Source of the DNA: a virus
Reading direction: 5' to 3' (one strand)
IMG/VR virus record: IMGVR_UViG_3300021405_000018
Location: 1 to 52,064 of that record
Length of the DNA stretch: 52,064 nucleotides
In this document: in pieces, positions 1-52,064 of the stretch
Layout: every line of letters starts with the position of its first letter
How positions within the stretch are numbered: the stretch's first letter is position 1
Program-made: the position numbers and the translations under genes
The notes under the pieces: model-generated
Told to the model about the DNA's origin: nothing
The model's input: the letters and a program-made list of their open reading frames with translations, nothing else
Database searches by the model: none

Positions 1-455
1 TCTGGCCGGGAATCAAGGCGTGGTGGGGTCGTACGTACGCGGAGCACCAGGAAGAATGGCCGCACCTCTTCATGCAGGATTCGTCCCACATGAACTACGA
101 GGAAGACGTCCAGGTCATCGGGTTCGGTCTCGCGTCGGTCAAGCCGGAAGGCGCTGGTACGATCTACCAGTCCGAAGTACAAGGCTTCATCACGCGGTAC
201 GTCCACCTCGCGTATAGCCTCGGCTATATCGTGACGCAGGAAGAGCTGGAGGACAACCTCTACGAGAAGGTGAGCAAGCGTCGGGCCGCAAGCCTTGCGT
301 TTAGCTTCCGCCAGACCAAGGAGAACGTTGCAGCGAACATCTACAACAACGCCTTCACCTCGGGTGTGCAGTTCCAGGGTGGTGACGGTGTTAGCCTGCT
401 GAACACGGCGCACCCGAATACCTCGGGCGGCACCTTTAGCAACATGCTCGCAGTT
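1..455. repeat. Left copy of the terminal overlap
   Basis: Bases 1-455 match 51610-52064 with 23 mismatches by hand count and no gaps. The mismatches cluster at 281-299 (8) and 383-410 (12) with long identical blocks between. The overlap shows the contig is circular or circularly permuted. The divergence means the two ends carry different alleles of the capsid gene. Confidence 0.9.
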
Positions 456-881
456 GGTGCAGACTTGTCGGAGGCCTCGCTGGAAGACCTGATCGTTCAG
501 ATCATGGGTGCTACGGATGACGTAGGCAACCTGATCAACATCATGCCTCAGTCGCTCCTGGTCCCTCGTCAGGAATGGTTCAACGCCAACCGGATCATGA
601 AGTCTGTGTTCCAGTCCGGCACGGCCAATAACGACATCAACGTCATCAAGGCCGAAGGCTCGATCCCTGGTGGCATCCACGTCAACCACTACTTCACGTC
701 CCCTCACGCATGGTTCATCCGCACGAACTGTCCTGACGGAATGAAGATGTATCAGCGTGTCGCCATCACGTTCGAACAGGACAACGACTTCGATACGGGC
801 AATGCCAAGGCCAAGAGCCGCGAGCGTTACTCGTTCCTCTGGACCGACCCGCGTGGTCTCTTCGGGAGCAATGGGCCGTGA
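1..881 (+). CDS. Major capsid protein, 3' part (cut by the window edge)
   Basis: The frame is open from base 3 to a TGA at 879-881. Joined to the 5' part at 51561-52064 it gives a protein of about 309 residues. Size, position after scaffold and head proteins, and a conserved-looking core (for example VHLAYSLGYIVTQEELEDN) fit a phage major head protein, presumably HK97 fold; the fold is inferred, not seen. An internal ATG at 72 is not the start, because the true N-terminus lies upstream of the window's cut. The last codon overlaps the GTG of the next gene. Confidence 0.8.
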   Translation, partial: WPGIKAWWGRTYAEHQEEWPHLFMQDSSHMNYEEDVQVIGFGLASVKPEGAGTIYQSEVQGFITRYVHLAYSLGYIVTQEELEDNLYEKVSKRRAASLAFSFRQTKENVAANIYNNAFTSGVQFQGGDGVSLLNTAHPNTSGGTFSNMLAVGADLSEASLEDLIVQIMGATDDVGNLINIMPQSLLVPRQEWFNANRIMKSVFQSGTANNDINVIKAEGSIPGGIHVNHYFTSPHAWFIRTNCPDGMKMYQRVAITFEQDNDFDTGNAKAKSRERYSFLWTDPRGLFGSNGP

Positions 882-1006
882 AGAAGAAAGTTCCTGTCAC
901 GAAGGCCAAGGCGATGCACAACAAGGCCAAGCCCCTTAAGGATAAGGTGAAGCCTGCCGGTAAGCCGGTGGGCATCCCCAAGATGCGTAAGGGATACGCC
1001 AAGTAG
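878..1006 (+). CDS. Small lysine-rich protein (42 aa)
   Basis: A GTG start overlaps the capsid stop (GTGA) and a GGGAG ribosome site lies 9 nt upstream. The product begins MKKKVPVTKAKAMHNKAK and is almost a quarter lysine, with proline and glycine, so it is probably disordered and nucleic-acid binding. It heads a run of three tiny basic genes directly behind the capsid gene; a minor head or DNA-condensing role is a guess. Too short for family assignment by eye. Confidence 0.6.
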   Translation: MKKKVPVTKAKAMHNKAKPLKDKVKPAGKPVGIPKMRKGYAK

Positions 1007-1015
1007 GAGAAGGTC

Positions 1016-1189
1016 ATGCCACTGAAGAAAGGGAAATCGAAGAAGACCATCTCATCGAACATCTCTGAGTTCCACAAGGGCAAGACCTTCGCCCACACTG
1101 CGAAGAAGTTTGGCAAGGCCACTGCGAATAAACAAGCGGTGGCCGTTGCTTTATCTACTGCCCGAAAATCTAAAGGGAGAGGACGATGA
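1016..1189 (+). CDS. Small basic phage protein (57 aa)
   Basis: A GGAGA ribosome site precedes the ATG by 5 nt. The sequence starts MPLKKGKSKKTISSNISEFH and ends with a basic tail. The pattern KKGKSxxTISxNIxEfhxGktF...GK...QAvAVAL resembles small conserved proteins seen in many podovirus head modules, whose function is unknown. The stop overlaps the next start (ATGA). Confidence 0.7.
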   Translation: MPLKKGKSKKTISSNISEFHKGKTFAHTAKKFGKATANKQAVAVALSTARKSKGRGR

Positions 1190-1389
1190 GCGGCAATAGT
1201 CACAAGATGGATGCAATCGGTAGTCCTAACTCTGAACCGTTCAGGATGAAGATGCAGAAGAAGGGCTTCACCGTACCCCCGGCTGATGTCCCACGTCCCA
1301 TGACGGCTAACCCCGTCAAGAATGTTGCACCAGGGCTTGGCGCGAAAACACTATCGCACCCGTTCAAGGCTGGTAAGTCCCACATTTAA
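1186..1389 (+). CDS. Small hypothetical protein (67 aa)
   Basis: It starts at the ATGA overlap with the previous gene. It is polar and basic with many prolines, no membrane segment and no known motif. The neighbours on both sides are virion genes, so a minor virion part is possible. Followed after 9 nt (AAGGAGCCATC, a good ribosome site) by the next structural gene. Confidence 0.65.
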   Translation: MSGNSHKMDAIGSPNSEPFRMKMQKKGFTVPPADVPRPMTANPVKNVAPGLGAKTLSHPFKAGKSHI

Positions 1390-1398
1390 GGAGCCATC

Positions 1399-2178
1399 AT
1401 GGCTATCGTAGCATCTCAACCTCCAATCCGTACTCCCTCGGGCGGTACGACCGATCAGGTATTCCAGCCGCTTGCGGACTGTGGGAACGGCAATCCTGCC
1501 TTCTACCACCAGTTCTTCGATGAGTTCGATCAGGCCTTCTCCTTCACGACAGGTAACACCTACACCATTACGGGTACAGGTAGCTTTGCCGCTACCTCTG
1601 GTGACGGTGGGCTAGGCCTATTCACAACCACGGGTGTATCGAGTGCGGTCGAGACTATTCAGGTAGTCACGCCCTCCTTCACCGTAAACTCGCAGCCTAA
1701 GAAGGTGTTCTTCGAGACTCGTATTACTACGGCCTCGGCACCGGCTACGACCAACATCCTCGCCGGTCTGATTAGCGCGAACACAACCCCCTTCACAGCT
1801 ATCGTGGATGGTGTGTACTTCTCGTGGGTTGGTGGTACTGGCCTCACGATCAACAGTATGCATACGAGTGTCCTCACTTCAGTGACGATCCCTGCGGCGG
1901 CATATACCTTCACGGCGGCTGGGCAGCAGCTTGACCTCGCGTTCTACATTACCCGCCTAGGGGATGTGTTGGCGTACGTGGACAACCAGCTCGTGGGCTT
2001 CGTACCACAGTCGAACATCGGTACAACGAATGGTCCACAGAATGCTGGTGCAGTAGCTCGTATTACTGCGCCCTCCCTACCGACTGCTGTGCTATCTCCT
2101 ACCCTAGGCGTACAGACTTCTAGTGCCGCTATCAAGACGGTGACGTTCGACTTCCTGAACGCACAGAAGGAGCGTTAA
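1399..2178 (+). CDS. Virion structural protein, beta-rich (259 aa)
   Basis: Ribosome site AAGGAG precedes the ATG. The protein is rich in Thr, Ala, Gly and Val with alternating hydrophobic strands, no transmembrane helix and few charges, typical of head decoration or fibre proteins. The stretch at about residues 40-190 (FDEFDQAFSF ... VFFETRITT ... LDLAFYITRLGDVLAYVDNQ) reads like a concanavalin-type jelly roll. It lies between the capsid module and the fibre genes, so a head-fibre or decoration role is likely but unproven. Confidence 0.6.
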   Translation: MAIVASQPPIRTPSGGTTDQVFQPLADCGNGNPAFYHQFFDEFDQAFSFTTGNTYTITGTGSFAATSGDGGLGLFTTTGVSSAVETIQVVTPSFTVNSQPKKVFFETRITTASAPATTNILAGLISANTTPFTAIVDGVYFSWVGGTGLTINSMHTSVLTSVTIPAAAYTFTAAGQQLDLAFYITRLGDVLAYVDNQLVGFVPQSNIGTTNGPQNAGAVARITAPSLPTAVLSPTLGVQTSSAAIKTVTFDFLNAQKER

Positions 2179-2179
2179 G

Positions 2180-2629
2180 ATGCCATTCGCCGTCGCTACA
2201 CAAATCCTGGATGACGGCCCCCGCAATACGGTAGCCAAGACGACAGGGGACTTCTCGATGGCAACGCTGCCTACGGCAGTGACCATCCTGGACCCCTCTC
2301 TTCTTACCAGTATGAACCCCGGAATGTCGGGGTCCTTTCTGGCTACCCTACTGCGGCTCGATCATATTGACTACTCCATCTCTGACGGCATTACAGTCCA
2401 GCTCTACTGGGACGCAACTACCCCAGTAGCAATTGCTGAACTATATGGCCGGGGCAAGATCGAGGCGGCAATGTGGGGCGGCTTCCAGAACAATGCTGGT
2501 GCTGGTGTAACCGGGAAGATCATCATGACCGTCATCCTGGCTGACCAGACCGTAACCACCCCCGTGGGGTCGATCTTCCTTGTCCTCAAGACGGTCAAGT
2601 TCCGCCCGATTAGTGCTGGAGGTGCGTGA
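2180..2629 (+). CDS. Hypothetical virion protein (149 aa)
   Basis: Starts one base after the previous stop, with AAGGAG upstream. Composition is that of a beta-rich structural protein. Residues 50-145 contain alternating strands (for example ITVQLYWDATTPVAIAELYG). No catalytic motif or signal peptide. The stop overlaps the next ATG (GATG). Not recognised as a named family. Confidence 0.6.
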   Translation: MPFAVATQILDDGPRNTVAKTTGDFSMATLPTAVTILDPSLLTSMNPGMSGSFLATLLRLDHIDYSISDGITVQLYWDATTPVAIAELYGRGKIEAAMWGGFQNNAGAGVTGKIIMTVILADQTVTTPVGSIFLVLKTVKFRPISAGGA

Positions 2630-2805
2630 TGTCCAAGGCAAAGCCTCAAGTCGCCCAATTCCATATGGCTGGCGACAAGGTCCTATGGAAGGGCATCCTG
2701 CTCACCGTACTTCGTGTGCGTGAAGACGGCTACATCGAGTGCTGGTCTCCCACCATGCACGTAACCGTTGACACGCATGCCCAGCTTGAGAAGGCTAACA
2801 AGTGA
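2629..2805 (+). CDS. Small hypothetical protein (58 aa)
   Basis: The ATG overlaps the previous stop and GGAGG lies 5 nt upstream of it. Begins MSKAKPQVAQFHMAGDKVLW. It has a short beta-like core (WKGILLTVLRVREDGYIECW). The stop overlaps the GTG of the next gene (GTGA), suggesting translational coupling. Confidence 0.65.
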   Translation: MSKAKPQVAQFHMAGDKVLWKGILLTVLRVREDGYIECWSPTMHVTVDTHAQLEKANK

Positions 2806-3125
2806 CTATCAACCTGCTGGCTCAGTACGGTTTTGCTACTCCTACTTCGAGTGGGAATACTACTATCGTCGCCGCTGTTGCAGGCTATAGGATTATCGTA
2901 TCCCAGGTGTGTGTAATAACAAGCGCCACCAACAGTGTCAAGTTCCAGTCCAACGGGACCTCTGACATCAGCGCTCTTATGCCCCTTGCCGCCAATGGTG
3001 GCTTTGTCCTGCCCTACTCTGACCTTGGGTGGATGCAGACGAACATCAGCGAGTCGCTAACCTTCAATATGTCTACCGGGACTTCCACAGGTGTCCAGGT
3101 CGTTTACGCTCTATCAAGCAATTAG
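2802..3125 (+). CDS. Small beta-rich virion protein (107 aa)
   Basis: GTG start in a GTGA overlap. Sequence is Thr/Ser/Ala/Val rich, with alternating hydrophobic residues and a YALSSN end, like small decoration or fibre-tip domains. It resembles the first third of the next gene's product and the protein at 17716-18051 in size and style (a strand-rich domain with a 'VVAG(S)YRI' or 'ATSNSVKF' pattern), which may reflect a shared small jelly-roll. Function inferred only from context. Confidence 0.55.
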   Translation: MTINLLAQYGFATPTSSGNTTIVAAVAGYRIIVSQVCVITSATNSVKFQSNGTSDISALMPLAANGGFVLPYSDLGWMQTNISESLTFNMSTGTSTGVQVVYALSSN

Positions 3126-3134
3126 GAGCCTGTC

Positions 3135-3602
3135 ATGTCCCTCTATACAGTATCTCAGCTGAACTTCTCGGTCTCTAGCACCGCGAATGATATCTTCACT
3201 ATTGTCCCTACGGCGAGCCGTATCATCCAGTTGATTGAGTTCTCCGTCTCTGGCATGGCTACTGCCTCGTCAGCGTCTTGTATCAACATCTATGCGATCA
3301 CTACAGCAGGGACTACTGGTACTAGCCCACTGACGCCGCAGCCGTTGAACCCTGCTTATGCGCCAGCATCAACAGTGACGGTTAGTACGGCATGGACCGG
3401 GCAGCCTACCATCGGTACGCAGCCGCTTGTGCCGCTCGCAGTCAACGGCAACGGTGGCGTCTATCGTTGGGTCGCAAGGCCTGATGAGGTAGTACTGGCT
3501 ATTGGTGGTGTAGCTGCTGCCCTTGGCTGGTCCGTCCGCGCCTCAACCGCTCCGACGCAGCCCTACACCATCTCCTGCACGTGGTCCGAGAACCCGTTCT
3601 AA
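3135..3602 (+). CDS. Virion protein, beta-rich (155 aa)
   Basis: AGGAG precedes the ATG by about 9 nt. Residues 1-60 (VSSTANDIFTIVPTASRIIQLIEFSV) and 105-150 (EVVLAIGGVAAALGWSVRAS) fit a small beta-sandwich, similar in style to the previous protein. No transmembrane segment. Likely a head or fibre component in the same operon. Confidence 0.55.
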   Translation: MSLYTVSQLNFSVSSTANDIFTIVPTASRIIQLIEFSVSGMATASSASCINIYAITTAGTTGTSPLTPQPLNPAYAPASTVTVSTAWTGQPTIGTQPLVPLAVNGNGGVYRWVARPDEVVLAIGGVAAALGWSVRASTAPTQPYTISCTWSENPF

Positions 3603-3617
3603 CCCGAGCGTGCCATC

Positions 3618-4841
3618 ATGACTGTCGTCATCCTGACGAGTGGCACCTCGTACAATATCCCTGGCGACTGGACCAATACTAACCAGATCGAGACGACTGG
3701 TGGTGGTGGTGCGGGCGGCGGTGGCGCAGGTTCTGCTGGCGGTGGTGGTGGCGGTGGTGGCTACGCAACGGTAAGCAACCAGACAGGGCTTTCAGGTAGC
3801 CAAACAATTGCTATTGGTGCGGCAGGGGCACCTGACCTTGTTAGTTTTACTAATGGGGGTCCTGGCGGCAATACCAGTTTCGGCGCGACTCCTCTTGTAG
3901 CAGCTTCCGGTGGTGGTGGTGGCGCAGACAATGGTGGTGCTGGTGGGAGCGGCGGTACTGCTACTACTGGAACAGGTTCAACTGGTGGTACAGGAGGCAG
4001 TGGGGCTAATATCTTCACTGGTGGCGGCGGTGGTGGGGCGGCAGGCCCATCAGGCGCTGGTAATAACGGTACTACTGGATCAGGTGGTAATGGCGGTCTT
4101 GGGGGCAGTGGTGGTTCCGGTGATAATGGTAGCGGTGGTTCTGGTGCTACTGGTACAACAGGGGCAGGGGCTAACGGTACCGCCAACGCTAATGGTGCGG
4201 GCGGCGCAGCCGGTGGTGCTGGTTCAACTAATGCAGGCGGCAATGGTGCTATAGCCGGTAGTGGTGGTGGTGGTGGTGCAAGCGGGATGGAAGGTTTTGG
4301 TGGCTCTGGGGGTGGTGGACAGATCAGGATCACCTACACGCCTGCGGCAGGCGGTGTCACACCCACATGGACGACGATGCCTGAGGGTCGTGTACGCTGG
4401 GCTCGTGATCCCTGGGGCATGTTCGACTACCTCGGGTGGCAGCGGGGACCCCGTCCTATCGACAGGCAACCTGCGATGCAGCAGGGCATGTTCGACGTGC
4501 CCAGGGGTAAGTACAACTGGGCGTTCTATCAGGACTCCCGTAATACCCCGAGGGTGCCGAACTACAACTTCATCATCCCGATCCCGCCGTGGGCCGAGGT
4601 GCCGAAGGGGCCGTGGAACCCTGCCTACTACCAGTCGTGGCAGCGGGGGCCTACGCCTGCGAACGTTTTCCCGCCGATCCCATCGAGTATGTTTACGACC
4701 CTTCCGCCGAGGGGGCCGATTGATGTCCGCTATATGGTCTACTACCAGGGCGCTCAGGCTTCCCCAGCACCATCGACGGTTGCGCCCCCGCTCCACATAA
4801 CGCGCCTGCCCCTGCTAGGAGTTGGCGAGAACGGCCCCTGA
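3618..4841 (+). CDS. Glycine-rich fibre/adhesin-like protein (407 aa)
   Basis: Residues about 30-235 are almost entirely Gly, Ala, Ser, Thr and Asn with runs such as GGGGGGGG. This is typical of phage proteins with glycine-rich domains that form polyglycine helices in tail-tip adhesins. Residues about 250-390 are Trp/Tyr/Pro/Arg rich and repetitive, with the related segments DPWGMFDYLGWQRGPRP and GPWNPAYYQSWQRGPTP. The glycine tract produces long open frames in other frames and on the other strand, which are shadows. Probable surface-exposed fibre; receptor not predictable. Confidence 0.65.
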   Translation: MTVVILTSGTSYNIPGDWTNTNQIETTGGGGAGGGGAGSAGGGGGGGGYATVSNQTGLSGSQTIAIGAAGAPDLVSFTNGGPGGNTSFGATPLVAASGGGGGADNGGAGGSGGTATTGTGSTGGTGGSGANIFTGGGGGGAAGPSGAGNNGTTGSGGNGGLGGSGGSGDNGSGGSGATGTTGAGANGTANANGAGGAAGGAGSTNAGGNGAIAGSGGGGGASGMEGFGGSGGGGQIRITYTPAAGGVTPTWTTMPEGRVRWARDPWGMFDYLGWQRGPRPIDRQPAMQQGMFDVPRGKYNWAFYQDSRNTPRVPNYNFIIPIPPWAEVPKGPWNPAYYQSWQRGPTPANVFPPIPSSMFTTLPPRGPIDVRYMVYYQGAQASPAPSTVAPPLHITRLPLLGVGENGP

Positions 4842-4909
4842 TGTGGTATGATCGGCGCTGAGTGTAAGCCTGCTCCGCAATGGAGCACCCTCCTGTCCGC
4901 GAGGCTTGC

Positions 4910-5143
4910 ATGTTCACATACCTCCGTATCTACCTTACCAACTGGCTCATCTGGCTCGATGAAGGCCTGAACACGCTTCGAGGCGGCGATCCCGGCCAGA
5001 GCCTGTCGGTCGCTGCGGGCATTGCCCAAACTCAGGGCAAGCGGTGGGGCTGCGTCCTCTGCCGATTCCTGTCCTGGTTTCAGGCCAACCACTGCGCCAA
5101 GGCGGTAGCCAACGAAGGCAAGCACAGCTTGTGGGGAGACTGA
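4910..5143 (+). CDS. Conserved small phage protein, Trp/Cys-containing (77 aa)
   Basis: I choose the ATG at 4910 (GAGG 5 nt upstream) rather than 4880, which has no ribosome site. The product MFTYLRIYLTNWLIWLDEGLN then GGDPGQSLSVAAGIAQ and CVLCRFLSWF matches a small family widespread in phages (NWLxWxDEGxNxxxGGDPxExLSxRxGxA...CxLCxFLxxF), usually near fibre or lysis genes; function unknown. Confidence 0.75.
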   Translation: MFTYLRIYLTNWLIWLDEGLNTLRGGDPGQSLSVAAGIAQTQGKRWGCVLCRFLSWFQANHCAKAVANEGKHSLWGD

Positions 5144-5144
5144 T

Positions 5145-5627
5145 ATGGGCGCTCGTGACTACTACAAGAAGGGTGACTGGAACGCTATCTGCTATGTCTG
5201 CGGCTTCAAGCGCAAGGCCTCGGAGATGAAGCTCCGGTGGGATGGCGTCTATGTGTGCCACGAGGACTGGGAGATTCGCCAGCCACAGGACTTCGTGCGG
5301 GGCATCCCCGACGAGCAGCCACTGCCGTGGACGCAGCCCGAGAGTGTGCCTGACGCCTTCAGCGGCCCCATCGTCTATCCCTCGACCAACGTTGTCGTCG
5401 GCAATCCCACGATCTTCGTCAACTCGACCCCTCAGGTATTAGGGGTCAATTACACGATCGCTCTTCCTATCGGCAGTGTGACCTTCATCACCACCTACGC
5501 CCCCGGCTCCGTAATCTCCTGGTCCGGTCAGTGGCTCGATAATGCAGGCCGCACCACTACCTACACCAACGCTTTCCTGTACCTGTGGGCTGACCTCCAG
5601 AGTACCTATCAAATCTACGGGACCTGA
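5145..5627 (+). CDS. Zinc-ribbon-like virion protein (160 aa)
   Basis: The N-terminal 65 residues (ARDYYKKGDWNAICYVCGFKRKASEMKLRWDGVYVC, with C16, C19 and a later C..HEDWE) match a phage family with a small Cys-containing module followed by RQPQDFVRGIPDEQPLPWTQPE. The C-terminal 90 residues are beta-rich and may form a fibre or neck domain. It lies just before the head-tail adaptor genes, so a virion role is likely. Metal binding is inferred from the cysteines. Confidence 0.7.
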   Translation: MGARDYYKKGDWNAICYVCGFKRKASEMKLRWDGVYVCHEDWEIRQPQDFVRGIPDEQPLPWTQPESVPDAFSGPIVYPSTNVVVGNPTIFVNSTPQVLGVNYTIALPIGSVTFITTYAPGSVISWSGQWLDNAGRTTTYTNAFLYLWADLQSTYQIYGT

Positions 5628-5629
5628 TC

Positions 5630-6361
5630 ATGCCAGTCACTACCACCTTCAGTGTGCAGGCCAACGACATCATGAACCGGGCGCTCCGGCTCTGTGGGAC
5701 GTTCGACGCAACGAACCCACCGGGCTCACAGGACTACGCCAACGTTCAACTAGCCTTCAATATGATGATCAAGGCCTGGATTCGCAAGGGCCTTCCCATG
5801 TGGAAGATTGTTTACAATCAGGTACCTCTACTGACGACACAGAGCCTGTACAACATTGGCCCCTATGCCACTGGTACGGGCTCAGTAGTGTGCCCCAAAA
5901 TCCTCAAGGTGACGTATGCCTTCATCAGAGACGCAAACAACTTCGACACGCCAATCGACCCCCTCTCCATCCAGGAATATAACCAGTATGGAAGCAAAGG
6001 GAGCCTTGGCGTGGTCAATAGTTACTGGTATCAACCTCTTGCTGATAGCACTATTACTGGTGTGAGCAGCTTCATCCAGTTCTACCCGACACCCAGTGAC
6101 AACACGCGGACGATCTTCCTGGTCTGCCTCTCCACCCTGGATGACATCAACCTTGGCACCGACCCGGTAGACTTCCCGCAGGAATGCTACATGGCCCTGT
6201 CATGGTGTCTAGCCAACGAGATATCGATGGAGTATGCGACATCGATGGACCGCGTCGCTGAGATTAAGTCCCGCTCGATGGTCCTATACGAAGAGATGGT
6301 GGACTGGTCGCAGGAGAACACCGACTCGATCCGCTTCATGTACGACACACGGAGCCGGTAA
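5630..6361 (+). CDS. Head-to-tail adaptor, P22 gp4-like (243 aa)
   Basis: The pattern ANDIMNRALRLCGTFD...QDYANVQLAFNMMIKAWIRKGLPMW...FYPTPSDNTR...DDINLGTDPVDFPQECYMALSWCLANEI fits the P22 tail accessory factor/packaged-DNA stabilisation family (gp4), which binds beneath the portal ring. The mostly helical N-terminus and the helical C-terminus ('ALSWCLANEISMEYA...EMVDWSQEN') are as expected. Immediately followed, with a one-base overlap, by the gp10-like gene, as in P22-type phages. Confidence 0.75.
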   Translation: MPVTTTFSVQANDIMNRALRLCGTFDATNPPGSQDYANVQLAFNMMIKAWIRKGLPMWKIVYNQVPLLTTQSLYNIGPYATGTGSVVCPKILKVTYAFIRDANNFDTPIDPLSIQEYNQYGSKGSLGVVNSYWYQPLADSTITGVSSFIQFYPTPSDNTRTIFLVCLSTLDDINLGTDPVDFPQECYMALSWCLANEISMEYATSMDRVAEIKSRSMVLYEEMVDWSQENTDSIRFMYDTRSR

Positions 6362-9222
6362 TGGCCGACGCTAAGCCTATTCGTATCCCCCTCATTGAGC
6401 CGCTAGAGACCCGGGATACGACCACCCTCTACGATGCGAAGGGTGTCAACACCGTAACGGACAAGACACCCCGAGGCATGCTGATGGCCCGTAAGCGGCC
6501 AGGGCTGGTGTTTGCCTCGCAGGGTGTGGTAGGTACTGGTCAGGGCATCACCAACTACCAGAACCACCTCTACTCCATCAGTGGGGATTACCTCAACGTC
6601 CTCAGTGGGACGAGTGCGTCGCTGACGGCCCTCCTCTCAACGAACTCGGCGGCCTTCGGCGACCGGGTCGGTCCCATGACGGTGGGCTTCAATGGCTACC
6701 TCTATGTCATGGGCGGCACCACTAGCGGCGGCACTGCCCTCAATGATGTGTGGAGGAGTGCGGACGGCATCAACTGGGGGGAGATTACTACTAGTGCGCC
6801 GTGGGCTGCACGCTCCAAGGGGCAGGCACTGGTGTTCAACAACAAGCTCTACATCATGGGCGGTGCTGCTAGTGCGACGGGCACTCACTATGGGGATGTG
6901 TGGAGTACTTCCGATGGCATTAACTGGACACAGCTTAATGCTGCTGCGTGGCCGGGGCGTCGGCGCTTTGGTGCAACCGTAGCCAACAACCTCATGTGGA
7001 TTGCAGGAGGGGCTGGCCCAACAGACACGCTGAGCCCCGATGGTCTCTACCCCAACACAAAGTACAACGATGTCTGGTACAGCAGCAACGGGTCTGCGTG
7101 GACGCAAGCCACCGGCCTGATGGGTGCCCCGTGGATTGCACGGAGCGACTTCGCATTCTATGGCGTAGGCACATCCCTCTATGTCTGCGGAGGCCTTCTG
7201 ATTGATGCCTTCTCCAATGCAACCTCAGACCTATGGACTGACAACGGAACTGGAGGCACAACATGGTCTCTCGTAAGCGCAAACCCCTTTGGAGTAGCCT
7301 CGTCGGGACTATGGCCAATCGCCGCATTCGATTCCGCCGGTCAAGGCTTCTCGATACCGAGTGCATCGATTACGCTGACTGGTGGCAATGGTTCTGGTGC
7401 TGCGGCCTTCGGCTTTGTAGACGTAGATGATGACCCTGACACTGACTTCGAAGGTGGGCAGTATGTTGAGGTGACCTTCAGTAATGTGGGATCAGGTTAT
7501 ACGATCCCACCGACGATCAGCTTCAATACGACCAACGAGGGCTTCAATGTAGCCGCCTATGCGATGCTCAACGGCACGTCCAACGGTGGCTCGAAGGCCA
7601 TGCGTGTCGCCGTCCTCAACGGGATAACGTACGTGCTGGAGGTCGAAGCAACCGGCACCTATGACCACGTCCTCTGGTCCACAACCAACGGCACCACGTT
7701 CACGAACACGAACACGAACTTCTCCGCAGGCTGGACGCCTCGCGACGGGGAGTTCTTCGCCTATGGCAACCTCTGGTTCACTAGCGGCCTGGACGGCAGC
7801 AACATCTACTACAACGATGTGTGGCACATCACCATCGGTGGGGGATCGTTCGCCCTCAACCCAACCGTACCTAACCTGTTCTACCACTTCAATCAGACCT
7901 CCTCGACAGTAACGAGCCCCTTGCTAGTCTTCAAGTCCACTGCGGACCTGTATGACTTCAATGCCAATCTCTCACTGTTGACGAAGCTGACTACGGTTGC
8001 TAACTACCCTACTACTACGGTGCCAGGACTGGTCGTGCTGGACACCTACTTCTTCGTCATGGACCCGCAAGGGCGCATCTGGAATTCGAACATCAACGAC
8101 CCTACAACGTGGGTCGCTACGCAGGTTATCTCGATGGAGAACGAGCCGAACGGCGGGGTGGCAATTGCCAAGCTCGGGCCGTTCGTTGTGGCCTTCGGAC
8201 AATGGACTACGGAGTTCTTCTACGACAACGGGATTGCGCCCCCGGCGAGTCCGCTCGCCCCTGAATCATCCCTGCCGTTCGACGTAGGTTGCGTCAATGG
8301 GGAAAGCGTGCGTGAGATGCAAGGCAACATCATCTGGATCGGTACGACCAAGATCGAAGGTCAGGGCGTCTACATGTTCCAGAACTACACCCCCGTCAGG
8401 ATCAGTACACCCTTTGTCGATCGTATCTTGCAGGCTGACCCCCTCACTAACATCTCGGCCCTCAACCTGGATGCTTCAGGCTACTCGATCTACATCCTGA
8501 CGCTCCACACCTCCAACATCACACTGGTGTATAACTTCGCCAATCAGGTATGGGACGTATGGACTAGTACGACAGCCAACCAGACTGTCGCCATCCAGGG
8601 TCTGACGAGCGACCCCTATGGGCTGGTGACGGCTAGTGCAACAGGACATGGCCTCTCCGATGGCGACCCTGTACTGGTTGCGGGCGCATCTAATGCTGGG
8701 TATAACGGCTTCCAGAATGCACAGGTCGTAAGCCCGAATGTGTTCCAGTACGTGCTGACGGCGAACCCCGGCACCAATGCCGGTACGGCGACGCTGACGA
8801 ACTACACGGAGAACTGCTTTAGCCCGATTGCCTCGGCACAAATCCTGGATATCGACTACCTGCAAGACCCCACGAATGGGCAAATCTATACGCAGGGCAT
8901 CCTGAACTACAACGACCTGGGCAACCCGATCAATGTGCGGCTGGTGACCGAACGGTGGGATGGTGACACGAGCGAGTGGAAGTTGTGCAGGCGCATCTCC
9001 CTGCTAGGAGACATCGTACAGTCGAACTGCATGATCGCCTACACCGACAACGATTACCAGTCCTACTCCGCGTTCCGCACGATGGCCCTAAACGATGGTC
9101 AGCGGGCTACGGTGGCGGGCGCAGGACGCTTTAGGCGCAGGGCATTCCAGATTCGCCACACCGCATTCACACCCTTCAGGGCAGCGTTCCTGGAGCTGGA
9201 AGTAGTTAAAGGAGGTTTCTGA
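6361..9222 (+). CDS. P22 gp10-like tail protein with an inserted kelch propeller (953 aa)
   Basis: The first 90 residues and about residues 510-953 resemble P22 gp10 packaged-DNA stabilisation proteins (GVDNGESVREMQ-like block, NIIWIGTTKIEGQGVYMF, MEGYSIYIL-like strands). P22 gp10 itself is about 470 residues. The extra residues, about 105-495, contain kelch-type blades: (L)YVMGG, LYIMGG, MWIAGG, LYVCGG and NLWFTSG, each followed by a [ND]-x-[VL]-W-x-[ST] element. Inside the kelch block residues 336-400 form a further small domain with GSGYTIPPTISF. So it looks like a domain in a domain in a tail-hub protein. Expected at the portal-distal tail; the insertion probably projects outward. Confidence 0.75.
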   Translation: MADAKPIRIPLIEPLETRDTTTLYDAKGVNTVTDKTPRGMLMARKRPGLVFASQGVVGTGQGITNYQNHLYSISGDYLNVLSGTSASLTALLSTNSAAFGDRVGPMTVGFNGYLYVMGGTTSGGTALNDVWRSADGINWGEITTSAPWAARSKGQALVFNNKLYIMGGAASATGTHYGDVWSTSDGINWTQLNAAAWPGRRRFGATVANNLMWIAGGAGPTDTLSPDGLYPNTKYNDVWYSSNGSAWTQATGLMGAPWIARSDFAFYGVGTSLYVCGGLLIDAFSNATSDLWTDNGTGGTTWSLVSANPFGVASSGLWPIAAFDSAGQGFSIPSASITLTGGNGSGAAAFGFVDVDDDPDTDFEGGQYVEVTFSNVGSGYTIPPTISFNTTNEGFNVAAYAMLNGTSNGGSKAMRVAVLNGITYVLEVEATGTYDHVLWSTTNGTTFTNTNTNFSAGWTPRDGEFFAYGNLWFTSGLDGSNIYYNDVWHITIGGGSFALNPTVPNLFYHFNQTSSTVTSPLLVFKSTADLYDFNANLSLLTKLTTVANYPTTTVPGLVVLDTYFFVMDPQGRIWNSNINDPTTWVATQVISMENEPNGGVAIAKLGPFVVAFGQWTTEFFYDNGIAPPASPLAPESSLPFDVGCVNGESVREMQGNIIWIGTTKIEGQGVYMFQNYTPVRISTPFVDRILQADPLTNISALNLDASGYSIYILTLHTSNITLVYNFANQVWDVWTSTTANQTVAIQGLTSDPYGLVTASATGHGLSDGDPVLVAGASNAGYNGFQNAQVVSPNVFQYVLTANPGTNAGTATLTNYTENCFSPIASAQILDIDYLQDPTNGQIYTQGILNYNDLGNPINVRLVTERWDGDTSEWKLCRRISLLGDIVQSNCMIAYTDNDYQSYSAFRTMALNDGQRATVAGAGRFRRRAFQIRHTAFTPFRAAFLELEVVKGGF

Positions 9223-9725
9223 TGGAAGCCATTACAGTTGAGCCCTTCACCAGGGAACTAGCTACAGAGATTACACCCCTTGGGCAGGAAGCCTGGAACG
9301 AGTGCTCTGTGATAAAGAAGGATACATGCGCCTACCACGGGCAGCGCGGCCTTCCTATCGACCCCAACATCGAGCAGTACCTTCGTCTGGCAGACAATGG
9401 TGCCCTGGTAGCTATGACACTACGTATAGATGGTGTCCTGCACGGCTATGCCCTTATGGTCCTCTACTATAGCCTGCACCTCAAGAATGAGCTATGCGGG
9501 AATGTGGACACCTTCTACATCCAGCCAGACTATCGCCGCTTCATGCCAAGGTTCATGTCGATGGTCGAGGACGAGTTCCGGTCACGTAACGTAAGTATTG
9601 TGGGCTGGCCTGTAACCATGACAGGCAAGCTGTTCGACATCCTCAAGAAGCGCGGGTATATCGCAGACGATGTCATTATGGAACTGAAGCTGAAAGACCT
9701 TCCGAGGGGTGAATCATGTGTGTAG
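9222..9725 (+). CDS. GNAT-fold acetyltransferase-like protein (167 aa)
   Basis: A strong ribosome site (AAGGAGG) precedes the start, which overlaps the gp10-like stop. The layout of strands and helices (GALVAMTLRIDGVLHGYALMV, NVDTFYIQPDYRR, KLFDILKKRGYIADDVIMELKL) is that of the GNAT fold. Such a gene often sits between tail-tube and ejection-protein genes in podoviruses; the substrate is unknown. The acetyl-CoA loop Q/RxxGxG/A is degenerate (YIQPDYRRFMPRFM), so activity is uncertain. Confidence 0.65.
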   Translation: MEAITVEPFTRELATEITPLGQEAWNECSVIKKDTCAYHGQRGLPIDPNIEQYLRLADNGALVAMTLRIDGVLHGYALMVLYYSLHLKNELCGNVDTFYIQPDYRRFMPRFMSMVEDEFRSRNVSIVGWPVTMTGKLFDILKKRGYIADDVIMELKLKDLPRGESCV

Positions 9726-10912
9726 TTGCAGGAGCAGTTGGTGCAGTTGCGGGTGGGATTGGCTCGCTTGCTAATAGTTTTGGGGGTGGAGGCGGTGTGC
9801 CCTCCGGGGCGCAGGCTGTCTATAATCCGCAGTCGCTAGGGCAGGACCTGACAGGTATCCTCTCGGGTGGCTTGTCTGCGGGCCTTGGTATTAGTGGCCT
9901 TGCTGGCGGCAACCTGAACCAGCTACAGGCAGGAGCGGCTGCGGCCAACCCATTCGGTAGCCAGTCCAACAAGTACTACGGCCCACTACAGAACCTTCTT
10001 GGCGGCGGGCTCCAGAACCAGATCGCAGGTACGCAGGCCGGTGAGCAGAGCGTACTCAACAGCATCACAGGCAACCAGTACATCGGTAGCAACACGGGGC
10101 TGCTGTCGCAGATGGGTAACATCTCGACGCCGGGGGTGACTGCGTCCTTGCAGAATCAGGTCAACAACCCAACGCAGCTCCTGTCGTCAGTCAATCAGGG
10201 GAACAGCCAGATCAGTAATGTGCTAGGTCAGAACCCCTACTCCTTCACCCAGGGTGAGCAGTTCCAGTACAACCAGGGTATGGGCGCTGTGAATGCCTCG
10301 CTGGCGGCGCAAGGTATGGTGGGCTCCGGCAATCAGATGATCAGCCTGGAGAACTACGGCCAGAACTTCGCATCGCAGGCCACACAGCAGAACCTCAACA
10401 ATCTGTTCACCGCCAACTCGCAGGCGCAGGGTTTGCAGGGCATCGTGAACCAGATGGGCACCAATCAGTTCAATGAGACAGCGGGCCTCGGCAACTATCT
10501 GACAGGGCAGCAGCAACAGAGCTTCGGCAACCAGCTTAGCACGCAGCAGCTCTACACCGGGCAGCAGCAGGATACGGCGCAGAACCTGATGAATCTTCTG
10601 TCAGGGCAGGTAGGCATCGGTAGTCAGGGGCTTCAGGCTTTTGAAGGGCTCATCCCCGGCCTCCTCACGGCGACGCAGGCATCGCAGTCTAGTCCTGGTA
10701 CGGCTGGTGGTATCCTTGCAAACCTGGGTGTGGCGAATCAGGCAAGCGCAGGTAACCTTGCCAGTGGTATTGGTGGACTTGCCAATGGTATTGGCAATAT
10801 GCTCAGCGGCGTCAACCTTGGTGGCGGCGGTATCAGCACAATGGGTAGCGAGAACCCCGGCGCTTCCTCAACATCAACCCCGGACGACCTCATCTCGGGT
10901 TACACAGGATAA
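9716..10912 (+). CDS. Gln/Gly/Asn-rich internal virion (ejection) protein (398 aa)
   Basis: The start overlaps GNAT by 10 nt. The product opens with a small hydrophobic stretch (VVAGAVGAVAGGIGSLANSF) and is then dominated by Gln, Asn, Gly and Ser with many NQ and QQ pairs. Position and composition match the first of the three internal ejection proteins of P22/T7-type phages, expelled into the cell with DNA. No enzymatic motif. Confidence 0.6.
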   Translation: MCVVAGAVGAVAGGIGSLANSFGGGGGVPSGAQAVYNPQSLGQDLTGILSGGLSAGLGISGLAGGNLNQLQAGAAAANPFGSQSNKYYGPLQNLLGGGLQNQIAGTQAGEQSVLNSITGNQYIGSNTGLLSQMGNISTPGVTASLQNQVNNPTQLLSSVNQGNSQISNVLGQNPYSFTQGEQFQYNQGMGAVNASLAAQGMVGSGNQMISLENYGQNFASQATQQNLNNLFTANSQAQGLQGIVNQMGTNQFNETAGLGNYLTGQQQQSFGNQLSTQQLYTGQQQDTAQNLMNLLSGQVGIGSQGLQAFEGLIPGLLTATQASQSSPGTAGGILANLGVANQASAGNLASGIGGLANGIGNMLSGVNLGGGGISTMGSENPGASSTSTPDDLISGYTG

Positions 10913-10921
10913 GGAGGCGGT

Positions 10922-12145
10922 ATGCCATTCAGTATGCAAGCCCCAAACAATCTGGTGCAGTCTGCGTTCGACGCCTACAATGCGCCGATCCAGTCGCAAA
11001 TCCTCCAGCAGGACCTTTCCCTCAAGAAAGAGGAGGTCGTAGCACAACAGATGGCTATCCAGAACCAGATCGGTATCCAGCAGGACATGACCAAGATTTG
11101 GGGTCCTGGTGGGATCGGCTCGGCGCAGGATGCCACAGATAACCCGTCCATCGACCAGATGCCCAAGTTCATGGCCACAGCACAGTCCCTTGCGATGCAC
11201 GGACAGCCGCAGGCCGCAATGACTATGCTCTCGACAGCAAGCCTGTTGGGGATGAGGCAGGCAGAGACGCAGAAGTATGCACAGCAAGCTACATGGCGGC
11301 AGCTTGAGGTTGCCGGGTCGGCGCTCGGTGGCGTGAAGGCGGGCGATCAGGCCTCGGAGGATGTTGCACTCGCAACCATGCGGGCGCAAGGTATCGACCC
11401 TGCCAAGTACGGACTCGTCGGCGATATCGCTAGTGACTGGGACAAGATCCCTGCCCTCTCGCAGTCTGCCATGTCTCGTGCCCAGCAGATACATCAGGCC
11501 GACAGGGACCGTACGTTTGCGGAGAAGGTGCAGCAGGACCACTTCCACGATTCGGTTGCATCGATGCGCCTGGGGCAAGGTGCCCAGCGTATTACCATTG
11601 CTAACGGCAATCTTGACCTTCACCAGAAGGAGTTTGTCGACAAGCAGAACGAGGAGAACAAGCGTGATGCTCGGGCGCAGGATGGCCTCGACCTCAAGAC
11701 CAATGACCGTAACGACAAGATTCTCGCTAACGCCCGTCGCGTCACCTCGGTCGATGTCCAGCAGGCGGATGGTGTGGTGCAGTCTGATAGCCGCACCTCG
11801 GGTATTGCACCCCCGCTCCAGAAGGCTATTGCACGGATGGCAGCACGGTATGCCAAGGACGACGTAGCTCATGAGTACGGGCAGGATGCGCCTCCCGGAG
11901 CCTACGACGCAGCCCTGTCGAAGGCACTGGACAAGATGGAGAAGCGCGGTGACTTCAAGCAGGCGCAGAGCAGCGACTACAAGTTCAACGCCCCAGTGCC
12001 TGCTGCACCAAAGTACTCGCCCGTAAAGCCGCCGATCCCCTCTACACCGAAGGGTATCCCGGAAGGTAGCAAGGTCATTGGCAAGACGCCCGATGGGTCG
12101 AAGGATGTGTGGCAGGACCCGAAGGGTAACAAATGGACTGAATGA
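10922..12145 (+). CDS. Internal virion (ejection) protein, helical (407 aa)
   Basis: Strong ribosome site AAGGAGG. Residues 1-300 are predicted helical with many Gln and Lys (SQILQQDLSLKKEEVVAQQM); the C-terminus (residues 335-407) is Pro/Lys rich and ends with DGSKDVWQDPKGNKWTE. It sits between two other candidate ejection proteins and overlaps the next gene by 4 nt, so the three are probably made together and packed in the head. Confidence 0.6.
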   Translation: MPFSMQAPNNLVQSAFDAYNAPIQSQILQQDLSLKKEEVVAQQMAIQNQIGIQQDMTKIWGPGGIGSAQDATDNPSIDQMPKFMATAQSLAMHGQPQAAMTMLSTASLLGMRQAETQKYAQQATWRQLEVAGSALGGVKAGDQASEDVALATMRAQGIDPAKYGLVGDIASDWDKIPALSQSAMSRAQQIHQADRDRTFAEKVQQDHFHDSVASMRLGQGAQRITIANGNLDLHQKEFVDKQNEENKRDARAQDGLDLKTNDRNDKILANARRVTSVDVQQADGVVQSDSRTSGIAPPLQKAIARMAARYAKDDVAHEYGQDAPPGAYDAALSKALDKMEKRGDFKQAQSSDYKFNAPVPAAPKYSPVKPPIPSTPKGIPEGSKVIGKTPDGSKDVWQDPKGNKWTE

Positions 12146-14724
12146 TGGCACAACCCTATATGGGGGACGTTGTCCCCGGCGCAGCACCACCGTCCAACGA
12201 TGGGCCTAAGCCCTACGAGGGGACGGTCGTGCCTATGCAGAGTGCATTGGCGAAGGCTCCTCCGCAGGCACCACAGGCGCAGCCTCAAGCACCGCAGGGG
12301 CCGCAGCCCTATAGTGGGCCAGTGCAGCAGGCCCCGACGACGACTACCCAGGCGGTAGAGCAGCGTTCGCAGAAGTCGTCTCAGGAGTTGACGAAGGAGT
12401 TCTACTCCATGCAGAACGGTAGTGCCCACCAAAGGGCGCAGCAGGCCATTGCCCGGTTCAACTTCGATGACATGATGAAGAACGACCAGGGCTTCAAGGC
12501 ATTCGTGGCAGGGGCATTCCCTGAGGTACCGCTCGAAGCAACGAAGGCTCTGTTCGCCAAGGTAGGGGCCGCTGCATTCAACAAGATTGGGCAGACCAAT
12601 ATCGGCAAGTCCCTCATCGCCTACTATCAGGCAGGCAAGGATGCGTCCGCACTGGCCGACGACCTGATCAAGCACGACCGCCAGTCCACTGCGCGGGAGC
12701 TACAACTTAAGAAGGACAACGACGAGTTCTTCAAGGCCAACCCGCACTACAAGGCCTTCGATGAGGAGGTCTATCACGCTGGCGAAGACCCTAGCTACAA
12801 GCTCTCCCCGGAGGCTGCCTACTACAAGAAGACCTACCTCGACCCCCGCAAGCAGCGGTTCGACTTCAGTGTGCAGGAGGCCAAGCGCCTGGGCGTGCAG
12901 TTGCCTGACGACATGGTAGACCTCGACAAGTACATGCACCGGCAGTACATGGAGCCGAAGCAGGGGCAGACGTTCTTCAAGACCTTGCAGGATGTGGTTG
13001 ATCCGAATGAGATGTTGCTCAACCACCCATCGACGCGGGGCTTCAGCAGGGACCCGGAGATTTTCCAGGTGCCCAACGCAGGCGTGGTGCAGTCCGCCCA
13101 CACCGGTGAGCGGGGTGGCTACATGATCGACCCTGGCTCACGCATCGTTGACATCTATAAGGGTGGGAAGGTCATTGACCGAGGCAGTATCGTTACCGAT
13201 CCCATTACGGGCGACCGGTCCATTGCCACCAAGAACGGCGGCCTGTGGGACATGGAACGTGGCACGACGAAGGAGATTGAAGCCCATACACCTGCCCGGT
13301 ACTTCAAGAGTGCAGCGGCCTCGATGACGGAGGCGCAGACACAGATCGATGACACCATTGCGAACGCCAAGTTCCTGCAAGGCCTAAAGACGAGCCCGAG
13401 CCTGCTGAAGCATGCCGTGCCCGAAGGTGTGAGGCCGCCTGACAAGTCCTGGGAGAAGGTTGACATCCCCGGCTACAAGGGCTTCGACGGTTGGCACTTC
13501 AATCCGAAAATGGCGAACGTCCTCAACGACTACACCGGCACGAAGATGGACACCAACACCATGATGCAGGGGGTGAATCGCATCATGCAAGGGTCGATCT
13601 TCCTTGACCCGCTGAAGCACTTGTTCAATGTGGAGTTCCATGCGGCGATGCAAGCGGGCCTGTTTGGTGGATTGACGCGGACACTCCAGGGTGGAGTGCG
13701 CCTGCTGACTCCGGGGGAGCAGACCCTCACCCGGCAGGCCATCGAAGGGGTGATCAACAAGGACCCGAAGTACTTGCAGTATGTGAAGGAGAGCCCCGGC
13801 TTGCGGGGGGCGAACAACGCTGTGCGGGACTACGGCAACCAGCTCCTGAAGCAGATGGGTAAGGACCCCAATCAACTAAATACGATGGCGAAGGCGCTCG
13901 GCTACGGCACGGGCGTCAACTTCATCCGTGCGGCCTATCGTGGGTCCAATGCCACCCTATGGGGCGTAGGCGACATGATCCTCTACAAGAGCTTTCTGGC
14001 CTCGGAGATTGAACACCCAGGGGCGACCAAGGCGCAGATCAGCAGCCTTGTGGGTGAGCACGTCCCAACGTATGTTGTGCCCTCAACCATCCTCGGGTCG
14101 AGGTCGTTCTCGAAGCTGGTGCAGAACCCCTGGTTCCTGGGCTTCTCCCGCTACGAGTACAACCGGGCGGCCAGCTACGGCAACCTCCTGAAGGGCCTTG
14201 TCAAGCCGAACGAACTGGAGGACACGGGCCAGTCGATGGACCAGATTGCCTCCCTCATCTTCCATACCGCAGTGACCTACCCGATGGTCAACCACGCCAT
14301 CCAGAAGATGACGAACAATCCCAACGCCTCGCTCGGGTGGTATGGGCCGTACTCCTACATCGGCGCAGGGGAGGACTACGCCGCAGGCAAGAAGACCTTT
14401 GCGCAGGCCGCAGTGCAGACGGCAGTACGCCCAAGTGCAGCGGTCGAGACTGCCGCCGAACTATACTATGGCAAGGAGCTATGGAAGGATGGCGGCAAGG
14501 ACCTCTACCATAGCGCCGGGGAGTTCGGCAAGTACCTGATGGGTAAGACCTACCCCACGCAGGCTATCATGCGGGTGGCAAGCCCACCGAAGGGTGTGAC
14601 GCCGAAGCAGGCCGTCCGGCAGTTCGCCCTTGACTTCATCGGCATCAAGGACCCCACACCGCAGCAGGAAGCGGCCATCACCAAGTACGCTGCCCTTGAA
14701 CTTAAGCGGAGGGCCAAGAAATGA
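12142..14724 (+). CDS. Large internal virion (ejection) protein (860 aa)
   Basis: ATGATG start in overlap with the previous gene. It is by far the largest of the three ejection candidates, as expected for the gp16-like or T7 gp16-like partner. The first 80 residues are Pro/Gln/Ala rich; the rest is helical with amphipathic segments. I see no lytic transglycosylase motif. The end (ALELKRRAKK) overlaps the ATP-grasp gene by 4 nt. Confidence 0.6.
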   Translation: MMAQPYMGDVVPGAAPPSNDGPKPYEGTVVPMQSALAKAPPQAPQAQPQAPQGPQPYSGPVQQAPTTTTQAVEQRSQKSSQELTKEFYSMQNGSAHQRAQQAIARFNFDDMMKNDQGFKAFVAGAFPEVPLEATKALFAKVGAAAFNKIGQTNIGKSLIAYYQAGKDASALADDLIKHDRQSTARELQLKKDNDEFFKANPHYKAFDEEVYHAGEDPSYKLSPEAAYYKKTYLDPRKQRFDFSVQEAKRLGVQLPDDMVDLDKYMHRQYMEPKQGQTFFKTLQDVVDPNEMLLNHPSTRGFSRDPEIFQVPNAGVVQSAHTGERGGYMIDPGSRIVDIYKGGKVIDRGSIVTDPITGDRSIATKNGGLWDMERGTTKEIEAHTPARYFKSAAASMTEAQTQIDDTIANAKFLQGLKTSPSLLKHAVPEGVRPPDKSWEKVDIPGYKGFDGWHFNPKMANVLNDYTGTKMDTNTMMQGVNRIMQGSIFLDPLKHLFNVEFHAAMQAGLFGGLTRTLQGGVRLLTPGEQTLTRQAIEGVINKDPKYLQYVKESPGLRGANNAVRDYGNQLLKQMGKDPNQLNTMAKALGYGTGVNFIRAAYRGSNATLWGVGDMILYKSFLASEIEHPGATKAQISSLVGEHVPTYVVPSTILGSRSFSKLVQNPWFLGFSRYEYNRAASYGNLLKGLVKPNELEDTGQSMDQIASLIFHTAVTYPMVNHAIQKMTNNPNASLGWYGPYSYIGAGEDYAAGKKTFAQAAVQTAVRPSAAVETAAELYYGKELWKDGGKDLYHSAGEFGKYLMGKTYPTQAIMRVASPPKGVTPKQAVRQFALDFIGIKDPTPQQEAAITKYAALELKRRAKK

Positions 14725-16037
14725 AAGTCCTCGTCATCGATACCTATGGCGTAGCTGTGGACTTCTGCCTGCGTTGCCAGTGGGCAGGCCACGATGTGAA
14801 GCACTACCTGTCACCGGGCAAGTATGACTGCGTCGGCAAGGGCCTCACCCACCGCGTATCAAACTGGCGTGACCACATGAAGTGGGCCGACATCATCGTA
14901 TGCACGGCCTCGGCCAAGTACGGCTGGGAAATGGAGAACTACTATGAAGCAGGCTATCCTATCTTTGGTGCTAATGAGGACTGCGCCAAGCTCGAACTGG
15001 ATCGTTGTGTCGGTATGGAAACTCTTACAAACCACGATATTGATGTCCTCCCTTATACTCGCTTCTCTCGCTACGATGATGCTCTTCGCCATGTTCGGGC
15101 TACTGGGGGAAGCTATGCTTGCAAACCTATAGGGGATGCGGACCGAGCACTCAGCTATGTGGCATCGGGGCCTGACGACATGATATCGATGATGCGTCGG
15201 GCCAAGCGCATGCACGGGGAGGCCAAGCAGGACTTCATCCTCCAGCAGAAGGCAGGCGGGATTGAGTTCGCTGTGGGCGGATGGTTCGGCCCACATGGAT
15301 TCAACAACGTATGGGAGGAGAACTTCGAACACAAGAAGTTCTTTGCTGGGGACACGGGCGTCAACACCGGCGAAATGGGCACGGCCATGAAGTACACGGA
15401 CGAGAGCAAGCTCGGCGAGATGCTGCTACGCCCACTGGAACGTGCCCTGAAAGCCCTGAAGTTCTGCGGCAACATCGACATCTCCGTCATGATCGATGAG
15501 AAGGGCAAGCCATGGCCTCTCGAATTCACCATGCGCATGGGCTGGCCCGCCTTCTACCTAAACCAGCACCTCCACAAGGGTGACCCTGTCCAGTGGATGT
15601 ACGACCTCGTCCACGGACGTGACAGCCTGAAGGTCAGCTACGACCACTGCATCGGCGTATGTGTGGTGGGGCCTAACTTCCCCCACAACTCGAAGGTCGC
15701 CGACGAGTGTGAAGGCATCCCTATCTATGGTATCAACCACGACAACATTGCCAACGTCCACTTCTGTGAAGTGATGGCATGTTCGGAGGAAGTATATGAA
15801 GAAGGTAAGTGGCGTTCTGTGGACCTGTTTGCCACTGCTGGCAGTTGGCCACTCGTTGTATGTGGTACTGGACCGTCTGTGGTACGGGCGAAGAAGCAGG
15901 CATACGATGTGATTGGGCAGATCAGGATTCCCAACTCGCATGGGCACCGCCCTGATATTGGGGACCGCTGCAAGGACCACATCAAGCAGCTCCAGTCGAT
16001 GGGCTATGCCAAGTCATGGGAGTACGGTGATGCCTAA
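14721..16037 (+). CDS. ATP-grasp ligase, PurD-like (438 aa)
   Basis: Begins MKVLVIDTYGVAVDFCLRC like the N-domain of phosphoribosylamine-glycine ligase. It continues with an ATP-grasp core: YACKPIGDADRALSYVASGP, FILQQKAGGIEFAVGGWF, TGVNTGEMGTAMKY (matching NTGGMG of PurD) and GKPWPLEFTMRMGWPAF (matching the Mg/ATP-binding EFNARFGDPE). The Asn and Asp of that last motif are changed to Thr and Trp, so catalysis or substrate may differ from PurD. Embedded among virion genes with 4- and 8-nt overlaps. Role could be nucleotide supply or peptide/nucleobase modification; not resolvable by eye. Confidence 0.75.
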   Translation: MKVLVIDTYGVAVDFCLRCQWAGHDVKHYLSPGKYDCVGKGLTHRVSNWRDHMKWADIIVCTASAKYGWEMENYYEAGYPIFGANEDCAKLELDRCVGMETLTNHDIDVLPYTRFSRYDDALRHVRATGGSYACKPIGDADRALSYVASGPDDMISMMRRAKRMHGEAKQDFILQQKAGGIEFAVGGWFGPHGFNNVWEENFEHKKFFAGDTGVNTGEMGTAMKYTDESKLGEMLLRPLERALKALKFCGNIDISVMIDEKGKPWPLEFTMRMGWPAFYLNQHLHKGDPVQWMYDLVHGRDSLKVSYDHCIGVCVVGPNFPHNSKVADECEGIPIYGINHDNIANVHFCEVMACSEEVYEEGKWRSVDLFATAGSWPLVVCGTGPSVVRAKKQAYDVIGQIRIPNSHGHRPDIGDRCKDHIKQLQSMGYAKSWEYGDA

Positions 16038-16770
16038 CGTCAGCCCAAACCTCGACAAGCCGCCAAGTGGTCCTACAGAGGACTGGCGTACCCTCAGGCA
16101 TTGGCTCTTCAAGCTATGGACGATTGTGCGTAACTTCGACCTGACCGCTGCTGCATCCGGCAATACTCAGATCGATGGGAACCTGACTGTGACGGGCGGG
16201 ATTAATGTACCTGCTGGGTCGAACATCACTGGGATGCCCCTCTCGTTGCTGGCGGCTGCTGCTGGGGAGCAGGATGGGACCGCATCGTCTAATGGCACTC
16301 AGGGTGGGCAATTCCTTGGGCCTGTGATTGCGATGAGCGCGGTGAACACTAGCGCACAGTCCTTCACCAATACCGGAGCACTAGCTACAGTAACAGGATG
16401 GTCTACTGTATTCGACACTGCTAGTGCCTTTGTGCCTTCTACGGGTATCTACACGATTCCGGTAAGTGGGCTATATCAAGTTAGTGGTAGTGTTCTAATG
16501 AATACGATAACATACCCTGCTGCTGGGTACGTACAACTAATAGTGGTATTCAATGCTACACCAACCCATATATACAACCACCTGAATCAGCCCTTCGGAG
16601 TTGCTGCTACATCTTCATGCTACCTCGATTGTCAGGTCAATATACTACGGCGCTTCAATGCGGGCGATACTATATTCATGCAGCTAGGGCATATCGCCAA
16701 CGCAGCTAACACTATGTACTCCGACCCCAACCAAGAGTACAACCATTTTGAAATCCTCAAGGTAGGCTAA
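16030..16770 (+). CDS. Fibre protein with C1q/TNF-like head domain (246 aa)
   Basis: An upstream in-frame ATG at 15913 lies inside the ATP-grasp gene. I place the start at 16030, 7 nt after GGGAG. Residues 1-80 contain a helix (DWRTLRHWLFKLWTIVRNFD) and a collar-like NTQIDGNLTVTGGINVPAG. Residues 115-246 match the C1q-like jelly roll: VFDTASAFVPSTGIYTIPVSGLYQVSGSVLM ... RRFNAGDTIFMQLGH. Such domains form trimeric receptor-binding tips. Codon use is visibly more AT-rich in the C1q part than in neighbouring genes, hinting at horizontal acquisition. Confidence 0.7.
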   Translation: MPNVSPNLDKPPSGPTEDWRTLRHWLFKLWTIVRNFDLTAAASGNTQIDGNLTVTGGINVPAGSNITGMPLSLLAAAAGEQDGTASSNGTQGGQFLGPVIAMSAVNTSAQSFTNTGALATVTGWSTVFDTASAFVPSTGIYTIPVSGLYQVSGSVLMNTITYPAAGYVQLIVVFNATPTHIYNHLNQPFGVAATSSCYLDCQVNILRRFNAGDTIFMQLGHIANAANTMYSDPNQEYNHFEILKVG

Positions 16771-16771
16771 C

Positions 16772-17272
16772 ATGTCCGTCGAACAAACCCATGAAGAGAA
16801 AGAGACCCTGTCAGTAGATGTTGACCTGCCAGGACACGACCCACGAGTAACTACGGCGATGTTCCGTAAGACCAAGCGCATGTTGATGAAGGTGGCGAAT
16901 GCGATGGGCTTCGACTTCAAGCGACCAGCAGGGCGGTGCTGGATATGCGACAAGACGGAGGCCGACCTCGGTCAGCCCCTCGAAGCACACCACTTCGGCA
17001 TCGAGCGGGCGTACATCGATGCGGCTATCCGCTGGAATGTGGTAGCCCAGGACTTCCCCATCTTCGACTGGAAGAACTTCAATCCGGCAAACCCTGCTGA
17101 TTTCATAGATAATATGGTGGCGCAAGGTGTGCTGCTATGCAAAGAGCACCATACTGGAAAGGATACTGGAGTGCATACGCTCCCCTTTAGCCTGTGGATC
17201 ATGCAGCGCTACCTTGCCGATGGAACCCGCTTTAACCCTACTGAGGTGATCGAACATGGCACTGATATCTGA
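16772..17272 (+). CDS. HNH-like zinc-binding protein (166 aa)
   Basis: Residues C56 and C59 (CWICD), the HH pair at 73-74 (LEAHHFGIERAY), and a late C...HH (LLCKEHHTGKDTGVH) give the Cys-His pattern of small phage HNH-fold proteins. The N-terminal 50 residues are charged. It overlaps the holin start by 17 nt. An endonuclease role linked to packaging is possible but the order of motifs is unusual. Confidence 0.6.
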   Translation: MSVEQTHEEKETLSVDVDLPGHDPRVTTAMFRKTKRMLMKVANAMGFDFKRPAGRCWICDKTEADLGQPLEAHHFGIERAYIDAAIRWNVVAQDFPIFDWKNFNPANPADFIDNMVAQGVLLCKEHHTGKDTGVHTLPFSLWIMQRYLADGTRFNPTEVIEHGTDI

Positions 17273-17714
17273 TCCCGTATCGGCGGTCGCTGGTGTCGTC
17301 CAGTCGATCATCAACGAGTTCCCCAACCCGGAGCAGAAGGCGGCGGCGCAGCAGTCGCTCGCCAACATGTACATGACTGGGCAGCTCCAGGCTATGACCA
17401 CCCAGGCGGGCGTCATTACAGCCGAGGAGAACAGCATGAACAAGCTGGAGTCCTCATGGCGGCCCGTACTGATGTACGTCTTCATGGTGATCCTGGTGTT
17501 TAACTATATCCTGGCCCCCATCATGCAGGCTATCCTCCACGTGACCCTCTCGCTACCGATCCCGCCCAACATGTGGACCCTGCTCGACATCGGTGTCGGC
17601 GGCTACATCTCAAGCCGTGGGCTGGAGAAGATGACCACACCACACCCAGTTACGGGCGTAAGCCCAATTGCCTCGACGGTACAGTCGGTGGCTAACGTCT
17701 TCAAGGGGCATTGA
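17256..17714 (+). CDS. Holin, three-TM (GTA-type) family (152 aa)
   Basis: Residues 65-95 carry SSWRPVLMYVFMVILVFNYILAPIMQAIL and 100-125 carry PIPPNMWTLLDIGVGGYISSRGLEK. This matches the family of 3-TM holins found with gene-transfer-agent and phage lysis genes (W-R-P ... P..LW.LL.IG.GGY..GR..EK). The first 60 residues (ISDPVSAVAGVVQSIINEF) form the helical N-terminus. It would depolarise or open the inner membrane to let the muramidase out. It leads the lysis cassette. Confidence 0.85.
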   Translation: MALISDPVSAVAGVVQSIINEFPNPEQKAAAQQSLANMYMTGQLQAMTTQAGVITAEENSMNKLESSWRPVLMYVFMVILVFNYILAPIMQAILHVTLSLPIPPNMWTLLDIGVGGYISSRGLEKMTTPHPVTGVSPIASTVQSVANVFKGH

Positions 17715-17715
17715 T

Positions 17716-18051
17716 ATGACCTTCTCAACTGTACAGTACCTCCGTCTAGTCCAGGTCGCCATTGCCACGGCCACGACGACCCAGTACACAACGCCTGCGG
17801 CCCGTCAGGACGTGATCAAGGACTATGAGATTTGCAACACTACGGCGGCGGCCATCACCGTCAGCCTCTACATTGTCCCCACGGGCAATAGTGCAGGCAC
17901 GGCCAACGCCATCCTGCTCTCGGCCTCGATCCCAGCCAACCAGACGTTCCACTGGACTGGGACTATCGTCATGAACGCGAGTGACTTCATTGCCACTGCT
18001 GCTTCTGCCACCGGTCTGACCTTGACGGTGAGTGGGCTGGAGTCGCAATAA
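17716..18051 (+). CDS. Small beta-rich virion protein (111 aa)
   Basis: An ATG at 17668 lies within the holin gene; I prefer 17716 with AAGGGG upstream. The product (STVQYLRLVQVAIATATTTQYTT ... KDYEICNTTAAAITVSLYIVPTG) is like a small decoration or tail-fibre domain and similar in style to the proteins at 2802-3602. No transmembrane segment despite its place in the lysis region. The stop overlaps the next ATG. Confidence 0.6.
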   Translation: MTFSTVQYLRLVQVAIATATTTQYTTPAARQDVIKDYEICNTTAAAITVSLYIVPTGNSAGTANAILLSASIPANQTFHWTGTIVMNASDFIATAASATGLTLTVSGLESQ

Positions 18052-18596
18052 TGACTACTGGAATGGTACCGGAGTTCGGGCTGGAGATTGTCAACCTGTA
18101 TGCACCAGCAGGGACGCGTATCCCTATGCAGCAAGCCGCCCCTCCGCTTGGGTGGACATCGGACACGAGCACACCTATGACCGACTGCTCCATGCGTATT
18201 AATAGTGGGACTGGTGGCGGGAATGGCGGTACGACCGGGTGGTCGAGCTGGAACTTCGGCGGCGTGTTCAACGTTAATGCCTTCTCACTGTCCATCGCGC
18301 AGCTTGCTGCACACGCGCACACTGACGTAGGCCACGGGCACGGTGTGAATGATGGAGGCCACGCTCACTTGCTCGGAGCGGCGTACTGCTACCTCGCGGG
18401 TGGTGGGGACCTCTCCGGTAACGGCGGCACTAATGTTCACTACCAGAACAACGGGACAACTGCCGCAACCACTGGCGTTAGCATCCAGGCAGGCTTCGCA
18501 GGCATCACAAACACAGGCTCCGGTGCAGCCATCCAGCCAAACTACACCACCCCCCAGGTCAAGTACGCTGACCACATCATGGCGGTCAAATCATGA
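18051..18596 (+). CDS. Tail-collar type fibre tip with HxH motifs (181 aa)
   Basis: The layout AGTRIPMQQAAPPLGWTSD...NAFSLSIAQLAAHAHTDVGHGHGVNDGGHAH...AIQPNYTTPQVKYADHIMAVKS is that of phage tail collar or short-fibre C-terminal domains (GW..D..., LSx.QLPxHxHxxxxxxHxH, NxPPYxxxxyIMk). The cluster of HxH repeats is known in T4-type fibre tips to bind iron along the trimer axis. A receptor-binding or baseplate tip protein is likely. Confidence 0.75.
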   Translation: MTTGMVPEFGLEIVNLYAPAGTRIPMQQAAPPLGWTSDTSTPMTDCSMRINSGTGGGNGGTTGWSSWNFGGVFNVNAFSLSIAQLAAHAHTDVGHGHGVNDGGHAHLLGAAYCYLAGGGDLSGNGGTNVHYQNNGTTAATTGVSIQAGFAGITNTGSGAAIQPNYTTPQVKYADHIMAVKS

Positions 18597-18916
18597 GCAA
18601 GAACCTATGCCCGTTCTGGAAGAAGGAATGCATCGAGCATGACTGTGTCATGTATATGCGCATCTCCTGGGTACATCCGCAGACAGGCCTGGGTGAGGAT
18701 AAGTTCGCCTGCGCAATCCCTACCGGGGTGATGATGCAGGTTGAGAGCGCCCGGCAGACCAGGGGCGTACAAGCCTCCGTCGATAGCATGCGCAACGAGG
18801 TTGTGAAGCGTCAGGATGTCCTGAACGCTGCTATTGAGGAGCGCAAGCATGAAGTCCCTACTGTTACCTTTGACCATACTGGTAGCCCAAGCCTGCACGA
18901 CGGCACCTCCCGCTAA
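18593..18916 (+). CDS. Small Cys-rich protein overlapping the protease gene (107 aa)
   Basis: ATGA overlap with the fibre gene. The N-terminus CPFWKKECIEHDCVMYMR with a later C in FACAIP suggests a small metal or Fe-S site seen in other phage proteins of unknown function; the rest is a helix (VESARQTRGVQASVDSMRNEVV). Its last 68 bases overlap the start of the lipoprotein protease in another frame, an arrangement reminiscent of spanin pairs, though no TM segment is present here. Confidence 0.6.
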   Translation: MSKNLCPFWKKECIEHDCVMYMRISWVHPQTGLGEDKFACAIPTGVMMQVESARQTRGVQASVDSMRNEVVKRQDVLNAAIEERKHEVPTVTFDHTGSPSLHDGTSR

Positions 18917-19463
18917 CCCCTACATGCAGGCGAGGGCAACGACGGTCCTTGTCAACAACCTCAAGGGGTCTATTGGTACGGGTAATGTCGTCAACGACAA
19001 GTGCGTCCTCACTGCGGCCCACGTCGCAGACCAGGACATCGTTGACCTCGTAACGGCGTCCGACAAAGAGTTCATTGCAATGCGGGTGGCCCACGATGAA
19101 GCCGAAGACATTGCGGTCGTCTGCACTACAGTCGCACTTGACTCGCCGCCAGTTTCGATTGGCCCGGACCCGGCTACTTACGACCCTGTATTCACTATTG
19201 GCTATCCGAAGGGGCGACACCTCTTCCTCACGACCGGCCAGTGGGAAGACAACGACACGATAAGTGCGGACTGTGCCCCCGGCAACTCGGGCGGTGGCGT
19301 CTTCGACATGACTGACCACTACGTAGGGTTTGTTGATGCAGTCGCAATCACCCTGGTCAACAAGTCCCCCAACCTGATTTACCATATCTGCGACATCGTA
19401 GGGACGAAAGCCATTACGAAGTTCCTTGACACGAACCACATCCAATACCAGGGACACATATGA
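18849..19463 (+). CDS. Lipoprotein trypsin-like serine protease (204 aa)
   Basis: I choose ATG 18849, with GAGGAG 7 nt upstream. The first 15 residues are a signal peptide (MKSLLLPLTILVAQA) and C16 sits in a lipobox-like AQAC, so it should be an exported lipoprotein. The mature part is a chymotrypsin-fold serine protease with visible triad: H58 in VLTAAHVAD, D87 in EAEDIAVV, S147 in CAPGNSGGG. It lies between holin and endolysin, overlapping genes at both ends. A role in lysis (outer-membrane or envelope protein cleavage) or in blocking superinfection is inferred from position only. Confidence 0.8.
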   Translation: MKSLLLPLTILVAQACTTAPPANPYMQARATTVLVNNLKGSIGTGNVVNDKCVLTAAHVADQDIVDLVTASDKEFIAMRVAHDEAEDIAVVCTTVALDSPPVSIGPDPATYDPVFTIGYPKGRHLFLTTGQWEDNDTISADCAPGNSGGGVFDMTDHYVGFVDAVAITLVNKSPNLIYHICDIVGTKAITKFLDTNHIQYQGHI

Positions 19464-19642
19464 GCGAAGAACGATTTGACTGTCTGGAGCAGCGCCTGGA
19501 CAAGATGCAGGTGCAGATGGACCAGATACTTGAGATGGTAGCCGTAGGCAAGGGCGCTCTCGTGGCAGCCAAGCTACTCGGCTGGATCACTGCCACGGGC
19601 GTCGCTTGCGTCGAACTATGGCGTACCTTTAGGGGGCACTAG
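19460..19642 (+). CDS. Small membrane protein of the lysis cassette (60 aa)
   Basis: ATGA overlap with the protease gene. Residues 1-28 form a charged heptad helix (EERFDCLEQRLDKMQVQMDQIL), followed by one membrane helix (GALVAAKLLGWITATGVACVEL) and a short basic tail. Coiled coil plus one TM directly before the muramidase suggests a second holin, antiholin or inner-membrane spanin-like part; which is undecided. Confidence 0.6.
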   Translation: MSEERFDCLEQRLDKMQVQMDQILEMVAVGKGALVAAKLLGWITATGVACVELWRTFRGH

Positions 19643-19644
19643 AA

Positions 19645-20133
19645 ATGCAAACTGACTTTGAATACTGTGTAGCTATTGTCCTGCAAGATGAGGGCGGGCT
19701 CGTCAATAATCCGCACGACCCCGGTGGCACCACCAACTTCGGGATCAGCCAGCGGGCATACCCAAGCCTCAACATTGCTGCTCTCACCAAGGAGCAAGCC
19801 GCACAAATCTACTACGATGATTACTGGACGCCCAACAACTGTGGGGATGTACCACTGCAACTGGGCCTTTACTTCTTCACTGTCTGTGTCATGTCGGGTG
19901 GGATGACGGCGACAAAGCTGCTCCAGCAACTTGTGGGAGTAACGGTGGATGGTGCGTATGGGCCTCACACTTCGAATGCTGTCCATAGCTTCCCTGCTGA
20001 ACGTCACTACGAGTATCTTACGCTGTTCATTCAACATCTCATGACCCTCTCAGACTGGGGACCGTTCGCTAAAGGTTGGCTAAATCGGGTTTTACGGCTG
20101 GCTTCTTTAGCACCACCTTCGCAGCAACCGTAA
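19645..20133 (+). CDS. Endolysin, GH108-type muramidase (162 aa)
   Basis: The N-terminus has the family's E-G-G-x-V-N-x-P-x-D-P-G-G-x-T-N-F-G-I-S motif (E16 catalytic), followed by ISQRAYPSLNIAALTKEQAAQIYYDDYW. Residues 95-150 match the small peptidoglycan-binding half (VDGAYGPHTSNAV...WLNRV). It cleaves the glycan backbone after holin opening. There is no signal peptide. Its last 65 bases overlap the end of the oppositely oriented DUF3987 gene. Confidence 0.85.
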   Translation: MQTDFEYCVAIVLQDEGGLVNNPHDPGGTTNFGISQRAYPSLNIAALTKEQAAQIYYDDYWTPNNCGDVPLQLGLYFFTVCVMSGGMTATKLLQQLVGVTVDGAYGPHTSNAVHSFPAERHYEYLTLFIQHLMTLSDWGPFAKGWLNRVLRLASLAPPSQQP

Positions 20134-21292
20134 CCGTCTCGATCAACCCACTCCTCTTCAGGCCCTTGACTATCTCATCGAAGTCTCGCGGCTTGGGGAG
20201 GCTACCCCGGATGTAAGCGAACGCCTCTCCTATCTCTACACCCTGTACCCCATGCCGCGCAATGAAGTCAACCAGTCTGTCGGAAACGTTGCTTGTCTCC
20301 GTCTTCCCGATACGGTCAAAGATTGACAGAAGCGTGGACTCAAGGTTTGATACGTGGTGCTCAGCCGTTTGAAGGTCCTCTCTGCTGATAACGAGGGAGT
20401 CATCCCTCGCTGCAGAAAGAACCATTGCGAGCTTATGGAGGTGAGAAGCCTTGCGCGAGTAGAAGCCGCCAAGTCTAGAGTCGTCCTTCCCCTTGCCGTG
20501 GAGCGCACAATGTGCGTCGTACCAATCGATGCCCCACTGCACAGCATCAGGAGCAAGAGTGTACTCACCCTCAAGCCGTCCGATGGCATTGAGGTCGTCC
20601 AGCAAATACCGTTTGAGTGTGTTGTGCTCACGCCATTTCTCCTTTGAGATTTGCAGGCCAGGGTACATGATATTCTGGCGCTTCTCGTCCGCGTAGACCC
20701 ACATGATCCGGGAGACGAGGCCCCCCTCGATCATGTATGTGGGTATGTTGTCACTGATCCATGATGGGGTTGTGCAGCCGATGAGGTTGAGGAAGGGGTG
20801 TTCTACCTGCTCACTGCCATTCCCCTTCGTTGCCTTGTCGAGGGGGCCGCAGTCCCATAGGGTGGTGAGCATGTCCATCATCTGGCGGTCGTCAGTCGAT
20901 ATGAGGTTGCCGAGTTCGCCCGATTCGATGGTAAGGGAGTACGTCTCGACCGTGTTTCCGGGGGAATACTCCACCATCCTGACTGCTTTCTCGAAAGAAG
21001 ACACCAGCGCCTGCCATGTGGTGACGTTGGGTCCCATGTGGATATCGTCCACCTTCCGTAGGAGGCGCATTGCAAGACCCGCATTGGTCGATTTGGCGAT
21101 GACCCCCGGTGGTGCAACGAGGACCACGAACATGTTGGGGTACCACTGGAATGTAAGCTGATCAAACCACACCTTCCTCTGGAGTGCGCCTGCAATGGCA
21201 GAAACGCCTGACCAGAATAGAATGTGATCAGGCGCTTCACCTACATGCCCCAGTTCGATAAACCCCTGGAGCCAATTTGATAGTTTCCTCAT
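20069..21292 (-). CDS. DUF3987-type primase/helicase ATPase (407 aa)
   Basis: A longer frame starts with TTG at 21307; I choose ATG 21292, which overlaps the polymerase stop (ATGA) and has GGGGG upstream. The protein has a Walker A loop of the form APPGVIAKST near residue 60, the DUF3987 signature LTFQWYPNMFVVLVAPPG, and later LISTDDRQMMDMLTTLWDC and a C-terminal winged-helix-like part (LVDFIARHGVQGVEIGEAFAYI). The family accompanies phage primases and is thought to be the replicative helicase or primase-helicase. Last gene of the leftward operon. Confidence 0.75.
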   Translation of the reverse strand: MRKLSNWLQGFIELGHVGEAPDHILFWSGVSAIAGALQRKVWFDQLTFQWYPNMFVVLVAPPGVIAKSTNAGLAMRLLRKVDDIHMGPNVTTWQALVSSFEKAVRMVEYSPGNTVETYSLTIESGELGNLISTDDRQMMDMLTTLWDCGPLDKATKGNGSEQVEHPFLNLIGCTTPSWISDNIPTYMIEGGLVSRIMWVYADEKRQNIMYPGLQISKEKWREHNTLKRYLLDDLNAIGRLEGEYTLAPDAVQWGIDWYDAHCALHGKGKDDSRLGGFYSRKASHLHKLAMVLSAARDDSLVISREDLQTAEHHVSNLESTLLSIFDRIGKTETSNVSDRLVDFIARHGVQGVEIGEAFAYIRGSLPKPRDFDEIVKGLKRSGLIETVTVAAKVVLKKPAVKPDLANL

Positions 21293-22023
21293 TGACAATC
21301 CCCCCAACTCTTCTCACTCATTTTCAATCCAACGGGGATGACCAATGGTTCCGGGTAGGGGATGACGATGGTGGCTTCTCGCTTGACGGCTTCTGCGTAG
21401 TCCCCATCGCACTGAATGGGCCACTGCATAGTAAGGCTGTCGTGTACCTGCAACAGAATGTCCACCAGAGGTAGGTTATGGTCGATATTGACATATGCGT
21501 GATTGATGAGGATGCCTACTGTTGATTGGGGAACCCAGGCTACCATACGGTTAAGGATGTTACCCTCTATGCGTTCATAGAACTTCTTTTTGTACCCGAA
21601 AGCATTGGAGACAGTGCCTGTGCGTATGCAACGCTTAACGAACGCATCCTGCCAGCGCTTAATCTCGGGAAACATTTCAAAGTACCAATGCTGGATGCGC
21701 TCCACCTCCTTGACCAGTAGCCCACACTGCCCCGCAATCTCTGGTGCCTTACCCAGGTAGTTCGTAGCGTGGCATAGCTTCTTGAACGCATAGTAGCGCG
21801 GGTCCTCCGTACCATCAGAGCGCTTCTTCTGAATGCTGTTGTCATGGTAGTACTCTCGGGCCACCTGGAGGTATGGTTTTTTCCCCTCCCGGAATAAAGC
21901 CTTCATCCCTTTGCAGTCGCTCTCCCATGTCACTATCCGAAGGTCTGCGCTGTCCAGGTCCAGGTCGGCCATGACCATCCCCTCGTCCGGTATGAACATC
22001 GTACGGATATTGGGCATCGGCAT
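21289..22023 (-). CDS. DNA polymerase family A, polymerase (C-terminal) part of a split gene (244 aa)
   Basis: Contains all three family A polymerase motifs: motif A at 20-29 (DLDLDSADLR), motif B at 76-91 (R-x4-K-K-x6-NYLG) and motif C at 192-195 (QVHD). The ATG at 22023 has its own ribosome site (AGGAGAAGGCTATG), lying inside the HTH gene. The expected upstream part is encoded separately at 22234-23883. The two frames are in the same phase (stop to stop 945 nt), so about 70 codons of inserted sequence separate them. The products must associate to make an active enzyme, or the split is a defect. Confidence 0.85.
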   Translation of the reverse strand: MPMPNIRTMFIPDEGMVMADLDLDSADLRIVTWESDCKGMKALFREGKKPYLQVAREYYHDNSIQKKRSDGTEDPRYYAFKKLCHATNYLGKAPEIAGQCGLLVKEVERIQHWYFEMFPEIKRWQDAFVKRCIRTGTVSNAFGYKKKFYERIEGNILNRMVAWVPQSTVGILINHAYVNIDHNLPLVDILLQVHDSLTMQWPIQCDGDYAEAVKREATIVIPYPEPLVIPVGLKMSEKSWGDCQ

Positions 22024-22237
22024 AGCCTTCTCCTAGCATTAGGTAATCGAGGGTGACATCAAGGACACGGGCCAGTTCAAGGAGTGCCCAGTAGCCTGGG
22101 TGGACACCCATGTCCTCGTAGAGGTGCATCGATGTGGGATGCAGACGGGCTCGCTTGGCTAGGACATGGCGCAGGATTCCACGCTCCTCCCGTAGCCGTC
22201 GCAGGCGGGCACCAAAGGTTTCGAAGTCGTTGTTCAT
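21842..22237 (-). CDS. XRE-type HTH protein inserted within the DNA polymerase gene (131 aa frame)
   Basis: The ATG overlaps the stop of the polymerase N-part (ATGA). Residues 6-68 (FGARLRRLREERGILRHVLAKRA ... YEDMG ... LLELARVLDVTLDYLMLGE) are an XRE helix-turn-helix domain. The remaining 60 residues overlap the polymerase C-part in another frame and look like out-of-frame translation, so the natural protein may be meant to end near residue 72 but has no stop there. A second XRE protein lies at 35289-35519. Its position inside a split polymerase is unusual. Regulator of replication genes, or a mobile insertion, are both possible. Confidence 0.65.
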   Translation of the reverse strand: MNNDFETFGARLRRLREERGILRHVLAKRARLHPTSMHLYEDMGVHPGYWALLELARVLDVTLDYLMLGEGYADAQYPYDVHTGRGDGHGRPGPGQRRPSDSDMGERLQRDEGFIPGGEKTIPPGGPRVLP

Positions 22238-23883
22238 AGCTTTTCCCTTCCATCCGTGATGTTTTGCAGGTTCATTCCCGAGCCGAAGGCGTCTGCGCTA
22301 CTGGAGAACCTGAAAGTGATCGCCCCATTGATATTGTAGCTACAGTGGATACGTCCGTCGTATCCAATTGCAGTGGCCTTAAGTGCGTTCGAAGCGAGGG
22401 TTTCGCAAGACCTAAACGTTGCGATACGATCAGTGATAGGCCTAAGAAATACCTCTCGTTGTCCAATTTTCTCAAGCGCTTCATCGTCACAACAGAGTGC
22501 CTTTGTCTTCCGATTGCGGATAGGCGTTGCGCCCATCTCGTCGTAGAAGAAGGTACACATCTGCTTCGGACTCTTCGGGTTGAGCGGATAGCCGACCATC
22601 TCCGTAATCTCTGCTTCAAGCTGCTTCGCATGGTCCTTTAACTCCTTCAACATTGCTTGGCGTCGGGCGTTGTCAACACGAACCCCACGCGCCATCGTCC
22701 TAAGCACAGGACCAAAGAGAGATTGCTGGAAGTCGTGCGGTCCACGTAGACCCATTCTATCGACCACCGACTGTAGAACGGTATCGCATTCATACGTTCG
22801 AATACAGTCCTCACAGTTGTATGCCCAATACTTGTCTTCATCCTGGTCTGCTCCCTTGTCCCACTCCTTGCCGTCATCCTTCCAGTAGACGTACCACTCG
22901 CAATACATCGAGGCAATGAAGTCGAGGGACTTCTGCATGCCGGGGAAGCACGTGTGCTGGGCTACCATTGTATCTCGAACTTGACGCGGAACCCAGTGCC
23001 AGTGCCGAAGTATATACTGCGCATCGTAGATGAAATTTTGCCCAACGGTGAGTACGTTTGGGTGTGTGAGTAGCCGATACAGCAGCCAAACAATCTCAGA
23101 TTCATCGTCTTCGTTCCAGTATCCCTGCGGTCGTTCGACACAGAGAAATGGCATACAGAGTGCTTCATGATTACTCCACGCTATACCAAGGCACGCAATG
23201 TGCCCGGCTCGGGTTTCAATGTCACATGCCAGTTTCAGGGCTCCTGCTTCAGCCTTGTGATATAGCATGTCAAGACAGTCCCGCACCTGGGACATTGTAG
23301 GCCGTACCTGAAACGCCCATCCGGGTCGATGAGGAACCCGTTGCACACAAGAGGCCGCTCTCCGCAAGTCTTGCACGACAATCGGCTTAAGTGTCCATTG
23401 GCGCAAGACAGCGGCGGGGTGATAGGTAGGTAGCACGATCCCATGTTCCGTCTCCAGGGTACTGCCTCGCCACTTCGCAACGCTATCGAGACCAGTGAGT
23501 GCCCACAGGGCAGTGTTACCGAGGGCGATGATGACGGTCGGACGTACGGCTCTAATTTCAGCAAGTAGTAGAAGGTGCCCCCGAGCGACGTGAGGATGCA
23601 CAGGCCTGCCACGCACCATGACAAAGCCTCCTGCCAGTCCCGCATGCTGCTTCTCCTTCGTGGTGGGCATCCAGAGGTCCATCTTGTTGCCTGGGGGCCG
23701 CTCCCGACAGACGTTCGTGATCCGCACCGAGGCACGGGCGATGCCAACGGCGGAGAGCATCTGGTCCAGGAGTTGGCCGCTGTAGCCCACAAAGGGCTCA
23801 CCAAGGCGCTCCTCGTCCACGCCGGGGGCTTCACCCACTATCATGATGCGGGCGTCCATAGGGCCTATGCTACCGACTGTCAT
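22234..23883 (-). CDS. UDG-like domain fused to DNA polymerase family A exonuclease part (549 aa)
   Basis: Residues 10-165 resemble family 4-type uracil-DNA glycosylases: GEAPG at 17-21, G-x-P-F-V-G-x-S-G-x-L-L, TNVCRERPPGN, and YHPAAVLR at 154-161. The usual iron-sulfur cysteines are mostly missing, so it may be non-catalytic. Residues 215-370 hold a 3'-5' exonuclease: DIE at 221-223, GQNFIYDAQYIL, YNCEDCIRTYE. The fusion of a UDG-like domain to a phage DNA polymerase is known from SPO1. The frame stops at NLQNITDGREKL, exactly where family A enzymes continue to the palm motif A, which is encoded separately at 21289-22023. Confidence 0.85.
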   Translation of the reverse strand: MTVGSIGPMDARIMIVGEAPGVDEERLGEPFVGYSGQLLDQMLSAVGIARASVRITNVCRERPPGNKMDLWMPTTKEKQHAGLAGGFVMVRGRPVHPHVARGHLLLLAEIRAVRPTVIIALGNTALWALTGLDSVAKWRGSTLETEHGIVLPTYHPAAVLRQWTLKPIVVQDLRRAASCVQRVPHRPGWAFQVRPTMSQVRDCLDMLYHKAEAGALKLACDIETRAGHIACLGIAWSNHEALCMPFLCVERPQGYWNEDDESEIVWLLYRLLTHPNVLTVGQNFIYDAQYILRHWHWVPRQVRDTMVAQHTCFPGMQKSLDFIASMYCEWYVYWKDDGKEWDKGADQDEDKYWAYNCEDCIRTYECDTVLQSVVDRMGLRGPHDFQQSLFGPVLRTMARGVRVDNARRQAMLKELKDHAKQLEAEITEMVGYPLNPKSPKQMCTFFYDEMGATPIRNRKTKALCCDDEALEKIGQREVFLRPITDRIATFRSCETLASNALKATAIGYDGRIHCSYNINGAITFRFSSSADAFGSGMNLQNITDGREKL

Positions 23884-24086
23884 TACCGCACCCGATACAG
23901 ATTGTTGGGATCAGGACGCTTCGAGGGGCGTGCCAGCTTACGGTCGATGTACCCAAAGCAGGCCTCACCATCCGCCAGCACTGCAAGCCACGTATGTGCC
24001 GGGTGGGAGTCAACGTAGACAGTCCCATGGAAAGTGTTGCTCATATGATCCCACTCAACCCTATCACCTTTCTTGAAGTCCATCAT
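23883..24086 (-). CDS. Small KOW/SH3-like protein (67 aa)
   Basis: MMDFKKGDRVEWDHMSNTFHG then TVYVDSHPAHTWLAVLADGEAC: the start KKGDRVxW...GTV...TWLAVL is like small SH3/KOW folds. It resembles the N-terminal half of the protein at 40742-41041 (FKVGDRVRTR...GTVAKTSRTHVWVL). Stop and next start are fused (TAATGA). Function unknown. Confidence 0.65.
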   Translation of the reverse strand: MMDFKKGDRVEWDHMSNTFHGTVYVDSHPAHTWLAVLADGEACFGYIDRKLARPSKRPDPNNLYRVR

Positions 24087-24343
24087 AGACTCCTCATGAA
24101 GTCCTCGTGCCCCTGCCTGTCGAACCCTTCAGGACCGTGATTGGTCCTGGTGTACTGCTGCCAGCGCTCCTCAACGAAGGCCATAGCCCCCGCATTAAAC
24201 GGTACAGCAAGGTCATCTGTTGTATCGAAGAACGCAGTCTCCCCATCCATCGGGTTATAAGCGATAAACACAAACTCGACCCCGTGCTCATAGAACAGGG
24301 TAGAGGATGTAGGCACCTCATACGCGTAGAAGATCATGCTCAT
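24083..24343 (-). CDS. Small protein with shared C-terminal tail (86 aa)
   Basis: MSMIFYAYEVPTSSTLFYEHG opens a compact domain with no recognised motif. The C-terminal EGFDRQGHEDFMRSL is a version of a peptide also ending the proteins at 24707-25132 and 40742-41041. Its N-terminus is weakly similar to that of the next protein upstream (MILYTAVVPACTCW). ATGA-type overlaps on both sides. Confidence 0.6.
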   Translation of the reverse strand: MSMIFYAYEVPTSSTLFYEHGVEFVFIAYNPMDGETAFFDTTDDLAVPFNAGAMAFVEERWQQYTRTNHGPEGFDRQGHEDFMRSL

Positions 24344-24534
24344 GTGTCATCGTCCTCGTCAATGTCGGGGTATTCCTGAAGCGCTTCTTCGCCCTCAGAC
24401 ACATAATTGTCCGTAGGCGGAAGCTCCTCTGCCTCTACCGTCAGGTACACAGTCTGGTCCATACTGTTGTAGTACGAGCCCATCGTGGATGACCAGCATG
24501 TGCAGGCAGGCACGACTGCGGTGTAGAGGATCAT
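24340..24534 (-). CDS. Small acidic protein (64 aa)
   Basis: Begins MILYTAVVPACTCWSSTMG and ends in a strongly acidic tail (DIDEDDDT). Two cysteines spaced CTC, no TM. Possibly a diverged relative of the 24083-24343 N-terminal half. Unknown function; acidic tails are common in DNA mimics and in SSB-interacting proteins, but nothing here proves that. Confidence 0.55.
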   Translation of the reverse strand: MILYTAVVPACTCWSSTMGSYYNSMDQTVYLTVEAEELPPTDNYVSEGEEALQEYPDIDEDDDT

Positions 24535-24710
24535 GACGGCTCCTTAATCTCCATCAGGAAGTTACCGTTGGGCATAGGCCCGTACTTGAAGTCCGGGAAC
24601 AGGACCATTGCTGCGTCGGCCTCTTCACGGGTTACCTCAATACGACCCCCAGCTTTCTGCACCAGGGCAAGGATGATCATCATCAGGACAGCTTCGTTCT
24701 CGTGCATCAT
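24531..24710 (-). CDS. Small hypothetical protein (59 aa)
   Basis: ATGATG start with GAGAGG upstream; overlaps both neighbours by a stop/start. The product starts MMHENEAVLMMIILALVQK, an amphipathic helix, followed by GGRIEVTREEADAAM. Soluble by composition. No known family recognised. Confidence 0.55.
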   Translation of the reverse strand: MMHENEAVLMMIILALVQKAGGRIEVTREEADAAMVLFPDFKYGPMPNGNFLMEIKEPS

Positions 24711-25132
24711 AGACCTCTCATAAATTCGTCGTAAGCCTTCTTGTCGATTGCCTCGGGCGCAAGTCCGGGGCGTGTCTCGGCAGGGTTCGCCACAGACGGC
24801 GGCGCAGGATCAGGCGGTCGCCGGATAGGCATACCATTGGGACCTGTCGTTGCGGTGTTGCGTGGATGGACAGCCCCCGCACTGATGCCCATACCTGCGG
24901 TGTTGGTGCGCATCGAGGCGAAGGGGTCGAGCTTCCCTCCAGCCTGATACCAGTTCATGTGGGGCGCTGCCTTACAGATGTCGCACTCAGTACAGTGGGA
25001 CATGTTAGTATCGAACATCCCACACTTGAAGCAAGCCCGCGTAGGCTTAACCCCAAGGGTGGACGCGGATATCTTAGCGTGGTACCCCAGCAGATCAGGG
25101 ATAGCCCTCATGTCGTGCGATGGATGGATCAT
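24707..25132 (-). CDS. Zinc-finger-like protein with shared C-terminal tail (141 aa)
   Basis: A Cys cluster in CFKCGMF...SHCTECDICKAAPHMN (residues 34-58) suggests one or two zinc sites. Residues 65-125 are Pro/Ala/Gly rich and disordered. The C-terminal PEAIDKKAYDEFMRGL matches the tails of 24083-24343 and 40742-41041. Overlaps the HAD gene by 4 nt. Confidence 0.6.
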   Translation of the reverse strand: MIHPSHDMRAIPDLLGYHAKISASTLGVKPTRACFKCGMFDTNMSHCTECDICKAAPHMNWYQAGGKLDPFASMRTNTAGMGISAGAVHPRNTATTGPNGMPIRRPPDPAPPSVANPAETRPGLAPEAIDKKAYDEFMRGL

Positions 25133-25581
25133 GTCGGCCTCTTAACTTGATTGACTAGAATCTTACCTTGTTCCCGCAGGACCTTGACCACGCGTGGATC
25201 GTCGTCGTAGGCGCAGATAACCCGATCTTGGGGAACCGGGGAGACGGTGAGCCACTTCAGCTTCGTAGTCTCCGTTGGTTCCGCCACTGCTACTGCCTTC
25301 GGCCTTAAGAGGAGCTGTTCGAACGGTACGCCGTTGTTCCTTAGCCATACTTCTGTCTGACTCCTGATACGTTCGGTCCTGCCCGACCAGCACCATACCT
25401 GCTTGCCGAAGGCCTTGAAGGCGCGGGCCACAAGGATCGTAGGCATGATGGGCTGGTCGTAGATGCACTGATCCTCAAACTCGTCCCAGTCCATCTCATC
25501 ACGCTTGAAGTAATGGAGTCGGTGGTCCATGTCGGCCAGGGTGTTGTCGATATCGAAGAGGACGATGTTGGGTTCCATCAT
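25129..25581 (-). CDS. HAD-type phosphatase (PNK/PseT phosphatase-like) (150 aa)
   Basis: The first motif FDIDNTLAD (D9 and D11) and motif II/III-like S67 (WSGRTER) and D-D late in YDDDPRVV give the pattern of HAD phosphatases, as in the C-terminal half of T4 polynucleotide kinase. The kinase half is absent. Possible role: removing 3'-phosphates from damaged nucleic acid, or nucleotide dephosphorylation. Confidence 0.7.
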   Translation of the reverse strand: MMEPNIVLFDIDNTLADMDHRLHYFKRDEMDWDEFEDQCIYDQPIMPTILVARAFKAFGKQVWCWSGRTERIRSQTEVWLRNNGVPFEQLLLRPKAVAVAEPTETTKLKWLTVSPVPQDRVICAYDDDPRVVKVLREQGKILVNQVKRPT

Positions 25582-25823
25582 TGTGCCTTGCGGTTACCGT
25601 GGCGGTCGTAGGTGACGTTCTCGTTGGCTTTCAGGACAACACAACGAGCCTGTGTCAGATACCATGTGCTACCGTCCTCAAGCGTGTTGGGCTCAAGGTT
25701 CTGGTTGATCATGTTGGCACACGCGGTGACCGAGGGCATGACTGCATGCGCCTGCACCACTTCGCCGGTTGCACCGTTGGTGAAGTAGCCGACTGCAACT
25801 ACGATGAGGGTTGGGACTAACAT
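25578..25823 (-). CDS. Exported or membrane-anchored small protein (81 aa)
   Basis: The N-terminal MLVPTLIVVAVGYFTNGATG is a hydrophobic signal or anchor segment. The rest is polar (ACANMINQNLEPNTLEDG) with two cysteines (C36, C61) that could form a periplasmic disulfide. It is adjacent to the outer-membrane barrel gene, so an envelope role is plausible. Confidence 0.5.
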   Translation of the reverse strand: MLVPTLIVVAVGYFTNGATGEVVQAHAVMPSVTACANMINQNLEPNTLEDGSTWYLTQARCVVLKANENVTYDRHGNRKAQ

Positions 25824-25832
25824 TTTACACTC

Positions 25833-26495
25833 CTAGAAACGATATGAAAGGTACAACATGTGCAGGCCAGTGACGAGGCCCGGATTCGGGTTCCATGCCT
25901 CGCGGACCTGATAGTAGCGGTAGTGGAGGCCCCACCGACCGCGCTCAACACCCGCCCCCATGACCCAGCCGAACTGCGTTGAGGTCTTGTGGTTGTAGTT
26001 GCCCCCGCCTGCGGCCTCGTGCCACGTAGCCCACACTGCGGAGGGGCCTGCCTCGACACTGAACCGGAACCCACCATAGGTGTACCCCGGCTCAAAGGTC
26101 AGGCTGACCACCTGAACGTGCCCGAACCCATTGAAGGCGGTACGGGGGCCGTTGTAGTGTCCGGAGTAGTAGTCGGCGTCGGACACGCACATGCAGGCGG
26201 CAGACTGCTGTCCAGCATAGGTGTAGTCAAGATGAAGTAGACCATCCCAGCGACCAGCATGGTACAGAGGAAATACAAGGCCAACCACCACCGCTGGCGA
26301 GGTGAGTTTTTCACTGTCAGGCACTCCTTTCTTTTGCTGCCATACATCATCGCCGATGTCCTTGCCCGCCACTACGGCACCGAGGCCTACCTCGGCCTGG
26401 AAGAAGGACTCAGCCCTCGCCTCATTGATAAGCACTATGAGTAGTACGAATACGAATACCACCATAGCAATGCCTAGTTTCGTTGGTGCTTTCAT
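25833..26495 (-). CDS. Outer-membrane beta-barrel protein (220 aa)
   Basis: A signal peptide (VVFVFVLLIVLINEARAES) precedes alternating amphipathic strands and a C-terminal LYLSYRF ending in Phe, the usual outer-membrane assembly signal. The strand before the end, HYRYYQVREAWNPNPGLVTGLH, recalls PagL-type lipid A deacylases (H-x-S-N...NPG) but the Ser/Asn of that motif is Tyr/Arg here, so enzyme activity is doubtful. Phage-encoded barrels such as Lom alter the host surface; superinfection exclusion is a reasonable guess. Confidence 0.65.
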   Translation of the reverse strand: MKAPTKLGIAMVVFVFVLLIVLINEARAESFFQAEVGLGAVVAGKDIGDDVWQQKKGVPDSEKLTSPAVVVGLVFPLYHAGRWDGLLHLDYTYAGQQSAACMCVSDADYYSGHYNGPRTAFNGFGHVQVVSLTFEPGYTYGGFRFSVEAGPSAVWATWHEAAGGGNYNHKTSTQFGWVMGAGVERGRWGLHYRYYQVREAWNPNPGLVTGLHMLYLSYRF

Positions 26496-26806
26496 GTCAG
26501 TTTCCCATCCACGATATCGTCAGCCAGTTTCCGAAGCTCCTTCTCCCGCTTCGTCTCCTTTGCCAGTTCCTTTTGCCGCTTCTCTCGCAGGGCAACCATC
26601 CCTGTAGGCTTCGGCAACGACGTAAACTCCACCACTTCACTGATGCGCACGATGTATGTCTTGTCGGCGCTCATATTGAAGACCCTTATGCTCAGGTCGT
26701 GTGGCACATCGGGTGGCGTGAAGTGCTCGAATGGCTTGAGCGTTCGCTCTGCATACGGCACCTCCTCCACCTTGTGCTTCACGCCTTTGACGGCGTCATC
26801 CTTCAT
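26492..26806 (-). CDS. Lys/Glu-rich small protein (104 aa)
   Basis: I use the second in-frame ATG (26806), with GGGAG 8 nt upstream; the first is 26821. Residues 60-104 form a charged helix (REKRQKELAKETKREKELRK). No motif. The start overlaps the end of the gene at 26796-27104. Confidence 0.55.
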   Translation of the reverse strand: MKDDAVKGVKHKVEEVPYAERTLKPFEHFTPPDVPHDLSIRVFNMSADKTYIVRISEVVEFTSLPKPTGMVALREKRQKELAKETKREKELRKLADDIVDGKLT

Positions 26807-27104
26807 TTGGGTGGCTCCCATCCGTGATGGCGAGGAGGTTCTGGATACGGTCGTTGATCTTACCTGACTGTTCCACGAACGTTTCTCGTAGGGCGTCCTG
26901 CTTCATGCGCAGTGAGTGAATCTGACGCGCAGTGAATTCTCCCGGCGACAGCTCCTTAATCTCCACCTCAATATCACAGATGTACACATACTCCTGTGCC
27001 TCAAGACACTTACGGTCGTCGGTGGCATTGAAGAAGTGGTAGCGGGCAATGTCCTCCCACTCATACTTCTTTGCATATACTGAAATCATGTTCAACATGT
27101 TCAA
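26796..27104 (-). CDS. Small hypothetical protein (102 aa)
   Basis: First gene downstream of the hairpin-rich gap 27105-27203. Soluble, mixed alpha/beta, acidic in the middle (YVYICDIEVEIKELSPGEF), with a C-terminal helix (KQDALRETFVEQSGKINDRI). No family recognised. Confidence 0.5.
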   Translation of the reverse strand: MNMLNMISVYAKKYEWEDIARYHFFNATDDRKCLEAQEYVYICDIEVEIKELSPGEFTARQIHSLRMKQDALRETFVEQSGKINDRIQNLLAITDGSHPNEG

Positions 27105-27203
27105 TCTCCATTGAAAGTTATGGAAGGGTTCTTTCGGGGGACAGGCGAACCCTTACCTTGAAGCCTGCGGAGGAGGGACATGCAACCCTTCCCCCTGCGC
27201 AGC
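27105..27203. other. Intergenic segment with stem-loops
   Basis: Between 27204 and 27104 the plus strand reads AAGGGTTC ... GAACCCTT, an 8-bp inverted repeat around a C/G-rich loop, and further short GC palindromes toward 27210 (GCAGCTTACGCTGC). On the minus strand this is the leader of the gene at 26796-27104. No reading frame or promoter is evident. Confidence 0.4.
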
Positions 27204-27638
27204 TTACGCTGCGGCTACAGAACGGATGTCCTCTTGCGGCTTGCCTTCATAGACGCGATGCTTCACGTCGATCAGGGCGTTGCCGCCGATGATGTCGTTG
27301 AGGGGGCCGGTAGGCTTACCCACTGCAGCCCTGACTTGACCCATCTCCCAGTTGTCGCCTTTCTTCTTCGACAACTTGCCGGTGTCCGGGTCGAGGCGCA
27401 GGAACATACGCTGCGTTAGGTACACCTTCTCGCGGCCCATCTCTTCGAGGACTGCAGGCTCAGTGATACTCCACTTGATAGCGGCCTGTGCCCAGGGGCT
27501 GCCGTCATCGTTGCTGCCGTGCTTCAGATCGATTGCCTCGATGAAGGCGGCATGTACGCCGATGGGTACAAGCGCCCGCTCGGTTGAAAGTTCTTCCTGT
27601 TCTTCGTCAAGGAAGGTATCGGGATCAAAGATTGACAT
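27204..27638 (-). CDS. ssDNA-binding-like protein (DUF669-type) (144 aa)
   Basis: I choose ATG 27638 over the GTG at 27650. The pattern MSIFDPDTFLDEEQEELST...LVPIGVHAAFIEAI...RMFLRLDPDTGKLSKKKGDNWEMGQVRAAVG...GNALIDVKHRVYEG...IRSV is that of the phage proteins (DUF669) regarded as ssDNA-binding/recombination helpers. Close to the Sak4-like ATPase and a RecB-like nuclease, which fits a recombination set. Confidence 0.7.
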   Translation of the reverse strand: MSIFDPDTFLDEEQEELSTERALVPIGVHAAFIEAIDLKHGSNDDGSPWAQAAIKWSITEPAVLEEMGREKVYLTQRMFLRLDPDTGKLSKKKGDNWEMGQVRAAVGKPTGPLNDIIGGNALIDVKHRVYEGKPQEDIRSVAAA

Positions 27639-27885
27639 AAGATTGCTCACTTACAATAGGTTTATAACGTAGGCTTAACGCCGGAAGGCCTAGCTTGCGC
27701 TCAAGTTCTCGATATACCCAGCTATACCGGGCAAGATAGTTATTGCTGTACTCCTCTCCGTATTGATGCCCGTCGATCAGGATGCGCTCGACGTATACGC
27801 TCTTGGGCTCTTCTATCAACCGCCATCCCTGAATGCGGCAGTCGATGTCGCCTACACTGATGTGGATGTAGAAGTGGCTGATCAC
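27625..27885 (-). CDS. Small hypothetical protein (86 aa)
   Basis: GTG start in a GTGA overlap with the small Cys protein upstream. Product MISHFYIHISVGDIDCRIQG continues as a compact alpha/beta domain with YSWVYRELERKLGLPALSLRY. No motif recognised. Its end overlaps the start of the ssDNA-binding-like gene by 14 nt. Confidence 0.55.
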   Translation of the reverse strand: MISHFYIHISVGDIDCRIQGWRLIEEPKSVYVERILIDGHQYGEEYSNNYLARYSWVYRELERKLGLPALSLRYKPIVSEQSYVNL

Positions 27886-28031
27886 TCGGTGCTCTCCTGA
27901 CAGGTACAGTACTCAAACTCAGGGCAGGTTTCATCTACCGTTAGGAAGTCCCAATCAGCACAGTAGTGTGCATGCTCTCCTGTCAGGACCCGGCCATGCT
28001 CTGCAATACAGTCGAATTCGAAGTCTGTCAA
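27882..28031 (-). CDS. Small Cys-rich protein (49 aa)
   Basis: TTG start fused to the ATPase stop (TTGA) with GGAG upstream; stop fused to the next GTG. Product starts MTDFEFDCIAEHGRVLTG and ends TCPEFEYCTCQESTE, with five cysteines that may bind zinc. Coupled overlaps at both ends support a real gene. Confidence 0.55.
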   Translation of the reverse strand: MTDFEFDCIAEHGRVLTGEHAHYCADWDFLTVDETCPEFEYCTCQESTE

Positions 28032-28885
28032 TTTCGTGCTCCGGTCGAACGGCTCAGCCACTTGTCGTACAGGGGCTGGAAGGAAGGCGGCAACCCACTG
28101 GAGAGGGCAAGGTTCCTGTTCTTCACATCGGCATTGGCCTCCGCAGTACTCCAGGAGAACTTGTTCGTATCCTTCTTGGTCAGCACCACGTCGCTGAACT
28201 TCGCCGGGATGATCGGGGCGATAGCCTTCCCGAGGGTGCTAACCATCAGCTTGATTCCACCTTGAACGACATCAACTTCACGCTCGACGTGTGCAATCAG
28301 TACAAAATGGCAGCGGCATCCGTCGCATAGCTTTTTGATAAGGGACATGACATAAGCCTGTGCAACTCCCCAGTCAGTCTGTGTACGCTCTGCTCGCCCT
28401 CCGATGACGAGCTGCATAGCGTAATCGTTAAGCCCAGTGAGTCCGTCGAGCACGATAACTCTGTCCGTTCCCCATTGGTCTGCAGGCTCAAAGACCTGAC
28501 CGGTTCTTTGATCAGTAAATCCATGAAGCGCAGTAAGTAGCTTGAGATATCCATCGTACTTGTTCCTCCGTGCGTCAACCATCTTCATTACAGCGTCATG
28601 TGGAAGAGTGTTCGTCTTCTTCGCGGCCTCCGCGATGTCCATGAAGGAGGATTGCGGCTGCTGGAGAGCGTGAAGGTGAAGATTCGTGGGCACTGGTTGC
28701 CCTTCGTCAGTCCAGTAACCCACAAGACTTTCCGCTCCTGACTCCAGAGGAATGTAGAAAACTTCCAGACCGGTCTCCACGAGTGTGCCGATTGCATGTG
28801 TCTTCCCTGTGCCACTAGGTCCCATGAGGATGACGTTGAACCCATTGATGACATCTACTACTACTGTCGTATTGTTTCCAGTCAT
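28028..28885 (-). CDS. RecA-fold ATPase, Sak4-like recombinase (285 aa)
   Basis: Walker A GPSGTGKT at residues 22-29 and Walker B RVIVLDGL at 142-149 with later LIAHVERE give a RecA-like core without extra domains, as in the phage Sak4 family of single-strand annealing ATPases (AAA_24-type). The neighbours (ssDNA-binding-like protein, RecB-like nuclease) are typical companions. Confidence 0.8.
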   Translation of the reverse strand: MTGNNTTVVVDVINGFNVILMGPSGTGKTHAIGTLVETGLEVFYIPLESGAESLVGYWTDEGQPVPTNLHLHALQQPQSSFMDIAEAAKKTNTLPHDAVMKMVDARRNKYDGYLKLLTALHGFTDQRTGQVFEPADQWGTDRVIVLDGLTGLNDYAMQLVIGGRAERTQTDWGVAQAYVMSLIKKLCDGCRCHFVLIAHVEREVDVVQGGIKLMVSTLGKAIAPIIPAKFSDVVLTKKDTNKFSWSTAEANADVKNRNLALSSGLPPSFQPLYDKWLSRSTGARN

Positions 28886-29445
28886 ACAATCCCCTTCACA
28901 TCCAGGATAAGGTGGATGCGCTCGGTCGTTCCGGTGTTGGAGAAGGCATGGCTCTCACGGTGGTTGAACCACCACAGTTCACCTGTGCTGAAGTGCTGGG
29001 TCTCCAGTTCGATACCCTTCTCCACCGCCATCTCACACCACTGGTTGGTCCGCAGCGCGACGTGCAGCCGGTGAGTTGATTCGGCGTACTTACCTTCGTC
29101 AACATGCCAGTCAACCCTCGTGTCGCGGGGGAGTCGCGCAATGATAATGCGGCCCAGGCCATGCACACCGGGGCATGCATGCTGCATCGCATGGACAATG
29201 GGCAGGAGGGCGTGGAAGCACTCCTGCATGTGCGGGTACGGCTCGGTGGTGCAATCGTCAAAGATTTTGTTGAGGTCGTGCTTCTCCTGGGTGCCCATCA
29301 GGATGATGGACTTTGTGGAATGGTGCGCCGACCCAGCGTAGCTCTGGCGCAGGGTCATCTCCTCCCACCAGTCGGGATGGGCGTCGAGGATGTCGAGCAG
29401 CGGCTGCACCGGGAGGTGGTCTGCCAGCTTCTTGAAGTATTTCAT
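28882..29445 (-). CDS. Aspartyl/asparaginyl beta-hydroxylase-like oxygenase (187 aa)
   Basis: H114-x-D116 (WHVDEG), H166 (SHAFSN) and R176 (ERIHLILDV) are the iron and 2-oxoglutarate ligands of this dioxygenase family. The order GRIIIARLPRDTRVDWHVDEG...THRLHVALRTN...GELWWFNHRESHAFSNTG is typical. Target could be a host or phage protein side chain. ATGA overlap with the ATPase. Confidence 0.8.
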   Translation of the reverse strand: MKYFKKLADHLPVQPLLDILDAHPDWWEEMTLRQSYAGSAHHSTKSIILMGTQEKHDLNKIFDDCTTEPYPHMQECFHALLPIVHAMQHACPGVHGLGRIIIARLPRDTRVDWHVDEGKYAESTHRLHVALRTNQWCEMAVEKGIELETQHFSTGELWWFNHRESHAFSNTGTTERIHLILDVKGIV

Positions 29446-29759
29446 ATCGGGTTCACCACAGGTGGTGTGGGGACAACAACCTGTCCCGGCGTTGGGTTAC
29501 TGACGGTAACATTGCCCTGGGTTGCGAGCAACTGGACTGCGACGTTGGCAGGCAGGCCCAGGGGGTAGAATGCAGCGGCGATAGCCTGGGCCACAAGCCC
29601 CTCCAGTTGCGGGACACTCGCGGACGTGGGCATGTCCACGAGGACCTGGAAAGTACACATCCAAGTGGTGGTGGCGGCAAAGGGACCACCCTGCGGTGTG
29701 CCCTGACCCTGGCCGGGACCTTGGCCTTGGCCGGGAGCGGCGACGATGACGGCAGGCAT
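29442..29759 (-). CDS. Small hypothetical protein with Gly/Gln repeat (105 aa)
   Basis: Residues 8-20 are a GQGQGPGQGQG repeat, followed by a soluble domain (TTTWMCTFQVLVDMPTSASV) and a Pro/Val-rich tail. No enzyme motif. Overlaps the hydroxylase start by 4 nt. Confidence 0.5.
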   Translation of the reverse strand: MPAVIVAAPGQGQGPGQGQGTPQGGPFAATTTWMCTFQVLVDMPTSASVPQLEGLVAQAIAAAFYPLGLPANVAVQLLATQGNVTVSNPTPGQVVVPTPPVVNPI

Positions 29760-29768
29760 ATCTGTCCC

Positions 29769-30089
29769 TTATTCAGGCAGTGAGTCGTGGTGCTTCAGAA
29801 TCTGCTCCACTACATTGACGCCCTCAACCTTTGGGAAGGTCTGGACAGTCTCCTTGATGCTCTTGCGGCCTCCACCCTGCCGAACCCACCAGAAGCCCTT
29901 GGCGAGGCGGTCTGTTGAATAGAGTCGGCCTTCCTTCTTGCAGTAGTGCTCCTTGGGATGGCACACTGCCCATGCATAACGAACGGTGTTGTCGGCCTCG
30001 ATGTCGTAGGCGACTGTAACCCCTCCTGTTGGCTCAAGATGTCCGAAGAAGGGGTCTCTAACTCGGAGGTGAATGAATTTGACAGCCAT
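29769..30089 (-). CDS. Small conserved-looking phage protein (106 aa)
   Basis: AVKFIHLRVRDPFFGHLEPTG then TVRYAWAVCHPKEHYCKKEGR and RLAKGFWWVRQGG. The block A[WV]AVC.P.[ED]HYCKKEGR recurs in phage proteins of unknown function near recombination genes. Basic, no membrane segment. Confidence 0.6.
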   Translation of the reverse strand: MAVKFIHLRVRDPFFGHLEPTGGVTVAYDIEADNTVRYAWAVCHPKEHYCKKEGRLYSTDRLAKGFWWVRQGGGRKSIKETVQTFPKVEGVNVVEQILKHHDSLPE

Positions 30090-30098
30090 GATGTACTC

Positions 30099-30998
30099 CT
30101 ATCTAGATAAAGGGTTCCACATGCTTTCTTCAAAGCCTGTGGATAACCAGTTCACCCGTCTATCGGGCGGGATGGAGCAGATGCCTTTGAAGATGCATCC
30201 GCCGTAATCGTTGCAAGTGTCGTCCAGCGCGGGCTCCCAATAGCCTCCCTTATAGTACGAAAGCGCCTGAGTAATGAGGTGGTCCCTGTGCTCGACCCAC
30301 TCGTCAATCTTCCAGTCGGGTGCATTGACAATAGCCTGAGCTGTCTCATACTTTGTCTTGAGTATGGAAACACCCCGCACAAGCGTCCCCTGAAGGCTAA
30401 GACCAAGTACGCGGCCTGCCCAAGCGTATCCTGTGAATTGCGAGCGAAGTTCCCATTGGTTAGACCACTTCGCACCCAGGGCTTTGGTCGTCTTGTCGTC
30501 TTCGGCATATCGGGCTCCACAGAAGTCCATTATCGTATCAGTGCGGCCTGCGTATAAGAGAGGCATACCCGTGTCTGGGTTGTTAAAGGGCAATGGGAGC
30601 GCAAAACGCCATTCAACCGCAGGTACTCCAGCAATGGTGGATATTCTGGCAGGGTCGTCGTCAAGCGGGTATTCACTGAAGTAGTACTCAAGGGCTCCCA
30701 CCATTCGATCAAGAGTCTTGCTCTCTGTATCGGGGCATTCCGCATCTCCGTACTCCTCAATCAGTGCAGCAGTGCCCATCTCAAGGCATTGCTCGGGGTC
30801 ATGCTGGCGCATGTAAGCCCCCCGAGCTACTTCAAGGCCCTTCGCGTAGGCCTTGCCCGCTGTTAGGTGGATCGACTCAGACGACCCAATCGGGGTGTAG
30901 CGACATACGTGCGCAAGAAAGAACTTCCTCGGACACCGCATCGACGCCAGCATCGTTGAGTCGAGGACTGGGGGAAACTTCGGCAGGTTGTTCGGCAT
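30099..30998 (-). CDS. PD-(D/E)XK nuclease, Cas4/RecB-like, Fe-S type (299 aa)
   Basis: Nuclease motif: GRTDTIMDF (D154) and YAEDDKTTKAL (D167/D168, K169), then QFTGYAWAGR as in RecB-family motif QhxxY. C22 together with C262, C268 and C274 gives the four-cysteine Fe-S clamp of AddB/Cas4-type nucleases. Probably resects or trims DNA ends for the Sak4-like ATPase. Its first 122 bases overlap the upstream gene in another frame. Confidence 0.8.
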   Translation of the reverse strand: MPNNLPKFPPVLDSTMLASMRCPRKFFLAHVCRYTPIGSSESIHLTAGKAYAKGLEVARGAYMRQHDPEQCLEMGTAALIEEYGDAECPDTESKTLDRMVGALEYYFSEYPLDDDPARISTIAGVPAVEWRFALPLPFNNPDTGMPLLYAGRTDTIMDFCGARYAEDDKTTKALGAKWSNQWELRSQFTGYAWAGRVLGLSLQGTLVRGVSILKTKYETAQAIVNAPDWKIDEWVEHRDHLITQALSYYKGGYWEPALDDTCNDYGGCIFKGICSIPPDRRVNWLSTGFEESMWNPLSR

Positions 30999-31293
30999 GA
31001 TCGGGCTTCATTGCTTCGTTAATGGCGTCCTGGGCTTCCCACTTGGCTACCTGCTCACGACACCATGCAAGACAGGCAGCCTTGTCTAACCACGTATGGG
31101 GGGAGACCCGATTGTAGCCGCCATAGATGTCCATGTACTGCTGGTCGGACAGGCATGCCACGTAAGGAGTGACATCCCCAAACGTACGAGCGGCAATGCC
31201 GATCACACATCCGCAGGGACTGCTGAAGTTGAACGGGAGGCGGCTTTGCTCTACTGCATCAAGTAGTGCTACGAACCTTTGATACTTGCTCAT
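30877..31293 (-). CDS. Small hypothetical protein overlapping the nuclease gene (138 aa)
   Basis: I choose the second of two adjacent ATGs (31293) after a GAGAG. Core: YQRFVALLDAVEQSRLPFNF, SPCGCVIGIAARTFGD, TWLDKAACLAWCREQ. Two CxC/CxxxxxC pairs. The last 40 residues (RLNDAGVDAVSEEVL) are read from DNA that also encodes the nuclease N-terminus, which lowers confidence in that tail. Confidence 0.5.
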   Translation of the reverse strand: MSKYQRFVALLDAVEQSRLPFNFSSPCGCVIGIAARTFGDVTPYVACLSDQQYMDIYGGYNRVSPHTWLDKAACLAWCREQVAKWEAQDAINEAMKPDHAEQPAEVSPSPRLNDAGVDAVSEEVLSCARMSLHPDWVV

Positions 31294-31594
31294 CATTACT
31301 CTCACTGGTTGGTTCGGACGTATCGATGTCCGGGTCGTTGAGGGGGAAGAGGCAGCTCCGTGCTACCGTGTTGCGCTTGTCGCGGGTCTCTGTGCCTGTG
31401 CTGCTACCGATCCCCCTAATAGGCTCCGGGAAGTCCATCAGGTAGGCGTCACGGGTGAACTTCTCCAGTTCGCCGTGGCGGTTGCGGAAGGTCCACTGTC
31501 CACGGTGCTGGACAACCGTACACTGCGCCCCAAGATTCTCCTTGAAGCTGGTGGAGATTAGAAGGCACAATGTGCCGGGTTTCAGGACCTTCAT
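31259..31594 (-). CDS. Small hypothetical protein (111 aa)
   Basis: MKVLKPGTLCLLISTSFKEN and GAQCTVVQHRGQWTFRNRHG look like a small SH3/KOW-type module, as in two other small proteins of this block; the C-terminal 50 residues are disordered. Overlaps the next gene by 35 nt. Confidence 0.55.
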   Translation of the reverse strand: MKVLKPGTLCLLISTSFKENLGAQCTVVQHRGQWTFRNRHGELEKFTRDAYLMDFPEPIRGIGSSTGTETRDKRNTVARSCLFPLNDPDIDTSEPTSESNDEQVSKVRSTT

Positions 31595-31601
31595 GTCAGC
31601 C

Positions 31602-31796
31602 TCAGATCATGTGACGGGCGAACTGGAATGCGGCGTAGGCGATACCCGCCCAGCCACTGGCCCGTGCTGCGGTTTCCAGGTTGTTGATGTGCAGGGTAAG
31701 TGCCGCCCACTTGTCGTGAACGTCCTTCTCGTACTGGTGGACGACCGTTGTCACCTTGCCTTCGGCATCGGTGGTTTGTACAGTGTTGGTGCTCAT
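31602..31796 (-). CDS. Small helical protein (64 aa)
   Basis: I use ATG 31796 (just past the upstream stop, GGAG upstream) rather than 31814. Product: MSTNTVQTTDAEGKVTTVVH then a helix ending ASGWAGIAYAAFQFARHMI, moderately hydrophobic, perhaps membrane-associating. Confidence 0.5.
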   Translation of the reverse strand: MSTNTVQTTDAEGKVTTVVHQYEKDVHDKWAALTLHINNLETAARASGWAGIAYAAFQFARHMI

Positions 31797-31797
31797 G

Positions 31798-32028
31798 TCA
31801 GTGCGCTCCGTCAATACGTTGCTTGGCTTCGATCAGGGACATCATCTCGTTCACGAGGTCCGAGGCCATTTCGGCTTCCTTGCCGCTCCTCGCTGCGTCG
31901 CGGGCCTCGGTGATACCCTTGATGTACATCGCGTACATCAGTGCGCGTAGGGATAGACGGGCTTCCGGGGGAATCTCTTCCGTGCTGAAGCCCTTCAGGG
32001 TTTCGTCAAATGCTGTCTTGCACGTCAT
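31798..32028 (-). CDS. Small helical protein (76 aa)
   Basis: ATG 32028 with GGAG upstream, chosen over 32085. MTCKTAFDETLKGFSTEEIP then helices LSLRALMYAMYIKGITEARD and ASDLVNEMMSLIEAKQRID. Soluble. No motif. Confidence 0.5.
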   Translation of the reverse strand: MTCKTAFDETLKGFSTEEIPPEARLSLRALMYAMYIKGITEARDAARSGKEAEMASDLVNEMMSLIEAKQRIDGAH

Positions 32029-32029
32029 G

Positions 32030-32251
32030 TCACTCTCCATTGAGTATGTTGTCCAGCAACTCGTCGCCGCTCGCCTTGGCGGCACGCTTCGCTGGGCGTT
32101 TTGCTTCTACTGCTTCGATGACCTTGCCTCGGGCTTCACGGACCATTGCGACCGCTTCCTTGACGAGGGCAGCCTTGCGCGATTCGGGTGTTTCGGGCAG
32201 CGCCAGTTCCGCGCGGATTGCAGCCATTCTGCCCCTAATTTCAGGTGTCAT
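32030..32251 (-). CDS. Small basic helical protein (73 aa)
   Basis: MTPEIRGRMAAIRAELALPE then a long Ala/Lys/Glu helix and a tail KRPAKRAAKASGDELLDNIL that could bind nucleic acid. Followed at once by the next small gene. Confidence 0.5.
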   Translation of the reverse strand: MTPEIRGRMAAIRAELALPETPESRKAALVKEAVAMVREARGKVIEAVEAKRPAKRAAKASGDELLDNILNGE

Positions 32252-32409
32252 GATTTCGGCCTTAAGTCCTCCTGAATTATCTTGAGGTCAGCCAGCGCCT
32301 GCGTCAATTTGGCCTTTTCAATTGCCAGATCGTCCTCGATAGCCACGATGCTCGCCTCAATCGCCCTGACGCGGGCCACCACCGACCCAAGCTGATTCTC
32401 GAAGCTCAT
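32248..32409 (-). CDS. Small coiled-coil protein (53 aa)
   Basis: Start at ATG 32409 (GGAG upstream); the longer frame to 32493 is unlikely because that region encodes a TM peptide in another frame. Product MSFENQLGSVVARVRAIEAS continues as a heptad helix (IVAIEDDLAIEK). Confidence 0.5.
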   Translation of the reverse strand: MSFENQLGSVVARVRAIEASIVAIEDDLAIEKAKLTQALADLKIIQEDLRPKS

Positions 32410-32513
32410 AGCAGCTCCCTCTTGACCCAGTTCCACGCCTTGTGCGTGAGGATGCCCATGACCCACCCGAACATGAAGATCATGAGCAACCACAGGTTGA
32501 GTGCAGTAGCCAT
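32406..32513 (-). CDS. Single-TM micropeptide (35 aa)
   Basis: MATALNLWLLMIFMFGWVMG then ILTHKAWNWVKRELL: one hydrophobic helix with a basic aromatic tail. Stop and next start share ATGA. One of several tiny membrane peptides in this block. Confidence 0.45.
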   Translation of the reverse strand: MATALNLWLLMIFMFGWVMGILTHKAWNWVKRELL

Positions 32514-32514
32514 C

Positions 32515-33000
32515 CTAGTACTCCGGGTCCGGGAAGCAGTCCTCAGTGAGGACACTACTGATCCGGTTGATCACGTCCTCAGGGGTGGTGTAGTTTTCGT
32601 GTGGCATGAACAGATACTCAGCTGCAAACTCATCCAGGTCATAGAACTCAGTCAGGGCGGACCAACCCCTCTCATCGTTGAACATTACACGCCCGTCCTT
32701 CTCTGTCATGAACCCACGCTCCCGGAACCATGGGTCGAGACCAGCATAGCCAGTGGCGCATGCAGTACAACCACAGTTGTGTGGGATCAGGAGGAACTGT
32801 TCCTTCTCCATTGCGGCATAGAACTTGTCGGAGGCTTCCTTGGCCTCGCCGCCAGTGTAGCGTCCAAGGCCGATGTTCTCGATGTCACCATCGCCGTAGT
32901 CGACGTTGACGCCAACGAAGGTTTCGAGGCTGAAATTCAGCTTGTACCTGATCACGTCCTCCAGGACGCGTACGGTTTGCTCCAGTGCTTCACGGTTCAT
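32515..33000 (-). CDS. Hypothetical acidic protein (161 aa)
   Basis: ATG 33000 with GGAG upstream (rather than 33057). Core ALEQTVRVLEDVIRYKLNFS, LETFVGVNVDYGDGDIENIG and LLIPHNCGCTACATGY (CxCxxC). Acidic end (SSVLTEDCFPDPEY). Function unknown. Confidence 0.6.
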   Translation of the reverse strand: MNREALEQTVRVLEDVIRYKLNFSLETFVGVNVDYGDGDIENIGLGRYTGGEAKEASDKFYAAMEKEQFLLIPHNCGCTACATGYAGLDPWFRERGFMTEKDGRVMFNDERGWSALTEFYDLDEFAAEYLFMPHENYTTPEDVINRISSVLTEDCFPDPEY

Positions 33001-33149
33001 ACTAGTGCTCCAAGGAATCCATTGAAAATGCTCAGGGCAATAATGCCTACCCACCACAGGCGTTTATCCCCACCTACCAGGGCTTCACCAAAGATACCCC
33101 AGGCACTGCCTGAAGCAATGCACCATACCATCAGGAGAACGAAGTTCAT
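32997..33149 (-). CDS. Small two-TM protein (50 aa)
   Basis: Start and stop are both ATGA-coupled. MNFVLLMVWCIASGSAWGIF, then GGDKRLWWVGIIALSIFNGF: two hydrophobic helices with a short loop. Unknown function. Confidence 0.5.
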   Translation of the reverse strand: MNFVLLMVWCIASGSAWGIFGEALVGGDKRLWWVGIIALSIFNGFLGALV

Positions 33150-33325
33150 TTCTTCCTTCCTTTGCCCATGCGAATGCGGCGTTCACGTTCAATGACGGCG
33201 GCGAGGTGTGCAGCACTCGCCTCCTTGCTGCGCTTCTTGTAGTGCGGACGGTCCTGCGGGGCCAAGTTCATGAACCCCGAGGCCGCTTGCCTACGTCGAG
33301 CTTTTGCCTGCTGGGTTGCTGACAT
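33146..33325 (-). CDS. Small basic protein (59 aa)
   Basis: GGAGGG then ATG 33325 (M36 of a longer frame). MSATQQAKARRRQAASGFMN ... RPHYKKRSKEASAAHLAAVI ... RIRMGKGRKK: about a third Lys/Arg, so likely nucleic-acid binding. Confidence 0.55.
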   Translation of the reverse strand: MSATQQAKARRRQAASGFMNLAPQDRPHYKKRSKEASAAHLAAVIERERRIRMGKGRKK

Positions 33326-33494
33326 CCTTACCCTCCATAAAGGCGTTGAAGGCGTCCTTGCACGATGGGCAGAGGTGCTTTTCCTCGTTCCACTCGAAGA
33401 GATAGAAGGATGTCCACCGTAGGCGAGCAAACCAGCCTACATCGGTCTTTTCACCACATCTATCACAGGTGTAGACCTGTCTCGTAGCCATCAT
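33291..33494 (-). CDS. Zinc-ribbon protein (67 aa)
   Basis: CDRCGEKTDV near the N-terminus and CPSCKDAF later form a Cys4 ribbon with the Trp/Tyr-rich strand RLRWTSFYLFEWNEEKHL between. The start overlaps the SPFH stop; another frame overlaps the next gene by 35 nt. Confidence 0.65.
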   Translation of the reverse strand: MMATRQVYTCDRCGEKTDVGWFARLRWTSFYLFEWNEEKHLCPSCKDAFNAFMEGKDVSNPAGKSST

Positions 33495-34339
33495 TTTCCC
33501 ACCTGAATCAGGGGGATAGCGCCCCCAAGCATGTATTGCGGATACTCCCCATTCCACTTCTCGACCTTCAGCTTCTCGATGATGGCAGGGTTGGCTTCAA
33601 GCGACTTGCCGAGGAGGTCGTTGGCCTGTGCCTGATTACGCGCAGCTTCGAGGTCGGCCTGACTCTGGATGACGCGCTTCTGCGAGTCGAACTGGGTCTG
33701 CTTCAGCTCGTTCTGTGCCTGGATGGACTTCTGCTGGGCACTCGCTGCTGCCTCGATGGCGTCGTTGTATTGCTGACTGAAGTCAAGGTTGAGCAGGGCT
33801 GTGCTGACGACGGTGATGCCGTAGGGCGCTAGGCGGGACTTGAGGTTATCGGTGATTTTCTGGTTCACCGAGTCCCGTTGGGTCACTAGCTGGTTCGTGT
33901 CGAACTGCGAGATGGTTGCCTTCGCAACGTCCACCATGGTCGGCTGGATGATCCGGTTGGCAGGGTCGTTGGAGAGGTCCCGATAGACACTGACGGCGGC
34001 AGCAGGGTTGACGCGGTAGTTCAGGGCGAAGTCCACCGTGACGACCTGTTTGTCGTTACTGGCTGCTGCCAGCTTCTCGTCCACACGGGCCGTACCTACA
34101 TAGACGGGGTGGACCGTATCGCGTACAGGCATGCGGAAGTGCAGTCCCGCAGGCATCACCTCGGGGGATAGGCCGTCGAAGTTCTGCACGACGCCCACAT
34201 AACCGGGCTCCACGGTGACGACCGGGCGCATCGAGTACCCCATGATGAGGAGGATCAGGACAATGATGGTCCCGACCGTCCACTTGACTACCTTCAGGAA
34301 TGATGCATCATCCCTACTCAACTCTTGCTGCTGTGCCAT
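33491..34339 (-). CDS. SPFH/prohibitin-like membrane protein (282 aa)
   Basis: One N-terminal membrane helix (residues 18-36, KWTVGTIIVLILLIMGYSMRP) then the SPFH domain: VEPGYVGVVQNFDGLSPEVM, PAGLHFRMPVRDTVHPVYVG, LNYRVNPAAAVSVYRDLSND, and a long coiled region (AIEAAASAQQKSIQAQNELKQ). This is the HflC/HflK/stomatin/prohibitin architecture, which builds rings around membrane proteases such as FtsH. Phage-encoded copies are uncommon; altering host proteolysis is a reasonable hypothesis. Confidence 0.8.
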   Translation of the reverse strand: MAQQQELSRDDASFLKVVKWTVGTIIVLILLIMGYSMRPVVTVEPGYVGVVQNFDGLSPEVMPAGLHFRMPVRDTVHPVYVGTARVDEKLAAASNDKQVVTVDFALNYRVNPAAAVSVYRDLSNDPANRIIQPTMVDVAKATISQFDTNQLVTQRDSVNQKITDNLKSRLAPYGITVVSTALLNLDFSQQYNDAIEAAASAQQKSIQAQNELKQTQFDSQKRVIQSQADLEAARNQAQANDLLGKSLEANPAIIEKLKVEKWNGEYPQYMLGGAIPLIQVGK

Positions 34340-34363
34340 GACTTACTCCTTAACTCAATTGAA

Positions 34364-34448
34364 TGGTCCCCCACCCAGGAATCGAACCTGGCTGGCCAGA
34401 GGCAACGGGGTTACGGCCCGCCCCACATCCATAGTGGTCTAATGAGGG
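34364..34448 (-). tRNA. tRNA-Tyr (anticodon GTA) with encoded CCA
   Basis: On the minus strand: acceptor CCCTCAT/GTGGGGG (two wobbles), discriminator A then CCA, D-arm CCAC-TATGGAT-GTGG, anticodon arm GCGGG-CCGTAAC-CCCGT (GTA), class II variable arm GCC-TCT-GGC, T-arm CCAGG-TTCGATT-CCTGG; 85 nt with CCA. The GTA anticodon and long variable arm fit tRNA-Tyr. Odd points: C instead of T before the anticodon, and 4 nt rather than 2 between acceptor and D-stem. The D-arm overlaps one arm of a 17-bp inverted repeat. Confidence 0.7.
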
Positions 34449-34497
34449 TACTGCTTCAGTTTATGGTCTTGCCGGTATCAACCACTATGGATGTGGG
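34422..34497. repeat. 17-bp perfect inverted repeat linking the tRNA D-arm and the end of the upstream gene
   Basis: 34422-34438 (plus: CCCACATCCATAGTGGT) is the exact reverse complement of 34481-34497, with 42 nt between. One arm is the D-arm of tRNA-Tyr; the other encodes the last codons of the gene at 34456-34719. In the leftward transcript the two would pair and hide the D-arm. Confidence 0.85.
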
Positions 34498-34719
34498 ATG
34501 CATTTCCTCCTTGCAGTAGCGGTCATAGTACATTGCATTGAGGACGACTAGCTGGCGTTCAAGGTGACCGGGTTGTGCCTCCTCCAGTGCGTTGCTACGA
34601 CGCACGGTGGTGGCGATGCCACTCTCGTCCGAGATACTGATTGCAAGGCTCATACCCTTGCTTTCGACGGCGGCCAGCATCTCAACAATCTTCGTCAGGA
34701 TTTCCTGAGGCTTCGACAT
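34456..34719 (-). CDS. Small hypothetical protein (87 aa)
   Basis: ATG 34719 with GGAGA upstream (the frame opens at 34737). MSKPQEILTKIVEMLAAVES, then GMSLAISISDESGIATTVRR; helical N-terminus followed by a beta-rich part. Its C-terminal coding bases form one arm of the 17-bp inverted repeat. Confidence 0.6.
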   Translation of the reverse strand: MSKPQEILTKIVEMLAAVESKGMSLAISISDESGIATTVRRSNALEEAQPGHLERQLVVLNAMYYDRYCKEEMHPTSIVVDTGKTIN

Positions 34720-34948
34720 CTTGCTTCTCCTTTCCACAGTAGGTCTTGCGCAGGAGGTTCCACGAGCCTTTCTCGTCTAGCCTCCATAGTTCACGGGCAC
34801 TGCCGACTGCGCGGTCGAATGTGCATGTCACGTTGTAGTGCGACTCATCGATGTCGATGGTGATGCCGTTGCTGATGCACTTGTAGAGGGTTGGACCGGG
34901 GCAGCGGATTGCCTTGCCGTCGATGATGAGGGTGCTTCCAGCGATCAT
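34682..34948 (-). CDS. Small Cys-containing protein (88 aa)
   Basis: MIAGSTLIIDGKAIRCPGPT, YKCISNGITIDIDESHYNVT: beta-rich, cysteines at 16, 24 and 42. Ends 38 nt into the next gene. No family recognised. Confidence 0.5.
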   Translation of the reverse strand: MIAGSTLIIDGKAIRCPGPTLYKCISNGITIDIDESHYNVTCTFDRAVGSARELWRLDEKGSWNLLRKTYCGKEKQDVEASGNPDEDC

Positions 34949-34949
34949 G

Positions 34950-35096
34950 TCAGGCTCCTACGAACGGGCGTGCGATGTTGGCGAGGAAGAGGGTTATGCA
35001 TAAGGCTAGGCCAACGAAGTCGTCGTCCCTGAGACTGTTATAGCCGCACCAGCCAACAGTTCCGCCAACGATCATACTGAACAGGATGCTCATCAT
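34950..35096 (-). CDS. Small two-TM protein (48 aa)
   Basis: ATGATG start overlapping the previous stop. MMSILFSMIVGGTVGWCGYN, RDDDFVGLALCITLFLANIA: two membrane helices with an acidic loop. Similar in build to the 50-aa protein at 32997-33149. Confidence 0.5.
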   Translation of the reverse strand: MMSILFSMIVGGTVGWCGYNSLRDDDFVGLALCITLFLANIARPFVGA

Positions 35097-35287
35097 GCTG
35101 CGTTCCTCAACAGGGTTACGACATCGGACAGGGTGCCCTTGGCAAGCACGGGGCGTTCCTCACATTCGAGGTAGATGTCACAACAGCCATCGTTATCTTC
35201 CGAGGCGGCGACGAGCGATACGAGGTCCCGGTTGATCCACACGTCATTGTGCGCTTCCGAGGGTGCTTCAATCTTAACGAGATGCAT
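35093..35287 (-). CDS. Small hypothetical protein (64 aa)
   Basis: ATG 35287 with GGAG upstream, preferred to 35329. MHLVKIEAPSEAHNDVWINR, DLVSLVAASEDNDGCCDIYL: small alpha/beta protein. Follows the HTH gene. Confidence 0.5.
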   Translation of the reverse strand: MHLVKIEAPSEAHNDVWINRDLVSLVAASEDNDGCCDIYLECEERPVLAKGTLSDVVTLLRNAA

Positions 35288-35288
35288 G

Positions 35289-35519
35289 TTAGTCCTCCAG
35301 ACCGACAAGGTAATCAATACTGCATTCAAGTACTATAGCCATCTTGATGATGGATCGCAAGCTGGGGTAAACCCCACGATTCTCGTAGGCCGTGATCTGG
35401 CATTGATGAAGGAAGCATTCGGCTGCAAACCTCTCAATGCCGTAACCACGGCGCATACGCTCGGCCTTGAGGCGGGTCCCAAGAGCCCCAAAGGCCTCCT
35501 TACGTTTATACGGCTTCAC
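35289..35519 (-). CDS. XRE-type HTH regulator (76 aa)
   Basis: GTG start fused with the Ro60 stop. AFGALGTRLKAERMRRGYGI, RFAAECFLHQCQITAYENRG, SLRSIIKMAIVLECSIDYLV matches the five-helix XRE fold, length typical of a stand-alone domain. Co-transcribed with Ro60 and the ncRNA cluster, so it may regulate that unit. Confidence 0.7.
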   Translation of the reverse strand: MKPYKRKEAFGALGTRLKAERMRRGYGIERFAAECFLHQCQITAYENRGVYPSLRSIIKMAIVLECSIDYLVGLED

Positions 35520-36964
35520 GCCTGGGCCTCCACAGCCCGGATGAAGTCAACTGAGGCTTCGCTGAAGCCATCAATATGCGTCCACTTTCCGTAACCAATC
35601 CCGTTCTTTGCGCTTGCCACGTTGATGAGGTATGCCCGACCACATCCAGGTTCCGCCAGCTTCGGGGATTGCGCATGATCAACAGCACAATCCTGCTCGT
35701 CCGTGACAACGACGATGCGGTCATACATTTCACGCTCGTTGATGAAGTCGAGCATGGGTTTGAGGAAGATGCCTCCTCCACCAAGCACTCTGTAGGACTC
35801 ATGGAATGCTGCAACGAGAGCCATTCCGTGCCTAGCTGGTACAGATTTCGTGGCGTGTGTTCGTGTGCGGTCGCTTCCTGCTGTTGCATAGACTACTGCC
35901 TCCTCACATTGTTCGCGCAGGATTGCGCACAGGGCGGCACCAGCGTCGATACGATTCAGGGTGGACTTGCTCGACAGCATGCTGCCCATCGAGCCCGACA
36001 CGTCGAGGACGATCAGCGTCCTCCCTTCAAGTTTCGGACCGTCCTGGAGTCCTTGCACCATCGCACCATCGAGCACAGCTTCGAACTGAGGGGCCTCGCG
36101 GGCTGCGCTGATGAAACGGAACGGGAGGACCTTGCTTGCGCCTTTACGGGCCTGGATGGCTTGTTCAATGAGGCCACGGTCCACCCCCAGTTCAGTCATC
36201 TTGCGCAGGTTCCGAAGGAGGGCCATATAGGGCAGCTTCCCCTCACGCAACATCACTTCGAATACATCTTTACTGCCACCTTCATCCCCCTTAGCTGCGC
36301 TAAGGCCCACTTCCCATGTCTCGGGCGTCTTGAGGGTGCGGTCAACGATGCGCCGATACAACTGTTCTTCAGGTGTAGTGCCCGCAGTGCTGCTCAACCG
36401 GTTACCAATGCCTTGCGCACGTTGATGCTTCGTGCCGTAGGCACCACTGACCGACTTCGGCTTCCCATGCACCATGAACAGAACGTCGCGCAGCTTGATA
36501 GGCGAGTCGGCCTTCTCCCATTTCGAGAACTGATACTCATCGAACTTGCGGAAGGCACGGGCAAGGCCGACCTTAACCTGCTTCGCAAGGGGACACTTAC
36601 CGTCCTTCCAGTAGATGGCCATGAATTCGGCTATCTCGTCGGGCCGTTGGATCACCCTAGCGAGGGTATCTCCAACCAGTTTGCCTCTCGCACATCGAGC
36701 AAGCGCCCGCACGAGCAGCAACGGTACGTGCCGAAGGTGTTGCTGTTCCCTTGCCTCAATGGCGAGTTGTGCAACAGTTGCAGGGTCGCATGCTGGCACC
36801 AGCTCTGCGATCCGACTAGCGATTGAGCCGCCTGATTCATACGCTTCGCCCTCCCAAAGCATGCACGACAGCACCGTGCGGCGTAGTTCTTCAATCGGGG
36901 TAAGGTGGAAGGCCTCTGCGCCGCCATGGGTACGAGGGCCTTCTGGATGGTTGGTACTGGACAT
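35516..36964 (-). CDS. rsr: Ro60/Rsr orthologue (TROVE + vWA) (482 aa)
   Basis: The first 300 residues form the HEAT-like TROVE ring (SCMLWEGEAYESGGSIASRI, LAIEAREQQHLRHVPLLLVR, PYMALLRNLRKMTELGVDRG, KVLPFRFISAAREAPQFEAV). Residues 313-482 are a vWA domain with DVSGS at 321-325 and a later D422. The TD usually seen after GG is replaced by GGGGIF at 395-400, so the metal site may be altered. Ro60 binds Y RNAs and misfolded RNAs and in bacteria works with PNPase. Directly upstream lies a 1-kb RNA cluster. Ribosome site AGGAG at about 36971-36975. Confidence 0.85.
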   Translation of the reverse strand: MSSTNHPEGPRTHGGAEAFHLTPIEELRRTVLSCMLWEGEAYESGGSIASRIAELVPACDPATVAQLAIEAREQQHLRHVPLLLVRALARCARGKLVGDTLARVIQRPDEIAEFMAIYWKDGKCPLAKQVKVGLARAFRKFDEYQFSKWEKADSPIKLRDVLFMVHGKPKSVSGAYGTKHQRAQGIGNRLSSTAGTTPEEQLYRRIVDRTLKTPETWEVGLSAAKGDEGGSKDVFEVMLREGKLPYMALLRNLRKMTELGVDRGLIEQAIQARKGASKVLPFRFISAAREAPQFEAVLDGAMVQGLQDGPKLEGRTLIVLDVSGSMGSMLSSKSTLNRIDAGAALCAILREQCEEAVVYATAGSDRTRTHATKSVPARHGMALVAAFHESYRVLGGGGIFLKPMLDFINEREMYDRIVVVTDEQDCAVDHAQSPKLAEPGCGRAYLINVASAKNGIGYGKWTHIDGFSEASVDFIRAVEAQA

Positions 36965-36984
36965 TACTGGTACTCCTAACTAAC

Positions 36985-37111
36985 TTCAAGCCCCCGAAGG
37001 GGAGGGAACAGACATACAGGGACAAGACCTCATAAGAGGCCCCAGGATTCGAACCTGAACGCACCCGAAGGTGAGTATCAACCGATGTAACCCTGTACTA
37101 CACCACTTAAA
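36985..37111 (-). ncRNA. Y-RNA-like stem-loop with tRNA-mimic, unit 1 (next to rsr)
   Basis: Minus strand: lower stem TTTAAG/CTTGAA (37106-37111 with 36985-36990), upper stem TACAGGG/CCCTGTA (37091-37097 with 37015-37021). Inside, in order: a UUCG-capped hairpin (37062-37073), a canonical T-arm TCAGG-TTCGAAT-CCTGG (37042-37058), and directly next a 6-bp hairpin GGCCTC-TTAT-GAGGTC (37026-37041) that looks like an acceptor stem closed by a loop. No clear D-arm. A further CCCC-TTCG-GGGG hairpin sits in the 3' internal loop. Ends about 20 nt before the rsr ATG. Confidence 0.5.
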
Positions 37112-37234
37112 CTTGACTGGCGACGCCTTACGGGCGTCAATCGAGCGAAGATTTACCGTTTGCTTGAGTCTACGCTGTTGACCCACTCGACACGTAACGG
37201 CTTGTGGCTAGGGTATCGGCTTCCCCTTTGCAAC
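37112..37234 (-). other. Spacer inside the ncRNA cluster
   Basis: Holds a perfect 6-bp hairpin GACGCC-CGTAA-GGCGTC (minus strand) at about 37122-37138 and no convincing ORF or tRNA. It lies between the first two RNA units; the rest is unassigned. Confidence 0.4.
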
Positions 37235-37359
37235 TCTGCGCCCCGACACAAGGGCCTACCGAGAGTACGACGGTACTGCTGCAAATCTTTGGCGGGAACA
37301 AACGAGGACGGAAGGATTTCGACCTAAACGAAGTAACCGTACTCTTCACCACGCAAACC
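37235..37359 (-). ncRNA. Y-RNA-like stem-loop, unit 2
   Basis: Minus strand shares the 5' block GTTTGCGTGxTGAAGA with unit 3. Upper stem GAGTACG/CGTACTC (37338-37344 with 37263-37269) is perfect. The lower stem is weak (TGCG/CGCA near 37235-37240). Inside is an anticodon-like arm TTCG-TTTAGGT-CGAA (37318-37332) but no canonical T-loop. Boundaries are uncertain. Confidence 0.35.
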
Positions 37360-37461
37360 TTGGCCTCATTGCGGGGAGGTCCATCCTCGTAAGACAAAAA
37401 GGAGTCACCAGGGCAGAGAGTTGGGGAAGACCTGCCACTGAGTCGTGTGACTCCGTAAAAC
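37360..37461 (-). other. Spacer inside the ncRNA cluster
   Basis: Contains a GGAGTCAC...GTGACTCC inverted repeat (37400-37407 with 37446-37453) around a loop of about 38 nt, on either strand, and no tRNA or convincing ORF. Possibly another, simpler stem-loop unit. Confidence 0.35.
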
Positions 37462-37530
37462 TGGCGGGACCCCACGGAATTGAACCGGGGTAGGAGATTC
37501 GCGAAAATGCTCCTAGTGCCAACACGTCCC
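37462..37530 (-). ncRNA. tRNA-like element with encoded CCA
   Basis: Minus strand: GGGAC/GTCCC acceptor (5 bp, then mismatch), T-arm CCCGG-TTCAATT-CCGTG with one mismatch and canonical T-loop, discriminator G, then CCA (37462-37464). The middle is a 6-bp hairpin TAGGAG/CTCCTA with a 13-nt loop and a mini D-like GTGTTGGCAC. No clear anticodon. It is therefore not an ordinary tRNA; it may be a degenerate tRNA or part of the Y-like set. Overlaps the 3' end of unit 3 by 2 nt. Confidence 0.4.
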
Positions 37531-37667
37531 AGTGTTGCGGCAACAAGCGATACGACGAACGTAAGTGCTCTAACCAACTGAGCTACATCCTTTCGGATGA
37601 CGGGACTCGAACCCGCGACCTCTCGCTTAGCAGGCGAAGTATGTCGTATCTTCAGCACGCAAACTGG
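37529..37667 (-). ncRNA. Y-RNA-like RNA with permuted tRNA mimic, unit 3 (best example)
   Basis: Minus strand, 5' to 3': lower stem CCAGTTTGCG (37658-37667) pairs with CGCAAcACTGG (37529-37539, one bulged C); internal loop TGCTGAA opposite GCTTGTTGC; upper stem GATACGAC/GTCGTATC (37643-37650 with 37549-37556). Inside: anticodon-like arm TCGC-CTGCTAA-GCGA (37623-37637), T-arm GCGGG-TTCGAGT-CCCGT (37600-37616), hairpin CATCC-GAAA-GGATG (37586-37599) and D-arm GCTC-AGTTGGTTA-GAGC (37567-37583). T-arm before D-arm with a closed acceptor is the order of a circularly permuted tRNA, as described for YrlA-type Y RNAs. Confidence 0.6.
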
Positions 37668-37764
37668 TTGGGGCAACAAGCAAGACGGCAGACAGTCGTA
37701 GCCAGGACTAGCCTGACATACGCCCGAATGGTGAGCGATGTAAGCCATCTCTTCAGCACCCAAA
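37668..37764 (-). ncRNA. Y-RNA-like stem-loop, unit 4
   Basis: Immediately 5' of unit 3 on the minus strand. Lower stem TTGGG/CCCAA (37759-37763 with 37668-37672), same internal loop TGCTGAA opposite GCTTGTTGC, upper stem GAGATGGC/GCCGTCTT (37744-37751 with 37682-37689). Compared with unit 3 the lower stem differs by a compensatory C-G to G-C change (TTGCG/CGCAA there). Inside: a long hairpin near 37716-37741 and a T-stem-like TCAGG-CTAGT-CCTGG without the T-loop consensus. Confidence 0.5.
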
Positions 37765-37845
37765 GGTGCAGGGTCTTTGCACGAGCCCACATTAGCACAT
37801 CCCCGCGAGGTCGGATGCCTTGTGGTACAAAGGCCCTGCCCTTTG
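37761..37845 (-). ncRNA. Stem-loop with acceptor-like hairpin, unit 5
   Basis: Minus strand: CAAAGGGCAGGG (37834-37845) pairs with CCCTGCaCCTTTG (37761-37773), 12 bp with one bulge. Inside: GCCTT-TGTACCAC-AAGGC next to CATCC-(10 nt)-GGATG (37798-37817), the same acceptor sequence as unit 3. Its 3' end overlaps unit 4's 5' end by 3-4 nt, so the exact borders are uncertain. Confidence 0.35.
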
Positions 37846-37870
37846 AAGGCTGGGGACCCTTCCTGTTATC

Positions 37871-37922
37871 GAGTGGAAGGAACAAGCATCTCGCAAGCGC
37901 CGAGTGTAGGTGTCATCCACTC
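37871..37922 (-). ncRNA. Small stem-loop, unit 6
   Basis: Minus strand GAGTGGA/TCCACTC (37916-37922 with 37871-37877), an inner arm CTCG-GCGCTTG-CGAG (37890-37904), and the block GCTTGTTCC in the 3' internal loop, like the GCTTGTTGC of units 3 and 4. Possibly a shortened member of the set. Confidence 0.3.
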
Positions 37923-37934
37923 AGGCTTGAAGGG

Positions 37935-38005
37935 TGGGGCAACGGTTCGTTCCACTGGCCTGTTAGCGGGACGGGGGTACCATAGCAGTCAGCAGCGTTG
38001 CCCCA
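37935..38005 (-). ncRNA. Stem-loop, unit 7 (most upstream)
   Basis: Perfect 10-bp stem TGGGGCAACG/CGTTGCCCCA (37996-38005 with 37935-37944) around about 51 nt. A second pairing CATAGC/GCTATG nearby would make a pseudoknot or an alternative fold. Lies 6 nt from the end of the gene at 38011-38409. Confidence 0.3.
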
Positions 38006-38010
38006 TAAAG

Positions 38011-38409
38011 CTATGCTGCGTCCGCGTCATGTTCCGGGTAGTTCAGTACGATGGGATGCGCATTGAGATACTGCTCAATCGCCCGCGTCACCACTTCCCC
38101 AAGCACTCCAGTCCGAATGACCCCACCTCCACGATGCAACAGATACGACTGTAGCCTGTCATGGACTGCTTCGTCAACCGAAACATGAATGTACTTCCTC
38201 CCCTTCGCTGCTGGGTGCCCCATGTGTAACTCCCTTTGTGCCTCTAGCACGTTGATGCGACAGTGCAGTCGCGTAAACTCTTTCCAGTGATCGGAGACGA
38301 CATCCCTTGATGGACATGTCCGAACACTGTACCCACTTGCCGCCTTCAGGGCTAGGTCCATCGCTGCCTTGAGTGCGACCAGCTCCTCCGGCGACACGTT
38401 AAGCAGCAT
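38011..38409 (-). CDS. Possible ribbon-helix-helix protein (132 aa)
   Basis: ATG 38409 with GAGGAG upstream at 10 nt. Residues 1-60 are helical. The C-terminal 60 (RKYIHVSVDEAVHDRLQSYL ... LGEVVTRAIEQYL) look like a strand-helix-helix as in RHH DNA-binding proteins. Immediately upstream of the RNA cluster. Confidence 0.5.
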   Translation of the reverse strand: MLLNVSPEELVALKAAMDLALKAASGYSVRTCPSRDVVSDHWKEFTRLHCRINVLEAQRELHMGHPAAKGRKYIHVSVDEAVHDRLQSYLLHRGGGVIRTGVLGEVVTRAIEQYLNAHPIVLNYPEHDADAA

Positions 38410-38899
38410 CCGCAGCACGCTCCTCTTCTACCGGAGCAAGCAGTCCGTCGAGGACGCTGTCGCCGTCCGTCTCCCCCTTGTACTTCGCAATGAGAGCCGA
38501 GATACGCTGGGTGCCACGCAGCTTCGCCTGATCACCCTTGGACATGGCCTTGACAACCCCATCCGCTACTGCCGGTTCGATGCCCTTGAGCTCTGCCAGC
38601 GCACGTACCAGCGGAGTGTACTTAGGACCACCCTCGCCCAATAGGGACCATTTGCCCTCATCAGACGCATCGACAAGCGCATCGAACTTCTGGCATGCCT
38701 TGTCGGCATCGTCCGCACTGTTAATCGCGGCGAGCGCCTTCGACTTCGCGCCTGTGCTCGCATACCGATGGTAGAGGTCGTGGTCGGGGGCAACTGCCCA
38801 CACTCGTGTCTGTCCATTCGTGAATGTGAAGGTATGTGTGAATCCGCCATCGGCGTGGTGTTCTGTACTTACCTCAACTTTTGCCTGCTTTGCTGCCAT
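38399..38899 (-). CDS. Conserved-looking phage protein (166 aa)
   Basis: AAKQAKVEVSTEHHADGGFT, TFTFTNGQTRVWAVAPDHDL, YASTGAKSKALAAINSADDA, LVRALAELKGIEPAVADGVV: beta-rich first third, helical rest with an acidic C-terminus (LLAPVEEERAADAA). No named family recognised. Confidence 0.6.
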   Translation of the reverse strand: MAAKQAKVEVSTEHHADGGFTHTFTFTNGQTRVWAVAPDHDLYHRYASTGAKSKALAAINSADDADKACQKFDALVDASDEGKWSLLGEGGPKYTPLVRALAELKGIEPAVADGVVKAMSKGDQAKLRGTQRISALIAKYKGETDGDSVLDGLLAPVEEERAADAA

Positions 38900-38900
38900 T

Positions 38901-39125
38901 TCATGCCTCCACTGGTTGTTTGCTTAACCACAAGCGTAACGTGTTGGTGCTACTGTAGTACCTTCCGTCAACCCATCCTACCCCTAAAGCATCTGCCATC
39001 AGGGTTACGAGATCTTTACGTTCTTGAACCTTTGCCTCGTCGGCGATGGTTATGAGAGCCTTCCCATGCTTCTGCAGGTCCCGTACCACGGTACAGGCAA
39101 CTACCACATCTTCAAGCTTTACCAT
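38901..39125 (-). CDS. Small hypothetical protein (74 aa)
   Basis: MVKLEDVVVACTVVRDLQKH, KALITIADEAKVQERKDLVT: one alpha/beta unit, no Cys pattern beyond C11. Overlaps the next gene upstream by 14 nt. Confidence 0.5.
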   Translation of the reverse strand: MVKLEDVVVACTVVRDLQKHGKALITIADEAKVQERKDLVTLMADALGVGWVDGRYYSSTNTLRLWLSKQPVEA

Positions 39126-39534
39126 TCTGCTGCTCCTGCACTAACTTTTCCTGATATGCCCGCTCTAGGGCATCTCCTGACATGTCCTTGGCAATTTCCA
39201 GGGGATCAGCACTGTGCTTCTCCCGTTGCCACTCATCCCCATCTATTGCTGCCCTTTGCACGGCTACCTCAGGGGACATTACCCGATTCGAGATAGTCAA
39301 CATATCCTTACGTACCTTGAACACAAAGTACTTACTAGCCTTCTGTAAAGGATCGCCCAACGCATTGACCTGAAGCGACTCCTTCAAGCGCCATAGACGG
39401 TACTTCGTGTTCATGGCCTGATTGTCAGTGTCGAAGCGCATGGTTAGTTGACCGTGATCTGCGACATACTGAAGTGTCTCGAAGTCAATCGGCAGGAAGC
39501 GATCTAGTGCTGGCGGCTTCTTTGGGCTTCCCAT
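39112..39534 (-). CDS. Hypothetical protein, first gene of the mid-block operon (140 aa)
   Basis: A longer frame starts with a TTG at 39603, but that TTG is the -35 box; I choose ATG 39534 after AGGAGA. Basic N-terminus MGSPKKPPALDRFLPIDFET, then LQYVADHGQLTMRFDTDNQA, FVFKVRKDMLTISNRVMSPE. Soluble; function unknown. Confidence 0.65.
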   Translation of the reverse strand: MGSPKKPPALDRFLPIDFETLQYVADHGQLTMRFDTDNQAMNTKYRLWRLKESLQVNALGDPLQKASKYFVFKVRKDMLTISNRVMSPEVAVQRAAIDGDEWQREKHSADPLEIAKDMSGDALERAYQEKLVQEQQNGKA

Positions 39535-39574
39535 CTTAAGTCTCCTGCTGTGTTGCCCCGTCACCTTTGAATCA

Positions 39575-39603
39575 AGTGTAGTAGAGAATTTCTTGTCTGT
39601 CAA
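39575..39603 (-). promoter_or_regulatory. sigma70-like promoter, leftward
   Basis: Minus strand TTGACA (39598-39603), 17-nt spacer, TACACT (39575-39580). The transcript would start near 39568 and read the genes from 39534 leftward toward Ro60 and the replication genes. Confidence 0.7.
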
Positions 39604-39757
39604 TGGATTTTTTCAATGGGGCGCACTAGTTCGATAGATGCATTTATGAATTACTGCAATTACTGCGATGATACTATGAAACTATGACACTCAGCACCCC
39701 CCCTATACCCGGGTAGGGACACCTCCAAAAATATTTTTATATTTTTTCATTTACCCC

Positions 39758-39786
39758 TTGACAAGTAGAAAAAGGTGTGCTACTCT
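39758..39786 (+). promoter_or_regulatory. sigma70-like promoter, rightward candidate
   Basis: Plus strand TTGACA (39758-39763), 17-nt spacer, TACTCT (39781-39786), in the AT-rich region. It points at genes on the opposite strand, so it could drive an antisense or replication-priming RNA. Confidence 0.45.
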
Positions 39787-40022
39787 CCTTATATACAGTA
39801 GGAAATGTAGGAAGACCCATTGGTTATTCACTTTTAAATATTCAACAGCGGTGTAGTTGTAAAAATACAACAAAAATGGATGGGTAGGTCAGGGTATAGC
39901 CCTAGCCCGAGTGTCATAGTTTTATAGTTTCATTGCAGAAATTCTCTAGTTTTTTCCGAAATTTTCGTTTTCCCCCCAGGTTTGGCACCCTTTCAGGTGC
40001 CTACCCGTCAAAACAGCCTCCC

Positions 40023-40196
40023 CTAGATACCAAACAGCCGCCCAAGGCTTCCGAGCGAAGCCAGCAGTACCACAGTACCCACGACGAGGCCGACCTCCTG
40101 TACAGGCCCGTAGCGGCCCGAGCGGTACCTCATTTCGATCCAGGCAAGCAGCGAGAGCGCTGCCGCCACCCAACCTATCAGTTCCAGCACTCTCAT
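40023..40196 (-). CDS. Small two-TM protein (57 aa)
   Basis: ATG 40196 with AGGAGA upstream. MRVLELIGWVAAALSLLAWI, RSGRYGPVQEVGLVVGTVVL, LASLGSLGRLFGI: two membrane helices. The first gene after the AT-rich gap on the minus strand. Confidence 0.5.
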   Translation of the reverse strand: MRVLELIGWVAAALSLLAWIEMRYRSGRYGPVQEVGLVVGTVVLLASLGSLGRLFGI

Positions 40197-40205
40197 AGCC
40201 GTCTC

Positions 40206-40394
40206 CTATTCAGCCACCCTGTAGTGGCACAGTCCGTTGTTGATTAGCGCCTGAGCCATCCGGCCATACGCGCCCTGAAGAGCCCACACCTGTCCTGAGT
40301 CGATCAGTTCCTGGAACAGTTCGACCGTTGCGTCCTCGTCCAGGTCTCCACTCTCCCAGGCAATCATCCTTCCGAGTTGATCACGGCGTTCCAC
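40206..40394 (-). CDS. Small conserved phage protein (62 aa)
   Basis: The block GRMIAWESGDLDEDATVELF, QELIDSGQVWALQGAYGRMA, ALINNGL matches a widespread family of small phage proteins of unknown function (I.[YW]E.GEL....ELFQ.L.D.G....LQG.YGR.A..LI..G). Start taken as GTG 40394 (GAGG upstream); ATG 40367 is possible. Confidence 0.65.
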   Translation of the reverse strand: MERRDQLGRMIAWESGDLDEDATVELFQELIDSGQVWALQGAYGRMAQALINNGLCHYRVAE

Positions 40395-40587
40395 GAGGCA
40401 CCTCCAGTTGTTCCAGTGTTGCCAGCTCGGCGAGCAGGCACTCGTAATCGACGGCAGTGAATGAGTGGATCGTTTCCAGAATCCACGGCTCAACCGGAGT
40501 CAATCCCTTGAAGGGGTAGACCAGTCCATCGGCGATCACGAGATAGTCGCCGCCCACTACACCCTGATACTCGATGTTTGCCATCAT
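40381..40587 (-). CDS. Small hypothetical protein (68 aa)
   Basis: MMANIEYQGVVGGDYLVIAD, GLVYPFKGLTPVEPWILETI, HSFTAVDYECLLAELATLEQ: small mixed fold. Overlaps the next gene's 5' end by 14 nt. Confidence 0.5.
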   Translation of the reverse strand: MMANIEYQGVVGGDYLVIADGLVYPFKGLTPVEPWILETIHSFTAVDYECLLAELATLEQLEVPRGTP

Positions 40588-40742
40588 TTCACCTCATGAG
40601 TGATCACAACGTAGCAGTCAGGAAAGCGCCGCAGGGCCTCGCTGAGTGCTGTCGCCTCATCGCTCGCAGTGATGCGCACTTTGAACGATCCCTTTACTCC
40701 TGGCGTAGCCAGTTCCACGTCCCACCTCTTAACTGCTGTCAT
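40584..40742 (-). CDS. Small hypothetical protein (52 aa)
   Basis: TGATG overlap with the previous stop, TGA overlap with the next start. MTAVKRWDVELATPGVKGSF, KVRITASDEATALSEALRRF, PDCYVVITHEVK. Plausible small alpha/beta protein. Confidence 0.5.
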   Translation of the reverse strand: MTAVKRWDVELATPGVKGSFKVRITASDEATALSEALRRFPDCYVVITHEVK

Positions 40743-41041
40743 CACATACTCCTTCCAAAGTCCTTGTGGGCGTCCCAGTCAATTGCTTCAGGGTCGAGTC
40801 CTGCGATATGTCCCGTATCCTTCTCCCCACTTGCAGCGGGCGCAGCCTCGATGTGCTCAAGGTACGCGGGCGTTGTGTTCCATGAGCCATCGTCCATTGC
40901 ACCCTTGACGCCATCGTCACGTAGTACCCATACATGGGTGCGGCTCGTCTTTGCGACCGTACCTGTGTAGGGGCCTTTCAGAAGCCCGCGCTCCTTGTCG
41001 GCCCGTGTCCTTACGCGGTCGCCGACCTTAAACTCCGACAT
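40742..41041 (-). CDS. SH3/KOW-like protein with shared C-terminal tail (99 aa)
   Basis: FKVGDRVRTRADKERGLLKG, YTGTVAKTSRTHVWVLRDDG (compare 23883-24086) is followed by a spacer and the tail PEAIDWDAHKDFGRSM, the same kind of tail as at 24083-24343 and 24707-25132. Confidence 0.6.
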   Translation of the reverse strand: MSEFKVGDRVRTRADKERGLLKGPYTGTVAKTSRTHVWVLRDDGVKGAMDDGSWNTTPAYLEHIEAAPAASGEKDTGHIAGLDPEAIDWDAHKDFGRSM

Positions 41042-41343
41042 ACGTCCTCCTTCCCTAACTTAAACTGCATTCCATCCTCGAATGGTTGCGTGCTGTGCTG
41101 CACGTTGTTCTCCACGTACCATTCACCCTTGTGCTGATAGACCCTGAAGCCGCTATTGCAGAACTGATTGGCGAACTGGTTCATCCGCAGCTTCGTTGTC
41201 GCCGTCCTCCACCCACCTGAGTCGAGCCGCACATACTGCCCTTCCTTGAGTGCGACAAGGGTCCCGTGATATGTGACCCCTACACCACGTGCCGTACTGC
41301 GCACGGTCGTCGCGCGCCCCCTACACCATTGGTTCTGTGACAT
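41011..41343 (-). CDS. Small hypothetical protein (110 aa)
   Basis: ATG 41343 after GGAGGTGGGG. MSQNQWCRGRATTVRSTARG, VGVTYHGTLVALKEGQYVRL, FCNSGFRVYQHKGEWYVENN. Beta-rich; overlaps the next gene by 31 nt. Confidence 0.5.
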   Translation of the reverse strand: MSQNQWCRGRATTVRSTARGVGVTYHGTLVALKEGQYVRLDSGGWRTATTKLRMNQFANQFCNSGFRVYQHKGEWYVENNVQHSTQPFEDGMQFKLGKEDVCRSLRSATA

Positions 41344-41411
41344 CCCCACCTCCATGTTGTTTCCCTGTAAGACACAGGAGACTGGCCTCCACCAGTCCTA
41401 TGTGCCCTTTG
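41344..41411. other. Hairpin-rich gap
   Basis: Plus: CCTGT-AAGAC-ACAGG, then GACTGG-CCTCCA-CCAGTC, then GCC-TTT...AAAGGC. Three stem-loops in 68 nt between genes, no ORF. Confidence 0.4.
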
Positions 41412-42023
41412 TTAAAGGCTGTCGCCGATCTTGGGTAACCAGCTATTGAGTATCTTCAATGCTAGCTCACCCTGTTGAACGTGGTAATCCCGTAGAAACC
41501 CTGACTTGACATACACCTTATTCACAAGATGCGCCACCACGACCCAGCGTTCATCGTCGTCGTCCCATGGCTCGCCATTGGCCTTGTTTATGCGCGTATC
41601 AATGAGGGGGTCGATCTTGCGAAAGGCCGCAGTCTGGACCTTGTTCATGAACGCCGAGACCATCATATGGGCGAGGCCACTACGTGGGTTCATATCCTTC
41701 ATGTCGATGCCGGTGGACCACGATACCGTCTCATCTTCCCCTGACACCGCCATGTTCCCGGCCACGCCCATTGCGCTAATGACCGTAATGTCCGCTCCAC
41801 TCAACTCTGTGGGCATCTTGGGATGGCCGTGAATCACGAACAGGTCTTTGACGAGCCTGAACTCGTCAGGCAGATTGACGCCCGTCGCATCGCCTTCCTT
41901 CTCAAAGCAACGCCGTCCATCAGGCAGCAGGCCTATCGCCTTCTCCAGTCCCTTCGCATGCGCAAAGGTCTTGACATCCTGCATCGCTTCTTCAATGCCC
42001 CTATACTTCGGCAATTCGATCAT
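41412..42023 (-). CDS. JAMM-motif protein (203 aa)
   Basis: Residues H65-G-H67, seven residues, S75-x-x-D78 (FVIHGHPKMPTELSGADITV) is exactly the H-x-H-x7-S-x-x-D zinc site of JAB1/MPN (JAMM) metalloproteases. Core MGVAGNMAVSGEDE and a helical C-terminus follow. No domain beyond that is recognised. May be a deubiquitinase-like isopeptidase or another MPN-fold enzyme; lies in the early block. Confidence 0.6.
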   Translation of the reverse strand: MIELPKYRGIEEAMQDVKTFAHAKGLEKAIGLLPDGRRCFEKEGDATGVNLPDEFRLVKDLFVIHGHPKMPTELSGADITVISAMGVAGNMAVSGEDETVSWSTGIDMKDMNPRSGLAHMMVSAFMNKVQTAAFRKIDPLIDTRINKANGEPWDDDDERWVVVAHLVNKVYVKSGFLRDYHVQQGELALKILNSWLPKIGDSL

Positions 42024-42134
42024 GTCACTCTCCAGTGAGCGTTAATCAACATCATGGCAAAGCCATGCGCATGCCCTTGGGCATGAGATTGGCATCGCAG
42101 GGAGCCCGTGTCTATCGGGCGTTCCCACCACTCC
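42024..42134. other. Hairpin-rich leader
   Basis: Plus: ATGGC-AAA-GCCAT, CATGCCC-TT-GGGCATG, GCCCG-TGTCTAT-CGGGC in a row. On the minus strand this is the leader of the JAMM gene (start 42023, with GGAG). Confidence 0.4.
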
Positions 42135-42200
42135 CTACTCCTTCACCCTGAACGCCAGTACGGCAATGACGATGAACACAACGATGGTGTAGTCCATCAT
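42135..42200 (-). CDS. Single-TM micropeptide (21 aa)
   Basis: MMDYTIVVFIVIAVLAFRVKE. ATGA overlap with the upstream stop. A tiny membrane helix; real but not certain. Confidence 0.35.
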   Translation of the reverse strand: MMDYTIVVFIVIAVLAFRVKE

Positions 42201-42388
42201 GCCTCCCCTAACAGCACACCTAGCGCGCGGTCCGCCATTGGCGCGAAGCCAAACATCTCAGCGAACTTGGCGGCGGTGTGAGCCTGAAAGTAGAACTCCA
42301 GAAGCGCCCATAGCAGTGCGAACACCAGTGCGGCAATGATCCGGTGTTGGTCTGTGGCGCTTGCGATAGCCTTGACGAGCTTATGCAT
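42197..42388 (-). CDS. Small membrane protein (63 aa)
   Basis: MHKLVKAIASATDQHRIIAA, LVFALLWALLEFYFQAHTAA, KFAEMFGFAPMADRALGVLL: one or two hydrophobic helices with a basic N-terminus. Confidence 0.5.
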   Translation of the reverse strand: MHKLVKAIASATDQHRIIAALVFALLWALLEFYFQAHTAAKFAEMFGFAPMADRALGVLLGEA

Positions 42389-42390
42389 GG

Positions 42391-42534
42391 TCAGGCATTA
42401 CCCTGAATCATCACTACCCACAGGCCGGTGCAGTCGCGCTCAAGCATGAAGGCCGTATAGCCGTCCTCCGCCAACATATCGACGTGATAGTTCGCCACAT
42501 CCGCACTCGCGTACGTTCCATAAACTTGCCACAT
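42391..42534 (-). CDS. Small hypothetical protein (47 aa)
   Basis: MWQVYGTYASADVANYHVDM, LAEDGYTAFMLERDCTGLWV. Stop 2 nt before the next start. Soluble; family unknown. Confidence 0.45.
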   Translation of the reverse strand: MWQVYGTYASADVANYHVDMLAEDGYTAFMLERDCTGLWVVMIQGNA

Positions 42535-42617
42535 GATGGTTCTCCCGTCTCATTACCCGCCTATGGCGGTTCCCTGCGAAGGTGCAGGACCAAGCCTGTC
42601 GGCTTGGCTATGCGCCC
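42535..42617. other. Hairpin-rich gap
   Basis: Plus: CCGCC-TAT-GGCGG, CTGC-GAAGGT-GCAG, CAAGCC-TGTC-GGCTTG. Same style as the other leftward-block gaps. Leader of 42391-42534 on the minus strand. Confidence 0.4.
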
Positions 42618-42965
42618 TCACTCGTACACACCTACCTCCACAATCCCGTGGTACAGCACAGCTTTGAGCCCACGGCGTGCGGTCGTTTGCGCAAACGCGA
42701 TAGCGTCCACCTGACATTGGAACTCCACCTCATCCAACTGATCAGGCTCTTCAAACGGACTGTCCTCATCCGCTGGCTCGCACACCGTGACGACCCAATT
42801 CCCGACTCGCGCATCGACCGGTTCTACGTCCGGGACATCCTTTGCCCCTACCTCCGGTAGGCTCCCAGTGTAATGATCGTCCAGTCCATACCTATGCTGA
42901 TCCGCCTTAAGCTCGTCAATCTCGAAATGATCGAGCCCGAGCAATGCCGCATCATCGGCTCCCAT
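42618..42965 (-). CDS. Acidic small protein (115 aa)
   Basis: Strong GGAGGGG upstream of ATG 42965. MGADDAALLGLDHFEIDELK then a strongly acidic middle (VCEPADEDSPFEEPDQLDEV) and QVDAIAFAQTTARRGLKAVL. DNA-mimic-like composition, but no proof of function. Confidence 0.55.
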   Translation of the reverse strand: MGADDAALLGLDHFEIDELKADQHRYGLDDHYTGSLPEVGAKDVPDVEPVDARVGNWVVTVCEPADEDSPFEEPDQLDEVEFQCQVDAIAFAQTTARRGLKAVLYHGIVEVGVYE

Positions 42966-42967
42966 GG

Positions 42968-43054
42968 CTATCCCCTCCTATACACCCACACATTCACCGC
43001 AAAAGCCAGCAGGCCTAACACCAGACCTGCGGCAACGATGATGACATCATGCAT
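42968..43054 (-). CDS. Single-TM micropeptide (28 aa)
   Basis: MHDVIIVAAGLVLGLLAFAV then NVWVYRRG. GGGGG upstream of the ATG. One membrane helix with a basic C-terminus. Confidence 0.4.
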   Translation of the reverse strand: MHDVIIVAAGLVLGLLAFAVNVWVYRRG

Positions 43055-43106
43055 ACAACCCCCAAAACATCATCATGTACCCCACGTACAAGCTGAACGG
43101 GTCCAT
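43047..43106 (-). CDS. Micropeptide (19 aa)
   Basis: MDPFSLYVGYMMMFWGLYA after a very strong ribosome site (AGGAGGTGAGT). Overlaps the next micropeptide. Could be a leader peptide or a tiny membrane peptide. Confidence 0.35.
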   Translation of the reverse strand: MDPFSLYVGYMMMFWGLYA

Positions 43107-43193
43107 ACTCACCTCCTGATTTGCCTACCCCGCACCTGCGGTGCGCCTACAGGATGTAGGGGATAACCCATACGGGCTATCCTATGCAACCTG
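43107..43193. other. Hairpin-rich gap
   Basis: Plus: GCACC-TGC-GGTGC, CCTACA-GGA-TGTAGG, ATAACCC-ATAC-GGGCTAT. The CTGCGGTGCGCC string here recurs at about 43622-43633. Confidence 0.4.
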
Positions 43194-43520
43194 CTAAAGG
43201 AGCTTGAAGTACTCAGGGTCGAACGGTCCCCACACGCTGGCATTCGGTCCGACAAGATCCCCCTCGCATTCGGCGAGGTCGTACTGCGCAATAGCATCCT
43301 GGTCGAGCATGGCTGCAATCTTCCATGCCTTGTCCCGACTCCATCCACTGACGTGCGCAATGTACGTGCCCTCCACCTCCGTGCCCGGTTCGGGCAGGGC
43401 TTCCCTGTACTTGAGCTCCACTACCTCAAACCGCTCAAAGGCGTTGCGTATCTCATGCCTTGCGACATGCGCATCCGCCCCATTGTTGCGATTGAGCCCG
43501 ATATTGATCAATGCATGCAT
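43194..43520 (-). CDS. Small hypothetical protein, first of the leftward block (108 aa)
   Basis: I use ATG 43520 (GGGA upstream), the more likely of two starts. MHALINIGLNRNNGADAHVA, EVVELKYREALPEPGTEVEG, AAMLDQDAIAQYDLAECEGD. Soluble alpha/beta; no family recognised. Confidence 0.55.
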   Translation of the reverse strand: MHALINIGLNRNNGADAHVARHEIRNAFERFEVVELKYREALPEPGTEVEGTYIAHVSGWSRDKAWKIAAMLDQDAIAQYDLAECEGDLVGPNASVWGPFDPEYFKLL

Positions 43521-43983
43521 TTCCCATCCCCTATTAAATACGCCCTCACCATGAAGGCGCATTCAAAGGAAGAGCAAGGGTTTGTCCACAACACTCACAG
43601 ACAGGGGTTCTAATGCCTGCACTGCGGTGCGCCCTTGCACCTGCTCTGTACCATTGTCCCTAGTTGTTAAAGAGAGCAGCGACCTAGCCAGTACTACAAG
43701 GGATTCAACCTTCTGGCCTTCTGCTGCCAGCAACACATGTTCCGTTGCCTTGACTCAAGGTTAGGTCGCCCCATCGCAGCGTTCAAGGTCTTTTTGCTCA
43801 GGACAAACACCTAAGGGTTCATACCTATCTCTCTTGCATGGGACTGCCTTATGTATGCGAGTATGACGAATGCGTCGATTGCTCATACTCACACTAGCAG
43901 TTGTACGTAGGCATAAACCACTAGCCTTGCAGGCACGTTGCATGCAGTCTGTCGCGCTGTCTGCAAGGTCCATGCCCCCTCAC

Positions 43984-44025
43984 GTAGGTATCCACCCGTA
44001 GGTAATCACCCCTAGGTAGAAACCC
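43984..44025 (+). repeat. Three 14-bp iterons
   Basis: GTAGGTATCCACCC, GTAGGTAATCACCC and CTAGGTAGAAACCC follow one another without gaps; TAGGTA recurs at exactly 14-nt intervals. Consensus [GC]TAGGTAnnnACCC. Iterons like this bind initiator or regulator proteins. Confidence 0.7.
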
Positions 44026-44098
44026 CCCCGGGGGGCAACTGGATTGCGCGAAAACCGGGCTTTAGCACCATGGGGTGTAGCTGCGCACATGCACGCGA

Positions 44099-44115
44099 AT
44101 GTTGCAGTGCAACAT
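44099..44115. promoter_or_regulatory. Palindromic operator candidate
   Basis: ATGTTGCA-G-TGCAACAT, a perfect 8-bp inverted repeat with one central base, about 30 nt upstream of the extended -10. Looks like a dimer-binding site for an HTH regulator; this genome encodes two XRE proteins. Confidence 0.5.
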
Positions 44116-44142
44116 GGCTACGCCACAAAATTTTTGCGCCCA

Positions 44143-44151
44143 TGCTAGTAT
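44143..44151 (+). promoter_or_regulatory. Extended -10 promoter candidate for the rightward block
   Basis: TG-C-TAGTAT at 44143-44151, with no good -35 at 17 nt. It lies 22 nt before the first rightward ATG. Confidence 0.35.
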
Positions 44152-44173
44152 CGAGAAAGTTTAGGAGAGTGAT

Positions 44174-44326
44174 ATGACCCTACTTGATCGTGTAGCCCTG
44201 ATGGACTCGCAGGGAATCGACCGGGACACCATTGCGCATGACCTCATGCTCACACGCGAGATGGTCGATTGGCTCATGGACTCCGACTCCTTCGCCGTGG
44301 TGAGAGAGCGCTATGAAGATTCTTGA
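44174..44326 (+). CDS. Small protein upstream of terminase (50 aa)
   Basis: AGGAGA precedes the ATG. MTLLDRVALMDSQGIDRDTI, AHDLMLTREMVDWLMDSDSF: helical, perhaps HTH-like. Overlaps the small terminase gene by 14 nt. Confidence 0.6.
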   Translation: MTLLDRVALMDSQGIDRDTIAHDLMLTREMVDWLMDSDSFAVVRERYEDS

Positions 44327-44891
44327 CGATGGGACCGTCATCCTTGAGGATGCGCAGGACGAGAGCGACAATGCGCCTGACGGACGGGTCGCATGGGAGG
44401 TGGCAGCCTGCCACTATTATGTGAACGTTGGCAACATTGCAGCAACCGCTCGCCGCTTCAATACGACCGTCTACGAAATCAAGAAGTTGATGGGCACGCC
44501 GTGGTGGCAGGAGGAGGCCGCCCGCATCCGTAGCGATAGCCGGGTCAAGATCGACGCGGGGTTCACTCGGGTGGTCGAGAAGGGCATCCAGCTACTCGAA
44601 GACCGACTGGAGCATGGCGACATTAGCCGCATCAAGGAGATGCCCGATGGGCGCAAGATCGTCACCCGTACCGCAGTCAAGGCCGTCGATATTGCCCGCA
44701 TCGTGGACATGGCGTTCATGAAGCGCCAGCTCGTCCGCAACGAACCTACTGTTGTGGCAGGGGATACGCAGGCGATGTCCGTCCTGGCGCAGAAGCTACG
44801 CGCCCTCGGAAGGAAAGACCCCGACATGCTCAATGCGCCTACCGAAGGTAGGGGGATGACGGATACGGGAGGCAGCAATGCCGGAGAATAG
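44313..44891 (+). CDS. Terminase small subunit (192 aa)
   Basis: Helical N-terminal HTH-like region (WEVAACHYYVNVGNIAATAR, RFNTTVYEIKKLMG), a central helical part and an acidic C-terminus, directly before and overlapping the large subunit. This is the usual place, size and shape for a DNA-recognition subunit that selects the packaging site. Confidence 0.7.
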   Translation: MKILDDGTVILEDAQDESDNAPDGRVAWEVAACHYYVNVGNIAATARRFNTTVYEIKKLMGTPWWQEEAARIRSDSRVKIDAGFTRVVEKGIQLLEDRLEHGDISRIKEMPDGRKIVTRTAVKAVDIARIVDMAFMKRQLVRNEPTVVAGDTQAMSVLAQKLRALGRKDPDMLNAPTEGRGMTDTGGSNAGE

Positions 44892-46338
44892 AATCCATGT
44901 CGATGCAGACCTCGTTGAGGGCTTCGTCGAAGCCTTCCTCCTGGGGGACTTCGATCAGGCGAAGCCAACCCCTCCGTTCCACCGTGAACTGTGGGGACTT
45001 CTATGCAGTGATGAACCTCTTATGGCAGTGGCGGCCCCACGTGGTCATGCCAAGTCAACCGCAGGCACTCTTGCCTTTACTCTTGCGTCGCTACTGTTCG
45101 GGTCCGACGACTTCGTACTTCTGGTATCAGCCACTGAGAGACTTGCCGCTGCTCACCTCTCTAATATGGCTCGGGTACTGACGACGAATGAGGACCTGAA
45201 GACAGAATTCGGTGTAGTGGTAACGCGGTGCAACGAGACCGAGCTGACGTGCTCCATCGGGCAGCGGGAGTTCCACATCCTCGGCAAGGGCGCAGAGCAG
45301 GCCGTCCGCGGAGCCCTCTGGAACAATAAGCGTCCCTCCCTGATCATCATCGATGACCTGGAGAATGACGAAGCAGTGATGTCCAAGGAACGTAGGGAGA
45401 AACTTCGTGATTGGTTTGACAACGCCCTTCTGCCGTGTGGGGCCGATAATCTGCGCGTACGCTTCCTCGGAACAATCCTACACCTCGATAGCCTACTGGA
45501 GCGGCTCATCACTGACACTGAAGGCGGATGGAAGGGTCGTCGCTTTAAGGCGCACAAGTCGTTCGATGACTTCCGCGAACTACTCTGGCCTGAGAAGTGG
45601 ACAGAGACTCGCCTGCGCCGTGAACGTCAGCGCTACATTGCCGCTGGTAATCCCTCGGGTTACTCTCAGGAGTACCTTTCTAACCCTGTTGCTGAAGCCG
45701 ACGCCTACTTCAGGCGCACAGACATCCGTCCAATGACACAGGACGACCACCTCCAGCCGAAGACAATGTATGCCTCAATCGACTTCGCCCTGGGCAAGGA
45801 TGATAAGGGGGATAACACTGCGATCTGCATTGCGGGCATGGACTCCTCAGGCATCCTCCATGTTGTGGACATGTACGCGCACAGGTATAGCCCAACCGAA
45901 GCGGTCGATAAGATGTTCGAACTTCAGGAGATGTACGACATCCAGACCTGGGTGGTGGAGGATGACAACATCTCCAAGGCTATCGGTCCGTTCCTCGACC
46001 AGGAGATGATGAAGCGCCAAGTGTTCCTCTACCTCGAAAGGATCAGACCGCACAAGGACAAGCAGGCCCGAGCCACATCCATCCAGGCACGCATGCGTGC
46101 CCAGGGCGTTCGCTTCAATTCCACGGCCCCCTGGTACTTCGACCTCTTCAATGAACTTGTTAACTTCCCAAGGGGAAAGACAGATGACCGCGTTGACGCC
46201 CTCGCATGGATCGGCCTCATGCTCGCAAAGATGGTCCCTTCTGCAACACGGGAGGAACTTGACGAGCTTGCCTGGGAGGAAGAAATGGGCATCGATGACT
46301 ACGACCAGGGAGGGCGCAGTGCAATCACTGGGTACTAA
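44878..46338 (+). CDS. Terminase large subunit (486 aa)
   Basis: ATPase: APRGHAKST (Walker A, about residues 58-66), LIIIDDLENDEAV (Walker B). RNase H-like nuclease: YASIDFALGKDDKGDNTAIC with acidic residues, VEDDNISKAIGPFL, and DDRVDALAWIGLML at the end. Pumps DNA into the prohead and cuts it. The frame overlaps the small subunit by 14 nt. Confidence 0.9.
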   Translation: MPENRIHVDADLVEGFVEAFLLGDFDQAKPTPPFHRELWGLLCSDEPLMAVAAPRGHAKSTAGTLAFTLASLLFGSDDFVLLVSATERLAAAHLSNMARVLTTNEDLKTEFGVVVTRCNETELTCSIGQREFHILGKGAEQAVRGALWNNKRPSLIIIDDLENDEAVMSKERREKLRDWFDNALLPCGADNLRVRFLGTILHLDSLLERLITDTEGGWKGRRFKAHKSFDDFRELLWPEKWTETRLRRERQRYIAAGNPSGYSQEYLSNPVAEADAYFRRTDIRPMTQDDHLQPKTMYASIDFALGKDDKGDNTAICIAGMDSSGILHVVDMYAHRYSPTEAVDKMFELQEMYDIQTWVVEDDNISKAIGPFLDQEMMKRQVFLYLERIRPHKDKQARATSIQARMRAQGVRFNSTAPWYFDLFNELVNFPRGKTDDRVDALAWIGLMLAKMVPSATREELDELAWEEEMGIDDYDQGGRSAITGY

Positions 46339-46354
46339 GGCGCATCCCGTAGGG

Positions 46355-46426
46355 ATGGGGTTGGATACGCAGTGCGGTCAATGTGGCCGCGACATGTCCT
46401 CCTGCACCTGTGACTTCGGAGTATGA
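46355..46426 (+). CDS. Tiny Cys-rich peptide (23 aa)
   Basis: MGLDTQCGQCGRDMSSCTCD then FGV; CxxC and CxC fit a minimal zinc knuckle. No strong ribosome site beyond AGGG. Overlaps the next gene by 4 nt. Confidence 0.35.
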   Translation: MGLDTQCGQCGRDMSSCTCDFGV

Positions 46427-46530
46427 CGATGGACTTCTGGACATGGCTTGGCTACTCACTCCTCGGCCTCCTGGTCATTGCGGCCATCTTTGTGGTCTTC
46501 TACATTCACCTTCTTGCGAGTATTGACTGA
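46423..46530 (+). CDS. Single-TM micropeptide (35 aa)
   Basis: MTMDFWTWLGYSLLGLLVIA then AIFVVFYIHLLASID: one membrane helix. Its stop overlaps the portal ATG, so it may be translated together with it. Confidence 0.5.
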   Translation: MTMDFWTWLGYSLLGLLVIAAIFVVFYIHLLASID

Positions 46531-48830
46531 TGGACAACGAAGACAAAGATGGCAACGAGTGGTTGCCAGTTGAATTCACCACGAAGATTACTCTCGACGT
46601 GGAGACCCTTCGCTCACCCAATCTGGTGCCCCGCTTCAGCGAGGACGAGATGGATGCGCTCGGGCATATGGTTGTGGAGGACTTCGAACGCGACCGCCAG
46701 ACCCGCTTCGAGTGGGAACAGCGGATGGCGAACGCCTTGCGCCTCGCCCTCCAGGTGACCGAGAAGAAGACATTCCCCTGGGAGGGCGCAGCCAATGTCA
46801 AGTTCCCGCTCATCACCATTGCAGCCATGCAATACCAGAGCCGAGCCTATCCTGCTCTCGTTAATGGTCCTAGTCCTGTTGCCGCTCGCCCTCTGGTGTC
46901 CATGCCGAAGATGCGTATGCCGCCGATGCCGCCTCAGCAGCAAGGTCAGCAGCCTGATCCGAAGGCCCAGGCCGCCATGCAGCAGTTCCAGCAACAAGCC
47001 CAGCAAGTGAAGGCCAAGTACGATGCTGAGTGCGACCGTGCTGAAGCTATCGCTAACCACATGTCCTACCAGATTCTGGAAGAGGACGAACAATGGGAAG
47101 AGAACCATGACAAGGCACTCCTCATCCAGTCAATACTTGGCTGCGTATTTAAGAAGTCTTACTTCGACCCAATACGCTGCCACAACGTCAGCGAGTGTGT
47201 CAGCCCCAGGGACATCGTCGTTGACTACTTCACACAATCCATCGAGACAGCCCCCAGGCTCACCCACATCGTCTACCTCTCCGCCAACGATTGTTACGAG
47301 AGAACTGCACGCGGAATCTTCTCTGCGATGCATACGGACGCCCCTAAGCCAGACCCCAAGCTCACCTACGCCACCGACCAGGAGCAGAACGAGCGCATGG
47401 GACTCGTCCAGCAGCCCGACGACCATGACGCGCCATATGAGCTGCTGGAACAGCATAGGACACTTGATTTTGACGGCGACGGATACGGAGAACCTTATAC
47501 AGTTACTGTCCGTTATGACACACGGCAGGTGCTGCGCATCGTGCCGCGATTCACTCGCTCGTGCATTACTTACGCCCCCACCGGAAAGCTCCTAAGGATC
47601 GAGCCGGTCTGCGCCTTCACCAAGTACCCCTTCATCCCTTCGCCGGATGGAGGCTTCTATGATCTTGGCTTCGGCGCACTCCTCGGCCCCATCAACGAGA
47701 CCATCGATAGTGCCATCAATCAGCTCCTCGATGCGGGTACCCTCCAGACTGCTGGAGGAGGATTTGTCGGAAGGGGCTTCAAGAACAAGAAAGGCGAGTA
47801 CAGGTTCCGCCCAGGTGAGTGGAAGACAGTCGATAGCACAGGCGACGACATCAGGAAGAACGTCGTCCCCCTACCGACTAACCCGCCGTCTCCGGCCCTC
47901 TTTCAGTTGCTGACCCTTCTGATCGAGTATGGCGAAGCCGTTGCAGGCGCAGTAGACATCCTCCAGGGCAAGAACCCCGGCCAGAATACCCCGGCAGAGA
48001 CGAGCCGGGCGATGGTCGAACAAGGCATGAAGGTCTTCAATGGAATCTACAAGCGTACCCATCGTGCCCAAACGCAGGAGTTCCGCAAGCTCTATCGCCT
48101 CAATACCATCTTCCTCTCCGAGGACATGCCCTACTATGCACGAGCCGTCCCTCTCGAATCCCAAAGTGCCGCAGGCCTCTATAAAGGTGCTAATGTCAAC
48201 ATCAGATGTTCAGCTGATCCTTTCTATATGTCAGACGCCCAGCGGTATAACCAGGCAACAGCACTACTGCAAGCTGCGCACGCGAGCCCCGGCTACGACC
48301 TCTATCAGGTCAACCGCTACTACCTACAGGCCCTGAAGATCCCGAGCATCGACACCTTCCTGCCCGACCCCAAAGGACCCTTTGCGGTGCCGCCGATGCC
48401 GAACCCGAAGATCGTGGAAGCGCAGATGAAAGCCCAAGCTGCCCAGCTTAAGGAGCAACTGAACTTCAAGATGAAGTTGATGGAGCTGATCCAGAAGGCC
48501 GAGTTGCAGGCAGCACAGATCAAGCTAATGGAAGCACAGGCAGTACAGGCCTTGGCAGAAGCAAAGGGAGTAGACACAGGACACCAGATCGCCCTGCTCG
48601 ATGCCCAAATCGCGGCCGCCAAGAACAAGCAGGAGGGCACTCTCGAAGCCATCAAGCTCCTGCATGAGATGAGTCAAGGAGATGAAGATGGTGGAAGTAA
48701 GTCGGGAGGAATGGGTTCTATGGCGGGATCATCCGGTGACGGAGGCGCTATGGGCAATGCTGCAACGGCACCACAAGGACCTGGAGGAGGCCCATTTGGA
48801 GCGCTTCCGACAGCAGGTAGTCCTTTCTGA
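46530..48830 (+). CDS. Portal protein (766 aa)
   Basis: The long frame after the terminase genes has typical portal features: FPWEGAANVKFPLITIAAMQ, DEQWEENHDKALLIQSILGC, GVLAGTINETIDSAINQLLD-like block (LGPINETIDSAINQLLDAGT), DILQGKNPGQNTPAETSRAM, and a helical barrel C-terminus (AQLKEQLNFKMKLMELIQKA). The Gly/Ser-rich last 50 residues are disordered. Twelve copies would form the DNA channel at one head vertex. The 3' 143 bases also encode the start of the next gene in another frame. Confidence 0.85.
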   Translation: MDNEDKDGNEWLPVEFTTKITLDVETLRSPNLVPRFSEDEMDALGHMVVEDFERDRQTRFEWEQRMANALRLALQVTEKKTFPWEGAANVKFPLITIAAMQYQSRAYPALVNGPSPVAARPLVSMPKMRMPPMPPQQQGQQPDPKAQAAMQQFQQQAQQVKAKYDAECDRAEAIANHMSYQILEEDEQWEENHDKALLIQSILGCVFKKSYFDPIRCHNVSECVSPRDIVVDYFTQSIETAPRLTHIVYLSANDCYERTARGIFSAMHTDAPKPDPKLTYATDQEQNERMGLVQQPDDHDAPYELLEQHRTLDFDGDGYGEPYTVTVRYDTRQVLRIVPRFTRSCITYAPTGKLLRIEPVCAFTKYPFIPSPDGGFYDLGFGALLGPINETIDSAINQLLDAGTLQTAGGGFVGRGFKNKKGEYRFRPGEWKTVDSTGDDIRKNVVPLPTNPPSPALFQLLTLLIEYGEAVAGAVDILQGKNPGQNTPAETSRAMVEQGMKVFNGIYKRTHRAQTQEFRKLYRLNTIFLSEDMPYYARAVPLESQSAAGLYKGANVNIRCSADPFYMSDAQRYNQATALLQAAHASPGYDLYQVNRYYLQALKIPSIDTFLPDPKGPFAVPPMPNPKIVEAQMKAQAAQLKEQLNFKMKLMELIQKAELQAAQIKLMEAQAVQALAEAKGVDTGHQIALLDAQIAAAKNKQEGTLEAIKLLHEMSQGDEDGGSKSGGMGSMAGSSGDGGAMGNAATAPQGPGGGPFGALPTAGSPF

Positions 48831-48930
48831 TGACTGGACCAAGGTAAGAGACGCCAAGGCTATAGGCGCATACGAAGTGTATAGCTACCTTCTAGATATG
48901 GATGAAGAAGATGTCAACGCAAGTGAATAG
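48688..48930 (+). CDS. Small Trp-containing protein overlapping portal (80 aa)
   Basis: The frame opens at 48682, but ATG 48688 has GGAG at 6 nt. MVEVSREEWVLWRDHPVTEA, LEEAHLERFRQQVVLSDDWT, KAIGAYEVYSYLLDMDEEDV. The [VL]SxEEWxxWxxHPVT type of block is seen in small phage proteins next to portal genes. About 143 nt overlap the portal's disordered tail. Confidence 0.65.
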   Translation: MVEVSREEWVLWRDHPVTEALWAMLQRHHKDLEEAHLERFRQQVVLSDDWTKVRDAKAIGAYEVYSYLLDMDEEDVNASE

Positions 48931-49168
48931 AGTTACAGCCTTCCAGGCCGCAGTCAACGCAATGCATAGGCTTGAGGACGACCTCGCAAGAGGCGCAAAG
49001 GTCCGTAAGGACGACCTCGACCTGATCCGCTATGCCCTCCGCTCGGGCTTCATCAAGGCGCTCATCGAGAACGCCCTGTCCGATGCTGAGCGTAAGGAGT
49101 TCGATGCAATGGAGAAGGCGCATGTCATGAAGTTCTTCGCCGAAGAGGACAAGAGTAATGTTTACTAA
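48902..49168 (+). CDS. Small helical protein (88 aa)
   Basis: MKKMSTQVNRVTAFQAAVNA, MHRLEDDLARGAKVRKDDLD, RSGFIKALIENALSDAERKE. Start may also be the M at 48911. Coupled by overlaps to both neighbours. Confidence 0.55.
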   Translation: MKKMSTQVNRVTAFQAAVNAMHRLEDDLARGAKVRKDDLDLIRYALRSGFIKALIENALSDAERKEFDAMEKAHVMKFFAEEDKSNVY

Positions 49169-49466
49169 ATGGAAACCCGCAGGACAGTTCGTCCTCGTGG
49201 CGATGGACAAGGTCCCTGAGAAGGTGGGCAGTATCATCATGCCCCCGGCGAAGACAGAGCGCGAAGAGATGGCGCACATGGAAGGCACCCTCGTAGCTGT
49301 AGGCTGCGATGCATGGGCTGACCGTCATGCGCCCGCCAAGGTAGGCGATAGAGTCCTCTTTGCCAAGTACGCAGGCTTCCTGCGCGAAGAGAACGGCGTC
49401 AAGTACCGTGTAATGCACGACCTCGACATCGTCATGGTCCTGCACAAGGAGAACAATGATGACTGA
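49158..49466 (+). CDS. GroES-like co-chaperonin (102 aa)
   Basis: Matches the Cpn10 plan: PAGQFVLVAMDKVPEKVGSI, IMPP, then the mobile-loop region EREEMAHMEGTLVAVGCDAW, KVGDRVLFAKYAGFLREENG, DLDIVMVLHKE. The usual GroES length is 95-100. Lies between portal and scaffold, like phage-encoded co-chaperonins that help capsid folding (compare T4 gp31 in function). Confidence 0.75.
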   Translation: MFTKWKPAGQFVLVAMDKVPEKVGSIIMPPAKTEREEMAHMEGTLVAVGCDAWADRHAPAKVGDRVLFAKYAGFLREENGVKYRVMHDLDIVMVLHKENNDD

Positions 49467-50313
49467 TGAAGTGATGGATGATGGTAACGAAGGGATCGAT
49501 CCGGTAGTACTCGCGGAGGCCGCCGAGCAAGGCTGGGTCCCGCAGGACCAATGGAAGGGTAAGCCCGAGGAGTGGAGTGATGCCGAAACCTTTGTGCGGC
49601 GCGGTCGTGAGATTAACCCGATTCTACGCAAGGCCCTCAAGAAGGAACGTGAGCGCACAGCGGCCCTGGAGACCGAGCTTAGAGCAACTGGGGCAACCGT
49701 TGCGGAGTTGCGAGAGTACCTCGCTAAGGTGGAGGAGCGTGCGACGGCCAATGCCCTGGCCTCCCTGAAGCGTGCCCGCACAGCCGCCCTCGAAGCCGGG
49801 GATCATGCCGCCGCAGCGGAGGCCGAAGAGCAGATGGACCAGCTCAAGGACTCTCCTTCTGCGGTCCCGAAGGCCAAGACCGCCACCACCCAAACGATCC
49901 ATCCTCAGGTCCAGTCCTGGATGGACGACAACCCTTGGTACAATGACGACGAAGACATGAAGGCGTATGCTGATGGCATTGCCCAACGTCTGATGCAAGC
50001 TCGTGCAGGTACGACCTTCGAGCCGAAGGATATCCTGCCCACCGTGACGGATAAGGTGAAGAAGATGTTCCCGGCCAAGTTCCAGGGCGATGCGCCGCCG
50101 AGCGCCATGTTTGAAGGTGGGGGTGGTGGTGGCACCGGAGGCACGCGTAGCGGCCTCCCCACTGGCGGTAAGAGCGCCTTCGACAAGCTGCCCGCCGAGG
50201 CCCGTTCCCAGTTCAAGCGCTTCTACGAGGCTGGCTACTATATCGACCTCAAGACCAAGAAGCCTCTCGACCTCAAAGCCGCCCAGGCGGAATACCTCAA
50301 GGAGTATGAATAA
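49456..50313 (+). CDS. Scaffolding protein (285 aa)
   Basis: Acidic first 40 residues, long coiled-coil (KKERERTAALETELRATGAT, VAELREYLAKVEERATANAL), a Gly-rich linker (GGGGGGTGGTRSGLPTGGKS), and a helical end with SAFDKLPAEARSQFKRFYEA. Position directly before the head genes and composition fit scaffold. Confidence 0.75.
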   Translation: MMTDEVMDDGNEGIDPVVLAEAAEQGWVPQDQWKGKPEEWSDAETFVRRGREINPILRKALKKERERTAALETELRATGATVAELREYLAKVEERATANALASLKRARTAALEAGDHAAAAEAEEQMDQLKDSPSAVPKAKTATTQTIHPQVQSWMDDNPWYNDDEDMKAYADGIAQRLMQARAGTTFEPKDILPTVTDKVKKMFPAKFQGDAPPSAMFEGGGGGGTGGTRSGLPTGGKSAFDKLPAEARSQFKRFYEAGYYIDLKTKKPLDLKAAQAEYLKEYE

Positions 50314-50852
50314 TGTCCAAGCCGTACGAAGTCCGTCATCCTGACGCCATCCCGAGTCGGGCACAGGTGCAGAATGATCTGGCCCCAGAAAAGGCTCCTG
50401 CACAAGAGCCTGTAACATCTGGTAACAATGATACCTTGCCCCGTCGTCGCATGATTGGCGGCGGAAGTAAACTTGGTGTAGACTGTCGCAAACTCATAGA
50501 AGCGGGGTTCCACCCCTACTGGCGCAACGATATGGACGGCAGAGTCCAGGAAGCGCTTGCCAATGGCTATGAGTTCGTCCATCCAGACGAGATTGAGGAA
50601 GTAAATCTCCGCGTCGGCGCACAGCCGATGTCGGCGGATAAAGTTAGCCGGATTGTTGGCTACACAGACAAGGGTGATCCCATCACTGCCTACTTGATGA
50701 AGATCAAGAAAGAGTGGTTCGAGGAGAATCAGGCCTTCTACCAGAAGCGCAATGACGCCATTGATCGTGCAGTCAGGACCGGGAACATTTCTTCGGTAGA
50801 GCAAGGCTACTCCCCCAAAGAGGGCATTACCTACCAGACTCGAAATCGTTAA
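50313..50852 (+). CDS. Conserved head-module protein (179 aa)
   Basis: Starts MSKPYEVRHPDAIPSRAQVQ, then RRMIGGGSKLGVDCRKLIEA, YWRNDMDGRVQEALANGYEF, YLMKIKKEWFEENQAFYQKR. A mixed alpha/beta protein common between scaffold and capsid genes; function unknown. One-base overlap with the scaffold gene. Confidence 0.65.
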   Translation: MSKPYEVRHPDAIPSRAQVQNDLAPEKAPAQEPVTSGNNDTLPRRRMIGGGSKLGVDCRKLIEAGFHPYWRNDMDGRVQEALANGYEFVHPDEIEEVNLRVGAQPMSADKVSRIVGYTDKGDPITAYLMKIKKEWFEENQAFYQKRNDAIDRAVRTGNISSVEQGYSPKEGITYQTRNR

Positions 50853-50864
50853 TGGAGGCCTGAA

Positions 50865-51548
50865 ATGGCTAACCCGGCAGCACCACATGGCATGTGCCCC
50901 GTGGCGTACCTCAACGGTGCGCCCTGGACAGGCAAGGCCAACCTCTACCACATCCAGTCCACCGACACCATTGCCTACTACATTGGCGACATCATGCAGG
51001 CTGTTACTGCAACTGCCAACGGTAGTACGGTCGGGTCGGATAGCCTGGGTGTCCCGAATGTGACGGGCTTCCCGCTCGGCGTCTCGGTCACTGGCTATGG
51101 TGCTTCCGGCACTGCCAACGTCGGTGCCTTCATTGGCCCTATCGTCGGCGTGCAAGTAGCGCCCGTAGGCGCTGGTGCCAACAATGCGCAAGGCCAGAAC
51201 GTCAACCTGAACGTCATGTCGGTCCCTGCCGTCAAGACTCACGACTACTATGTGTGGATCGCAGATGACCCGAACCTGATCTTTGAGATTCAGGGATCGG
51301 CTTCTCTCGCCTGCACAGCCTCCAACACAGTTGAGTCGAACACTACGTTCTTCCCGACTGCACCGGCAACCTCGTTCGGCCCGGTGTCGGCAACCGTAGT
51401 GGACACTCTGGTGACCTCTGCGACTGCGCCTCTGAAGGTCGTAAGCATCCCCTACCGCGTGAACGTTAGCTTCGGTGTGAATATGCCGCTGCTTGTGAAG
51501 TTCAACACGCACTTCCTCAACGTCGCGTCCGGTACTACCGGCCAGTAA
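50865..51548 (+). CDS. Head decoration/fibre protein (227 aa)
   Basis: GGAGG before the ATG. Beta-rich and low in charge: ANPAAPHGMCPVAYLNGAPW, VTGFPLGVSVTGYGASGTAN, FFPTAPATSFGPVSATVVDT, NVSFGVNMPLLVKFNTHFLN. Similar in style to the proteins after the capsid gene. Probably sits on the capsid surface. Confidence 0.65.
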   Translation: MANPAAPHGMCPVAYLNGAPWTGKANLYHIQSTDTIAYYIGDIMQAVTATANGSTVGSDSLGVPNVTGFPLGVSVTGYGASGTANVGAFIGPIVGVQVAPVGAGANNAQGQNVNLNVMSVPAVKTHDYYVWIADDPNLIFEIQGSASLACTASNTVESNTTFFPTAPATSFGPVSATVVDTLVTSATAPLKVVSIPYRVNVSFGVNMPLLVKFNTHFLNVASGTTGQ

Positions 51549-51560
51549 TAGGAGACTATC

Positions 51561-52064
51561 ATGCCAGGAATTGGCGGTATCATCACCACAGGCGCACACC
51601 CCAAGGCGCTCTGGCCGGGAATCAAGGCGTGGTGGGGTCGTACGTACGCGGAACACCAGGAAGAATGGCCGCACCTCTTCATGCAGGATTCGTCCCACAT
51701 GAACTACGAGGAAGACGTCCAGGTCATCGGGTTCGGTCTCGCGTCGGTCAAGCCGGAAGGCGCTGGTACGATCTACCAGTCCGAAGTACAGGGCTTCATC
51801 ACGCGGTACGTCCACCTCGCGTATAGCCTCGGCTATATCGTGACGCAGGAAGAGCTGGAGGACAACCTCTACGAGAAGGTGAGCAAGCGGAGGGCAGCAT
51901 CGCTGGCCTTTAGCTTCCGCCAGACCAAGGAGAACGTTGCAGCGAACATCTACAACAACGCCTTCACCTCGGGTGTGCAGTTCCAGGGTGGGGATGGAGT
52001 GTCGCTCCTGAATGTGGCTCACCCGAATACCTCGGGCGGCACCTTCAGCAACATGCTCGCAGTT
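51561..52064 (+). CDS. Major capsid protein, 5' part (cut by the window edge)
   Basis: AGGAG lies 6 nt before the ATG; the frame runs to the window end (168 codons). It starts MPGIGGIITTGAHPKALWPG and continues as in 3-455. The N-terminal start and ribosome site define the beginning of the gene completed at 1-881. Confidence 0.85.
   Translation, partial: MPGIGGIITTGAHPKALWPGIKAWWGRTYAEHQEEWPHLFMQDSSHMNYEEDVQVIGFGLASVKPEGAGTIYQSEVQGFITRYVHLAYSLGYIVTQEELEDNLYEKVSKRRAASLAFSFRQTKENVAANIYNNAFTSGVQFQGGDGVSLLNVAHPNTSGGTFSNMLAV
51610..52064. repeat. Right copy of the terminal overlap
   Basis: Same 455 nt as 1-455, with 23 mismatches by hand count, almost all silent. Confirms circularity; the alleles differ. 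Confidence 0.9.

What the first reader, a model, noticed from the sequence alone, without database searches (positions are those of the whole stretch)
18849..19463. Lipoprotein serine protease in the lysis cassette
Signal peptide with lipobox-like AQAC (C16) and a complete H58/D87/S147 triad, placed between holin and muramidase genes with overlaps. Spanins normally deal with the outer membrane here; none is recognised. A secreted protease could take that role, or cleave receptors to stop superinfection.
Basis: partly seen in the sequence, partly recalled or inferred. Interest (0 to 1): 0.7.

Follow-up and report, generated by a model that had tools for sequence, protein, structure and literature searches.

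The report
Lipid-anchored protease among phage lysis genes
A bacterial virus carries, next to the genes that burst its host, a protein-cutting enzyme that appears to be exported and fastened to the cell envelope by a lipid, and it may do the job of the outer-membrane breaker that this virus seems to lack.

Summary
Window 18849-19463 encodes a 204-aa exported Trypsin_2 serine protease: Pfam 4e-15; an AlphaFold model (pLDDT 86) matches the DegS and MarP protease domains at Z about 25; the H58/D87/S147 triad is conserved. Four homologues at 33-50% identity were found in viral contigs. All five proteins keep a signal peptide with a lipobox-type cysteine, and none has Asp after it. In four of four phages whose surroundings are visible, the gene overlaps a 60-aa coiled-coil/TM (XhlA-like) gene that is followed by a GH108 endolysin. 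The near-complete circular genome (455-bp end overlap) has no spanin I could recognise, nor have the other three protease phages. Two relatives without the protease (MW202796, MW202785) carry Rz1-like lipoproteins, but a third (G008) has neither. Independently, Sulfitobacter phage pCB2047-C has GH108, holin, XhlA and a Sec-exported Trypsin_2 protease in one cluster. Against simple replacement: Rhizobium phage RHph_TM3_3_14B has both spanin and protease, and other phages carry such proteases far from lysis genes. Best reading: an envelope-anchored protease made with the lysis proteins that helps breach the outer membrane (confidence 0.45). Receptor removal is the main rival. New variant of a known kind; function untested.

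The parts
18849..19463 (+). Exported, putative lipoprotein Trypsin_2 serine protease, 204 aa; H58/D87/S147
   Evidence: Pfam PF13365 57.1 bits against cut-off 27.6; conserved triad; AF2 model pLDDT 86, DegS/MarP fold
18849..18896 (+). Signal peptide and lipobox-type site ending at C16; +2 residue Thr (no Asp)
   Evidence: five of five close members have the Cys at position 14-16
18837..18842 (+). Shine-Dalgarno-like GAGGAG before ATG 18849; the same GAGGAG-spacer-ATG layout is seen in G010
   Evidence: read from sequence
19460..19642 (+). 60-aa protein: acidic N-terminal coiled-coil-like part, TM 33-51; XhlA-like by layout only
   Evidence: no PF10779 hit
19645..20133 (+). GH108 endolysin (N-acetylmuramidase type), no signal peptide
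   Evidence: Pfam PF05838 7.8e-21, phrog_315 8.8e-41
17256..17714 (+). GTA_holin_3TM holin
   Evidence: Pfam PF11351 3.2e-18, phrog_3427 1.3e-26
18593..18916 (+). 107-aa Cys-rich protein without TM, overlapping the protease start by 68 nt; kept in G010 and G015, not found in G003
18051..18596 (+). Tail collar/fibre-like protein just upstream
   Evidence: phrog_31611 1.1e-3

Best explanation
A late phage gene makes a Sec-exported protease that is lipid-modified and, having no Asp after the cysteine, is probably sorted to the outer membrane. A short tether (structured from about residue 21) holds an HtrA-type catalytic domain, without PDZ, at the periplasmic face of that membrane. It is made together with the holin, the coiled-coil/TM protein and the GH108 endolysin. 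When the wall is cut, its cleavage of envelope proteins (for instance outer-membrane proteins or wall-membrane tethers) helps the outer membrane give way, the step that spanins perform in other phages. Shown by sequence and model: fold, triad, signal, conserved Cys, cassette, absence of recognisable spanins. Inferred: lipid modification, membrane sorting, substrate and role in lysis.
For: Trypsin_2 match and fold. Lipobox-type Cys in 5 of 5 close members at 33-50% identity. Gene overlaps the 60-aa gene, which is followed by the GH108 endolysin, in 4 of 4 visible cassettes. dN well below dS (dN 0.44-0.61 against dS 1.3-2.7; dS near saturation). Four Cys are invariant in the first three members; the pair C142/C181 is lost together in L045 while C52/C92 stay, as expected of two disulfides in an exported protein. 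The protease is the only homologue-supported lipoprotein candidate in the window, G003, G010 and G015. Relatives MW202796 and MW202785 have Rz1-like lipoproteins and no protease. Sulfitobacter phage pCB2047-C clusters GH108, holin, PF10779 XhlA and a Sec-exported Trypsin_2 protease, with no gene-like lipoprotein found. Rhizobium phage 16-3, listed as spanin-less in PMC6139136, has such a protease about 1.7 kb after its endolysin-like gene.
Against: G008, same phage group, has the XhlA-like and endolysin genes but neither protease nor a gene-like lipoprotein candidate, so the step can apparently be done otherwise (or the record is incomplete). RHph_TM3_3_14B has a spanin pair and the protease. 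Pootjesviridae (phiM9, AF3, N34) and KZY1 carry related proteases away from lysis genes. L045 lies beside a glycosyltransferase-like and structural genes. A protease exported before lysis would need some restraint, and none was found. Host and envelope type are unknown.
Confidence: 0.45

Rival explanations
1. Receptor shaving: the envelope-anchored protease cuts the phage's own outer-membrane receptor late in infection, so that released progeny are not trapped on debris and the cell is not superinfected.
For: Gene follows tail fibre/collar genes in window and G010 and a C1q-like tail gene in G003; protease diverges more (44-50% identity) than holin (60-70%), XhlA-like (59-78%) and endolysin (58-72%) in the same phages, as for a host-specific factor. 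Lipoproteins that block phage receptors (T5 Llp, Cor) are known (recalled).
Against: Operon overlap is with the lysis genes; in Sulfitobacter phage the protease sits after XhlA, not beside tail genes. An outer-membrane lipoprotein facing the periplasm would not easily reach surface loops.
Confidence: 0.22
2. It processes another envelope enzyme or inhibitor, as MarP activates the wall hydrolase RipA (recalled): it turns on host wall hydrolases or destroys host lysozyme inhibitors so the GH108 endolysin works.
For: MarP (Rv3671c) is the best PDB sequence match (7e-8) and a close fold match (Z 24.5, 2.1 A); the gene shares a cluster with GH108 in two unrelated cassettes.
Against: MarP family cut-off not reached (39.9 of 250 bits); a shared fold shows no function.
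Confidence: 0.12
3. General accessory gene (moron): an exported quality-control-type protease that helps the infected or lysogenic cell, its place beside lysis genes being incidental.
For: Related exported proteases lie at other places in Pootjesviridae and KZY1; TM3_3_14B has it beyond an annotated attL site, with a spanin pair too.
Against: Tight overlap and order kept in 4 of 4 divergent phages here. Lysogeny genes were not searched for in the window.
Confidence: 0.16
4. Virion maturation or virion-borne protease.
For: Some phages encode proteases for head maturation (recalled); the gene is in the late region.
Against: Signal peptide and lipobox-type Cys in 5 of 5; trypsin fold, not a prohead protease family.
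Confidence: 0.03

Closest known systems
PHROG 9683 'protease' (Sulfitobacter phage pCB2047-A/-C/NYA-2014a, Rhizobium phage 16-3, Sinorhizobium phage phiM9)
   Same: Exported or membrane-anchored phage Trypsin_2 protease; in pCB2047-C in a lysis cluster with GH108 and XhlA
   Different: Window protein is distant (47 bits, against 182-261 for the four annotated-phage proteins tested); the members read here have Sec signals or N-terminal anchors without a lipobox
DegS / HtrA protease domains
   Same: Fold, Z 25.5; same order of catalytic residues; envelope location
   Different: No PDZ domain; NCBIfam DegP/HtrA cut-offs not reached; lipid instead of TM anchor (inferred)
MarP (Rv3671c), M. tuberculosis
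   Same: Best PDB sequence match, fold Z 24.5
   Different: MarP has a multi-TM domain (recalled); family cut-off not reached
Spanins (Rz/Rz1, u-spanin T1 gp11)
   Same: Late lysis-linked lipoprotein; proposed to serve the same step
   Different: Globular enzyme of 189 mature residues, no C-terminal TMD, no i-spanin partner recognised
Disruptin (phiKT)
   Same: An alternative to spanins for outer-membrane breach (PMC12819732, passages read)
   Different: Disruptin is a short amphipathic peptide, not an enzyme

Membership tests
Trypsin_2 / clan PA serine protease | Pfam PF13365 above gathering score | tested here: met
   57.1 bits against 27.6
Trypsin_2 / clan PA serine protease | His-Asp-Ser triad in order | tested here: met
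   H58, D87, S147 invariant in alignment of 12
Trypsin_2 / clan PA serine protease | Chymotrypsin-like double-barrel fold | tested here: met
   pLDDT 86; DegS Z 25.5, MarP Z 24.5
HtrA/Deg family | C-terminal PDZ domain and family score | tested here: not met
   No PDZ hit at E 1; 28.9 of 416 bits for degP_htrA_DO
MarP family | NCBIfam NF033740 cut-off | tested here: not met
   39.9 of 250 bits
PHROG 9683 | Match to the family profile over its length | tested here: inconclusive
   4.4e-12 over 3-196 to 17-224/233, far below the four annotated-phage proteins tested
Bacterial lipoprotein (signal peptidase II substrate) | n-region charge, short h-region, lipobox Cys | tested here: met
   Relaxed pattern 5 of 5 members; strict consensus 2 of 5
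Bacterial lipoprotein (signal peptidase II substrate) | Lipid modification and globomycin-sensitive cleavage | not testable with these tools
   Needs wet work
Spanin (o-, u-) | u-spanin: C-terminal TMD; o-spanin: small lipoprotein with an overlapping i-spanin | tested here: not met
   No TM in the protease; neighbours tested lack an N-terminal TM i-spanin layout
XhlA (for the 60-aa neighbour) | Pfam PF10779 match | tested here: inconclusive
   No hit for the window protein; same layout; the Sulfitobacter neighbour hits at 9.5e-12

The most novel reading that the evidence does not exclude
A third class of outer-membrane breaker besides spanins and disruptins: a lipid-anchored trypsin-like protease that replaces the spanin in a clade of phages, with an analogous Sec-exported version arrived at independently in Sulfitobacter phages.
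Probability: 0.33. Interest if true: 0.85.

Novelty: new variant of a known kind. Interest (0 to 1): 0.6.

Why it matters
About 13% of the phages surveyed have no recognisable spanin (91 of 677; PMC6139136, section read and table passage), and how such phages breach the outer membrane is called an open question (PMC12819732, passage read). A conserved, envelope-anchored protease in the lysis cassette of spanin-less phages is a concrete, testable candidate. 'Protease' does not occur in the main text of that spanin survey.

Tried and rejected
Rejected: bacterial contamination of the window (it is a closed phage genome). Rejected as phage relatives: H1 and H2, whose neighbours look like bacterial genes, and MW462191, whose neighbours are cytochrome-biogenesis genes. 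Rejected: cytoplasmic or virion protease, because of the signal and Cys in 5 of 5.

Led nowhere: P0001 alone in viral contigs (no relative); L028 protein in phages (no match); first structure job with 3 sequences (pLDDT 35); promoter/terminator scan (none found). The 23 endolysin loci beyond the close relatives show no protease by profile search. The genome-contig scan gave 4 distant bacterial proteases only.

Limits: my lipobox scans are home-made patterns, not SignalP. Each version missed something: one search missed the G003 protease; the K/R rule missed the TM3_3_14B o-spanin, which required an SD, missed the G003 protease and the TM3 o-spanin. So 'no spanin' means none recognised. The dS values are near saturation and several could not be computed. 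Relatives examined for protease and spanin: 9 genomes, of which protease only 4 (window, G003, G010, G015), Rz1-like lipoprotein only 2 (MW202796, with an embedded pair; MW202785, for which no i-spanin partner was worked out), and neither established 3 (G008; Alcaligenes phage QDWS535, with two unclassified lipoprotein candidates; EBPR podovirus 1, a partial sequence). The many PDB rows say only that the fold is common.

None listed a phage lysis-cassette lipoprotein protease by title or abstract start; the library holds only open-licence PMC papers. Read: PMC6139136 section 15 whole and passages; passages of PMC9239132, PMC9636201, PMC10783043, PMC9671378 and PMC12819732.

Full report
What was checked. 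The ORF 18849-19463 exists, starts at ATG 18849 behind GAGGAG, and codes for 204 aa. It overlaps the 107-aa gene 18593-18916 by 68 nt and the 60-aa gene 19460-19642 by 4 nt. The GTA_holin_3TM holin is at 17256-17714 and the GH108 endolysin at 19645-20133. The window is an IMG/VR virus record. Its two ends overlap by 455 bp at 432 of 455 identical bases within the major head gene, so the map is close to complete and an absence in it means something.

What the protein is. Pfam PF13365 Trypsin_2 scores 57.1 bits (cut-off 27.6) and PF00089 just passes. The nearest PDB sequences are MarP Rv3671c (7e-8) and then HtrA types. With 12 aligned relatives AlphaFold2 gave pLDDT 86 and pTM 0.81; an earlier job with 3 sequences failed (pLDDT 35). 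The model aligns with DegS at Z 25.5 (181 residues, 4.3 A) and MarP at Z 24.5 (166 residues, 2.1 A). H58, D87 and S147 are invariant in all 12. There is no PDZ domain hit, and the curated HtrA and MarP cut-offs are not reached. It is thus a stand-alone HtrA-type protease domain, not an HtrA.

Export and anchor. Four closer homologues were found: G003 (50%), G010 (46%), L044 in G015 (46%) and L045 (33% over the alignment, 39% in its best segment). All five start with a charged residue, a short hydrophobic stretch and a Cys at position 14-16: AQAC, LVGC, TLGC, FLGC, LVGC. By the strict consensus [LVI][ASTVI][GAS]C only two pass; the relaxed pattern passes all. AWAC has been shown to work as a lipobox (PMC6139136, passage). 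For the window protein alone AQA|C could also be a signal peptidase I site. The residue after Cys is T, A, S, V, V: never Asp, the E. coli inner-membrane retention signal (established knowledge). The model is well ordered from about residue 21, so the catalytic domain would sit close to the membrane. C52, C92, C142 and C181 are invariant in the first three; L045 lacks both C142 and C181 but keeps the other two, which suggests disulfides C142-C181 and C52-C92 (inference) and fits an oxidising periplasm.

Genomic setting. In window, G003, G010 and G015 the order protease, 60-aa coiled-coil/TM gene, GH108 endolysin is kept, with touching or overlapping ends of protease and 60-aa gene. The protease diverges more (44-50% identity) than holin (60-70%), 60-aa protein (59-78%) and endolysin (58-72%). 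In G006/G008 and the near-identical contigs L055-L058 (one lineage), the 60-aa and endolysin genes are present without the protease. Cys8 of the 60-aa protein is present in the four protease phages and absent in that lineage; with so few cases this may be chance. L045 has other neighbours.

Spanins. Pattern scans of all six frames found no homologue-supported lipoprotein other than the protease in window, G003, G010 and G015, and no gene-like one in G008. Simulated sequences gave 1.6 such ORFs per genome by chance. MW202796, whose portal is 47% identical, has an embedded Rz/Rz1-type pair, the o-spanin matching a PHROG Rz-like family at 4.9e-5. MW202785 has an Rz1-like lipoprotein at 6.1e-5. 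The protease profile finds nothing in either. QDWS535 and EBPR podovirus 1 have no protease and no spanin that I could establish.

Wider family. Annotated phages carry exported Trypsin_2 proteases of PHROG 9683. In Sulfitobacter phage pCB2047-C the cluster reads GH108 endolysin, holin, 118-aa protein, XhlA (PF10779 9.5e-12), protease with a Sec signal, and my scan found no gene-like lipoprotein there. Rhizobium phage 16-3, in the published list of spanin-less phages, has its protease 1.7 kb after an endolysin-like gene. RHph_X2_25 has it about 2.9 kb after its lysozyme. Against this, RHph_TM3_3_14B has a spanin pair and a protease, and in Pootjesviridae and KZY1 the gene lies elsewhere. The exported phage protease is therefore a known, mostly unstudied kind; the lipid-anchored form in a lysis cassette is what I did not find described in the searches made (open-licence papers only).

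Judgement. That this is an exported protease of the lysis cassette is firm; that it is a lipoprotein is likely; that it takes the outer-membrane step is the best single guess but open. The strongest points against are G008 (neither gene) and TM3_3_14B (both). Receptor removal remains a fair rival given the nearby tail genes and the faster divergence.

Noticed in passing
window 1-455 and 51610-52064: The ends overlap by 455 bp at 432 of 455 identical bases inside the major head gene: the genome closes to about 51.6 kb with two slightly different versions of the stretch.
   Followed up: yes
window 19460-19642: 60-aa coiled-coil/TM protein next to the endolysin; Cys8 is kept in the four protease phages and absent in the protease-less lineage.
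   Followed up: partly
window 18593-18916: 107-aa protein with a CPFWKKECIEHDC motif, no Pfam or PHROG match, kept in G010 and G015.
   Followed up: partly
window 14721-16037: 438-aa protein without PHROG match, strongly conserved in G003, G008 and G010; ATP-grasp-like by eye (recalled, untested).
   Followed up: no
L030 4125-4592 (G008): 155-aa protein near the lysis genes of the protease-less relative, phrog_1128 at 1.8e-15; permuted NlpC/P60-like by eye (recalled, untested).
   Followed up: no
L045 and L046: In both, the trypsin-like gene is followed by a similar glycosyltransferase-like gene (by eye).
   Followed up: no
L035, L036, L048: Trypsin_2-like proteins of large viral contigs whose signal also ends in a lipobox-like Cys (AQSC, LFAC).
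   Followed up: no
MT835589, MT835582, MW462191 in the phage collection: Records filed as phage whose genes around the protease look bacterial.
   Followed up: partly

What the first reader, a model, noticed from the sequence alone, without database searches (positions are those of the whole stretch)
21289..23883. Family A DNA polymerase split by an HTH gene
UDG-like plus exonuclease part (22234-23883) stops after NLQNITDGREKL. The palm motifs A-B-C are in a separate gene (21289-22023) with its own AGGAG. Between them is an XRE HTH gene starting at an ATGA overlap. The two polymerase parts are in the same phase, and an imperfect 14-nt repeat (AGGGAAAAGCTATG / AGGAGAAGGCTATG) flanks the insert. 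Active split enzyme, recent insertion, or spliced/bypassed element are all possible.
Basis: partly seen in the sequence, partly recalled or inferred. Interest (0 to 1): 0.85.

Follow-up and report, generated by a model that had tools for sequence, protein, structure and literature searches.

The report
Naturally split phage DNA polymerase
This virus makes its DNA-copying enzyme as two separate proteins, cut at one loop beside the active site, and dozens of related viruses show that the cut is old and has arisen more than once, while the small gene lying in the gap is a changeable passenger.

Summary
In detail: on the minus strand a UDG-exonuclease-thumb-palm(N) gene (22234-23883), an XRE helix-turn-helix gene (21842-22237, ATGA overlap) and a palm(C)-fingers gene (21289-22023) together hold a complete family A polymerase. 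It is not a sequencing error, a fresh insertion or an intron. In 141 non-redundant relatives the polymerase is intact in 115 and cut at this same loop in 26. The window belongs to an all-split clade of 16; the data reject a single split clade (AU p = 6e-5), so fission or re-fusion recurred. The gap holds nothing (11 cases) or 1-5 unrelated ORFs: XRE or winged HTH, HNH-AP2 homing endonuclease, MazG-like pyrophosphatase and others. Both halves are under strong purifying selection and are predicted to fold together as a Klenow-like polymerase (pTM 0.83), with the break in a disordered loop. The 14-nt repeat is chance-level and 214 nt apart, so deleting between the copies would not restore the frame. 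Best reading: a two-subunit family A polymerase from translationally coupled genes, with a cargo slot probably opened or reused by homing endonucleases. Precedents: T4-related split gp43 (PolB) and OM43 phage MEP401 (PolA, adjacent loop). A new variant of a known kind; activity untested.

The parts
22234..23883 (-). N-half of family A DNA polymerase: UDG-like domain + 3'-5' exonuclease + thumb + first part of palm, ending NLQNITDGREKL*
   Evidence: Pfam UDG, DNA_pol_A_exo1, DNA_pol_A 5-132; dN/dS 0.06-0.15 among relatives
21289..22023 (-). C-half of family A DNA polymerase: motif A (DLDLDSADLR), fingers, motif C (QVHDSL)
   Evidence: Pfam DNA_pol_A 140-357; matches Klenow/Taq from just before motif A; dN/dS 0.06-0.10 where computable
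21842..22237 (-). XRE-type HTH ORF in the slot between the halves; residues 8-76 are the HTH fold, residues from about 77 on overlap the palm gene out of frame and are predicted disordered
   Evidence: HTH_31 2.4e-9; structure model; 60% identical homologue in the same slot in L008, dN/dS 0.27
22234..22237 (-). ATGA overlap: N-half stop TGA with HTH start ATG (translational coupling)
   Evidence: Sequence; ATGA or TAATG at the same place in L007-L010
22021..22034 (-). Palm ribosome-binding site and start, AGGAGAAGGCTATG
   Evidence: Sequence; similarity to 22235-22248 is chance level
20069..21307 (-). Downstream DUF3987 / primase-helicase-like gene overlapping the palm 3' end; same neighbour in the intact relative Mel-JY34
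   Evidence: Pfam DUF3987 4.2e-18, phrog_14296 DNA primase 9.1e-66; synteny

Best explanation
A two-subunit family A DNA polymerase. The ancestral one-gene UDG-exo-pol was split at a variable surface loop of the palm (between NLQNIP and the strand before motif A; about residues 681-688 of E. coli Pol I). The two polypeptides are made from adjacent, translationally coupled genes and reassemble without covalent joining into one active polymerase (inferred). The site between them is a slot in which small genes come and go; the window's XRE HTH gene is one such cargo, likely a regulator or passenger and not part of the catalytic core. Homing endonucleases are the most likely agents that opened or reused the slot (inferred from HNH-AP2 genes there in two relatives).
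For: Complementary halves. Closest named relative MW202489 (52-53% identical) and Microcystis phage Mel-JY34 are intact, with a loop of 14 and 20 residues at the exact site. Four IMG/VR relatives at 77-82% identity are split at the same site with different cargo and different stop codons, TGA or TAA. 26 of 141 non-redundant polymerases are split there, 11 with no insert. The window's clade of 16 is all split (SH-aLRT 92-96), and one single split clade is rejected, p 6e-5. Strong purifying selection on both halves. Joint model mean pLDDT 85.7, pTM 0.83, only the nonsense insert (547-618) disordered; best PDB hits Klenow and Bst. Cargo ORFs start on the N-half stop (ATGA/TAATG), and in several cases end on or over the palm start. 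HNH-AP2 endonucleases in the slot of L008 and L036, 46% identical. Precedent: split PolB halves of phage 25 co-purify and are active (PMC2988022).
Against: No expression, co-purification or activity data exist. The joint model joins the halves by a read-through linker and uses an alignment of mostly intact relatives, so it shows compatibility, not assembly. That homing endonucleases made the first cut is inferred; most slots hold none today. A second complete polymerase in the host or elsewhere in the virus was not excluded (the contig is of unknown completeness).
Confidence: 0.88

Rival explanations
1. The HTH segment is an intron, intein or bypassed element and the mature product is one polypeptide.
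For: Both halves are in the same phase in the window and its four closest relatives (L008 ignoring its HNH gene); phage polymerase genes do carry introns and inteins, e.g. an intein-like insert in motif B of relative L085.
Against: No intron family in Rfam for the window or ten relatives; RNA of the junction is not unusually structured (z -0.77); phase is mixed across splits with inserts (6:5:4 for phases 0,1,2); eleven splits have no insert and two have 4-5 genes in the slot.
Confidence: 0.03
2. HTH translation feeds the palm by programmed frameshifting, giving an HTH-palm fusion, or the overlapping HTH tail is a functional dual-coded region.
For: In window, L007, L009 and L010 the cargo ORF stays open 52-57 codons past the palm start in the same alternative frame; four-fold synonymous change is lower there (0.44 against 0.70; intact controls 0.69 against 0.70; column permutation p 0.0012).
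Against: Equal or deeper troughs exist elsewhere (exonuclease codons 152-200, 0.25); the trough persists when L008, whose HTH no longer overlaps the palm, is included; L090 has the open frame although its HTH stops at the palm start; no slippery site noticed at the junction; tail predicted disordered; the palm has its own ribosome-binding site.
Confidence: 0.06
3. The polymerase is inactivated (pseudogene) and the virus uses another polymerase.
For: The break lies inside the palm domain; activity is untested.
Against: dN/dS about 0.1 on both halves at near-saturated synonymous change, conserved catalytic motifs, an old clade of 16 all split.
Confidence: 0.03

Closest known systems
Split gp43 (PolB) of T4-related Aeromonas phages 25 and 44RR (PMC2988022, citing Petrov et al. 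2010)
   Same: Replicative polymerase in two adjacent genes, with a homing endonuclease or only an untranslated spacer between; halves co-purify and are active
   Different: Family B, different break position, no HTH cargo reported, not a UDG fusion
OM43 phages MEP401/MEP402 split PolA (PMC10580990; OP830906)
   Same: Family A polymerase in two ORFs with one small unknown ORF between, exonuclease plus N-part and C-part
   Different: Break lies about 10 residues further on (FLSRYGE* / MILNADAKALE), no UDG domain, unrelated 77-aa middle ORF; authors suggested a possible intron
Vibrio phage vB_VspS_VS-ABTNL-3 PVS_27-29
   Same: Split at exactly the same loop of a homologous UDG-exo-pol (NLQNLPKGDG*), with a cargo ORF between
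   Different: About 31% identity, unrelated 184-aa cargo; annotated as separate genes, no publication found here that discusses the split
Split nrdA of phage Aeh1 (mobE insertion) (PMC2988022)
   Same: Essential enzyme cut by a homing endonuclease; product still fully functional; in T4, mobE starts on the nrdA stop (UAAUGA), like the TAATG overlaps here
   Different: Ribonucleotide reductase, not polymerase

Membership tests
Family A DNA polymerase | DNA_pol_A domain with motifs A, B, C | tested here: met
   Pfam in two complementary pieces; Klenow/Taq alignments and fold
Family A DNA polymerase | Polymerase activity | not testable with these tools
   Needs protein
Naturally split polymerase | Two separate genes hold complementary parts, conserved across relatives | tested here: met
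   16-member all-split clade
Naturally split polymerase | Parts assemble into an active enzyme | not testable with these tools
   Joint model only
Group I/II intron | Catalytic RNA fold | tested here: not met
   No Rfam match; insert 214 nt; no RNA structure signal
Intein | In-frame splicing domain | tested here: not met
   Stop codons in frame; only HTH domain found
Homing endonuclease insertion | Endonuclease gene in the gap | tested here: not met
   Window cargo is XRE HTH only; HNH-AP2 present in relatives L008 and L036
XRE/Cro-CI HTH regulator | XRE HTH fold | tested here: met
   HTH_31 2.4e-9; helical HTH model residues 8-76

The most novel reading that the evidence does not exclude
The slot cargo matters to the enzyme: small DNA-binding proteins (XRE, winged HTH, AP2-like) made between the halves act as swappable third subunits or assembly-coupled regulators of the split polymerase, possibly with HTH-palm fusion by frameshifting.
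Probability: 0.08. Interest if true: 0.8.

Novelty: new variant of a known kind. Interest (0 to 1): 0.55.

Why it matters
It shows that a family A polymerase palm can be cut next to motif A repeatedly and stay conserved over long evolution, giving a natural set of split polymerases (with matched intact relatives and insert-free versions) to study assembly, and a clear case of gene fission fixed in an essential enzyme with a turnover site for cargo genes. Split family A polymerases would also be useful switchable reagents.

Tried and rejected
Target-site duplication: repeat copies are 214 nt apart (not a multiple of 3) and at chance similarity; not conserved in relatives. Intron/RNA structure: none. 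Same phase as evidence for splicing or bypass: phases are mixed outside the closest clade. Dual coding of the HTH tail: suggestive synonymous reduction, not decisive. Stop-codon recoding: relatives end the N-half with TGA or TAA, so no single recoding explains it. HTH homologues elsewhere: none in named phages or by pattern in IMG/VR. Host: only two MAG contigs of about 50 kb (Dokdonella- and Nitrososphaera-labelled) carry relatives, probably binned viruses, so host unknown. Literature searches found no report of this split site; the library is open-access only.

Full report
OBSERVATION. The window is one IMG/VR virus contig. On the minus strand lie, in order of transcription, a 549-aa ORF (22234-23883), a 131-aa ORF (21842-22237) and a 244-aa ORF (21289-22023). 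Pfam finds UDG, 3'-5' exonuclease and DNA_pol_A positions 5-132 in the first, an XRE-type HTH in the second, and DNA_pol_A positions 140-357 in the third. The halves are therefore complementary. The ATGA overlap, the AGGAG and the equal phase are real. The 14-nt repeat (11/14) is not more than chance: 2 such pairs observed in the 311-nt region, 2.05 expected; its copies are 214 nt apart, so a precise deletion between them would leave a frameshift. They are simply the ribosome-binding-site-plus-ATG regions of the HTH and palm genes.

INTACT RELATIVES. The closest named relatives, MW202489 (52-53%) and Microcystis phage Mel-JY34 (42% and 34%), have a single gene. Their sequence at the site is NLQNIP-(variable loop)-LPNIR or -LPDVR; the window has NLQNITDGREKL* and MPMPNIR. 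So the cut falls in a variable loop and essentially no conserved residue is lost. In E. coli Pol I terms this is about residues 681-688, some 16 residues before the motif A aspartate; the C-half begins matching Taq at about residue 594.

SPLIT RELATIVES. Four IMG/VR contigs with 77-82% identical N-halves (L007-L010) are all split at the same place. Each has a different ORF in the gap: an XRE HTH 60% identical to the window's plus an HNH endonuclease (L008), XRE plus AP2-like (L007), a diverged XRE (L010), a possible winged HTH (L009; weak Pfam support only). N-half stop codons are TGA or TAA, so neither a sequencing error nor one recoded codon can explain the split.

TALLY. Wider scans gave 141 polymerases below 97% identity with both halves: 115 intact, 15 split with an insert, 11 split without. 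The insert-free ones have stop and start overlapping or a few bases apart (e.g. GGGGACGATTAATGCCACTA in L051). Insert contents elsewhere: MazG-like pyrophosphatase plus XRE/AP2-like (L017) or plus a possible winged HTH (L022); HNH-AP2 endonuclease plus AP2-like (L036); XRE HTH with its own stop at the palm start (L090); small unknown ORFs (L062, L162, Vibrio phage VS-ABTNL-3); five ORFs including a DnaQ-like one (L307); four ORFs including a methyltransferase-like one (L315). The AP2, DnaQ and methyltransferase labels are by eye from sequence motifs.

TREE. On the tree the window sits in a clade of 16, all split (SH-aLRT 92-96 in the different trees); the label needs 6 changes over 141 rows, and a tree with 21 split rows held as one clade is rejected, p 6e-5. 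Supports are from quick searches, and gain cannot be told from re-fusion by counting, but fission is old in the window's clade and happened (or reversed) several times overall.

FUNCTION OF THE HALVES. dN/dS is 0.06-0.15 for the N-half and 0.06-0.10 for the C-half where synonymous change is not saturated. Exonuclease motifs DIET, N..YD, YN..D and polymerase motifs A and C are conserved. A joint AlphaFold2 model made by reading through the gap has mean pLDDT 85.7 and pTM 0.83, with only residues 547-618 (break plus nonsense insert) below 50; Foldseek's best hits are Klenow and Bst large fragments. This shows that the halves are compatible with one polymerase fold, not that they assemble. Shown: conserved complementary genes. 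Inferred: non-covalent assembly and activity, by analogy with split gp43, whose halves co-purify and polymerise, and split NrdA, which is active (PMC2988022).

THE HTH. Residues 8-76 model as an XRE-type helical domain; the remaining tail, which overlaps the palm gene in another frame, is disordered. Between window and L008 its dN/dS is 0.27, so it is a real gene. The cargo ORFs of window, L007, L009 and L010 all run about 52-57 codons into the palm in the same frame, and synonymous change in that part of the palm is lower than in the rest (0.44 vs 0.70; intact relatives 0.69 vs 0.70). Because equally deep troughs occur in the exonuclease part without any known overlap, because adding L008 (no present overlap) does not weaken it, and because L090 has the open frame without using it, I take this only as a lead. 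The likeliest role is a small autoregulator or passenger gene expressed by translational coupling; a role as a third subunit is not excluded.

ORIGIN OF THE SLOT. HNH-AP2 endonucleases lie in the slot of L008 and L036 (46% identical). In L008 the HNH gene begins with the palm's own MPMPNI sequence and the palm start is repeated after it, the look of an insertion into the palm start; an endonuclease VII-like gene follows the palm. An intein-like insert sits in motif B of L085. Homing elements thus do target this gene, and by analogy with T4-related phages they are the best candidates for having opened or reused the slot.

COMPARISON. T4-related split PolB is the nearest mechanistic parallel; OM43 phage MEP401 is the nearest family A case, cut about 10 residues further on with an unrelated small ORF. 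I found no publication on this site, within an open-access library. Verdict: real, old, recurrent; a new variant of a known kind; activity remains to be shown.

Noticed in passing
window 21289-22023 (palm); columns H705/K701/Y709 of alignments A3/A5: The position equivalent to E. coli Pol I F762 (Taq F667) is a nearly invariant histidine in this whole UDG-pol family, while the K758 and Y766 equivalents are kept; position 762 is usually F, Y or L in phage PolA (from memory).
   Followed up: partly
L004 3971-7375 (Caulobacter phage Kuura): A related UDG-exo-pol is cut at a different place, inside the exonuclease domain before Exo III, with two small ORFs in the gap.
   Followed up: partly
L085 5597-6727: Intein-like in-frame insertion in polymerase motif B (FAHG|C...) of an intact-loop relative.
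   Followed up: no
L008 6855-7331 and 8031-8447: HNH-AP2 endonuclease whose ORF starts with the palm's MPMPNI, and an endonuclease VII-like HNH gene between palm and DUF3987 gene.
   Followed up: partly
window 35516-36964 (-) and 34364-34448 (-): Phage-encoded TROVE/Ro60-like RNA-binding protein with a tRNA-Tyr-like gene about 1 kb downstream on the same strand; a Y-RNA/YrlA-like partner could be looked for.
   Followed up: no
window exonuclease gene, codons about 152-200: Unexplained deep trough of synonymous change (0.25) among the five closest viruses.
   Followed up: no
L307 5231-6951 and L315 5218-6208: Split-polymerase slots that hold four to five accessory ORFs, including DnaQ-like and methyltransferase-like ones.
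   Followed up: partly

What the first reader, a model, noticed from the sequence alone, without database searches (positions are those of the whole stretch)
35516..38010. Phage-encoded Ro60 with an adjacent tandem array of Y-RNA-like RNAs
Seen: a 482-aa TROVE-vWA protein (DxSGS at 321-325), and directly upstream on the same strand about 1 kb of gene-free DNA with four to seven consecutive long stem-loops. Units 1 and 3 hold a T-arm fused to an acceptor-like hairpin closed by a tetraloop, and unit 3 has a canonical D-arm after it. Known: bacterial Ro60 binds Y RNAs, is often encoded beside them, and the YrlA family mimics tRNA. Inference: this is a multi-copy Y RNA system carried by a lytic phage, possibly redirecting host PNPase or sparing phage RNA.
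Basis: partly seen in the sequence, partly recalled or inferred. Interest (0 to 1): 0.95.

Follow-up and report, generated by a model that had tools for sequence, protein, structure and literature searches.

The report
Phage Ro60 with permuted-tRNA Y RNAs
A bacterial virus carries its own Ro60 RNA-binding ring protein beside a tandem set of at least four small Y RNAs, and the best-preserved one, like many relatives in phages and bacteria, is a whole tRNA cut open and re-joined in a different order, anticodon arm included, which suggests that these particles fish for the cell's tRNA-handling enzymes.

Summary
ORF 35516-36964(-) is a Ro60/TROVE-vWA protein by HMM, MIDAS motif and predicted fold. 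The ~1 kb upstream, same strand, encodes at least four Y RNAs (36999-37115, 37289-37361, 37534-37667, 37668-37768). Folding energy alone is not better than chance; the proof is comparative: 31 pairs, 92% paired, 24 with changes on both sides over 38 relatives. Such arrays sit beside Ro60 in most of 98 phage and 80 bacterial loci, 293 of 294 phage matches on the Ro60 strand. Phage Ro60 with YrlA-type RNA was already known, so this is not a new system. About half of the D-arm-bearing units have an anticodon arm (7-nt loop, U33, purine 37); the rest tend to keep the anticodon stem as junction helix. The variable loop keeps the 15-48 tertiary covariation. Rearranged to normal order, 60 of 62 are called tRNAs, none after random rotation. 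Phage arrays mix isotypes more than bacterial ones. The window's main unit is 93% identical in its core to tRNA-Asp but has another anticodon loop. Function (PNPase tether, or decoy for tRNA-attacking defences) is untested.

The parts
35516..36964 (-). Ro60/TROVE-vWA protein, 482 aa, MIDAS D321-x-S323-x-S325
   Evidence: Pfam TROVE 4e-15; PHROG 850 3.5e-39; AlphaFold model pLDDT 86, best Foldseek hits all Ro60
36999..37115 (-). Y RNA unit 1: Ro60-type stem, hairpin at the anticodon-arm place, T-arm, acceptor hairpin with UUAU loop, no D-arm; ends 34 nt before the Ro60 start codon
   Evidence: CM R1 41.7 bits, E 4e-11, not in training set; counterpart in L022 2760-2879 with a different but still paired acceptor hairpin
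37289..37361 (-). Y RNA unit 2: short, Ro60-type stem and a loop, no tRNA-like module
   Evidence: CM R1 38.4 bits, E 4e-10
37534..37667 (-). Y RNA unit 3: complete permuted tRNA on a Ro60-type stem
   Evidence: Rfam YrlA 43.5 bits; CM R1 127.8 bits (in training set); covariation
37622..37638 (-). anticodon-arm-like hairpin of unit 3, UUCGC-CUGCUAA-GCGAG
37600..37616 (-). T-arm of unit 3 (GCGGG-UUCGAGU-CCCGU), preceded by variable loop AGGUC at 37617-37621
37586..37599 (-). acceptor-like hairpin of unit 3 (CAUCC-GAAA-GGAUG)
37567..37585 (-). positions 8-25 (D-arm) of unit 3: UA-GCUC-AGUUGGUUA-GAGC
37668..37768 (-). Y RNA unit 4: Ro60-type stem with its own inner hairpins
   Evidence: CM R1 33.1 bits, E 3.5e-10 in local unfiltered search
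37460..37533 (-). tRNA-like cloverleaf, probably a degenerate tRNA, between Y RNAs (close relative L022 has a real tRNA-Pro between its Y RNAs)
   Evidence: T-arm motif; fold of 37390-37533 z -2.42; L022 tRNA-Pro 2686-2762
37773..38008 (-). further stem-loops upstream of the array, unassigned
   Evidence: strong stem GGGGCAACG/CGUUGCCCC, but z -1.42 and no model support

Best explanation
It is a phage-borne Ro60-Y RNA particle. SHOWN by sequence: a Ro60-type ring protein; at least four tandem Y RNAs on its strand, each with the conserved bulged stem that marks Y RNAs at Ro60 loci; in unit 3 a tRNA-like module that is a whole tRNA circularly permuted (anticodon arm - variable loop - T-arm - acceptor closed by a tetraloop - D-arm), opened between D-arm and anticodon arm and grafted on the Ro60 stem. 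INFERRED: the Y RNAs are transcribed and bind the phage Ro60 through the stem; because the acceptor ends are sealed by a loop the module cannot be charged, so it presents a permanent, uncharged tRNA look-alike that docks host proteins which recognise tRNA. Most likely use (about 45%): a tether that brings a host RNA-processing enzyme such as PNPase to RNAs held by the ring, as in D. radiodurans. Next (about 30%): bait or competitor for tRNA-cutting defence nucleases and tRNA-modifying enzymes, the role that would best explain anticodon arms and mixed isotypes. The confidence given is for the identity of the system, not for the function.
For: Protein family and fold. Four co-oriented units. Covariation: 92.3% of cells paired against 35-47% in slid controls; both Ro60-type stems vary on both sides at all 12 pairs. 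293 of 294 matches in 98 viral loci on the Ro60 strand; 228 in 80 bacterial loci. T-arm+acceptor descriptor: 124 same strand, 5 opposite, 1.8 expected in viral loci. Anticodon-arm hairpins with a 4-5 nt variable loop: 36 of 74 viral and 28 of 70 bacterial units, 1.7 and 1.5 expected. Position 15-48 covariation G-C 101, A-U 12, Fisher p 2e-10. Reordered units called tRNA in 60 of 62, rotations in 0 of 62. The module is known to be a circular permutation of tRNA in Salmonella YrlA (PMC11472068); the PNPase tether in D. radiodurans and the competitive-inhibitor idea are from PMC7790460. The TROVE gene of crAss001 is an early gene (PMC10136315).
Against: No expression or binding data; no promoter or terminator pattern stands out. 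Unit 3 is below Rfam's gathering score. Folding energies are ordinary. Anticodon triplets often do not match the body type (unit 3: Asp-like body, GCU loop), so decoding-specific mimicry is not general. Bacterial loci have the same arrays, so a purely anti-defence role in phages is not implied. The counts come from related sequences and are not independent events; units entering the reordering test were already chosen for tRNA arms.
Confidence: 0.85

Rival explanations
1. Decoy panel: the phage array presents tRNA look-alikes of several isotypes to absorb or compete for host tRNA-cutting defence nucleases (anticodon nucleases, retron or toxin RNases), with Ro60 only stabilising them.
For: Anticodon arms with U33 and purine 37 in about half of D-arm-bearing units; phage arrays mix D-arm types: 22 of 68 phage units against 6 of 69 bacterial units are not the common type, p 6e-4; 15 of 18 against 4 of 14 multi-unit loci hold more than one type. 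D-arm types map to Glu and Leu in real tRNAs. Phage tRNAs are known to defeat tRNA-cutting defences (PMC11555353, PMC10264068). A competitor role of YrlA was proposed for Salmonella (PMC7790460).
Against: Half of the D-arm-bearing units have no full anticodon loop; Leu-like units lose it while several keep the variable arm. The anticodon triplet rarely matches the body. In Salmonella YrlA was not cut by the RecA-dependent nuclease, which fits a competitor but not a sacrificial substrate. Bacteria keep the same arrays.
Confidence: 0.3
2. The stretch is a tRNA gene cluster or its decayed remains, not Y RNAs.
For: Rfam tRNA 21 bits overlaps unit 3; related records annotate tRNAs there; a real tRNA-Pro lies between Y RNAs in L022.
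Against: The order of arms is permuted; ARAGORN finds no tRNA in the array; the Rfam tRNA model finds none in the record; the outer Ro60-type stem covaries at all 12 pairs; units without any tRNA arm share that stem.
Confidence: 0.03
3. The structures are leader elements that regulate Ro60 translation rather than separate RNAs.
For: Unit 1 ends 34 nt before the Ro60 start.
Against: Up to about eight similar units per locus; some viral loci carry units downstream of Ro60 (L032, L038, L059); conserved tRNA tertiary contact.
Confidence: 0.07

Closest known systems
Bacterial Rsr-YrlA particles (Salmonella rsr-yrlBA-rtcBA; Rfam RF02553; PDB 6CU1)
   Same: Ro60 ortholog beside Y RNAs; module with T-, acceptor and D-arms in permuted order on a long 5'/3' stem
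   Different: Carried by a phage without rtcBA among the genes examined; below the RF02553 gathering score; many units per array; anticodon arm and variable loop retained in unit 3
Phage Ro60/TROVE genes (CcrColossus, crAss001, Rhizobium phages, Thermus phage phiLo structure 9L5Y)
   Same: Same protein family, mostly 36-47% identity; gene-free stretch with Y RNAs next to it in many
   Different: Their arrays were mostly unannotated or partly annotated as tRNAs; the window phage belongs to another, podovirus-like group
RYPER of Deinococcus radiodurans (Rsr - Y RNA - PNPase)
   Same: Ro60-like ring with a Y RNA that could tether another protein
   Different: No test of PNPase binding; the D. radiodurans mode is shown experimentally only there
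Phage tRNA genes that counter tRNA-cutting defences
   Same: Phage-encoded RNA resembling tRNAs of several isotypes
   Different: Here the tRNA is permuted, its acceptor ends are sealed by a loop and it sits on a Ro60-type stem, so it should not act in translation

Membership tests
Ro60/Rsr (TROVE-vWA) proteins | TROVE domain above curated cut-off | tested here: met
   PF05731 56.4 bits, cut-off 23
Ro60/Rsr (TROVE-vWA) proteins | C-terminal vWA domain with MIDAS | tested here: met
   DxSxS invariant; vWA strands in the model; PF25045 26.4 bits is just under its 27.7 cut-off
Ro60/Rsr (TROVE-vWA) proteins | Helical-repeat ring fold of Ro60 | tested here: met
   Foldseek: phage phiLo Ro60 9L5Y, Ro autoantigen 1YVP, D. 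radiodurans Rsr 2NVO, prob 1.00, TM 0.56-0.69; rmsd 6-9 A, so domain placement is uncertain
Ro60/Rsr (TROVE-vWA) proteins | Binds Y RNA | not testable with these tools
   needs protein and RNA
Rfam RF02553 YrlA | Score at or above gathering cut-off 69 bits | tested here: not met
   43.5 bits over the full model 1-114
YrlA-like Y RNAs (broader sense) | T-arm, looped acceptor and D-arm in permuted order on a Ro60-type stem next to a Ro60 gene | tested here: met
   unit 3. Units 1, 2 and 4 lack part or all of the module
tRNA genes | Arms in tRNA order with free acceptor ends | tested here: not met
   only after reordering is unit 3 called a tRNA
RYPER | Y RNA tethers Ro60 to PNPase | not testable with these tools
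   no binding data

The most novel reading that the evidence does not exclude
Phage Ro60 loci encode panels of complete, circularly permuted tRNA look-alikes of different isotypes, anticodon arms included, displayed on Ro60 as baits for tRNA-cutting or tRNA-modifying host enzymes: an RNA-protein counter-defence built from re-wired tRNAs.
Probability: 0.25. Interest if true: 0.9.

Novelty: new variant of a known kind. Interest (0 to 1): 0.66.

Why it matters
Phage Ro60 genes are common (82 records in the phage collection; 480 confirmed matches in IMG/VR) but have no known role. Showing that most examined loci hold arrays of permuted tRNAs gives a concrete handle: the module should be modified like tRNA, may bind tRNA-specific enzymes, and can be deleted cleanly. 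It also shows that several annotated phage tRNAs next to Ro60 are really Y RNAs, which matters for studies of phage tRNA function, and extends bacterial Y RNA mimicry from part of a tRNA to all of it.

Tried and rejected
Single-sequence folding energy as evidence: z-scores not significant. Promoter and terminator scan: nothing above chance. Anticodon matched to D-arm type as a general rule: true for single cases (Glu CUC in the Xanthomonas phages L006/L021, Gln CUG in L059) but not overall. Long variable arm as a mark of Leu-like units: 6 of 10 against 38 of 127, p 0.075, because my hairpin test also catches shortened anticodon arms. Recent capture of tRNA genes: most units are no closer to real tRNAs than tRNAs of different isotypes are to each other (median 0.79 against 0.77); only the window unit (0.93) and a few others stand out. 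The key Y RNA papers (Chen 2014, Sim and Wolin 2018, Sim 2020) are not in the library, so whether an anticodon arm in Y RNAs has been reported before could not be checked. RF01119 sR32 at 27953-28010 looks like chance.
Full report
What was checked. The window is a 52,064-base virus record. The ORF at 35516-36964 on the minus strand is a Ro60 protein: Pfam TROVE 4e-15, vWA_Ro60 7e-6 (just below its curated cut-off), PHROG 850 over its whole length. Residues D321, S323 and S325 are invariant in alignments of 12 and 33 relatives. An AlphaFold model (pLDDT 86, pTM 0.80) finds only Ro60 proteins among its best full-length matches, the first being two entries annotated as TROVE/Ro60 (9KOP, and 9L5Y from Thermus phage phiLo), then the Ro autoantigen, human Ro60 and D. 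radiodurans Rsr.

The RNA array. Rfam's YrlA model matches 37534-37647 on the same strand over its full length with 43.5 bits (E 1.9e-6 for the whole window), below the gathering score of 69. A simple descriptor (T-arm followed by a hairpin) run over loci with related Ro60 genes found 124 places on the Ro60 strand in 101 viral loci against 5 on the other strand and 1.8 in shuffled sequence, and 112, 9 and 2.2 in 80 bacterial loci. From 38 complete units of phages and bacteria I made an alignment and counted the named structure: 92.3% of cells paired (35-47% when the partner is slid by one to three columns), 24 of 31 pairs with changes on both sides, covariation score 0.66 against 0.20 in shuffles. 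The two outer helices, which carry the motif shared by all units (GGUGGUGUAG ... GGUUACUUC on the 5' side, CGCCUGUUCCC on the 3' side), vary on both sides at all 12 pairs. A covariance model from this alignment finds four units in the window, all on the Ro60 strand and nowhere else: 36999-37115, 37289-37361, 37534-37667 and 37668-37768. The third is in the training set; the other three are not. Folding energies of the single sequences are unremarkable, so the case rests on comparison, not on stems seen in one sequence.

A close relative. Contig L022 (Ro60 74% identical, contig of nearly the same length) has units at 2205-2279, 2489-2626, 2760-2879 and 2882-2986 and a real tRNA-Pro at 2686-2762 between them. 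Its counterpart of unit 1 has the acceptor hairpin ACAUGC-GCAA-GCAUGU where the window has GGCCUC-UUAU-GAGGUC: almost every pair differs and pairing is kept (sequences).

How general. The model gives 294 matches in 98 viral loci, 293 on the Ro60 strand, and 228 in 80 bacterial loci. Among the 150 best viral matches, 45 of 78 loci hold two or more; for bacteria 50 of 75. Caulobacter phage CcrColossus has about eight. So tandem Y RNAs are the usual company of this branch of Ro60, in phages and bacteria alike, and the window is a member rather than an exception. Several features annotated as tRNAs in phage records lie on these units (for example Xanthomonas phage 10KY502B 'tRNA-Thr', Brevundimonas phage Gurke 'tRNA-Ser', CcrColossus 'tRNA-Gln'; against 23, 24, 79).

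The module is a whole tRNA. In unit 3 the order is: Ro60-type stem, hairpin UUCGC-CUGCUAA-GCGAG, five bases AGGUC, T-arm, acceptor hairpin closed by GAAA, UA, D-arm, Ro60-type stem. The first hairpin and the five bases are what lies before the T-arm in a tRNA: anticodon arm and variable loop. Tests: (a) a hairpin of five positions with at least four pairs, a 7-base loop, U at 33 and a purine at 37, placed 4-5 bases before the T-arm, occurs in 36 of 74 viral and 28 of 70 bacterial D-arm-bearing units against 1.7 and 1.5 in shuffled upstream sequence; its inner pairs change on both sides. (b) The tertiary pair 15-48 of tRNA covaries between D-loop and variable loop: G-C 101, A-U 12, and A15 takes U48 far more often than G15 does (p 2e-10); the neighbouring positions 44-47 show no such switch. 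(c) U8 is present in 134 of 137 non-redundant units. (d) Put back in tRNA order, 60 of 62 units are called tRNA by ARAGORN; random rotations of the same letters 0 of 62; these units had been chosen for their arms, so this shows consistency, not an independent rate. (e) Units without an anticodon arm keep the anticodon stem as the helix that joins module and Ro60 stem: 36 of 75 against 14.7 (at most 23 in 500) with partners exchanged, whereas units with the arm show no excess, 15 against 12.8. There are thus two ways of opening the same tRNA: in the anticodon loop, which is how I read the RF02553 consensus structure, or between D-arm and anticodon arm, as in the window. Circular permutation of Salmonella YrlA relative to tRNA is known (PMC11472068); in the papers I could read the mimicry is described for D-, T- and acceptor arms (PMC8394870). 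I did not find the anticodon arm described, but the primary papers were not available.

Isotypes. Real tRNAs of three bacterial genomes show that the D-arm UCGUCUAG belongs to tRNA-Glu and UGGCGGAA..GGUAGACGC to tRNA-Leu, while UAGCUCAG is shared by many. In phage loci 22 of 68 non-redundant units have one of the rarer types, in bacterial loci 6 of 69 (p 6e-4), and 15 of 18 multi-unit phage loci but 4 of 14 bacterial ones hold more than one type. Two Xanthomonas phages have a Glu-like D-arm with anticodon CUC, and L059 a Gln-like D-arm with CUG, but in general the anticodon does not follow the body. The loops are rich in U36-A37: 28 of 35 viral and 17 of 31 bacterial units have U36. The core of the window's unit 3 is 93% identical to a tRNA-Asp(GUC) among the three bacterial genomes (the Caulobacter sequence printed is the near-identical one), the closest of all units and above the 84% below which 95% of tRNAs fall against other isotypes, yet its loop reads GCU, not GUC.

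Mechanism. Established elsewhere: D. radiodurans Rsr is tethered by Y RNA to PNPase; a competitor role of YrlA against a tRNA-cutting nuclease has been proposed but not tested (PMC7790460). Established here: parts, order, strand, covariation, tRNA-like tertiary signature. Inferred: expression, binding, docking of host tRNA-binding proteins. The looped acceptor cannot be charged, so a role in translation is unlikely. I rate a tether for a host RNA enzyme about 45%, bait or competitor for tRNA-directed enzymes about 30%, other RNA quality-control or stability roles the rest. The TROVE gene of crAss001 is expressed early (PMC10136315), which fits host take-over or counter-defence, though crAss-type loci gave weak or no matches to this model.

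Known or new. Phage Ro60 and YrlA in phages have been mentioned in print (PMC7824862; PMC7765460, citing Sim and Wolin 2018; from memory, Chen et al. 2014 listed phages). What appears new is the array as a rule, the complete permuted tRNA with anticodon arm, and the mixed isotypes in phages. Hence: new variant of a known kind.

Noticed in passing
L005:9994-10386(+), IMGVR_UViG_3300012005_000004: RNase P RNA-like sequence (RNaseP_bact_a, 72.9 bits, gathering 100, E 3e-20) next to a tRNA cluster in a viral contig with Ro60.
   Followed up: no
L007:6372-6717(+) and L008:6752-7007(+), Brevundimonas jumbo phages: Permuted (two-piece) tmRNA above gathering score a few kb downstream of Ro60; not annotated in the records.
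   Followed up: no
window 33491-34339(-); L013:6625-7323(+): An SPFH/band-7 gene lies within a few kb downstream of Ro60 both in this phage and in crAss001.
   Followed up: no
window 21289-22023(-) and 22234-23883(-): DNA polymerase A in two ORFs matching successive parts of one PHROG profile with a ~210-base gap, and a uracil-DNA glycosylase domain fused to the first piece: split gene, intron or frameshift.
   Followed up: no
window 34364-34448(-): ARAGORN calls a tRNA-Tyr, but the Rfam tRNA model finds no tRNA in the record at E 0.001.
   Followed up: no
L006:2792-2859, L007:2796-2870, L009:2155-2222: Features annotated as tRNA-Thr, tRNA-Ser and tRNA-Gln overlap Y RNA units; such annotations near Ro60 are probably wrong.
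   Followed up: partly
anticodon-like loops of Y RNA units in many loci: Strong preference for U36 followed by A37 A38 (45 of 66 have U36), the context of the t6A37 modification, without matching isotype.
   Followed up: partly
L022:2686-2762(+): A complete tRNA-Pro(UGG) gene sits between two Y RNA genes in the closest relative; the window has a degenerate tRNA-like cloverleaf at 37460-37533.
   Followed up: partly

What the first reader, a model, noticed from the sequence alone, without database searches (positions are those of the whole stretch)
37529..37764. Compensatory change between adjoining RNA units 3 and 4
The units share the internal loop TGCTGAA opposite GCTTGTTGC, but the lower stem is TTGCG/CGCAA in unit 3 and TTGGG/CCCAA in unit 4. 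Both strands changed so that pairing is kept. The units adjoin at 37667/37668. This is direct support for RNA structure being selected. The GAA-opposite-CUUG loop loosely recalls the Ro-binding helix of animal Y RNAs (CGA opposite CUU).
Basis: seen in the sequence. Interest (0 to 1): 0.8.

Follow-up and report, generated by a model that had tools for sequence, protein, structure and literature searches.

The report
Viral Y RNA array beside Ro60

Summary
On the minus strand, 37764-37003, lie four RNA units that read toward a Ro60 (TROVE) gene at 36964-35516. A covariance model built from 18 viral homologues, none from the window, finds unit 3 (116.6 bits, E 7e-23), unit 2 (37.9), unit 1 (31.0) and, with filters off, unit 4 (30.2). 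The TTGCG/CGCAA to TTGGG/CCCAA change is genuine. In 78 viral units chosen without reference to the lower stem, its pairs 2-6 form in 71-100% of cases against about 40% after shuffling partners. Unit 3 carries a permuted tRNA-like head with acceptor, D and T arms, as in bacterial YrlA RNAs, plus an anticodon arm that YrlA lacks; its acceptor end is closed by GAAA. Such arrays precede Ro60 in many phages and bacteria. I judge it a new variant of bacterial Y RNAs. Ro60 binding is inferred; what the tRNA heads do (decoy for tRNA nucleases, or tether for an exonuclease) is open.

The parts
37667..37764 (-). Y RNA unit 4: lower stem, core, 8-bp upper stem; head without recognisable T loop
   Evidence: R1 30.2 bits, E 2.6e-6 with filters off over 1.2 kb; not listed with default filters over 52 kb
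37534..37663 (-). Y RNA unit 3: long class with permuted four-arm tRNA-like head
   Evidence: R1 116.6 bits, E 7.4e-23; Rfam YrlA 43.5 bits, below its gathering score 69
37651..37657 (-). unit 3 core, 5' strand TGCTGAA; the GC after the bulged T pairs with the 3' core
37540..37548 (-). unit 3 core, 3' strand GCTTGTTGC
37622..37638 (-). unit 3 anticodon arm UUCGC-CUGCUAA-GCGAG (loop reads GCU, U33, A37, A38)
37600..37616 (-). unit 3 T arm
37586..37599 (-). unit 3 acceptor stem CAUCC-GAAA-GGAUG, closed by a tetraloop
37567..37583 (-). unit 3 D arm
37289..37357 (-). Y RNA unit 2: short class, small hairpin UUCG-UUUAGGU-CGAA as head
   Evidence: R1 37.9 bits, E 2.8e-6; hairpin in the fold
37003..37107 (-). 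Y RNA unit 1: T arm and GGCCUC/GAGGUC hairpin in the head, weak lower stem
   Evidence: R1 31.0 bits, E 7.8e-5; fold
35516..36964 (-). Ro60/TROVE protein, 482 aa, same strand, first gene after the units
   Evidence: Pfam PF05731 E 4e-15; PHROG 850 RNA-binding protein E 3.5e-39; model pLDDT 82, Foldseek 9kop, 9l5y, 1yvp

Best explanation
The two units are members 3 and 4 of a tandem array of four Y RNAs that partner the virus's own Ro60. Shown here: four units with one shared core, a Ro60 gene next door on the same strand, helices kept by compensatory change in homologues, and a unit-3 head that is a circularly permuted tRNA with acceptor, D, T and anticodon arms and a sealed acceptor end. Inferred: each transcript folds on its own, Ro60 grips the lower stem and core (UG[GC]YGWA opposite GYYUGUU[CG]C), and the head projects from the particle. 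For the head I commit, weakly, to a tRNA decoy: it offers tRNA-binding enzymes, above all host nucleases that cut anticodon loops, a target that cannot be charged or used in translation (about 0.4). A tether for an exonuclease such as PNPase comes next (about 0.35). The confidence given is for the Y RNA and Ro60 identity, not for the role of the head.
For: R1 built without window sequence finds all four units. Covariation: and in 43 bacterial units (fitted to the model, so it leans that way). Ro60 identity. Linkage: Ro60 in 98 of 120 viral loci found by the 5' core, same strand in 96, Ro60 frame starting from 150 nt before to 1000 nt after the core in 91, against 82 of 50,697 phage records with a Ro60 match at all. 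R1 hits in 11 of 16 phage and 76 of 80 bacterial Ro60 loci, all 238 on the Ro60 strand. Heads: T loop in 173 of 181 long units; commonest acceptor closures GCAA 30, GAAA 13, GUAA 11, UUCG 11; CCA near the acceptor strand in 15. Anticodon loops obey tRNA rules: of 62 distinct, U33 in 57, U36 with A37 32 of 34, G36 with G37 13 of 14, C36 with A37 9 of 9. A published suggestion that the YrlA tRNA-like domain could inhibit an anticodon nuclease: PMC7790460 (passages).
Against: No expression, binding or infection data. Heads differ: unit 4 has no T loop, unit 2 has only a small hairpin, and only 71 of 179 anchored long units pass my strict anticodon-arm test, so a whole-tRNA decoy cannot be the job of every unit. 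In Salmonella YrlA fragments were not detected, so it was not cut by the nuclease there (PMC7790460). Unit 4 needs the filters off. The array could instead be a structured leader of the Ro60 message. No promoter or terminator pattern stands out from shuffles.
Confidence: 0.85

Rival explanations
1. Tether: the RNAs hold the viral Ro60 to an exonuclease (as Y RNA does in the Deinococcus Ro60-Y RNA-PNPase machine) so that structured host or viral RNA is degraded; the tRNA-like head is the docking part. This rivals the decoy role, not the Y RNA identity.
For: Published for Deinococcus and stated for YrlA heads in PMC8394870 (passages) and PMC8058203. Ro60 fold and same-strand linkage.
Against: Heads vary widely within one array; short units with only a small hairpin are about as common as long ones (length counts). 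No PNPase was sought in this virus; it would have to be the host's.
Confidence: 0.35
2. Leader control: the units are structures in the 5' leader of the Ro60 message, and Ro60 binds them to adjust its own synthesis.
For: Position and strand: in 91 of 120 loci the Ro60 frame starts between 150 nt before and 1000 nt after the core.
Against: Up to seven model hits before one gene; a few Ro60 genes lie before the core rather than after it; published bacterial Y RNAs are separate RNAs.
Confidence: 0.1
3. Decayed or permuted tRNA genes: leftovers of tRNAs, or tRNAs that are rejoined into working molecules as in some algae and archaea (recalled).
For: Heads keep tRNA loop rules; GenBank already annotates pieces of such units as tRNA-Thr, tRNA-Ser and tRNA-Gln. 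Partial model hits away from Ro60 in bacterial genomes, probably tandem tRNAs, suggest how a permuted head could arise.
Against: The Y stem and core are conserved and covary while heads vary; the acceptor end is closed, mostly by tetraloops, with CCA nearby in only 15 of 181.
Confidence: 0.04
4. Chance: the double change is a coincidence between two unrelated hairpins.
For: Taken alone, one double change between two copies is weak evidence.
Confidence: 0.01

Closest known systems
YrlA, bacterial Y RNA-like RNA (Rfam RF02553; Salmonella structure 6CU1)
   Same: Beside a Ro60 gene; long stem of the RNA's two ends; permuted tRNA-like head with T, acceptor and D arms.
   Different: Unit 3 scores 43.5 bits against a gathering score of 69; 16 of 16 YrlA-labelled rows in 8 phage loci and 8 of 8 in 8 bacterial loci are also below it. 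A whole anticodon arm is inserted between the Y stem and the T arm; the Rfam consensus printed has none and PMC8394870 names only D, T and acceptor arms (passage).
Ro60-Y RNA-PNPase machine of Deinococcus
   Same: Ro60 plus Y RNA.
   Different: Here several unlike Y RNAs per Ro60, in a virus; any exonuclease partner is unknown. Known to me from passages only.
Ro60 of Thermus phage phiLo (PDB 9l5y, 2025)
   Same: A phage Ro60 with solved structure; second and third best fold match to the window protein.
   Different: 22-23% identity; no YrlA match in the 8.3-kb phiLo locus L016.
Putative Y RNAs of Listeria phage CKA15 (PMC12282133, passages)
   Same: Highly transcribed stretches, read in the same direction, with an Rsr-like gene within 2 kb downstream.
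   Different: Proposed there as one of several options; the passages give no structure or covariation; sequences not compared here.
Animal Y RNAs
   Same: CGA opposite CUU in the Ro-binding helix (recalled) against CGAA or UGAA opposite CUUG here.
   Different: No tRNA-like head (recalled); no alignment was made.

Membership tests
Bacterial Y RNA (broad kind) | Encoded beside a Ro60 gene | tested here: met
   Ro60 at 35516-36964 (-), first gene after the units; linkage in homologues
Bacterial Y RNA (broad kind) | Stem made from the RNA's two ends, with a conserved core | tested here: met
Bacterial Y RNA (broad kind) | Bound by Ro60 | not testable with these tools
   Needs pull-down or binding assay
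Rfam YrlA RF02553 | Score at or above the curated gathering score of 69 bits | tested here: not met
   43.5 bits for unit 3, no YrlA match for units 1, 2, 4 up to E 5
Rfam YrlA RF02553 | Permuted tRNA-like head with T, acceptor and D arms | tested here: met
   Unit 3 only
Rfam YrlA RF02553 | No anticodon arm in the head | tested here: not met
   Unit 3 has UUCGC-CUGCUAA-GCGAG; the consensus printed lacks such an arm
Ro60 / TROVE proteins | TROVE profile above Pfam cut-off | tested here: met
   56.4 bits against 23
Ro60 / TROVE proteins | Overall Ro60 fold: helical repeats plus vWA domain with DxSxS metal site | tested here: met
   D321, S323, S325 invariant in 25 sequences; Foldseek to 1yvp, TM 0.64-0.70; vWA_Ro60 profile 26.4 bits, just below its 27.7 cut-off
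Permuted tRNA genes that mature into tRNA | Encoded CCA and an acceptor end that opens | tested here: not met
   Acceptor closed by GAAA in unit 3; CCA near the acceptor strand in 15 of 181 long units
Animal Y RNAs | Match to an Rfam animal Y RNA family | tested here: not met
   No Rfam family other than YrlA and tRNA matched up to E 5 in 36900-38100

The most novel reading that the evidence does not exclude
Viruses and bacteria use Ro60 particles dressed with a set of unlike, uncharged whole-tRNA mimics, each with an anticodon loop that keeps tRNA modification signatures (U36-A37, G36-G37), as a multi-bait defence against nucleases that cut tRNA anticodon loops. The four-arm permuted head would be an unrecognised class of Y RNA.
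Probability: 0.25. Interest if true: 0.85.

Novelty: new variant of a known kind. Interest (0 to 1): 0.6.

Why it matters
Y RNAs and Ro60 occur from phages to people, yet what Y RNA heads do is largely open. Here many natural variants, in arrays of up to seven model hits per Ro60 locus, show which parts are fixed (core and stem) and which vary (heads), and add an anticodon arm that gives a concrete, testable link to anticodon nucleases and tRNA modification enzymes. Genome annotation also gains: pieces of these RNAs are now deposited as tRNAs.

Tried and rejected
Rfam at gathering threshold gave nothing in the window. ARAGORN sees only a tRNA-Tyr. INPHARED has no nucleotide match to 35516-38020. 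A strict unit finder in Python missed unit 1 and many units with variant 3' cores; the covariance model replaced it. In the short class I tested for an anticodon-like mini hairpin: 39 of 49 have some hairpin of three or more pairs from the UUC, but only 13 of 49 have four pairs with a loop of 6-8 (shuffled mean 3.5), and only 14 of 19 seven-base loops have U33, so I do not claim an anticodon arm there. A bias to U36 (ANN-reading anticodons) looked strong in the first 36 loops (26 of 36) but weakened to 34 of 62 in the larger set; related sequences inflate such numbers and I make no claim from it. RtcB is absent from the window; the T4 RNA ligase 1 search rang nowhere, controls included, so it says nothing. 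Genes after Ro60 in 7 bacterial loci (10 proteins scanned) showed no shared RNA-repair gene. Five distant phage Ro60 loci (L012, L014-L017) gave no R1 hit at E 0.001, so the array is not universal. Chance, decayed tRNAs and rejoined tRNAs were considered and set aside for the reasons under rivals. Papers by Chen 2014, Wang 2018, Sim and Wolin 2018, Sim 2020 and Chen 2013 are not held, so I cannot say whether arrays or anticodon arms are already described there; the held library was searched and I saw neither in the listings and passages read.

Full report
What is there. The window is a 52,064-base virus record with phage portal and terminase genes. The finding lies in a stretch of about one kilobase with no convincing gene, on the minus strand between 38010 and 36965. 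Read on the minus strand, the units run 4, 3, 2, 1 and then into an open frame of 482 residues at 36964-35516 that is a Ro60 protein: Pfam TROVE 56.4 bits, PHROG 850, an AlphaFold model at mean pLDDT 82 whose best fold matches are a TROVE crystal structure, the Ro60 of Thermus phage phiLo, and a Ro autoantigen in complex with RNAs.

What the units are. Rfam at permissive threshold labels unit 3 as YrlA, the bacterial Y RNA-like family, with 43.5 bits, under the curated 69. Phage relatives of this Ro60 are common enough to compare: 82 of 50,697 phage records and four IMG/VR contigs. Reading upstream of Ro60 in several of them shows rows of hairpin units with one grammar: lower stem, UGGYGWA, upper stem, UUACUUC, a head, upper stem, GYYUGUUCC, lower stem. 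Of these 98 encode Ro60, 96 on the same strand and 91 with the Ro60 frame starting between 150 nt before and 1000 nt after the core; among the 75 with at least 2500 nt downstream, 64 have it. The pattern contains no protein information, so this linkage is strong independent evidence.

Covariation. In those 120 loci there were 155 pattern sites; 92 had a partner chosen by upper stem and 3' core only, and 78 remained after removing near-copies. The lower stem, which played no part in the choice, pairs at positions 1-6 in 97, 100, 97, 90, 82 and 71% of units, against 97, 40, 43, 42, 43 and 41% with partners shuffled; positions 2-6 use all four Watson-Crick pairs. Position 1 is nearly invariant G-C and says nothing; beyond position 6 pairing fades to 45-58%. 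Across 112 distinct units with both letters left free, the third base of the 5' core and the second-last base of the 3' core are G and C in 108 and C and G in 4, never mismatched; the four are window units 3 and 4 and one unit each in L087 and L029 (these units were chosen on stem pairing, not on this pair). Eighteen long units, none from the window, give 97.6% paired cells, 25 of 35 pairs with changes on both sides, and at most 50% paired when partners are slid; RNAalifold returns the same structure unprompted except for one acceptor pair. These 18 were picked for good Y-stem and anticodon-arm pairing, so only the T, acceptor and D helices are free of selection there.

The covariance model R1 from those 18 finds unit 3 at 116.6 bits, unit 2 at 37.9 and unit 1 at 31.0 over the whole window, and unit 4 at 30.2 bits when the 1.2-kb stretch is scored without filters. 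The next best places in that stretch score under 5 bits. Over 16 phage and 80 bacterial Ro60 loci R1 gives 238 hits at E up to 0.001, every one on the Ro60 strand, in 11 of 16 and 76 of 80 loci, up to seven per locus. Five phage loci with more distant Ro60 have none. In five whole bacterial genomes 18 hits were found: ten full-length, all on the contigs of the Ro60 loci, and eight partial ones elsewhere that cover mainly the head; I take those to be neighbouring tRNA genes, whose joint resembles the head (their identity was not checked one by one).

The head of unit 3. In order it has an anticodon arm (UUCGC-CUGCUAA-GCGAG), T arm, acceptor strand, GAAA, acceptor strand, D arm. That is a tRNA permuted so that its ends are joined and the Y stem enters between the D and anticodon arms. 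Published YrlA mimics D, T and acceptor arms (PMC8394870, passage) and its structure superposes on tRNA by circular permutation (PMC11472068, passages). The anticodon arm is the difference. It is not a quirk of this virus: among 48 anchored long viral units the inner stem pairs form in 69% and 69% against 42% and 49% shuffled, 0 of 2000 shuffles reaching the observed sum, and 20 of 48 pass a strict test; those 20 all have U33, A38 and a purine at 37, which the test did not ask for. In 181 long units from bacteria and viruses, 71 of 179 anchored pass, 62 after removing near-copies: U33 in 57; U36 goes with A37 in 32 of 34, G36 with G37 in 13 of 14, C36 with A37 in 9 of 9. These couplings are those of real tRNAs and of the enzymes that make t6A37 and m1G37 (recalled). 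The acceptor end is usually a closed hairpin, the commonest loops being GCAA, GAAA, GUAA and UUCG; CCA lies near the acceptor strand in 15. Such a head cannot be charged in the ordinary way.

How it may work. By analogy with published Y RNAs the stem and core should sit on Ro60 and the head project outward. The published roles include tethering: in Deinococcus the Y RNA links Ro60 to PNPase, and the YrlA head is said to bind PNPase (PMC8394870). PMC7790460 suggests that the YrlA tRNA-like domain might inhibit an anticodon nuclease (passages). The extra anticodon arm, kept with its loop rules while its identity varies, favours something that reads anticodon loops, so I put the decoy slightly ahead of the tether, with low confidence in both. 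The virus also has a PNKP-type phosphatase (25129-25581), a kind of enzyme that in other phages belongs to RNA repair (recalled), but it lies 10 kb away and proves nothing here.

What is new. Phage Ro60 and phage Y RNAs are in print (PMC7824862, PMC7765460, PMC12282133, passages). In the listings and passages I read I found no description of Y RNA arrays before phage Ro60 genes or of an anticodon arm in a Y RNA, but the main papers on bacterial Y RNAs are not held. I therefore call it a new variant of a known kind and do not claim first sight.

Noticed in passing
37459-37532 (-): Between units 3 and 2: a tRNA-like fold with a 5-bp acceptor stem, T arm and 3' CCA but no D arm and a long hairpin in place of the anticodon arm; no ARAGORN or Rfam hit.
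   Followed up: partly
37765-38010 (-): Three further long hairpins upstream of unit 4 without the Y core; R1 gives under 5 bits.
   Followed up: partly
25129-25581 (-): PNKP-type HAD phosphatase, Pfam E 8.5e-13, possibly RNA end repair.
   Followed up: no
21289-23883 (-): DNA polymerase A in two frames, the first fused to a uracil-DNA glycosylase domain.
   Followed up: no
L006:3292-3359, L009:2655-2722, L007:3296-3370: GenBank tRNA-Thr (10KY502B), tRNA-Gln (CcrColossus) and tRNA-Ser (Gurke) overlap Y RNA units, so they look like misannotations.
   Followed up: partly
L007:6872-7217, L008:7252-7507: Permuted tmRNA (RF04321) downstream of Ro60 in two Brevundimonas jumbo phages.
   Followed up: no
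L004:8994-9377: A bacterial-type RNase P RNA match, 55 bits, below its gathering score of 100, in a viral contig with many tRNAs.
   Followed up: no
33491-34339 (-): SPFH/Band 7 gene near Ro60; crAss001 also has an SPFH gene about 2 kb from its Ro60.
   Followed up: no
L001:3840-3978: Two short units in a row with identical upper stems but different lower stems, both mostly paired: a natural swap like the one in this finding.
   Followed up: no
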